Positions 1-24,483 of a DNA stretch of 24,483 nt are shown here, in pieces (position 1 is the stretch's first letter; each line of letters begins with the position of its first letter). This DNA comes from a virus: IMG/VR virus record IMGVR_UViG_3300042305_001809, positions 1 to 24,483 of that record; one strand, given 5' to 3'. The notes under the pieces were generated by a model. The model made no database searches. It was given only the letters and a program-made list of their open reading frames with translations, and was not told the origin of the DNA. A program made the translations under genes and the position numbers.

Positions 1-344
1 CTGCAGCGCTCAGCCTGCCTGCCACCCTGCTGGCCGCTGCCGGTGGCGGTGACGTGGACGATTTTCGGGCAGCTTGGCTGGGCCTACGCCGGCTGGGGCT
101 GGTGTCCGCCGAGCTGCTGCAGGAGGTTCGCGCACTGGCGATTGCCCTACACCTGCCCGATGGATTCGTCGCCGCACTGGGCGGCTCCCTGCGGCCTGCT
201 GCCGCGAGCGTGGGTCAGGAGTGGGTGGACGCTGCCGGTGATCTGTGGGTGGTGTCGCAAGCCCGTGGCGAGGGCGGGCAGTTCCTGCCGGATGATCCCG
301 CGACGCCTGAACGGGAATCGCTGATCTGGGAGAGGGTGGACTGA
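1..344 (+). CDS. Partial phage protein, C-terminal part, tail region
   Basis: The reading frame is open from the left edge of the window, so the 5' end is missing; the codons run from position 3 to the TGA at 342-344. The visible part is about 113 residues, mixed helical and rich in Ala, Leu and Gly, with no signal peptide or catalytic motif that I recognise. A GTG at 54 could be a start, but the open frame upstream of it argues for a longer protein. Its stop overlaps the ATG of the next gene (TGATG), which indicates translational coupling with the tail-type protein that follows. Its function is unknown; placement at the end of a structural module is inferred from that neighbour. A second open frame over the same bases (43-324) is a shadow. 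Confidence 0.6.
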   Translation, partial: AALSLPATLLAAAGGGDVDDFRAAWLGLRRLGLVSAELLQEVRALAIALHLPDGFVAALGGSLRPAAASVGQEWVDAAGDLWVVSQARGEGGQFLPDDPATPERESLIWERVD

Positions 345-1168
345 TGGCGATTATCTGGGTTGGAACGGGGAGGTTTAGCGCCTACATCGGCCCTGTTCAG
401 GATTACATCGACCGGGTGGTGGCTGCTGATGTAGCAGCGGGCAACACGCTGGGCCTGGAAGTGGGCGTGCGCGATGCTTACGACGTGTTCATCCGCGCCT
501 GCCTGGACACAGGTGAGCTAGGCAGCAGCGGCGGCGTACTGAGCCAGGCCAACAGCATCATCAAGGCCGCGCCGATCATGGCCGGAGCCCGCACACTGGC
601 CGGCGCGCTGGTGCCGTTGGTGGGGACGGCGCCGACGAACTTTAATTTTGTGGCGGGGGATTACAACAGGAAGACGGGGCTAGTGGGGAATGGAAGCACG
701 AAGTATTTGAACAGCAACCGCAACAACAACGCGGACCCGCAAAATAGCTTCCATATGAGCTGCCATGTCACGGTGATAGCGTCTGCGACTTCCGTCTACA
801 TGGGCGGTGGCGTGACAACGACCGAGACTGGCATTAGCAACATGGGCCGAGACGGTCCGGGCACTTTTGCGCGCAACAGAGCAAACACAGCCGGCACACG
901 TCTGTCAGCTTTGCCCGTAGGGTTTGTGGCTACTAACCGATCCAGTTCAACAAATTATACACGCCGCGCAAATGGCGCCCAAGACTCCCGCACGGAAACG
1001 AGCCAGTCGCCGTCGTCGTTTGATCTCATGGTGTTTTCCGCCACTGGCGGGGCCTTCCCTACTAACGCCCGCCTAGCCTTCTACTCCATCGGCGAATCCC
1101 TCGATCTCGCCCTACTTGACACCCGCGTGACCGCTCTGATCGACGCCATTGCGGCGGCGATCCCATGA
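344..1168 (+). CDS. Putative phage tail / receptor-binding type protein
   Basis: This 274-residue protein starts at an ATG overlapping the preceding stop, with a purine-rich stretch (gagaggg) just upstream. The N-terminal 90 residues are mostly helical. From about residue 105 onward it is rich in Asn, Thr, Ser and Gly and contains a segment around NRKTGLVGNGSTKYLNSNR. I know this type of segment from phage tail and tail-fibre proteins with a lectin-like (LamG/concanavalin A-like) beta-sandwich that binds sugars at the cell surface. The C-terminus returns to a hydrophobic helix. No enzyme motif is visible. It is the last intact gene before the terminator at 1357. Assignment to the tail is reasonable; a receptor-binding role is inference. 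Confidence 0.6.
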   Translation: MAIIWVGTGRFSAYIGPVQDYIDRVVAADVAAGNTLGLEVGVRDAYDVFIRACLDTGELGSSGGVLSQANSIIKAAPIMAGARTLAGALVPLVGTAPTNFNFVAGDYNRKTGLVGNGSTKYLNSNRNNNADPQNSFHMSCHVTVIASATSVYMGGGVTTTETGISNMGRDGPGTFARNRANTAGTRLSALPVGFVATNRSSSTNYTRRANGAQDSRTETSQSPSSFDLMVFSATGGAFPTNARLAFYSIGESLDLALLDTRVTALIDAIAAAIP

Positions 1169-1308
1169 CCACCACCAAACGCGAACAAATCCTCGCCCAA
1201 GTCGCCACCACCCTGGCGGCCACCAGCGGCGTGAGCGGGCGGGTGTATCGGAGCCGCCAAGAGGCTTTCAGCCGCAGAGCCCCCAGCCTGACGCCTAACC
1301 CCCCGTAG
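1165..1308 (+). pseudogene. 47-codon remnant resembling the start of a tail-terminator-like protein
   Basis: A short frame begins at an ATG overlapping the stop of the tail-type gene (ATGA) and ends at TAG 1306-1308. Its N-terminus (MTTTKREQILAQVATT, then SGVSGRVYRSRQEAFSRR) looks to me like the beginning of phage tail-terminator/minor tail proteins. Those are well over 100 residues long, whereas this one stops soon after the recognisable part in a Pro-rich tail. It is therefore probably the left-over 5' end of a broken gene, although a short functional peptide cannot be excluded. The terminator follows 50 bp later. The family resemblance is from memory and needs a profile search. Confidence 0.4.
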
Positions 1309-1356
1309 CGCCCCCGACTTCTCCGCCCTACAATCCCCCAACCATCCACCACCCCA

Positions 1357-1387
1357 CCGGGCGCCGCGCCAACGGGCCCGGTTTTTT
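1357..1387 (+). terminator. Rho-independent terminator closing the tail region
   Basis: CCGGGC (1357-1362) pairs perfectly with GCCCGG (1376-1381), and six T residues follow at 1382-1387. It ends rightward transcription of the tail genes just before the 3' end of the convergent endolysin gene. Confidence 0.85.
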
Positions 1388-1396
1388 GTGCCCTCC

Positions 1397-2530
1397 TCAA
1401 TAATCCCACTCAGCCGCCGGCCGCGCCCCAGCCCCAGGCACGAAATGGCCTCCATTTCTCGTATCCAGATGCACGAATCCCCGAGAACGTCCATCACCCA
1501 GGCCACCTGTCCACCTCACGCGCACCCACTGGTAGAACCGATTCAGATCCCCCTTGCTGGGGTAGATGTCAAACGCCTCCCCGCTCACGTGACGTGACCC
1601 AGGCACCCCACCGACCTGCTGATTGATCGGCTCCGGTCTATAAAAACTGGTCACCTCCAGGGACTGGCCCCAGGCGTCCCTGATCTTCTGAAACTCCCGC
1701 ACCGTCGCCAGGATCCGACGCTCCACACTCGACCCCGAGGCCGGCGCCCTCCGCTTGTCCCATTGCAGTACCTCGCCCACGGTCAAGTTCTTCGTCACCG
1801 GACACGTGAAATCTGCCCAGTTGACCGTCGTCGGCACCCCGCCCTCGGGGGGATTGGCCACTGGCAACACCCGCTCCCAATGGGGGCCCCAGATGAACCA
1901 GTTGCCAGCTCCGTGCCCAAGCTTCACCCAGTCATGAGCGTCCGCTGCCAGCTCCTTGAGCAGCAGCACCTCGTAGATCCGGCCCGGCGCCACCTGGACC
2001 GTCTCCTTCTCCCCGAGCTCGGTGACCTGCTTGGGTTCCTTCTTCAACGCTGTGGCCTGCTTGGCCTTGAGACGGAACAGCACAGGCTGGGAATCCTTCT
2101 CAGTCTTTTGAGTCCCGCCTGCATGGGCCTGCATGAGCTCGATCAGCTTGTTCGCGTAGTTGGGGTTGGTGGCGTAGCCCTCCTTCTGCAGCTGCCGAGC
2201 CGCCCCTTCTCGCGTGCTGTTTCTATTGACGCCTTTGTAGTCTTTCCAATCTTTGTACCATCTAGTGACTAGATAATTAACGCACTCCTCTATCCCTTCA
2301 AACTGCAAGAACTGATCTGCAACCTCGACTTCCTTCCCGTTTTCAAACTCTGTAGTGTCTAACAACTGCCCTGGACCTTTCAGTCCAAAGAAATTGTTCC
2401 CGGGAGCCTGCTTTCCCCAGCCACTCTCCAGGGCCCACTGAGCTGCCACGAGCTCGGGGTACTTGGCGCCTGCTTTTTCAGCCAGGCGCTCCACGCCCTC
2501 CCAGCTGTTGTGATTCGTGCTGCGAGCCAT
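1397..2530 (-). CDS. Two-domain endolysin: GH73-type glucosaminidase plus M15 peptidase
   Basis: This 377-residue peptidoglycan hydrolase should lyse the host at the end of infection. Residues 20-140 match the FlgJ/GH73 lysozyme-subfamily-2 fold: ALESGWG with the likely catalytic Glu35, then NNFFGLKG at 45-52. Residues 150-225 form an SH3-like linker or wall-binding region. Residues 290-360 match zinc peptidases of the M15 type: SFYRPEPINQQVGG, then SRHVSGEAFD with His314 and Asp321 as zinc ligands, and HLD with His354. It would thus cut both a glycan bond and a peptide crosslink. There is no signal peptide, so export would need a holin; none is obvious beside it. It lies alone on the minus strand, convergent with the tail genes, with its start 104 bp from attP. 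Confidence 0.88.
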   Translation of the reverse strand: MARSTNHNSWEGVERLAEKAGAKYPELVAAQWALESGWGKQAPGNNFFGLKGPGQLLDTTEFENGKEVEVADQFLQFEGIEECVNYLVTRWYKDWKDYKGVNRNSTREGAARQLQKEGYATNPNYANKLIELMQAHAGGTQKTEKDSQPVLFRLKAKQATALKKEPKQVTELGEKETVQVAPGRIYEVLLLKELAADAHDWVKLGHGAGNWFIWGPHWERVLPVANPPEGGVPTTVNWADFTCPVTKNLTVGEVLQWDKRRAPASGSSVERRILATVREFQKIRDAWGQSLEVTSFYRPEPINQQVGGVPGSRHVSGEAFDIYPSKGDLNRFYQWVRVRWTGGLGDGRSRGFVHLDTRNGGHFVPGAGARPAAEWDY

Positions 2531-2634
2531 GACGAAAGGGCTACTTCACAAGCTACCTAGGCCAGGAGTAGTCCAACAATTTGGCAGCAAAGCTCAGAAG
2601 CCAGCTACGTCAACCGATCTCAGCAAGTACCAAA

Positions 2635-2680
2635 CACTTTGGGGTAGTGGGGGTCGTGGGTTCAAATCCCGCCGCTCCGA
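2635..2680 (+). other. Candidate attP core: 3' half of a tRNA-Pro(GGG) gene
   Basis: The sequence folds as the 3' half of a tRNA. The anticodon arm is CACT - TTGGGGT - AGTG (2635-2649) with anticodon GGG (2641-2643). The T arm is GTGGG - TTCAAAT - CCCGC (2656-2672), the acceptor strand is CGCTCCG and the discriminator base is A2680. The matching 5' acceptor strand CGGAGCG and a D arm are absent upstream, so this is not a complete tRNA gene. Pairing fails exactly at the outer base of the anticodon stem (A2634 with G2650), which suggests that identity to the host gene begins near 2635. An integrase gene lies 132 bp to the right and phage genes lie on both sides, as expected for attP of a phage inserting into tRNA-Pro. 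Confidence 0.75.
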
Positions 2681-2709
2681 TGCCAACCACCGACTCAAAC
2701 CCCAGTCAC

Positions 2710-2739
2710 AAAGCCGCTTCTAGCTGAGGAGCGGCTTTT
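2710..2739 (+). terminator. Rho-independent terminator between attP and integrase
   Basis: AAAGCCGCT (2710-2718) pairs with AGCGGCTTT (2730-2738) over 9 bp, and a T-rich tract follows (CTTTTCTGTTT). After integration this element would sit 30 bp downstream of the rebuilt tRNA-Pro gene and could serve as its new terminator. It would also isolate integrase from transcription entering from the left. Confidence 0.75.
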
Positions 2740-2753
2740 CTGTTTCGAGCCGG

Positions 2754-2767
2754 CTAGGTCGACCTAG
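2754..2767. promoter_or_regulatory. 14-bp perfect palindrome upstream of integrase
   Basis: CTAGGTCGACCTAG is perfectly self-complementary. It lies between the terminator and the integrase start, a usual place for a repressor operator or an integrase/excisionase arm site. TAGTCCA occurs on both sides (2571-2577 and 2788-2794) and could be an arm-type repeat. The function is inferred from position only. Confidence 0.4.
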
Positions 2768-2811
2768 GCCCACCTGGAGGGCAAAATTAGTCCAGGTTTT
2801 AGGCCACGGAC

Positions 2812-3870
2812 TTGTCGGTGGACACCGCGCTCGGGGAGATGAACGCCCGCCTGAAGGCCGGCCACCACCGCTGCTGCGTGGAGCGCAGAGGCGCCTCCCT
2901 GCACCTCCGCGCCACCCTCCCCGAGCGCGACAACCCAGCCCGCCGCCGCCAGCAGCGCATCTCCCTTGGACTACCTGCGGACTACTCCGCCCTCCCCGAG
3001 TCCGAGCGCCGCGCCATCGAGCTGAGCCACCAGCTCCGCACCGGCACCTTCACCTGGGCGGCCTGGGACCAGCCAGCCAGCGCCGGCACCCTCACCGTCG
3101 ACGACTTCTGCGCCGCTGCCCGCCGCCTCCACGCCAGCAAGTACCGCACCTCCCCCGAGCGCGGTCAACAGGCGTGGACCAAGAAGTGGGCCCCCGCCCT
3201 GGGCAAGCTCCCGCCCTCAGGGGCGATCACCTCTGCCACCTTGGTCCGGGTCCTCAACCGCATGCCCCCCGGCACTGCCGGCCGCCGAGACCAGGGCAAC
3301 CTCCTGGCCCAGGTGGCCAAGGCCGTCGGCCTGGATCCCGAGCCCGTGCAGGCCGCTGCCCGTGGCTACGGTGCCGCCGCCCTCCGCCCCCGGGACATCC
3401 CCAGCGACACCGCAATCGAGGCGGCCTGGGACTCGCTCCGCCAACCCCACTGGCGCTGGACCTGGGGCATGTGCAGCGCCTTCGGCCTCCGCCCCCACGA
3501 GGTCGTCGAGCTGGAGTGGCTCCCCGAGGACTGGATCCGGGTGGCAGACGCCACCAAGACCGGCAGCCGCCAGGTCACGGCCTGCCCGAGCACCTGGATC
3601 GAGCGCTTCGAGCTGCGCACCCTTCCCCGGCCGACCCAATCGGCCCACACCCTGGCCAAGGTCTTCGGCGATGCCCTGGAGCGGGCCCAGATCACGATCA
3701 AGCCATACAGCCTGAGGCACGCCTATGCCCTGCGACTGATGGACAACGGCGTACCCCCCGAGCTCGGTGCAAGACTCATGGGACACAGCCTGCAGACCCA
3801 CGAGGCCACCTACAAGCGCTGGATGGAGGAGCACCGCATCACCCGGTCCATGGCTGCATTCAACCTGTAG
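2812..3870 (+). CDS. int: Phage tyrosine-recombinase integrase
   Basis: This 352-residue site-specific recombinase joins attP to the host tRNA gene. The N-terminal 100 residues contain a basic AP2-like arm-binding segment, followed by a SAM-like core-binding domain (about 95-180) and the catalytic domain (about 195-345). The catalytic residues are all placed: Arg227 (FGLRPHE), Lys249, Arg302 (SLRHAYA), His325 (MGHS) and nucleophile Tyr334 (TYKRW). One departure is Tyr299 where the usual H-x-x-R box has His. The frame opens at TTG 2812; an ATG at 2839 would remove nine residues, and there is no clear Shine-Dalgarno sequence for either. It lies next to attP and upstream of the excisionase-like gene, the usual integration module. 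Confidence 0.92.
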   Translation: MSVDTALGEMNARLKAGHHRCCVERRGASLHLRATLPERDNPARRRQQRISLGLPADYSALPESERRAIELSHQLRTGTFTWAAWDQPASAGTLTVDDFCAAARRLHASKYRTSPERGQQAWTKKWAPALGKLPPSGAITSATLVRVLNRMPPGTAGRRDQGNLLAQVAKAVGLDPEPVQAAARGYGAAALRPRDIPSDTAIEAAWDSLRQPHWRWTWGMCSAFGLRPHEVVELEWLPEDWIRVADATKTGSRQVTACPSTWIERFELRTLPRPTQSAHTLAKVFGDALERAQITIKPYSLRHAYALRLMDNGVPPELGARLMGHSLQTHEATYKRWMEEHRITRSMAAFNL

Positions 3871-3878
3871 AGGATGCA

Positions 3879-3899
3879 CTAGGATCTATCCAGATCTAG
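3879..3899. promoter_or_regulatory. Imperfect inverted repeat between int and the excisionase-like gene
   Basis: CTAGGATCT (3879-3887) and AGATCTAG (3892-3899) are nearly complementary around a four-base spacer. The element fills the short gap before the TTG start at 3907 and could be an operator or a binding site for the small DNA-binding protein encoded next. Confidence 0.3.
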
Positions 3900-3906
3900 T
3901 TAGACC

Positions 3907-4185
3907 TTGGAAGACGTCCTGAACCGCATCGACGACCTGGAGCGCAAGCTTGATCGCGTCCTCTACGCCTTGAAGACACCCTCCACGAGTGACTGGGTGG
4001 ACTCCAAGGAGTTCTGCCGCCTGGTGGGCCTGGCCGACACCAAAGCCCTCGTCTACCAGATGTCCAAAGGTGTCATCCATGGCGATGCCGTCCGCAACAT
4101 CGGCACAGCCAAGCGCCCTCGGTATCGCTTCCACCGCAAACGGGCTGTTGACCAGTTCCTGAATCGGTCAGGAGTCAGCGGTTGA
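3907..4185 (+). CDS. Small DNA-binding protein, likely excisionase / recombination directionality factor
   Basis: This is a 92-residue protein. Residues 1-25 are a heptad-like helix (short coiled coil). Residues 30-88 form a basic helix-turn-helix or winged-helix segment of the MerR/excisionase kind (SKEFCRLVGL, then VYQMSKGVIHGDAV and RPRYRFHRKRAVDQFL). Size, fold and position directly after integrase are typical of Xis proteins, which bend attachment-site DNA and favour excision. The start is a TTG at 3907 with no visible Shine-Dalgarno sequence; no ATG is available early in the frame. The last 11 bases overlap the convergent small gene on the other strand. It could instead be a lysogeny regulator. 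Confidence 0.6.
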   Translation: MEDVLNRIDDLERKLDRVLYALKTPSTSDWVDSKEFCRLVGLADTKALVYQMSKGVIHGDAVRNIGTAKRPRYRFHRKRAVDQFLNRSGVSG

Positions 4186-4393
4186 TGCCCCGCCAGTAGC
4201 GAGCCTCCGCCTGGTCCCGCCACCGGCCGGCCTGGGCAGCCCGGCTACTCCCCCGAGAGCGTTGCTTGCTCTGCTGCCATTCCGCAAAGAACTCGGCGTC
4301 CTCAACCAGGCGCTGCAGCAGCCCGTTTGGGAGCCGCTGCGCGACCTGATTGAGACGCCGAATGAAGTGGAGCCGGGCCTCTGCCTGGTTCAA
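4175..4393 (-). CDS. Small basic protein coupled to the cyAbrB-like regulator, function unknown
   Basis: This 72-residue protein is helical in its first 40 residues (LHFIRRLNQVAQRLPNGLL, then EDAEFFAEWQQ) with a basic, Arg/Gln/Ser-rich tail. It starts at a TTG that overlaps the stop of the upstream regulator gene by 4 bp, so it is probably translated by coupling as the last gene of the leftward replication operon. Its 3' end overlaps the convergent excisionase-like gene by 11 bp. Small proteins with a similar EDAEFFAEW segment occur in cyanobacteria as far as I recall, but I know no function. A role as partner of the AbrB-type protein is speculation. Confidence 0.5.
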   Translation of the reverse strand: MNQAEARLHFIRRLNQVAQRLPNGLLQRLVEDAEFFAEWQQSKQRSRGSSRAAQAGRWRDQAEARYWRGINR

Positions 4394-4767
4394 GCCTTCG
4401 TCAGCGATGGCAGCTTGGGCGGGCAGGCAGGAGCCGGCTTGGGCACCAGCTTGATGCAGTCGTCCTCGAGGACGATGTCCAGCTCATTGCCCGGCTCCAG
4501 GCCGAACTTCTCGCTGTAGATCCGCCCCACGAGGACGACACCGCTCTTGTGAACCGTGGTCGTGTACTGGGCGGTCTTGCCCGGTGCCCGGCCCACCCGC
4601 ACATTGACGCCCTTGGCTTTGAGCAGAGCCTGGTTGAAGCGGCCGACCAAAACCTGCTTTTTGTCGGTCTTGGTGATCCGGGTATAACCAGCAGCTTGAG
4701 CCAGCTGGTTCTGATTGAGCTCTTCGTGCTCCGCGACAAAGTCGAGAAGCTCTTGACCGGTAAGCAT
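4390..4767 (-). CDS. cyAbrB-like transcriptional regulator
   Basis: This 125-residue protein resembles cyanobacterial AbrB (cyAbrB) regulators. The N-terminal 70 residues (MLTGQELLDFVAEHEELNQ, then QLAQAAGYTR and KGVNVRVGRAPGKTAQY) are the cyAbrB-type helical part. Residues 72-108 (SGVVLVGRIYSEKFGLEPG, then ELDIVLEDDCIKLV) are the swapped-hairpin DNA-binding domain, placed C-terminally as in cyanobacteria. In hosts such proteins control carbon, nitrogen and other global genes. In a phage it may act as a lysogeny or early-gene regulator or imitate the host protein. The 57-bp gap upstream holds an inverted repeat, ACGCC (4781-4785) with GGCGT (4798-4802), a possible operator. It follows the polymerase gene on the same strand. 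Confidence 0.75.
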   Translation of the reverse strand: MLTGQELLDFVAEHEELNQNQLAQAAGYTRITKTDKKQVLVGRFNQALLKAKGVNVRVGRAPGKTAQYTTTVHKSGVVLVGRIYSEKFGLEPGNELDIVLEDDCIKLVPKPAPACPPKLPSLTKA

Positions 4768-4824
4768 TGGAGTGAAGTAAACGCCTATCCAGTCTAGGGC
4801 GTAATTGCTCTTGTCCCGTGCTGG

Positions 4825-6774
4825 TTACTTGGCGTCAGCCCAAGTCTCACCAGATGATGCTTCGGCAACAATGGGAACATCGCTGCAGATGCTGTTCCCT
4901 GCATCTTCCATGGCACAAGACAGTCGTTTCTGCCATAGATCGACATGATCAGCTCGAACTTCCATCACGATCTCATCGTGAACCATCGAAATCAGACGAG
5001 CTTCGTCCTCGGGGGTTCTTTCAAGCTGCTGCCATAGCAACGCAATCGCCGTTTTAGCAATATCCCCGGCTGTCCCCTGCACCTGGGTGTTGATCCGCGT
5101 CGTGTACTTGTCGTTGAACCCCGTCAGGATGCGCCGCCGGCCAATGCGAGTGGTCACCGCTTTTGTTGTCTTGTTGCCCTCTTTATCTTGCCACTTTTTA
5201 AGCGTAGGATAAGCTTCACGAAACCCAGTCACAAGCTCCTTAGCTTCAGCGAAGGAAAGATCTACACCGTATTGTGCGACAGCTTGTTTTTGCAATGTCG
5301 CTGCACCAGCTCCATATAAAAGTCCGAAGTTTGAGATCTTCGCAGAAGTCCGCTCTTCTTTCGTCACATCTTCAAACTGTTTACCCGTAATCAAAGCGGC
5401 GGTCTCGGTGTGCAGATCTCGTCCCGCTCGGTAAGCCTCGATCATCCGCTCCTCCCCCGAGAGCTGGGCCGCCACCCGGAGCTCCACCTGGCTGAAGTCA
5501 GCCACCACCAGCCGGTAGCCCTCTGCCGCCCGGAACAGGCGCCGGAACTCCCCCGAGCGCGGAATCTGCTGCAGGTTGGGAGACGCAGCACTGAGCCGCC
5601 CAGTGTCTGTCCCCATCTGGCGGTAGCTCCCGTGGATCCGGCCATCCGGCCCGATCGAGTTGAGCAGCTTCTCCACATGGGAGATCAACGTCATCTGCTT
5701 GTTCCAGGCCAGGTACTCAGCCACCAGAGGGAACTCCCCCTTGATGAACGCCAGCAGGTTCTGATCCATCGACGGCTTCCCCTTGTCATTGGGCCGTAGA
5801 ATCACGCCGGCCTGCTGCAAGCGCAGCGCCATCTGCTGATCCGACCTCGGGTTGAAGCCGGCGTACACCTTGGTGCCCAGGCGGATTGAGCCACTGTCTC
5901 TGGCGTTGGTGTTGAAGCTGCCGTCTTCGTTGCGGGGCAGCCAGGTGCTTGAATCCTCCGGGTTCTTCAGCCGAATCGCCTCATCCAGGTGCTCGAGCAT
6001 GGCCCGCATCTTGACCTGAGCCTCCTGCTCGAGCTTCTGAAGCAGCTGCGCAGCGCCGGCTGCATCAAACCCGAAGCCGTGCCACTGCATCAGAGCGATC
6101 GGCTTGAGGCAGCTCATCTCTAGCTCGAAGATCTGCGTCATGGGCTCGCCCTGGACCTCTGTTGACGCCAACCCCTGCCGCAGCTGCTCCGCGAGGCGCG
6201 GCAACACAATCGCGTCCCGCGCCGCGTACTCCAGCTGCTCCGCGCTGAGCTCACCACTCCAATCAGCCTTCTGCAGCTCCTTGGGCAGCTCCACCGACAA
6301 CTGCCGCTTGGTGATGCTCCCGAGGTCGTTCTTGTTGCCGGTCCCGTTGTTGATCAGCTTCGCCGCAACCATCGTGTCGAACAGCAAGCCCCCGAGATCG
6401 ACCCCCTCCCCCCGCAGGAAGCCCAGGTCAAACGCGGCGTTCTGCAGCACCTTCGGACGCGGCCCCTCCAAGAGCGCCCGGAGCTCCTTCAGCCCCGGCC
6501 ACTCCTCCCAGTCCACCAGCCGCTCGCCCGGCCGCCGCCACCCGTCCAGATCAACCAGCAGGGCCGACGTCGCAGACGCGACCTGGATGAGTCGCACCTG
6601 ATCAGCCCTCGGGTCCAGACCTGTGGTCTCGGTGTCCACCCCGAGGGCGCCCCCCTCTTCCACCAGGCTCTCCAGCTTCTGCAGCAGCGCGTGAGCATCC
6701 TTCGGACCCCTTGCTATTAAAAAGTCAGGAGAATCCAACACTTTGCGATGCTCACTCGGGGAAAAAACAGGCAT
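4825..6774 (-). CDS. Family A DNA polymerase with 3'-5' exonuclease
   Basis: This 649-residue replicative polymerase of the Pol I/T7 type lacks the 5' nuclease domain. The exonuclease occupies about residues 25-205: Exo I VDTETTG (Asp47, Glu49), Exo II NAAFDLGF (Asp116) and Exo III YAARD (Asp187). The polymerase domain has GRLSAASPNLQQIP (392-405), motif A VADFSQVELR (Asp426), motif B RTSAKISNFGLLYG (Arg475, Lys479, Phe483, Tyr487) and motif C MVHDEIVMEV (His599, Asp600, Glu601). Phe483 corresponds to E. coli Phe762. All catalytic residues are present, so proofreading and synthesis should both work. It lies 40 bp downstream of the helicase gene on the same strand, within the replication operon. 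Confidence 0.95.
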   Translation of the reverse strand: MPVFSPSEHRKVLDSPDFLIARGPKDAHALLQKLESLVEEGGALGVDTETTGLDPRADQVRLIQVASATSALLVDLDGWRRPGERLVDWEEWPGLKELRALLEGPRPKVLQNAAFDLGFLRGEGVDLGGLLFDTMVAAKLINNGTGNKNDLGSITKRQLSVELPKELQKADWSGELSAEQLEYAARDAIVLPRLAEQLRQGLASTEVQGEPMTQIFELEMSCLKPIALMQWHGFGFDAAGAAQLLQKLEQEAQVKMRAMLEHLDEAIRLKNPEDSSTWLPRNEDGSFNTNARDSGSIRLGTKVYAGFNPRSDQQMALRLQQAGVILRPNDKGKPSMDQNLLAFIKGEFPLVAEYLAWNKQMTLISHVEKLLNSIGPDGRIHGSYRQMGTDTGRLSAASPNLQQIPRSGEFRRLFRAAEGYRLVVADFSQVELRVAAQLSGEERMIEAYRAGRDLHTETAALITGKQFEDVTKEERTSAKISNFGLLYGAGAATLQKQAVAQYGVDLSFAEAKELVTGFREAYPTLKKWQDKEGNKTTKAVTTRIGRRRILTGFNDKYTTRINTQVQGTAGDIAKTAIALLWQQLERTPEDEARLISMVHDEIVMEVRADHVDLWQKRLSCAMEDAGNSICSDVPIVAEASSGETWADAK

Positions 6775-6814
6775 TCTGGAAAGGTGATGAATCGCTAATG
6801 GACAAGTTCAGAAG

Positions 6815-8248
6815 CTATGCCGCCTGACGCTGCAGGCCCACATGGACATGGTGAAGCGTCTGCGACGCCCGGGTGATGGCCACATAGAGCAGTTCCTTGC
6901 GCTCTGAGCTCCGCTCGTAGTCGTTCCACACGTAGACATGCGGGAAAGTGCTGCCCTGGGACTTGTGAATCGTGCAGGCGAAGCCGAAATCCACCTCGAT
7001 GAAGTGCTCCTTGAGTGGGAAATACTCCAGCGCCCACCGCCTGTGAACAGCATCCCGCGCCTGCTTGGCCGCCCGCAGCTCCGCTTCTGCCTGGAAGCCA
7101 CCCCCACCAGGCAACCGAGCGATCAGCTCCGCCACCCTGGCCTCAGCCGGCTTCAGCTCCCCCGAGATCGAAGCCCCCAGCTCCTTGATGTCGCGTTTGT
7201 ACGCAAGCTTCGAGTCATCTGATAGGACGTGAACTGTGTATTCACCGTCGAGTTCCAACTCCCATGCGGAGTAGCTGTACTTATCAAGCACCCAGTATTC
7301 ATCCAAATACCGAGCTGCTGTGACATTCACATCAGCGTTGTTTGGAATCAGCACCTGATCACCGTCCATGTAGGCACTCAACGTGACGAGTTGATCCCCC
7401 ACCATGAAATCCGGCACCTCCGGCCCATGCAGCTGGCGCCGGGCCTCCCGATTGAACTGCCGCCGGTTCGCATTGGTCCAGCACAGCATCACCGGCGACG
7501 TAGCTGCTGCATCCCCGAGCTCGGTGAGGTGCCTCAGCCACCCGCTCCGCAGCTCCGCCGAGCTGTCGTAGGTCACCACCTGGGTGCCCCCTTCCGCGTC
7601 GGCCAGCACCTGAGGCCGCTCTAGCTTCCGTGCTCGGGTGGCCAGCTTCAGCATCGCGCCGTCGTGCCGCAGCACCTCGGTCAACACGTACCGGGTGCCC
7701 GTCGTGAAGCTGGGGCTCTTCCTGTACTCGTTGACCGGCTGCAGCTGGCAGGAGTCACCGGTGAACAGCAGCGCAATGTCTGCCTCCTCCACCGCCTCCA
7801 TGATGTAGCGGTGAAGCTCCTTCCCGATCATCGAGCACTCATCGACGATCAGGAGGTCGAAGTCCCGCAGGCTGGGCTGCCCCTTCTGTTTGAGCATCTC
7901 AGGCTGCCCCGGGCGCGACGGCGCTGGCACCAGCTTCAGCAGGCTGTGAATCGTCACGGGCTGGGGCAGTGGTTGCTCCGTGGCATCAGACAGCCGGCCC
8001 AGCATGCGGCTCAGCACCTTGGCGGCCTTGTGCGTCGGCGCGGCAATCGCAACCCGGTACTCCCGGTAGACGGCCTCGAGGATCAACGCCGACATCAGGG
8101 TCGACTTGCCTGTGCCGGCCGGCCCCTCAATCACTGCGTGATCTCCGGCATCAACGCCCCCGAGGACGGACTCGACGGTCTCAACCTGCGTCGCAGTCAG
8201 CTCAAAGCCGGTGGCCTGACGCCAGGCGTGTTCAACGTGAAGAGGCAT
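6815..8248 (-). CDS. SF1B DNA helicase, Dda/RecD-like
   Basis: This 477-residue ATP-driven helicase would unwind DNA ahead of the phage polymerase or aid recombination. Motifs in order are Walker A GPAGTGKST (42-50), motif Ia IAAPTHKAAKVL (68-79), Walker B/DEAD-like IVDECSM (134-140), motif III FTGDSCQLQPV (162-172), a TIHKSQGST motif V (426-434) and VAITRAS motif VI (456-462). An inserted charged segment at about 355-405 separates the two halves of domain 2, as in Dda and RecD2. The length is close to that of T4 Dda (439 residues). It sits between the primase-helicase and polymerase genes. The 109-bp gap upstream contains a hairpin (minus-strand GGGGCAGC with GCTGTCCC, 8326-8345), possibly an RNA-processing or attenuation element. 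Confidence 0.92.
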   Translation of the reverse strand: MPLHVEHAWRQATGFELTATQVETVESVLGGVDAGDHAVIEGPAGTGKSTLMSALILEAVYREYRVAIAAPTHKAAKVLSRMLGRLSDATEQPLPQPVTIHSLLKLVPAPSRPGQPEMLKQKGQPSLRDFDLLIVDECSMIGKELHRYIMEAVEEADIALLFTGDSCQLQPVNEYRKSPSFTTGTRYVLTEVLRHDGAMLKLATRARKLERPQVLADAEGGTQVVTYDSSAELRSGWLRHLTELGDAAATSPVMLCWTNANRRQFNREARRQLHGPEVPDFMVGDQLVTLSAYMDGDQVLIPNNADVNVTAARYLDEYWVLDKYSYSAWELELDGEYTVHVLSDDSKLAYKRDIKELGASISGELKPAEARVAELIARLPGGGGFQAEAELRAAKQARDAVHRRWALEYFPLKEHFIEVDFGFACTIHKSQGSTFPHVYVWNDYERSSERKELLYVAITRASQTLHHVHVGLQRQAA

Positions 8249-8357
8249 AAAGAGTGTGGATGAAAAAAGAGTTCCGGCAAAAGCTGAAACTCAGTTGTAA
8301 ATGCAGCTTACAGGAATGGGACAGCATGCACAGCTGCCCCATCCAGAACTGGTCACA

Positions 8358-11243
8358 TCAGCTCAAGCGAAACGAGTCGATGTCCCAGGCCCCTCGACCC
8401 CGGCGAACCAGCCGCAGCCAGGCCGGTACGTCAGTGGTGTCCGTACTCGGGGTTTCACCCTGTTTGGGTTGACCCAACTCGCTGTCCTCGGGGTCAGGGG
8501 CTGCGGGGGCCTGAGGGGGGTCCCTAAAGATGACTCTCTCCGTGTCCGTAACCGAAACCTCATTCCCCGAGATCGCTTCCGCTGACTGAGTTTCGTCCTC
8601 GGGGGTTACGGACACCTCTCCTTGAGAGGTCCCTGTGTCCGCAGCTGCGGCGTATTCTGGCTCGGGCCCAGAAACACCCACTTGAGTCAACCCATCCTCA
8701 GGAGTGCTCTGCGTCTCTGGTGTCTCAGGTAAGACATCGCTCTCGGGGGCCTCAGGGGTTACGGACAAATCAGCCTCGGGGGTTATGGCCAAAACCGTGT
8801 CCGTAACCACATCCCTTCCAGCAGAACGAGTTTGAAAGAAATCAGGGAGGTTACGGACATCCTGACCCAGATACTTAAGGGCAACACACTGAAAAAGAGG
8901 TTCTGGCTTCCCTCCCTTCGGTCCAGCCTGTCTCGTCCCCGCCTCCTCCACGAGGCCAGCAGTCTTCCAGGCTGTGACCCACCTCCGCACCGTCCGCTCG
9001 CTCACCAGCTTCCCGAGCGCCCGCTGCCCCTCCAGCCGGGCATTGAGGGCGTAGCGCAGGTCCTTCACCGAGAGCGGACCCTCCGCCTGCTTCAGGAGGT
9101 CCAGCACGATCGTCCTCGGGGTTTCATCCCCGAGACCGTTGTCTTCCCGCGCCACGGTCGGCGTGAGGTCCTCCAGGCTCAGCACCTCCTCGATGTCCTC
9201 CTGGATGAGGAACCTGTCCCCCGAGCGCTGACCCCGGCACTTCTCGATCTTCAGGATCAGGGACCGGCTGCCGTACTCCCGGCGCTCCTCGTCGCTGAGC
9301 TCCAGCAGCTCCCAGGTCTCATGCACCGCATTGCGCAGCGCGTCGGTGCCCCGGAACTTGCTGCCGTCCTTGGTGTTGTGGTGAATCACCAGGAAGGTGG
9401 TAGGCGTGTACTCCACCCCGTTCTCCCGGGCGATCCGGTACAGCGTGTTGGCGTACTCCTTCTCGTACTCCTTGGCTGCCACAGCGGTGCTCACCGAGGT
9501 CAGGGAGTCGATCACCACGAGCGCCGGCTTGTGCTCCTGCAGCCACTTGACCAGCAGCCGGTACTGGCTCTGTTGCCAGTACGGCTTGAACACGAACCAC
9601 TTGTCGGCCCCGCTGGTGTCGATCCCCTGTTGGTCCAGGTACTCGGCGTAGTCCGTCTCGCTCATGTCCGTGCCGATGAACAGCACGTTCCCCGAGGTCG
9701 TCGGCTTGACGTTGAGCCCCCGAATCTTGAGCGTCTCCTGCCGGCCGATGATCCGGCTCAGCAGCACCGCGATCCGCGTCTTCCCGAGGCCGCCCCTTGC
9801 GTGGAACAGGATCGTGCTGGGCCTGGACATGAAGTCCGGGATCAGATACGCCCTATTCCCCCTGGCCTTCTTCTGCCAGTCCGGGTCATCCTCGTGCTGC
9901 CGCTCGCTGAGCAGGTAGCGCTCCACCGCCGACTCGATCTGGGGCCCGCTGCGATAGACGTGCCCGAGGCCGGCATCCCGCGCCAGCTCCAGCAGCTTGA
10001 AGTGGCAGACCTCCGGGTTCTCCACCTCCTCGATCGTCCGCTGGGCCACCTTGAAGAACGTCGCCGCCGTCATCCGCGTCAGCGGGGCCTCCTTGGTGAC
10101 CACCTCCTGCACCTGGGCGCACGCCGGGTACTCCAGCCCCAGCCCCGAGGCGATCTCCGCCACGTAGGTCTCCAGCGCCGCCCCCCGAGGCCGGGCGGCA
10201 TGCGGATCGTTCGTCCGCACCTTGTGGATGAAGTCCAGGACGTCGCCGCCCACGGCGCACGCCTTGCAGTCCCAGCAGCCACTCTCCATCGAATACTGGA
10301 ACGCGGTGCCGCTGGTGCCCCCATGCCACGGGCAGCCGCTCATCCGCTGCGGGTTGCTCCCCTCCCGGGTCCGCCAGCCGTAGTTGTCGAACGCAACGTG
10401 GTTGAAGACGAGGTCTTCCAGTCGGGGCCGCAGCAGGGCCTGCATCTCCTCTTTGAAGAACCAGCCCCGGATCTGCTTCTCCGGCACCAGGGTCTCGCCC
10501 AGCTCCCCGTCCAGCGCCTTCAGGTCCTCCTCGGAGAGCCAGCGCACCGGCTGGCGGAAGCTCCGCAGGACATCCAGGATCCACTGCGGGGCCAGCTCCA
10601 CCTGGCCGTGGTTGTAGTTCAGCCAGGTGTACGGCTTCTTCGTGTCCGGGTGGGGGCTCCCCGGCGCCACGCTCTGGCACTTGTTGAAGCGCAGCACCAC
10701 CTCCTCGTAATCCGGCTTCTGATAGGCCCCCTCCCCCAGGGCGGACGCAGCTGGCTTCACGCCCGCTGCGCGGGCCATGTCGCCATTGCCCAGGTGCCAG
10801 GTGCCATCCAGCCGCAGGATCACGGTCTTGACCTCGCGCAGCTCCGGGATCAGCGCCGCCGGCACCCGGTAGAGGATCTGCCGCCGGCCCGGCTTCCCCG
10901 AGGTCCAGCTCATGGTGGACTCCTCGCCCAGGGCCTCGTAGGCGTCACCGGCCACCGCCTGGTAGCGGGCATCGGCATCCGGCCCATCGATGTCCACGGC
11001 GATCAGCCCACCGGAGAACTCCCCGGTGACCACCCCGAGGCCGCGATAGCTGACCTTGCTCTTGTACTCCTCGAGGAGCTTCTCCCTGGGAAGGGGCTTC
11101 TCGGCCCATTCGCGCAGGTAGGTGGCCTTGCCGGCTACTGGCACGAAGCACCACCAATCGGGGTAGACCCCCCGCTGGCACTGCACCATGGGCGAGCCGG
11201 AGAAGTCAACGCCATCGGCATTGCGCGTTGATAACGCTTTCAT
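8358..11243 (-). CDS. Primase-helicase: Prim-Pol-like N-terminus, zinc finger, RepA-type ATPase
   Basis: This 961-residue protein is the first gene of the leftward replication operon. Residues 25-190 resemble bifunctional Prim-Pol/D5-type primases, with the acidic pair VDIDG (Asp84, Asp86). A CHC2-like zinc finger is visible at Cys304, His307, Cys326 and Cys329. Residues 470-690 are a RecA-like ATPase of the RepA/AAA_25 group: Walker A ARGGLGKT (482-489), Walker B LVVIDS (575-580) and VIHHNTKDGSKFRGTDA (619-635). A winged-helix segment follows at about 710-768. The last 155 residues are a low-complexity acidic tail rich in Pro, Glu, Thr and Ser with repeated SVTPE, ending in a tryptophan- and arginine-containing patch. 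The DNA encoding that tail carries the iteron-like repeats. It likely both unwinds and primes, and may recognise the origin. Confidence 0.88.
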   Translation of the reverse strand: MKALSTRNADGVDFSGSPMVQCQRGVYPDWWCFVPVAGKATYLREWAEKPLPREKLLEEYKSKVSYRGLGVVTGEFSGGLIAVDIDGPDADARYQAVAGDAYEALGEESTMSWTSGKPGRRQILYRVPAALIPELREVKTVILRLDGTWHLGNGDMARAAGVKPAASALGEGAYQKPDYEEVVLRFNKCQSVAPGSPHPDTKKPYTWLNYNHGQVELAPQWILDVLRSFRQPVRWLSEEDLKALDGELGETLVPEKQIRGWFFKEEMQALLRPRLEDLVFNHVAFDNYGWRTREGSNPQRMSGCPWHGGTSGTAFQYSMESGCWDCKACAVGGDVLDFIHKVRTNDPHAARPRGAALETYVAEIASGLGLEYPACAQVQEVVTKEAPLTRMTAATFFKVAQRTIEEVENPEVCHFKLLELARDAGLGHVYRSGPQIESAVERYLLSERQHEDDPDWQKKARGNRAYLIPDFMSRPSTILFHARGGLGKTRIAVLLSRIIGRQETLKIRGLNVKPTTSGNVLFIGTDMSETDYAEYLDQQGIDTSGADKWFVFKPYWQQSQYRLLVKWLQEHKPALVVIDSLTSVSTAVAAKEYEKEYANTLYRIARENGVEYTPTTFLVIHHNTKDGSKFRGTDALRNAVHETWELLELSDEERREYGSRSLILKIEKCRGQRSGDRFLIQEDIEEVLSLEDLTPTVAREDNGLGDETPRTIVLDLLKQAEGPLSVKDLRYALNARLEGQRALGKLVSERTVRRWVTAWKTAGLVEEAGTRQAGPKGGKPEPLFQCVALKYLGQDVRNLPDFFQTRSAGRDVVTDTVLAITPEADLSVTPEAPESDVLPETPETQSTPEDGLTQVGVSGPEPEYAAAADTGTSQGEVSVTPEDETQSAEAISGNEVSVTDTERVIFRDPPQAPAAPDPEDSELGQPKQGETPSTDTTDVPAWLRLVRRGRGAWDIDSFRLS
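8543..8859. repeat. Five copies of an 11-bp sequence, candidate origin iterons
   Basis: GGTTACGGACA or its complement occurs exactly at 8543-8553 (complement), 8604-8614, 8757-8767, 8798-8808 (complement) and 8849-8859. A degenerate copy at 8781-8791 forms an imperfect inverted repeat with 8798-8808, and another weak copy lies at 8438-8448. On the coding strand the copies are read three ways: SVT-P, VT-D-T and VRNL. The conservation is therefore at DNA level and not only a protein repeat. Phage lambda likewise keeps its origin iterons inside a replication gene. Origin function is inference. Confidence 0.55.
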
Positions 11244-11277
11244 GTAGTCTCACAACGGTTTTGAACTGGTCCGCTTG

Positions 11278-11313
11278 AGAGAGCCCGGGTTGGCCCCCCG
11301 GGCTCTCTTTTTT
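11278..11313 (+). terminator. Strong plus-strand terminator in the divergent control region
   Basis: AGAGAGCCCGGG (11278-11289) pairs perfectly with CCCGGGCTCTCT (11297-11308) over 12 bp, and five further T residues follow. Its direction is rightward, yet no rightward gene ends here; the nearest gene on the left is the start of the leftward primase gene. It may stop antisense transcripts crossing the replication operon or end a short unannotated RNA. Confidence 0.8.
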
Positions 11314-11479
11314 GCGCCTACGCAGCGATCAGGCCGACCAGAACAGGACACTAGCTGCAGCATCCTGAGTCGGTCTAGTGCGTTTCCGCACGGAATGCTC
11401 CAGATTTGCTCAAGAAATGCCACGGTCACGTTCAAGCTGCGGCTCTAAAAAACAGAATGTGATACCTTCAGATCAATTC
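11314..11479. promoter_or_regulatory. Divergent control region between the replication operon and the rightward genes
   Basis: This gap separates the leftward primase start (11243) from the rightward regulator (11480). It contains an inverted repeat CACTAG (11349-11354) with CTAGTG (11375-11380), and a short hairpin GTGCG - TTTC - CGCAC (11378-11391). Both are possible repressor sites. I see no convincing -35/-10 pair on either strand. A control role is inferred from the divergent arrangement. Confidence 0.4.
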
Positions 11480-12217
11480 ATGGCTACAGCCACTCACGAC
11501 GTGTCGCGTCCTGATGACGCCCCAGGCAGTGCCATCCCCGCCTACGACGAGGGCAGAGCTGTTTTCGCCCGCATGTTCACCCGTTGGATGGACGGCAACG
11601 GCTGGTCCCACCCGGTCATGACGAAACTCGCCCGGGGCTGCATGGGTGGTGAACAGGGCTGGTTGCACTCCAGCCAGATCGCTTCTCTCCGAGCCGGCGA
11701 CTCCCGCAACCCCGGCCCCCGCACCTTCGTGGCGATAGAACGCCTGAACTACTACCTCTACCGCTACGTCACCGATCGCGAGCTCCTGCCCCTCAGCACC
11801 TCCAGCAACGACTACCGCGAAGCCGCGCCCATCCTCGAGGCCGACAAACCCCCCGGCCTGGGCTGGTTCGTCGAGGTCTTCGCCGGCTACCGCACGCCCC
11901 GGGACTTCGACCTTGCTCTGGTCAAGATCCCCCCGGATCAGGGCGAGCGCTGCGCACGCCAGCTGGGGCGACTCCTGCGCCGCCTCTTCACCGAGAACGG
12001 TCACGACGTGGTCGAGGACGTGAGCTCCGTGCTCTACGCCCACTACCCCACCAAGGAACGAGCCAACCTGGACCTCGTGCGGCACCTCATCCAGGGTTTC
12101 ACCACGGTCGACACCACCCAGCTCGAGGCTGAAATGGCCAACCTGGCCGCCTTGGTGACCGCTCTCAGGCGCGAACCCACCACCGAGGACGACCTGCTCC
12201 GCCAGATCCGAAGGTGA
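11480..12217 (+). CDS. Putative DNA-binding regulator, first rightward gene
   Basis: This 245-residue protein begins at ATG 11480; the frame is open further upstream, but that part is A/T-rich and reads as unlikely protein. Residues 25-90 contain a possible XRE-like helix-turn-helix (HPVMTKLARG, then LHSSQIASLRAGDSRNPGP and FVAIERLNYYLYRY). HSSQI(A/S)xLRxG is a pattern I associate with cyanobacterial HTH proteins. Residues 115-245 are helical with charged segments and no enzyme motif. It opens the rightward series opposite the replication operon, the place of an early or lysogeny regulator in many temperate phages. The specific role (repressor or activator) is not visible. Confidence 0.55.
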   Translation: MATATHDVSRPDDAPGSAIPAYDEGRAVFARMFTRWMDGNGWSHPVMTKLARGCMGGEQGWLHSSQIASLRAGDSRNPGPRTFVAIERLNYYLYRYVTDRELLPLSTSSNDYREAAPILEADKPPGLGWFVEVFAGYRTPRDFDLALVKIPPDQGERCARQLGRLLRRLFTENGHDVVEDVSSVLYAHYPTKERANLDLVRHLIQGFTTVDTTQLEAEMANLAALVTALRREPTTEDDLLRQIRR

Positions 12218-12245
12218 GCAGATCCTTAAGAAACATCACGACCAA

Positions 12246-12280
12246 AACCGGATAGGTTGACCTGTTCCCCTCTTCCGGTT
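12246..12280 (+). promoter_or_regulatory. Stem-loop ending one base before the RHH start codon
   Basis: AACCGGA (12246-12252) pairs with TCCGGTT (12274-12280) around a 21-base loop; the ATG follows at 12282. A paired start region could limit translation, or the repeat could be an operator for the RHH protein. TTGACC with TAATGT at 17-bp spacing lies inside it, but that -10 would overlap the start codon, so I do not call it a promoter. Confidence 0.4.
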
Positions 12281-12281
12281 A

Positions 12282-12533
12282 ATGTCTGACCAGTCGACCC
12301 AGTTCTCCGGCACGCGCCACCGCGCCTACGGAGCCCCCAAGGCCAAGCGCCATCTGTATCTCACAGAAACCGCTTACCAACACCTTGTCGACTTGGCCAG
12401 ATGCGCGAACTCGTCTCCTTCGGAGGTGTGTGAGCAAATCATTCGCAATCACATTCACGCTTTGGCCATTCCTTCGAGCGACGTGTTTCATCTGCCCTCC
12501 GCAGACACCGCGCCTGAGACGAGTTCAAATTGA
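12282..12533 (+). CDS. Small ribbon-helix-helix-like protein
   Basis: This is an 83-residue protein. Residues 20-62 have the layout of a CopG/Arc ribbon-helix-helix: a basic strand (KAKRHLYLTETAYQHL), a first helix (LVDLARCAN), and a second helix after a Ser-Pro turn (SSPSEVCEQIIRNHIHAL). The N-terminus is polar and basic, and the C-terminal 20 residues are disordered. RHH proteins dimerise and bind operators. It follows the larger regulator by 64 bp, and the inverted repeat directly upstream could be its own operator. The start ATG has no Shine-Dalgarno sequence. Confidence 0.55.
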   Translation: MSDQSTQFSGTRHRAYGAPKAKRHLYLTETAYQHLVDLARCANSSPSEVCEQIIRNHIHALAIPSSDVFHLPSADTAPETSSN

Positions 12534-12560
12534 CTGCTACGAACTTCGCTCGCTACTTCC

Positions 12561-13115
12561 ATGCCTGCTGCAACCGCCTGGCTTTCCGCTGAAACAGTCG
12601 ACCAGGTCTCCAAGGAGACTTCTGCTGGTCGATACGTCAACCCTTCGAAGCTCGAAGAAGGCAAGGAGCACCGCTTCCGCCTCTTCGGCACCGGTGTCAC
12701 CGGCTTTGAAGCCTGGACTACCGACAACAAGCCGGTGCGCTACACGGACAAGCCCGAGGACGCTGATCTTCCCCCCAACGTGAAGATCGAGGACAACGGC
12801 TCCCCCAGCATCCGCCGCTTCCTGGCCGGCCTGGTTTACGACTACGCCAACGAAGACTTCAAGATCCTGCAGCTCACCCAGAAGGGCCTGATGAATGGGC
12901 TCTTCAAGTACATCCAGGATGAAGACTTTGGCGACCCCACCGGCTACGACATCAAGCTCACCCGCAAGGGCAGTGGCCTGAAGACCGAGTACAGCCTGGT
13001 GGCAGCCCCTCCCAAGCCGGCCGCCAAAGCCATCGAGGCCGAGTACGCCGACCTCTACTGCAACCTTGAGGCCCTCTTCGAGGGCAAGGACCCCTTCGAG
13101 GCTCCCCAGGGCTGA
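12561..13115 (+). CDS. Putative phage single-stranded-DNA-binding protein
   Basis: This 184-residue protein should coat single-stranded DNA made by the phage helicases. The central region (about 23-150) is rich in beta strands with scattered aromatic and basic residues: RYVNPSKLEEGKEHRFRLFG near the start, then LAGLVYDYANEDFKILQLTQ and EDFGDPTGYDIKLTRKGSGL. The segment "F-K-I-L-x-x-T-Q-K ... Y-I-x-D-E-D-x-G-D-P-T-x-Y-D-I-K" is one I associate with phage SSB-like proteins in replication modules. The C-terminus is acidic and ends in an aromatic patch (FEGKDPFEAPQG), as in other SSBs where it recruits partner proteins. It is followed by an HTH gene and a PD-(D/E)XK nuclease, in keeping with a recombination or replication group. 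No sequence search was possible. Confidence 0.6.
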   Translation: MPAATAWLSAETVDQVSKETSAGRYVNPSKLEEGKEHRFRLFGTGVTGFEAWTTDNKPVRYTDKPEDADLPPNVKIEDNGSPSIRRFLAGLVYDYANEDFKILQLTQKGLMNGLFKYIQDEDFGDPTGYDIKLTRKGSGLKTEYSLVAAPPKPAAKAIEAEYADLYCNLEALFEGKDPFEAPQG

Positions 13116-13140
13116 GCTCGTTCATCCAATTCAAGAACCG

Positions 13141-13161
13141 GGCGGGGGCAACCCCGCCTTT
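13141..13161 (+). terminator. GC hairpin with short T tract just before an HTH gene
   Basis: GGCGGGG (13141-13147) pairs with CCCCGCC (13152-13158) around GCAA, followed by TTT and CTC. The next start codon lies 12 bases on, so this is either a weak terminator/attenuator within the operon or a 5' stabilising hairpin. It belongs to a set of start-proximal hairpins in this genome. Confidence 0.5.
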
Positions 13162-13170
13162 CTCACATCC

Positions 13171-13431
13171 ATGACCGTGTCGTCCCACACCGCCTCACTG
13201 CTGGCCATCTACGGGCGCAATATCGATGTGGCTGCCTTCAAACGCGGCTGGTCCACCGCGCAGCTCTCGACCCTCCTGGGGATCAGCACTACCGCGCTCA
13301 ACCGCATTCGCTCCGGCAGGAACCGCTCGATCGACCCCGAGCTCCTGCAGCGCTTCACCGAGCTCTTCCACTGCGACTTCAACGCGCTGCTCACGCCGCA
13401 GACCGGCATCGACTACAAGACCGATGCTTGA
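13171..13431 (+). CDS. XRE-like helix-turn-helix protein
   Basis: This 86-residue protein starts at ATG 13171; the in-frame region before it crosses the hairpin and is not coding. Residues 20-75 match the Cro/CI-type HTH layout: AFKRGWSTAQLSTLLGISTT (recognition region), then ALNRIRSGRNRSIDPELLQR and LFHCDFNALL. This is the fold of small repressors such as Cro, so it is a candidate switch regulator. Its stop overlaps the start of the nuclease gene by 8 bp. The start has no Shine-Dalgarno sequence and follows a pyrimidine tract. Confidence 0.7.
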   Translation: MTVSSHTASLLAIYGRNIDVAAFKRGWSTAQLSTLLGISTTALNRIRSGRNRSIDPELLQRFTELFHCDFNALLTPQTGIDYKTDA

Positions 13432-14101
13432 CACCCGCATCCGCGCTCTGCCGCGCTTCGAGCTCATCCGAAACGACGCCGAAGAGGGCCGCACCTACAC
13501 CACTCCCGACGGTCGTTTCGCCTCCGTCACCAACATCCTCTCCGGCACCCGGGACCAGACCGGGCTCCAGCAGTGGCGCGAGTCCGTCGGCGAAGAACGC
13601 GCCGACTTCATCCGCAACACCGCTGCCTTCCGAGGCACCCGCCTCCACGAGGCCGTCGAGCAGTACCTCCTGGACGGTCAACGCCCCGCCTTCAACTTCC
13701 TAGTCACGCCCTACTGGAACTCGATCCGCCCCTTCGTCGAGTCCATCGACTACCCGGTCGTGATGGAAGCCCCGGTGTGGCATAGCGACGGCTACGCCGG
13801 CACCCTCGACTGTATTGCCTATCTCCCCGAGGACGGATCCCAGCCCTCTCTTCTTGACTGGAAGTCAGCTGATCGCCGGTGCAAACCCGACAAGCTCTAC
13901 GAGTACGGCCTACAGCTTGCTGCCTACAGACATGCCGCCAACCATGTCTATCGCCCTCAAGGGCTCTGTATCAACAAAGCCTCAGTGATTGTCGCCATCC
14001 CTGACGAGAAATACCAACGCCACGATCTCGACGAAGACGCTCTTGACCAACTCTATCTCCACTTTCTTGCACGCCTCCGTCACTTCACCCGAGCCCGCTA
14101 A
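13424..14101 (+). CDS. PD-(D/E)XK nuclease, RecB/Cas4-like
   Basis: This 225-residue single-domain nuclease has the motif order of the RecB/Cas4/lambda-exonuclease group: GTRLHEAV (His75), an acidic residue in VVMEAPVW (Glu115), GTLD (Asp129), DWKSA (Asp145, Lys147) and YGLQLAAYR (Gln164). It has no helicase domain and no visible iron-sulfur cysteine set, so it is unlike full Cas4. Next to the SSB-like protein it probably trims DNA ends for recombination-dependent replication, or degrades host DNA. The start ATG overlaps the HTH gene. Its TAA overlaps the ATG of the dNMP kinase by one base (TAATG), showing tight coupling. Confidence 0.85.
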   Translation: MLDTRIRALPRFELIRNDAEEGRTYTTPDGRFASVTNILSGTRDQTGLQQWRESVGEERADFIRNTAAFRGTRLHEAVEQYLLDGQRPAFNFLVTPYWNSIRPFVESIDYPVVMEAPVWHSDGYAGTLDCIAYLPEDGSQPSLLDWKSADRRCKPDKLYEYGLQLAAYRHAANHVYRPQGLCINKASVIVAIPDEKYQRHDLDEDALDQLYLHFLARLRHFTRAR

Positions 14102-14673
14102 TGACTTATCCCCGCATCATCGGCCTCTACAGCTCATCCCCACAGGCCGGCAAATCCACAATCGCAAAATATCTCGAGGACTTCGACTACCACCTCGTTT
14201 CCTTCGCTGAGCCGCTCCGGGAGATGCCCCTTCCGCTGCTCCTCAACCTCGGCTACTCCCGCGCAGCTGCCAAACAGCTCTTGCGCTACGACAAACACCT
14301 CCTCATCCCCGCGCTCGGGGTTACCGCTCGTCACCTCCTGCGCACCCTTGGCACCGAGTGGGGCCGCGACTGCGTTCACCCAGACATCTGGTTGAAGACC
14401 TGGCGGGCCCGCGCCGACCGCCTCCTGCTCGCCGGCCACAACATCGTCTGCGACGACCTGCGCTTCCCCAACGAAGCCGGCCTCCTGGCGGCCTACCCCC
14501 AGGCCGCCCTCTGGCGCGTCCACCGCGACACCGCTGCTCCCCCGAGCGAGCACCGCTCCGATGGTGGCCTGGACGACTACTCCGGCTTCCACGCCCAGAT
14601 CCACAACAACCGCACGGTGCTCGATCTCTACGAGCGCATCGACGGTCTTCTCGCTGCCGGCCATGTCCACTAA
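14101..14673 (+). CDS. Deoxynucleoside monophosphate kinase
   Basis: This 190-residue P-loop kinase phosphorylates dNMPs (probably dGMP, dTMP or a modified dCMP, as in T4 gp1) to dNDPs for phage DNA synthesis. The P-loop SSPQAGKST is at residues 12-20. The segment VTARHLLRTLGTEWGRDCVHPDIW (about 74-97) and CDDLRFPNEA (117-126) are hallmarks of the phage dNMP kinase family. The length is slightly below T4 gp1 (241). It stands in a compact run with the nuclease upstream and ThyX about 1 kb downstream, a nucleotide-supply group. The next small gene begins inside its last 11 bases. Confidence 0.85.
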   Translation: MTYPRIIGLYSSSPQAGKSTIAKYLEDFDYHLVSFAEPLREMPLPLLLNLGYSRAAAKQLLRYDKHLLIPALGVTARHLLRTLGTEWGRDCVHPDIWLKTWRARADRLLLAGHNIVCDDLRFPNEAGLLAAYPQAALWRVHRDTAAPPSEHRSDGGLDDYSGFHAQIHNNRTVLDLYERIDGLLAAGHVH

Positions 14674-14971
14674 GTCCGCTACACCTCGCAAGATCCGGCC
14701 ACCGCGCCCTCTGGTTGGCCCCCACGCCATCCCCGCTACCAACGCCCCTTACGAACTCGCCTACCTCAAACACCCCTGGCGCTTCGTCATCGGTGAGTGG
14801 GTTCACGTCCTGGGATTCCCCGACACCAAGACATTCCGCATTGAGGCGGGCTTCTTCCGCAAGGGACTCCCCATCTATCGCCTCTGCTCCAGCGGCGGCG
14901 AACAGCTGGAGGTCTTTCAGCTCCACATCAGCTCCGTCCCTATCTCCACCCTGCGCCGCCGCCGCCCATGA
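14663..14971 (+). CDS. Small protein of unknown function
   Basis: This 102-residue protein starts at an ATG within the end of the kinase gene (11-bp overlap). The first 25 residues are basic and proline-rich and the rest looks like a small beta-rich domain (RFVIGEWVHVLGFPDTKTFR, then IYRLCSSGGEQLEVFQLHIS), possibly an SH3-like barrel. The end is a run of arginines. I do not recognise a family. It is the first of four tightly overlapping small genes between the kinase and ThyX and is coupled to the next by an ATGA overlap. Confidence 0.6.
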   Translation: MSTKSATPRKIRPPRPLVGPHAIPATNAPYELAYLKHPWRFVIGEWVHVLGFPDTKTFRIEAGFFRKGLPIYRLCSSGGEQLEVFQLHISSVPISTLRRRRP

Positions 14972-15153
14972 GCTCTACCGCCTGGATCACCTCCTACCGC
15001 CCCACCGAAGACGACGCCGACCAGGACGGTGAAGTCGAAATCCTCCTCTCCCCCCAGGGCGAAGACGAAGACACCGACTTCCGCGACTGGGACGAGGTTC
15101 CCGGCGGTGCTCCCTGGCGCCGCACCGTCATCTGGGGTCGCGGTAGGTCATGA
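14968..15153 (+). CDS. Small acidic protein of unknown function
   Basis: This 61-residue protein has a strongly acidic core (TEDDADQDGEVEILL, then GEDEDTDFRDWDEV) and a short basic Trp/Arg end (PWRRTVIWGRGRS). It overlaps both neighbours by ATGA junctions, as expected for translational coupling, which supports it as a real gene. Small acidic phage proteins often mimic DNA or bind basic host proteins, but nothing in this sequence proves that here. Confidence 0.55.
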   Translation: MSSTAWITSYRPTEDDADQDGEVEILLSPQGEDEDTDFRDWDEVPGGAPWRRTVIWGRGRS

Positions 15154-15527
15154 CACCCTCCTCGACTGTGGGGCTCGCCCTGCTGAGCTACTTCATCGGT
15201 TATGCCCTGGGCCTAAGTCATCAGTCTTCCCGGCCCAGGGATGGTGGCAGCCGGCCACCCGCTTACGACTGGCGAACACGGTTCAACCACGAGAACACCA
15301 ACAGGCCCAGCGGGCCGCCACCACTCCGGTTGCGGCGCTCCGAGCCGGCTGAGCAGTTCATCCGCATGGACGAGGGCCCCATCCAGCGCGGCAACGGCAA
15401 CGGTGGGCCCACCACGCCGAAGCCTCAGCTCGCTGGCGGTCGGCTGATAGGCCCCGGCGGCGTGCCCATCGGCTACCAGCCCCGCCCGTCGAGGCCCGGC
15501 GCAAACCCCCCGCCTTCTGAGCCATGA
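15150..15527 (+). CDS. Small protein with N-terminal membrane segment and proline-rich tail
   Basis: This is a 125-residue protein. Residues 5-22 (STVGLALLSYFIGYALGL) form one probable membrane segment or uncleaved signal anchor. The remaining 100 residues are rich in Pro, Gly, Arg and Asn with low complexity and are probably disordered. It could sit in the inner membrane with its tail in the cytoplasm or periplasm. Coupled to both neighbours by ATGA overlaps. No family is recognised. A lysis-accessory role is possible, but there is no second membrane segment as in most holins. Confidence 0.5.
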   Translation: MTPSSTVGLALLSYFIGYALGLSHQSSRPRDGGSRPPAYDWRTRFNHENTNRPSGPPPLRLRRSEPAEQFIRMDEGPIQRGNGNGGPTTPKPQLAGGRLIGPGGVPIGYQPRPSRPGANPPPSEP

Positions 15528-15709
15528 CTACCCACTACCCACCCGTCACCGAGCAGAACTGCGGCAACTGCTACGCCGCCCGCAGCAATCGAGGCATCCA
15601 TTACTGCTGCCGCCACGCCATTCGCCCGAACGAAGACCGCTCGTGGCCCCCTCAGGTCCGCCCTGACTGGTGGTGCGCCGAATGGTCCCCCCAGGAGCAC
15701 ATCTCATGA
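15524..15709 (+). CDS. Small cysteine-rich protein, probable zinc-binding fold
   Basis: This 61-residue protein has Cys13, Cys16, Cys28, Cys29 and Cys50 plus histidines (NCGNCYAARSNRGIHYCCRH, then PDWWCAEW). The spacing suggests one zinc site made by CxxC with the CC pair or the last Cys. Such zinc knuckles in small phage proteins bind nucleic acid or host proteins. It overlaps the upstream gene by 4 bp (ATGA) and ThyX by 4 bp (ATGA). It is probably real but of unknown function. Confidence 0.6.
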   Translation: MTTHYPPVTEQNCGNCYAARSNRGIHYCCRHAIRPNEDRSWPPQVRPDWWCAEWSPQEHIS

Positions 15710-16437
15710 ACCAACCCCGAGACCCCTACTTCCGCGTCGAGGTGCTCGCCCACACTGAGCAACCCCAGACAGTCTGCTGGTGGGCCCTCCACCAGGACTA
15801 CAGCGAAAACTTCGCTTTCGATGAAGACCCTCCGTCTGAATCAAAAGCAGGAGAGATCGTCGTTAAACGTCTCCTCGCAGGCGAACGAGGTCACTACGGC
15901 CCTTTGGAGCACCCCTCAATCACATTTAATGTCGGCTGGTTTCCTCACACCGTCATGCAACAGGCTCGCACACACCGCGTGGCTGTTTCATTTGACGTCC
16001 AATCCGGCCGTTACACCTCGCAACGCATTCTCGATGTCCTCGATAACAAACGCCCTCTGGAAGAAGTCTTCTACCTTCGTCCAGTCGGCTCTTATACAGA
16101 CCGCAAAGGCGCTCACTACGACTACACCGAGGACGCCCGCCGCATCGACCTGGCCCGCTGTCACGACGCCGCCGCCCACTTCGCCGCCCAGCTCCGCAGT
16201 GGTTTCGCTGAAGAGCACGCTCGTGAGCTGATCCCCTACGCGATCCGCCAGCACTTCGTGGTGACGTTCAACCTGCGGTCGCTGCTCCACTTCGCCGACA
16301 TGCGAGCCAAGCGCGACGCCCAGCTCGAGATCACCCAGCTCTGCGACCTGATCTGGCCCCACGCAACTCGCTGGACCCCCGAGGTCGCCGCCTGGTACGG
16401 CCAGACTCGCCTGCACAAAGCCCGCCTCGCCCCTTAA
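15706..16437 (+). CDS. thyX: Flavin-dependent thymidylate synthase ThyX
   Basis: This 243-residue enzyme converts dUMP to dTMP using methylene-tetrahydrofolate, NADPH and FAD, raising dTTP for phage DNA synthesis. The signature is at residues 88-103: RTHRVAVSFDVQSGRYT, the ThyX motif RHR-x7-S with Thr at its second position. Earlier the GHYGPLEHPSITF segment (62-74) matches the FAD/dUMP-binding His region, and the C-terminus has QHFVVTFNLRSLLHFADMR, also typical. The size fits the family (about 210-250). The start chosen is ATG 15706, overlapping the Cys-rich gene; it is preceded by a pyrimidine-rich CATCTC and not a Shine-Dalgarno sequence. ThyX is common in cyanophages. Confidence 0.95.
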   Translation: MNQPRDPYFRVEVLAHTEQPQTVCWWALHQDYSENFAFDEDPPSESKAGEIVVKRLLAGERGHYGPLEHPSITFNVGWFPHTVMQQARTHRVAVSFDVQSGRYTSQRILDVLDNKRPLEEVFYLRPVGSYTDRKGAHYDYTEDARRIDLARCHDAAAHFAAQLRSGFAEEHARELIPYAIRQHFVVTFNLRSLLHFADMRAKRDAQLEITQLCDLIWPHATRWTPEVAAWYGQTRLHKARLAP

Positions 16438-16440
16438 GTC

Positions 16441-16875
16441 ATGCCCTTCTCTGAGTTCGACCTCGAAGACCGATCCATGAACCGCACTGCCATCATCCTG
16501 ACCTCGATCGGCGGCGTTGCTGCCGTGGCCTTCGTCCTCTGGGGCCTGCCCCAGTTCGGCGTCTACAAACGCACCCTCTCCGGCCGCGCCGCCCTGATGG
16601 AAGCCGAGAGCACTCGCCAGGTGCGCGTCCTCGAGGCCAAAGCCAAGCAGGAATCCGCCACCCTCGAAGCCCAAGCTGAGATCACCAAAGCCCGGGGCAG
16701 TGCCCAAGCCATCGCCGCCCTCAAGGCCGAGCTTGGCAGCAGCGACGCCTACCTCCGCTGGCTCTACATCCAGGGCCTCCAGGAGCAGAACGGCCAGGGC
16801 GAGAAGACCGTGGTCTACATCCCCACCGACGGCCTCGTCCCCCTGCCCATCTCCGAGGCCCCGCGCCTCAAGTGA
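16441..16875 (+). CDS. Membrane-anchored coiled-coil protein, prohibitin/SPFH C-terminal-like
   Basis: This is a 144-residue protein, or 132 if it starts at the ATG 16477. One membrane segment (about residues 17-38: IILTSIGGVAAVAFVLWGL) is followed by a long helical, Ala/Glu/Lys-rich heptad region (GRAALMEAESTRQVRVLEAK to about 95). A short terminal domain (WLYIQGLQEQN, then KTVVYIPTDGLVPLPI) follows. The helix and the closing YIPTDG part resemble the C-terminal region of prohibitin/HflC-like SPFH proteins, but the SPFH domain itself is absent. It would sit in the host membrane and oligomerise. A role in protecting against or modulating host membrane proteases is only a guess. Confidence 0.6.
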   Translation: MPFSEFDLEDRSMNRTAIILTSIGGVAAVAFVLWGLPQFGVYKRTLSGRAALMEAESTRQVRVLEAKAKQESATLEAQAEITKARGSAQAIAALKAELGSSDAYLRWLYIQGLQEQNGQGEKTVVYIPTDGLVPLPISEAPRLK

Positions 16876-16888
16876 ACCCCCGAGGTCG

Positions 16889-17770
16889 ATGCCCGCCCAC
16901 TCATCCGCCGAGCTCACCACCTACCTCAACGAGGTAGGCCGCTTCCCGGTGTTGACCAAGGAGACCCAGCTGCTCCACTGCCGCCGCATCCACGCCTGGG
17001 TCAACCACCCAGGCGGCCGGGCCGCCGCTCCCCGCCCGCTGGCCCGCGCCGGCCGGCGCTCGATGGACGTGATGCTGCAAACCAACCTCCGCCTGGTGGT
17101 CTCAGTCGCCCGCAAGTACATCGGCCGGGGCCTGGAGCTCCCCGACCTCATCCAGGAGGGCAGCCTCGGCCTCATCCGTGGCCTCGAGCTCTTCGACCCC
17201 ACCCGGGGCTACGCCATCACCACCTACGCCTACTGGTGGATCCGCCAGGCCATCACCCGGGCCATCCACAGCAACGCCCGCACCATCCGCCTGCCGATCA
17301 ACCTGCAGGAGACCCTGGTGCGGATCCGTCGCTTCACCTGGGACTTCCAGCACCAGCACGGCCGGGCCCCCTCCATCTGCGAAACCGCCCAGGGCCTCGA
17401 CGTCACCCCCGAGCGCGTGCAGCAAGTCCTCGCCGCCTCGGACCTCACCTCCTGTGCCTCCCTGGATGTCACCGCCACCGACGACGGGAGCCCCATTGTC
17501 GACCTCATCCCCAACCCGGACGACAACACCAGCAATACCCCCACCCTGGCCCTCCTCGAGCAGGCCGACACCGAGCTCCTCGCCGACGCGCTCTCGGTCC
17601 TCCCCGAGACCGAAGCCTTCATCGTCCACGGCACCGCCTTCGACAACCGCACCATGCAGGACATCGCCGACGAGCTCCAGGTCCCCCGAGCCCGGGTGCA
17701 GCACCTCCGCCACCGCGCCCTCAACCGCCTCCGCCTCTACATGGCCGCCCAGGGTTACCGGCGGGCTTGA
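16889..17770 (+). CDS. Phage-encoded RNA polymerase sigma factor, RpoD-like (group 1/2 type)
   Basis: This 293-residue sigma-70 family factor should redirect host RNA polymerase. Region 1.2 is at residues 6-37 (DNA-facing TTYLNEVGRFPVLT). Region 2 spans 60-137, with core-binding LPDLIQEGSLGLIRGLELFD and the -10 recognition helix YAYWWIRQAITRAI followed by RTIRLP. Region 3 is at about 140-190. Region 4 spans 230-285 (LPETEAFIVHGTA, then TMQDIADELQVPRARVQHLRHRAL), including the -35 recognition helix. It is shorter than host RpoD, with no long N-terminal region 1.1 and no large non-conserved insert, and is nearest in layout to cyanobacterial group 2 sigmas. The start is ATG 16889. Its stop codon overlaps the -35 of the promoter that serves the next gene. 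Confidence 0.93.
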   Translation: MPAHSSAELTTYLNEVGRFPVLTKETQLLHCRRIHAWVNHPGGRAAAPRPLARAGRRSMDVMLQTNLRLVVSVARKYIGRGLELPDLIQEGSLGLIRGLELFDPTRGYAITTYAYWWIRQAITRAIHSNARTIRLPINLQETLVRIRRFTWDFQHQHGRAPSICETAQGLDVTPERVQQVLAASDLTSCASLDVTATDDGSPIVDLIPNPDDNTSNTPTLALLEQADTELLADALSVLPETEAFIVHGTAFDNRTMQDIADELQVPRARVQHLRHRALNRLRLYMAAQGYRRA

Positions 17771-17796
17771 CAGGTTGCATAAAGGCGTGCAAGACT
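17767..17796 (+). promoter_or_regulatory. Promoter overlapping the sigma factor stop codon
   Basis: TTGACA (17767-17772), an 18-bp spacer ending in TGC (17788-17790), and a -10 AAGACT (17791-17796). The layout matches the four promoters of the RNA array downstream. Transcription would start near 17803, 14 bases before the HTH/RHH gene. The -35 contains the TGA of the sigma gene. Confidence 0.55.
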
Positions 17797-17816
17797 TATG
17801 CTTTCATCCGCACCTC

Positions 17817-18203
17817 ATGCCGATCGGTTCCGCCCGCTCGAATGTGACGCTCGAGGAGCTTCGCGCAACCTGCGAGAAGCTTTACGCCCGTGACGGCTTT
17901 GTGAAATGGGCCGATGCCGCCCGGGTCTACGGCATCAGCCGCCAGGCAGTCCACAACAGGTTGAAGGTCGCAGTAGAGAAAGGCGAGCTGGAAGAGGCGA
18001 TCTTCCTGCGCTGGTCCTCCCCAACGTCTCGCGCTGCAGCTTCCCGCACCAACCGCCTCGTCTCCCGAGAGCGGGAAAAGCTCCAGATCCGTGCAACTCT
18101 CTCCGAAGCCAATATCAAGTGGCTTAGAGAGCAATGTGTCATCCGTGGTGTGACGACTGCAGATATAATCAACGGCCTTATTAACAAAGCTCGAAACGAG
18201 TAA
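17817..18203 (+). CDS. DNA-binding protein with HTH and RHH-like ends
   Basis: This 128-residue protein starts at ATG 17817; the open frame before it belongs to a shadow of the sigma gene. Residues 10-55 contain a helix-turn-helix (FVKWADAARVYGISRQAVHN, then RLKVAVEKGEL). Residues 60-88 are a basic linker, and residues 90-128 (KLQIRATLSEANIKWLREQC, then VTTADIINGLINKA) look like a ribbon-helix-helix. Two DNA-binding modules in one small protein suggest a regulator. It lies between the sigma factor and the RNA array and shares their promoter type, so control of the array is plausible but not shown. Confidence 0.65.
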   Translation: MPIGSARSNVTLEELRATCEKLYARDGFVKWADAARVYGISRQAVHNRLKVAVEKGELEEAIFLRWSSPTSRAAASRTNRLVSREREKLQIRATLSEANIKWLREQCVIRGVTTADIINGLINKARNE

Positions 18204-18307
18204 ACACATACACAATATCCCTCATACATATACATTTTCTTGTAGTAGTGGAAGTGTCGTGAGTGTGCTTCGCACTGCTGCGCTCAAGCTGTAGCGCTGC
18301 GCACAGT

Positions 18308-18337
18308 TTGACAGGCTGCCGGATGGTGTGCTACACT
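18308..18337 (+). promoter_or_regulatory. RNA-array promoter A
   Basis: TTGACA (18308-18313), 18-bp spacer ending TGTGC, then TACACT (18332-18337). The expected start is near 18344. The following 55 bases hold the palindrome GTGTGCGCACAC (18345-18356) and a CTCTCC motif (18375-18380) also present in the RNAs of units B and C, so a related short RNA may be made, but no clear closing stem is visible. The sequence just upstream (18204-18245) is an unusually A/T-rich patch. Confidence 0.55.
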
Positions 18338-18403
18338 CGCGCAGGTGTGCGCACACGCGATGCCCGCGTGCGGTTCTCTCCACCTTGGCCAGCGGCCTAG
18401 GGG

Positions 18404-18432
18404 TTGACAGACTGCGGATCTTGTGCAATGCT
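18404..18432 (+). promoter_or_regulatory. RNA-array promoter B
   Basis: TTGACA (18404-18409), 17-bp spacer ending TTGTGC, then AATGCT (18427-18432), giving an extended -10 TGC-AATGCT. A start seven bases after the -10 falls at 18439, exactly on the first paired base of the RNA below. Confidence 0.65.
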
Positions 18433-18438
18433 TGATTC

Positions 18439-18506
18439 ATCGCTGAAGCGAGCCGGCCTGAGCCGTTGCCCCATAGGGGCGGGCTCTCCCTGCCTGCTTC
18501 AGCGAT
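18439..18506 (+). ncRNA. Candidate small RNA B, about 68 nt
   Basis: A perfect 11-bp terminal stem is formed by ATCGCTGAAGC (18439-18449) and GCTTCAGCGAT (18496-18506). Inside, GAGCC (18450-18454) can pair with GGGCTC (18480-18485), and GCCCC-ATA-GGGGC forms a hairpin (18468-18480). The predicted transcript start coincides with the stem base. The internal CTCTCC (18484-18489) is shared with unit C. There is no open frame of note and no T tract, so the 3' end may be made by processing. It is paralogous in layout to unit C, with different bases but preserved pairing in the terminal stem. Confidence 0.6.
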
Positions 18507-18529
18507 CAGCCTGAGCCAATCGGCAAGGG

Positions 18530-18558
18530 TTGACAATCCGGCGGCTCTGTGCAATGCT
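18530..18558 (+). promoter_or_regulatory. RNA-array promoter C
   Basis: TTGACA (18530-18535), 17-bp spacer ending CTGTGC, then AATGCT (18553-18558). The expected start is near 18565, two bases before the terminal stem of the RNA that follows. Confidence 0.65.
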
Positions 18559-18564
18559 GGATTC

Positions 18565-18628
18565 ATCGAACGGGTCAGACCTCGCAGAGCCTAGGCCACA
18601 GGCCAGCTCTCCGTCGGATCCGTTCGGC
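18565..18628 (+). ncRNA. Candidate small RNA C, about 62 nt
   Basis: The terminal stem CGAACGG (18567-18573) pairs with CCGTTCG (18620-18626). Inside, GAGC (18587-18590) pairs with GCTC (18606-18609) and encloses GGCC-ACA-GGCC (18594-18604). CTCTCC (18607-18612) occurs at the same place relative to the 3' stem as in unit B. The stem bases differ completely from unit B while the pairing is kept, which is internal evidence for a conserved RNA shape. The next cassette begins directly after it. Confidence 0.6.
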
Positions 18629-18651
18629 CAATCCAAGCCAATCGGCAAGGG

Positions 18652-18680
18652 TTGACAATCGGCGCCTTGTGTGCCACACT
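18652..18680 (+). promoter_or_regulatory. RNA-array promoter D, leading into the large structured region
   Basis: TTGACA (18652-18657), 17-bp spacer ending TGTGC, then CACACT (18675-18680). The start is expected near 18687, two bases before CGGCC (18689-18693), which can pair with GGCCG (18723-18727). Confidence 0.6.
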
Positions 18681-18686
18681 TGATTC

Positions 18687-19270
18687 ATCGGCCAGGCGAT
18701 CAACCCTGGAGTCATAGGCCACGGCCGTCGATCCACGTACCCCTTCGGGGGGCGAGGGCGCTAGGGCCTGGAATGAGTAGGGAACTGGGCTAGTACCCCA
18801 GTAAGGCGAAACCCCCGACAAGTCGGCCCCACTTTCATGTGGGCAGAAGCCGGTGAGGGGCGGAGTAGTGATCAACCGAAAGGTCCAGGTGGGTGTTGAC
18901 CCTTAATCCGAATGCGGACCCTTCGTAGTGGTGTAGAACGCCCAGCAAAGTAGTGGCTGTCACAAACGTTTCCGTGCGGTAGGTGCAACGTACTACTGCT
19001 CTATGGGGTTGGGCCCATACGGGGAAACGCTTAATAGTGTCCGGCTCTGCTACATCACGCATCCGGCCTGGTTGCTGACATGAGGCAACCAGGGTGCGCA
19101 CAGGCTCTCCTGTCAGCACGCAGCGCAGTGATACTGCGCAACGGTGGCCAGCGTGACCACCGGGCAATGGGCATTCGGCTCTGCCTATCACGCACAAACC
19201 TTCACCCCCAGGCATCCCCCAGGCGCACTGCGTCTGGGGTTGCTTGGCTGTGGAGCTTTGCTCCATCATC
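18687..19270 (+). ncRNA. Candidate giant structured non-coding RNA, about 580 nt
   Basis: No believable protein frame exists here, but perfect hairpins follow one another: CCCC-TTCG-GGGG (18740-18751), ACTGGG/CCCAGT (18784-18802), CCGA/TCGG (18815-18826), CCCAC/GTGGG (18828-18843), GGGT/ACCC (18891-18902), TCCG/CGGA (18907-18918), long-range AGTAGT/ACTACT (18949-18997), TATGGG/CCCATA (19002-19019), the 9-bp CCTGGTTGC/GCAACCAGG (19067-19093), ACAGG/CCTGT (19100-19113), GCGCAGT/ACTGCGC (19123-19139), CGGTGG/CCACCG (19142-19162), a 10-bp stem at 19217-19239 and TGGAGC/GCTCCA (19251-19265). The size, density of hairpins and phage setting recall giant RNAs such as GOLLD and ROOL; I could not match a consensus. 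The 5' end is set by promoter D; the 3' end is a guess, just before the gene at 19293. Confidence 0.6.
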
Positions 19271-19292
19271 CACTCAAGCTTTGGTAAGCATC

Positions 19293-19541
19293 ATGCAACA
19301 GATGGTATTCGTCCGAACTCGCTACATAGGCGAAGGCGGCAAGATTCGCGCTAGCCTTGCCAACACCACGCTTTCGCGGGGTGCAACTAACATCAAATAC
19401 AGCCACAACCTTTCTGTGCCTGATAACCACCTTGTGGCAGCTCGTGCCTGGGTTATCGAACACATGCAGCTGATTGAGAATAAGCCAATCGGCGTTCAGT
19501 CGTATGACAACGGCTATATCTACGCATTCTCTGCTGTCTGA
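19293..19541 (+). CDS. Small conserved-type phage/cyanobacterial protein
   Basis: This 82-residue protein has a beta-rich start (MQQMVFVRTRYIGEGGKIRA), a middle with KYSHNLSVPDNHLVAARAWV and a C-terminal strand (NGYIYAFSAV). Short proteins that begin with a strand containing "R-Y-x-G-x-x-x-K-I-R-A" and go on to "Y-x-H-x-L-x-x-x-x-N-H-x-x-A-A" recur in cyanobacteria and their phages as far as I recall; their function is unknown. It is the first gene after the RNA locus, and the RNA could end in, or act as, its leader. No Shine-Dalgarno sequence is visible. The in-frame region upstream runs through the RNA hairpins and is not coding. Confidence 0.65.
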   Translation: MQQMVFVRTRYIGEGGKIRASLANTTLSRGATNIKYSHNLSVPDNHLVAARAWVIEHMQLIENKPIGVQSYDNGYIYAFSAV

Positions 19542-19563
19542 TTCCTGAACCGGTTATCTGCTA

Positions 19564-19583
19564 TCTCTCTCTCTCTCTCTCTC
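19564..19583 (+). repeat. (TC)10 microsatellite abutting a start codon
   Basis: Ten perfect TC units directly precede the ATG at 19584. They replace any Shine-Dalgarno sequence. Slippage would change the distance from the upstream gene but not the frame. Confidence 0.95.
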
Positions 19584-19880
19584 ATGACATTCTCTAGCCT
19601 TTGGTTCGAAGGCCGCAACTCGCGGCGCCAGCTCCCTCAGGAGTGCATCATGGATTGCGCCGCCCCTGGCCGCGCTGCAGATGAGTCTGTAGCCCGTTGG
19701 GTCGAACGCCTTCAATTCGACGGCCCCGCGTGGCTGTTCCGCGACTATCTGCGCAGATTCGGCGCATGGAATGAACGTGAGCTTCAGGATCACCACGCCA
19801 ATCGTGAGCGTGTCCTATGGACCTGGGCATGCGATTGCCGGGAGAATCCCGGTGAGTGTGACTACCTCTACCTAGGCTGA
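19584..19880 (+). CDS. Small protein of unknown function following a TC repeat
   Basis: This is a 98-residue protein. The pattern LPQECIMDCAAPGRAADESV (17-36), then WLFRDYLRRFGAWNERELQD and a closing VLWTWACDCRENPG, resembles small uncharacterised proteins of cyanobacteria and their phages: "LPQ... YLxxxGAW... VLWxACxDxxE". Four cysteines are present but not in a classic zinc pattern. The protein is probably helical and cytoplasmic. It is followed one base later by the next start, so they form one translational unit. Function unknown. Confidence 0.6.
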   Translation: MTFSSLWFEGRNSRRQLPQECIMDCAAPGRAADESVARWVERLQFDGPAWLFRDYLRRFGAWNERELQDHHANRERVLWTWACDCRENPGECDYLYLG

Positions 19881-19881
19881 G

Positions 19882-20097
19882 ATGATCATCGAGTACGCAA
19901 CCCCAGCGGATTTTGACCGCTGGCGTAGTCATGCAGAGACCCTAGATGTAGGCGCCCTGCGTCACATCATCATGGATTGCCGCCAGGCCGCAGCAAACAT
20001 GCGCAGTTTCAACACTGTGCGTGAAGGCTTCTATGAAGACCAAGCCTTCACCTACGCCGATGAACTCGCCCGTCGCCGTGTCCCATTCAAGAACTGA
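19882..20097 (+). CDS. Small helical protein of unknown function
   Basis: This is a 71-residue protein, mostly helical: DFDRWRSHAETLDVGALRHI, then DCRQAAANMRSFN, and EGFYEDQAFTYADELARRR. The "DCRxAAxxMR ... EGxYxDxAxTYxDELxRR" layout is one I have seen in small cyanobacterial or cyanophage proteins without known function. It starts one base after the preceding stop and ends 7 bp before the next start. Confidence 0.65.
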   Translation: MIIEYATPADFDRWRSHAETLDVGALRHIIMDCRQAAANMRSFNTVREGFYEDQAFTYADELARRRVPFKN

Positions 20098-20104
20098 ACT
20101 GCCC

Positions 20105-20326
20105 ATGTCTTCTCTATCCCGCATCTACAGCTGGTCTGTCTTCGTCCCCGCCCAATCCGCCTGGGTCCACTTCCGCCGCAATGAAATGCACGGCCCCGGC
20201 TGGTGGTTCAGCGAGGCCCGCACCCAAGCCGGGCGCCAACTGGCCGCCCGCACCATCTCGGCGGAGTATGCCGCCGACCTTTTCCAGCGCCACGGCGCCG
20301 GTGCTGAGATCACTTATTACAGCTAA
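20105..20326 (+). CDS. Small protein of unknown function
   Basis: This 73-residue protein starts at ATG 20105; the frame is open upstream but overlaps the previous gene. It has a beta-strand start (SRIYSWSVFVPAQSAWVHF), a Gly/Trp turn (GPGWWFSEART) and a helical part (QAGRQLAARTISAEYAADLF) with a short terminal strand. Aromatic residues are frequent for its size. No family is recognised. Tight spacing to both neighbours supports expression. Confidence 0.55.
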   Translation: MSSLSRIYSWSVFVPAQSAWVHFRRNEMHGPGWWFSEARTQAGRQLAARTISAEYAADLFQRHGAGAEITYYS

Positions 20327-20331
20327 TCCCT

Positions 20332-20514
20332 ATGTTTCAGCTCAACCTGACTGAACAAGAGTTCTACCGGCTGCGTCTACTGCTCGACTCTGAGTATCGG
20401 CGTCTGCACCGAGAGGCCCCTTTCGCTTTTAGTGACCCGCAGACTTATGCCTCGGCGATAGATCGTATTCGCTCGCAAGTTATGTGGCTAGAAGACAAGT
20501 CCACCTGCACGTAG
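20332..20514 (+). CDS. Small helical protein of unknown function
   Basis: This 60-residue protein begins with FQLNLTEQEFYRLRLLLDSE and ends WLEDKSTCT, probably two helices forming a hairpin or a dimeric coiled coil. The "L-T-x-x-E-x-x-x-L-x-x-x-L" start is common in small phage proteins. It follows the previous gene by 5 bp and is followed by the next start 2 bp after its stop. Function unknown. Confidence 0.55.
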   Translation: MFQLNLTEQEFYRLRLLLDSEYRRLHREAPFAFSDPQTYASAIDRIRSQVMWLEDKSTCT

Positions 20515-20516
20515 TC

Positions 20517-20681
20517 ATGACTCCGACCCAAATGCAAGCCCGCGTCGACACAATCGACCGGCTTTTGTACCGCCTCACTGGTGACGCCGCCGAACGCCTC
20601 AAGTTTGAGCGGCGTTCTTTGCTGCGCCAAATCCACAACATCCCCGCACAGATACAACTCCCTCTTGATTGGCAGCCATGA
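20517..20681 (+). CDS. Very small helical protein of unknown function
   Basis: This 54-residue protein starts at ATG 20517; the open frame before it lies inside the previous gene. It is almost wholly helical (QMQARVDTIDRLLYRLTGDA, then ERLKFERRSLLRQIHNI) with a short Pro/Trp tail, and is basic. It overlaps the next gene by 4 bp (ATGA). A coiled-coil or nucleic-acid-binding role is possible but unproven. Confidence 0.5.
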   Translation: MTPTQMQARVDTIDRLLYRLTGDAAERLKFERRSLLRQIHNIPAQIQLPLDWQP

Positions 20682-20845
20682 AGAACACCCATAGCAACAT
20701 GGAAGACTCCCGCGCCCTGGATCTAATCCAGGGCCTTCTTGATGGCAAAGAGTGGAACAGCGACACTCTCGACAACATTGCAAACACAGTACGCGCCACT
20801 GGCCGCTGTATTGACGACCTGGAACAAGGCACCCTTCCCGACTGA
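20678..20845 (+). CDS. 55-residue protein of unknown function, end of a small-gene run
   Basis: The frame starts at an ATG that overlaps the upstream stop (ATGA) and runs 55 codons to TGA 20843-20845. The sequence ALDLIQGLLDGKEWNSDTL, then NIANTVRATGRCIDD, is a helical pattern (LxLIQxLLDGxEWxxDTLxxIAxxVRATG) that I associate with small cyanophage or cyanobacterial proteins. It is acidic overall. It closes the run that began at 19293 and is followed by terminator-like hairpins. Confidence 0.6.
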   Translation: MKNTHSNMEDSRALDLIQGLLDGKEWNSDTLDNIANTVRATGRCIDDLEQGTLPD

Positions 20846-20854
20846 CACTCCCCC

Positions 20855-20920
20855 GAGCCCGTTCTCCCCACCCGGAGTCGGGCTCCTGGGCGTCTCACGC
20901 CTACGGCTCCGCCGTTTTGT
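20855..20920 (+). terminator. Three successive hairpins with a T-rich end
   Basis: GAGCCCG (20855-20861) pairs with CGGGCTC (20879-20885), GGCGT with ACGCC (20889-20901) and ACGGC-TCC-GCCGT (20903-20915), the last followed by TTTGTT. The final hairpin is a plausible intrinsic terminator for the preceding small genes. Confidence 0.6.
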
Positions 20921-20954
20921 TCATCCACCCAAGCTGTGATCAGCACCCTCTCTC

Positions 20955-21533
20955 ATGGGCGAATACACCAACCGCAAGCGCGACAACGAGTACATCAAGA
21001 TCGGCACATGCGAGTGCATGTACTACCTCCGCTGGGATGACATCGACAAAGTCAAGTCCCCCGGCTACTCACTTCGCGAACCTGGCCTCTGGTTCCGCCT
21101 CCCGCTCCCTTCTGAAGACAACCGCCAGCCCGGCGACTACGACAACTACGAAGCGTCGGTCCCGCTGGCCCCTTACACCGACCCCGAGACCGGCCAGGTG
21201 ATCCACTTCGACATGCCCGACGCCACCCCCGGCAGCTTCCAGCTTCACCACTCCAGCGGGCTTCTCCTCAGCGTCCCCTGCCACCACGGCGCCCGACTTC
21301 CCGAGGTCGGCCCCGGCATGCGTGCCCACTGGAACGGCAAGCCCAGTGTCAACTGGGTGCTCTACATGGTGAAGAACCACAAAGGTGAGGGCCTGCTTCC
21401 CATCGTCAAGTGCGCCCACTGCGGTGACACCTACCGCGCCTCTTGGGCCGCCGTGCTCCCCCACGTCGCAGACACACAGCTGCGCGACCGGCTCACCGAC
21501 TACGCCGCCTTCGGCGCTGCCATCCCTGCGTGA
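20955..21533 (+). CDS. Unknown protein with C-terminal zinc-ribbon-like motif
   Basis: This 192-residue protein starts at ATG 20955 directly after CCTCTCTC. The first 120 residues are polar and beta-rich (YLRWDDIDKVKSPGYSL, then LWFRLPLPSEDN). A CAHCGD motif at about 157-162 could bind zinc together with histidines in LLSVPCHHGARL (107-118). No signal peptide or membrane segment is present. I do not recognise a family. It lies 7 bp upstream of another cysteine-rich protein, and the two may work together. Confidence 0.6.
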   Translation: MGEYTNRKRDNEYIKIGTCECMYYLRWDDIDKVKSPGYSLREPGLWFRLPLPSEDNRQPGDYDNYEASVPLAPYTDPETGQVIHFDMPDATPGSFQLHHSSGLLLSVPCHHGARLPEVGPGMRAHWNGKPSVNWVLYMVKNHKGEGLLPIVKCAHCGDTYRASWAAVLPHVADTQLRDRLTDYAAFGAAIPA

Positions 21534-21539
21534 GCTGCC

Positions 21540-22265
21540 ATGCCAACCAACCCCAACGGGCGGGTCCTCTACCAGGGCCCGTCCCTCCTCGATGGCGCCC
21601 CCATCGTGGTGATCGCCACCGGCTTCGCTGAGCGCTCCGGCAACACCAAAACCGGCGCCATGATCCAAACCTGGATCCTCCGGGCGGACATCCCCCCGCA
21701 CCACGCCTTTGCCGGCGAAGCCGGCGCCAGCGTCTGCGGCGACTGCCCCCACAAACGCAACGGGACCTGTTACGTCGCCTGGTGGCAGGCCCCGCTCGCC
21801 GTCTGGAATTGCTGGCACCACGGTGCCGGCTACGCCCCGGCCCAGCCGTCCGACTTCGACGGCGTCATGCTCCGCCTGGGCTCCGCCGGTGACCCGGCCG
21901 CCGTCCCGCCCTGGGTCTGGCAAGCCATCCTGCCCCGCGTCGCCGGCCGCACCGGCTACACCCACCAGTGGCGCCGCCCCGTCGGCTCCTGGCTCCGGGG
22001 CATCGTCCAGGCCAGCTGCGACTCTATGCAGGATCTGCATGATGCCCGCGCCGCTGGCTGGCGCACCTTCACAGTCACCCCAATCGGTGAGTCCGACCCC
22101 AACGGCACGGTCCACTGCGCCGCCTCCACCGAGCGCGGCAACAAGACCGACTGCGCCCGCTGCGGGCTTTGTGACGGCGCTTCCGCCGACGTCACGATCC
22201 ACGCCCACGGAAAGACAGCTTCCCGTGTTCTGTGGCATCCTATTCACGAACGGGTCAACCCATGA
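21540..22265 (+). CDS. Cysteine-rich phage protein of unknown function
   Basis: This is a 241-residue protein. Two cysteine clusters are visible: VCGDCPHKRNGTCYVAWWQA (about 65-84) and, near the end, CARCGLCDG (about 213-221). Between them AVWNCWHHGAGY, then RPVGSWLRGIVQASCDSMQD, follow. The order "CGDCPHR...G.CYV...QAPLAVW" with a later CxxC cluster is a pattern I recall from conserved phage proteins of unknown function, probably with zinc or a metal cluster. It has no membrane segment. Its stop overlaps the start of a small membrane protein (ATGA). Confidence 0.65.
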   Translation: MPTNPNGRVLYQGPSLLDGAPIVVIATGFAERSGNTKTGAMIQTWILRADIPPHHAFAGEAGASVCGDCPHKRNGTCYVAWWQAPLAVWNCWHHGAGYAPAQPSDFDGVMLRLGSAGDPAAVPPWVWQAILPRVAGRTGYTHQWRRPVGSWLRGIVQASCDSMQDLHDARAAGWRTFTVTPIGESDPNGTVHCAASTERGNKTDCARCGLCDGASADVTIHAHGKTASRVLWHPIHERVNP

Positions 22266-22402
22266 CACCTCCTCGCCACCGCTGCCCCTGGTTCTGGGGC
22301 GGCTTCACCTTTGGCCTCGCCCTGGGCCTCTGGTGCATCCACACCGGCTTTTCGACTCATGACACTCGCCCCGTTTCCCTCACCCACCTGGGTCACCCCT
22401 GA
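22262..22402 (+). CDS. 46-residue single-pass membrane peptide
   Basis: The frame begins at an ATG overlapping the upstream stop and runs to TGA 22400-22402. Residues 10-28 (WFWGGFTFGLALGLWCIHTG) form one aromatic-rich membrane segment with short basic and polar ends. Its last 44 bp overlap the next gene in another frame, which is unusual but possible in this compact region. A small membrane peptide could act in lysis, superinfection exclusion or host control, but only the membrane segment is supported. Confidence 0.45.
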   Translation: MTPPRHRCPWFWGGFTFGLALGLWCIHTGFSTHDTRPVSLTHLGHP

Positions 22403-22649
22403 CCCAGGCACCTCCACGGACATCGCCGGCTCCCTCCATCTCGGCAGCCGGCGCCTGGCCGTCGTTCGCACGGAGCGCGACCCCACCGGTCAGCTCCTCG
22501 GCTACCTCCTCACCTGGGATCCCCCCGAGGACGGATGCCCCCCTCTCGCCGGCTCCTTCTCCCGCACCGGCTGCTTCCCTTCCCTGCTCATGGCCCGGCA
22601 CTACGCCGAGATCTACGGGCGCGTCTATGTCAGGCGCTACCTGTTCTGA
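22359..22649 (+). CDS. Small protein of unknown function
   Basis: This 96-residue protein starts at ATG 22359 inside the membrane-peptide gene. It is beta-rich (DIAGSLHLGSRRLAVVRTER, then LGYLLTWDPPEDG) with a helical C-terminus (PSLLMARHYAEIYGRVYVRR). No motif is recognised. A later in-frame start is not obvious. The gene is followed by a hairpin and the next gene 46 bp downstream. Confidence 0.5.
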   Translation: MTLAPFPSPTWVTPDPGTSTDIAGSLHLGSRRLAVVRTERDPTGQLLGYLLTWDPPEDGCPPLAGSFSRTGCFPSLLMARHYAEIYGRVYVRRYLF

Positions 22650-22657
22650 CCCTTTCC

Positions 22658-22695
22658 CCATCCACACAATCGCGCCGCATTGCGGCGCTTCTCTC
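22658..22695 (+). terminator. Start-proximal hairpin, copy 1 of a 43-bp repeat
   Basis: CGCCGC-ATT-GCGGCG, extended to a 7-bp stem (22672-22688), is followed by TTCTCTC and then ATG at 22696. The whole element 22658-22700 matches 23130-23172 at about 38 of 43 positions. It may be an attenuator or a stable 5' end. Confidence 0.6.
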
Positions 22696-23076
22696 ATGAC
22701 AATCGCCACCGCTTCCCGCCCCACCGCCACCGCCGCACCCGCCCGCCGCAAGCGTGTGCGCCGCTCCGGCGCCGACGAGCTCAATACCCATCTGTTGGCC
22801 GCAGCCGACCTCAAGCGCCAGATCGACGCGCTCGAGCTGGAGCTCCAGCAGCATCGCTCCTGGCTGCTGGCCCACCTCCAGACCAGCGGCGACACGTCCG
22901 TCGCCCTGGGCGGCTTCACCGCCGCCCTGCGCACCCGCGCCAACTGGGACTACAGCCCCGCCCTGGCCCGCGAGATGCTCCGCATCAAGAACGAGCAGAA
23001 GCTGGAGCAGATGAGCGGCGCCGCCACCAACAAGCCAACGCCCTACCTGGCGCTGACCTTCAAGGCAGAGCGCTGA
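22696..23076 (+). CDS. Coiled-coil protein, possibly a recombination or host-nuclease-inhibitor type
   Basis: This is a 126-residue protein. The first 30 residues are basic and Ala/Thr/Arg-rich. Residues 28-60 form a heptad helix (ADELNTHLLAAADLKRQIDA, then LELELQQHRSWLLAHLQ). The rest is a mixed domain (SVALGGFTAALRTRANWDYS, then LAREMLRIKNEQKLEQ, and PYLALTFKAER). The shape, a long helix followed by a beta hairpin, is a little like Gam/Gp157-type phage proteins, but I cannot identify it firmly. It starts right after the hairpin and pyrimidine tract. Confidence 0.5.
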   Translation: MTIATASRPTATAAPARRKRVRRSGADELNTHLLAAADLKRQIDALELELQQHRSWLLAHLQTSGDTSVALGGFTAALRTRANWDYSPALAREMLRIKNEQKLEQMSGAATNKPTPYLALTFKAER

Positions 23077-23085
23077 GCCATGCCC

Positions 23086-23164
23086 CGGAGGGCTGCGCCT
23101 CCGTCAACAACGCAGCCGGCTCTGCCGGTCCATCCACACTCTCGCGCCGCCTTGCGGCGTTTTT
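23086..23164 (+). terminator. Three hairpins before a start codon, including copy 2 of the 43-bp repeat
   Basis: CGGAGG/CCTCCG (23086-23103), CCGGC-TCT-GCCGG (23116-23128) and CGCCGC-CTT-GCGGCG (23145-23159) follow one another, and TTTTT CTC ATG comes next. The last hairpin with its T tract has terminator form, only 8 bases from the start codon at 23168. Confidence 0.6.
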
Positions 23165-23167
23165 CTC

Positions 23168-23410
23168 ATGACCTCGTCCGTCACCTTCCCCGCTCCTCTG
23201 TTCACCACCTCCGACCTGGACCGCCACGTCCTGGAGTTCATCCAGGCCAACCCCGAGGGCGTCCGCAATACCGATGTAGGCCGCGCCATTGGCTACAACG
23301 ACAGCCGCCAATGGTTCAGCTACGGCATCCTCGAGCGCCTGGTTGCTCAAGGCCAACTGGTGAAGCGCTCCGTTAGTGGCAAGTCCCTCTACTTCAAGGC
23401 GGAGCGCTGA
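23168..23410 (+). CDS. Small winged-helix-like DNA-binding protein
   Basis: This is an 80-residue protein. Residues 15-78 have the layout of a winged helix: VLEFIQANPEGVRNTDVGRA (helices 1-2), then DSRQWFSYGILERLVAQGQL (recognition helix) and VKRSVSGKSLYF (wing). It is a candidate regulator. The start ATG follows the hairpin and a TTTTTCTC tract. The next gene starts 3 bp after its stop. Confidence 0.6.
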   Translation: MTSSVTFPAPLFTTSDLDRHVLEFIQANPEGVRNTDVGRAIGYNDSRQWFSYGILERLVAQGQLVKRSVSGKSLYFKAER

Positions 23411-23413
23411 ACA

Positions 23414-23698
23414 ATGACAACGACCCTCTACTTCCCCGAGGGCGGCCTCAAACGTATCCACGTCAACCAGGCCAACCTCCGCCGTTGCGCTCAATCCCCC
23501 GGCGCCGCCCCCTGCTACACGCTCAAGTACAGGAGCCGCACCCACTGGGCCACCGAGGTCGAAATCCTGGGCCCCAGCCGCCTAGTGGAGCGCATCAGCA
23601 ACCCTCTTGGCTGCGGCGCCCGCCTTTGGATTGAGACCACCAGCGCGGTGCGTCTGCATGAACCTTCTGCCCCGGCTACTGCCGGTGACGCCGCATGA
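23414..23698 (+). CDS. Small protein of unknown function
   Basis: This 94-residue protein starts at ATG 23414, three bases after the preceding stop. It is beta-rich (TTTLYFPEGGLKRIHVNQAN, then CYTLKYRSRTHWATEVEIL, and RLWIETTSAVRL) with a flexible Pro/Ala end. No motif is recognised. It overlaps the following gene by 4 bp (ATGA), which supports it as expressed. Confidence 0.5.
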   Translation: MTTTLYFPEGGLKRIHVNQANLRRCAQSPGAAPCYTLKYRSRTHWATEVEILGPSRLVERISNPLGCGARLWIETTSAVRLHEPSAPATAGDAA

Positions 23699-23874
23699 AC
23701 ACCAGTCCCACGCTAATCGATCTGATCAATGATCGCATCGATGCAGAAGAGGCAATGACCAGGATCTTCCTCGCCTTCAGAGACAAGTACCCATCAGCGA
23801 CTCACACAGTGGAGTGTTCGGTTCGCCCTGGTTCGCATCTGCAGCCCACCGTCAAGATCACCTCATCGTTCTGA
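23695..23874 (+). CDS. 59-residue protein of unknown function
   Basis: The frame begins at an ATG overlapping the upstream stop and ends at TGA 23872-23874. It is helical at first (LIDLINDRIDAEEAMTRIFL) and strand-like at the end (TVECSVRPG, then PTVKITSSF). It could be a small dimeric alpha/beta protein. Base composition here is less GC-rich than in neighbours. No family recognised. Confidence 0.5.
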   Translation: MNTSPTLIDLINDRIDAEEAMTRIFLAFRDKYPSATHTVECSVRPGSHLQPTVKITSSF

Positions 23875-23882
23875 GGCAGTCA

Positions 23883-23981
23883 ATGAACAGCTACTTCGAT
23901 CCACTTGAATGGCCTGGCTTGCGTGCTGCCTGTCCCATCTGTAATCGCTCCCCTGGGGCTGCCGCTGCCTGTGAGGTGTGA
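23883..23981 (+). CDS. Possible 32-residue CxxC peptide
   Basis: A short frame from ATG 23883 to TGA 23979-23981 encodes a peptide with an aromatic start (MNSYFDPLEWPG) and CPICNRSPGAAAACEV. The CPIC motif may bind zinc with the third Cys. Placement between two tightly spaced genes (8 bp after one, 3 bp before the next) makes translation plausible, but the length is too short to be sure. Confidence 0.35.
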   Translation: MNSYFDPLEWPGLRAACPICNRSPGAAAACEV

Positions 23982-23984
23982 GTG

Positions 23985-24483
23985 ATGCACGACATCTACC
24001 AATCCACACCCTGGAGCTGCGGCGAGCGGGACTGTCCCGTCGGCTGGCACCTGGCCAACTACTGGACCTCCGAGGACGGTTACACCGTCGACCGCTATGG
24101 CGATGGCGACCACGAGGACATCGACTTCGATGACATCCCCACTTCGGATGAGCACGAGCAAGCCTGGAGGTCGTACTTCCAGCATGTTGTCGATACCGGT
24201 GAAGACCCCTTGTCCGAGCTGCCGGTCAAGGCTTTCACCACTGCCACCTACTCCTGGCGACTCCAGCTCCACAAAGGCATCAACGGAGTTGTGATCTGCC
24301 TCGCGTCTCGCAATCAGCGACGACTTCCGCCGGCATCCCTACCTCGAGAAGTTCTCGAATACATGCACGCCACTGTCGGGCCCATGAATAGCGTAACCGT
24401 CCTAATCCCATGGGACGAACTCATTACTTTCCCCGAGGTAACACTCAACAAGCGCTTCCCCTCGATCTGCGCCGTAGCACGTT
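23985..24483 (+). CDS. Partial protein of unknown function, continues beyond the window
   Basis: The frame opens at ATG 23985 and is still open at the right edge after 166 codons, so the C-terminus is missing. The N-terminal part has CGERDCPVGWH, a possible metal or redox pair of Cys. Then comes an acidic segment (YGDGDHEDIDFDDIPTSDEH) and AWRSYFQHVVDTGEDPL, followed by a mixed domain with VLIPWDELITFPEV. The segment "AW.xY..Y/H..TGEDPL" is familiar to me from small cyanobacterial proteins of unknown function. It starts 3 bp after the preceding short gene. Confidence 0.6.
   Translation, partial: MHDIYQSTPWSCGERDCPVGWHLANYWTSEDGYTVDRYGDGDHEDIDFDDIPTSDEHEQAWRSYFQHVVDTGEDPLSELPVKAFTTATYSWRLQLHKGINGVVICLASRNQRRLPPASLPREVLEYMHATVGPMNSVTVLIPWDELITFPEVTLNKRFPSICAVAR

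Follow-up and report, generated by a model that had tools for sequence, protein, structure and literature searches.

An array of tandem promoters and folded RNAs in a virus record is apparently an undescribed RNA set

Comparison of sequences indicates that a row of folded viral RNAs in IMG/VR virus record IMGVR_UViG_3300042305_001809 is genuine and apparently undescribed. The window, by which we mean the whole stretch of DNA that was analysed (24,483 bases), holds an array of four tandem extended -10 promoters, each ahead of one RNA region (Table 1), and the same array was found in the same place in about 50 IMG/VR records, with 40 non-identical loci including the window. A sequence-only reading had described a single locus at 18687-19270, in which a promoter leads into a long structured non-coding RNA of a possibly new class. 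A structured RNA is predicted there and its promoter is present at 18652-18680, but this promoter is the fourth of four and the feature is larger, the long RNA being the last of an array with three promoters and two structured RNAs upstream (18308-18651). Comparative evidence (covariation, full-length relatives and a broken reading frame) backs a long structured non-coding RNA and also a new class, with no Rfam family matching. Our best explanation, which we hold tentatively, is that the conserved array heads a rightward late-side unit, in which the long RNA (RNA-3) may be a structured leader that is served by cis-acting elements, namely promoter-proximal RNAs and a 3′ switch.

Table 1 Position and supporting evidence of features in and around the array (window coordinates)
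Feature	Position	Strand	Evidence or remark
Extended -10 promoter, fifth copy	17767..17796	+	Pattern match; ahead of small gene 17811-18203
Small gene	17811..18203	+	Helix-turn-helix and ribbon-helix-helix-like by eye
Promoter P0	18308..18337	+	10/12 matches, TG 5′ of -10
RNA-1 region	18338..18403	+	In relatives, short GC-rich hairpin ACGCGCGCACAUCAUGCGCGUUUU conserved after first promoter; weak in window
Promoter P1	18404..18432	+	Pattern match; within direct repeat D1
RNA-2a	18433..18529	+	~68-nt rod, conserved architecture; covariance model 48.2 bits, E 1.3e-8 (rough); fold z -5.1
Promoter P2	18530..18558	+	Pattern match; direct repeat
RNA-2b	18559..18651	+	Covariance model 62.9 bits, E 4e-12 (rough); fold z -4.7
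Promoter P3 of long RNA	18652..18680	+	Pattern match, direct repeat; predicted start near 18687
RNA-3, long structured RNA (type W body and common 3′ module)	18687..19266	+	Relatives; fold z -2.8; ends predicted
Type W body, conserved core	18710..18944	+	84-92% identity to L128 from 18747 onward
RNA-3 variable middle	18945..~19141	+	26-46% identity to L128
Hairpin H1	19142..19162	+	100% paired in 18 sequences; two pairs changed on both sides
Pseudoknot	19151-19156 (H1 loop) with 19188-19193	+	98% paired in 18 sequences; two pairs changed on both sides
Hairpin H2	19169..19186	+	Conserved loop UUCGGCUC; alignment of 18 sequences
Helix T0	19200-19205 with 19250-19255	+	100% paired in 22 sequences; 3/6 pairs changed on both sides
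Terminal hairpin T1/T2	19208..19247	+	6 pairs changed on both sides, 19 distinct sequences
Hairpin T3 (UGGAGC-UUU-GCUCCA)	19251..19265	+	98.5% paired in 22 sequences; 3/6 pairs changed on both sides
Small pre-AUG hairpin	19278..19289	+	4-5 bp stem in 21/22 loci
First downstream gene	19293..19541	+	82 aa, no assigned function; gene here varies among relatives

Relatives were gathered by way of the sigma factor and the end of the long RNA. A scan with the sigma factor led to the phages L003-L018, most of whose sigma factors are 50-55% identical, and by BLASTN the 3′ end of the window RNA is 79-85% conserved at the same position in many of them. An 18-base motif from the terminal hairpin picked out 66 further stretches, of which some 13 are chance matches; pooling with L003-L018 led to the 40 loci. 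L149, a type W motif match, was rejected as a chance match. Other routes returned nothing: the DNA of the window had no match in collections of phages or plasmids, neither the 19293-19541 product nor the primase had a protein relative among phages, genome contigs had no match to the primase, and protein and pattern scans of viral contigs gave none for the promoter repeat, the primase or the genes next to the array.

The window encodes DNA polymerase I, a Dda-like helicase, a primase, an integrase, ThyX, a sigma-70 factor and an endolysin. The virus group is probably the cyanophages, a plausible attribution that the sequence-only reading had already made and that is not proven; it is a fair guess rather than a fact because the top NCBIfam model for the sigma factor, a cyanobacterial RpoD-like family, matches with a score under its curated cut-off. 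Beside the integrase gene (2812-3870), a sequence at 2640-2682 resembles a tRNA 3′ end and is a candidate attachment site that might reveal the host. The thyX homologue of L007 carries what is apparently an intein, a 948-base in-frame insertion (3264-4211) that begins with Cys, ends with HN before Ser and includes a stretch resembling an HNH endonuclease.

The promoters follow TTGACA-N14/15-TGC-NANNCT (pattern TTGACAN{14,15}TGCNANNCT), with five matches in the window versus 0.01 expected by chance. P1 to P3, the last three of the array, are also detectable as a direct repeat, and most related loci have three to four tandem promoters in unchanged order. The small gene at 17811-18203 is found by tblastn at 38-52% in relatives and is kept just 5′ of the RNA array in many of them; its product had no match in Pfam, NCBIfam or PHROG and is possibly a regulator. 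Just 3′ of this gene, an A+T-rich element at 18222-18247 (ACATATACAT...TTTTCT) is kept ahead of the array in about 28 relatives. The window copy of RNA-1 folds no better than shuffles, which is a point against the cis-acting leader.

RNA-2 is present as two paralogues of about 65 nt, RNA-2a and RNA-2b, which differ in sequence and have a common fold. Its covariance model had 31 matches at E<0.001 in related loci, and a negative control of 570 kb taken from other phages gave no match; the window copies were among the building sequences of the model, and their E-values are rough. In the fitted alignment both sides had changed in 25 of 30 pairs, with 133 cells versus 32.5 in shuffles, a covariation that is somewhat inflated because the alignment was fitted to the structure. 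It was much lower once the pairing partners were slid, and single-sequence folds done separately agree with the structure from the fitted alignment. A motif scan found RNA-2 in 26 records, 25 of which also have the 3′ module of RNA-3, the remaining one (L153) ending at a contig edge. Comparative folding, which the sequence-only reading had called for, detected covariation in RNA-2 and in this module alike. A promoter of its own and a GC-rich hairpin at the 3′ end make RNA-2 look like a free-standing RNA, and this too speaks against a cis-acting leader.

Full-length relatives of RNA-3 are present in five records (L101, L114, L128, L129 and L142) at 71-73% identity, and no credible coding sequence was found between the genes at 17811-18203 and 19293. 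Covarying pairs, the lack of a conserved frame and an own promoter, as used to recognize structured non-coding RNAs, were all found. On the + strand the fold of 18687-19270 beats 100 of 100 dinucleotide shuffles, but single-sequence energy alone is weak evidence because the - strand also scores z -2.3. Hairpins that had been singled out as examples differ in their standing: the one at 19217-19239 is conserved, but those at 19067-19093 and 19123-19139 are window-specific because they are located in the unconserved stretch (variable middle, Table 1). A UUCG tetraloop had been noted near 18747; its stem is kept in relatives, but the loop there is GUCU.

The bodies of the long RNA cluster into at least five unrelated types, roughly 390-900 nt long, which occupy one slot before the common 3′ module. 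Type W is found in 6 loci (with the window), A in 7, B in 11 and C in 3 (with two partial), while type D comprises L005 and L014, with partial links to L100 and L016; in L102 and L137 a W-like 5′ segment is fused to an A body. Compared with shuffled alignments, the body alignments score z -8.1 (B), -5.0 (A) and -2.4 (W, a moderate value), and that of type C has no stability excess (z -0.2). The structure of the type W body is less supported than that of RNA-2 or the 3′ module because type W is effectively two lineages. Its core is 84-92% identical to L128, whereas the phage proteins are only 35-68% identical. Strong conservation and exchange of large bodies would be expected of a trans-acting RNA, and therefore count against a purely cis role.

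In the 3′ module, H1, the pseudoknot, H2 and the terminal hairpin are together 97% paired in 18 sequences, and in 8 of the pairs both sides have changed (29 cells versus 7.3). The terminal hairpin is retained even in loci with unrelated upstream parts, and with T3 it folds at z -5.5 in the window. Helices T0 and T3 are mutually exclusive because the 5′ arm of T3 is common to both, and they end about 28 nt 5′ of the start codon of the next gene. The conserved module as a whole reaches about 19289, four bases short of the AUG at 19293, and abuts the AUG whichever gene follows. The terminal hairpin has G-U pairs that are conserved in 18 of 18 and 17 of 18 sequences, and T0 has a U-G pair in 21 of 22. 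In L016 a second copy of the terminal hairpin (6726-6775, CCCCAGGCGUUCUGCGUCUGGGG) precedes a different small ORF, as though this module could be reused as a leader. A CT dinucleotide run at 19567-19583 lies directly 5′ of the gene at 19584 in the window and is possibly phase-variable or a plain low-complexity spacer.

With its end beside the following gene's start codon, RNA-3 could be a leader and not a free-standing transcript. In three larger related records that were read through, the plausible genes 3′ of the array are co-oriented and reach the large terminase (phrog_2, which we take to be terminase) and other large genes, the terminase gene lying about 9-12 kb downstream of the array in the relatives where this was checked; the array therefore appears to head a late-side unit. 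The cis-acting leader is further favored by synteny in the IMG/VR records and the co-occurrence of RNA-2 with the 3′ module, by covariation in RNA-2, whose model had a clean negative control, and in the 3′ module, where it supports both T0 and T3, by long homologues that share no reading frame and whose A, B and W bodies fold better than shuffled alignments, by the absence of a terminator with a U tract in the array region, and by G-U pairs that fit + strand RNA only. A host-type RNA polymerase would start at each array promoter, and the promoter-proximal RNA folds may act on the transcribing enzyme in a put-type manner. The polymerase could then traverse the long untranslated leader and enter the operon, where the choice between T0 and T3 would set the expression level of the downstream genes. 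The conserved body of RNA-3, although part of the leader, would itself have a function as an RNA.

The late region of lambdoid phages offers a parallel, in that the 6S RNA of lambda is a long untranslated leader preceding late genes; the present array differs in being far larger and more structured, with several promoters and a 3′ switch, and no Q gene was recognised. Some evidence weighs against the leader. A plain leader has no obvious need of a core of about 200 nt at such identity, nor of five unrelated large bodies. The boxA of an antitermination complex, which is GAACCTTGAAAA in cyanobacterial rRNA (PMC8461337), was rejected as a feature of the window, being absent from it and from its type W relatives. 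Copies of GAACCTTGAAAA matching at 10-12 of 12 positions do lie inside the long RNA of type D and its partial links (L005, L014, L016 and L100, with 11-12 of 12 in the first three and 12 of 12 in L014), and their sequence suggests Nus-type antitermination there.

A close rival to the cis-acting leader, and only somewhat less probable, is that RNA-3 together with RNA-2 is a free-standing, abundant RNA acting in trans (in the way of GOLLD or ROOL, as an RNA-only assembly or scaffold, or by binding a host component), its proximity to the next gene being incidental. This would account for a body conserved far beyond the proteins and for one promoter per RNA. It accords less well with a 3′ module that borders on an AUG and comprises two exclusive helices and a hairpin at the start site, with the lack of a U-tract terminator, or with the searches for known families. 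The sequence-only reading had proposed a distant relative of GOLLD or ROOL, and the Rfam search for GOLLD, ROOL and HEARO that it called for went against this: with Rfam 15 the window had no match at E<=1, 18200-19300 had no more than sub-threshold chance matches at E<=10 and nine relatives had nothing relevant at E<=2, and the GOLLD, ROOL, HEARO and OLE covariance models matched neither the window nor these nine relatives. Membership in GOLLD, ROOL or HEARO is unsupported because the families give no match. GOLLD forms an RNA-only nanocage, is more highly expressed at lysis, and often lies near or contains phage tRNAs; no tRNA was found in the window or in the loci of 13 relatives. Size and phage context do resemble those of both families. 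ROOL is of the same size class (about 580-660 nt), phage-borne and pseudoknotted, and RNA-3 differs from it in having no model match, no tRNAs nearby and several unrelated bodies per slot. Phages have few large structured RNAs, and what these do is poorly understood (PMC12286853). In GOLLD the 3′ region is conserved and the 5′ region variable (PMC12286853), a division that RNA-3 shares. RNA-3 is, however, shorter than GOLLD, without a model match or tRNA cluster, set within an array of promoters and RNAs, and ends beside an AUG. In a more specific and slightly more doubtful form of the trans reading, the array would be a modular phage RNA family, in which bodies are swapped like cassettes between constant promoters and a pseudoknotted 3′ module and act in trans with the small paralogous RNAs, perhaps as GOLLD- or ROOL-like assemblies or as decoys matched to hosts.

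It is rather unlikely that the array, and RNA-2 in particular, serves mainly to modify the polymerase by put-like antitermination, with RNA-3 a passive leader. The putL site of HK022 is about 70 nt long with two stem-loops just 3′ of its promoter (PMC9378689), and RNA-2, of about 65-75 nt, likewise has two adjacent stem-loops a few nucleotides from its start site, where a long phage unit begins, and before a long untranslated stretch. By analogy, antitermination is a candidate role for RNA-2; its fold differs in detail from put, without a shown sequence relation, RNA-2 is followed by another promoter, and the RNA-3 bodies are themselves conserved and structured. It is very improbable that the inverted repeats work at the DNA level, be it as an origin of replication or as a site for packaging or recombination: they are dense, lie in a gene-free stretch and adjoin replication genes, but the conserved G-U pairs fit RNA of one strand only, the same strand as the tandem promoters, and therefore count against it. 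A protein, encoded by the antisense 144-aa frame at 18835-19269 or a + frame from 19080, can practically be dismissed, since the antisense frame, although open in the window, was rejected as a gene on account of stops in all five full-length type W relatives and frame-breaking indels, and the earlier view that 18687-19270 holds no credible gene stands.

The array suggests that RNA elements can make up the head of an operon on the late side of a phage genome. It is an RNA set not listed so far, in which about 50 natural copies can be compared, with tandem promoters, a constant 3′ end behind an exchangeable body, and conserved, mutually exclusive helices beside a start codon. The promoters, the switch and the body swaps offer direct handles on the function of such RNAs.
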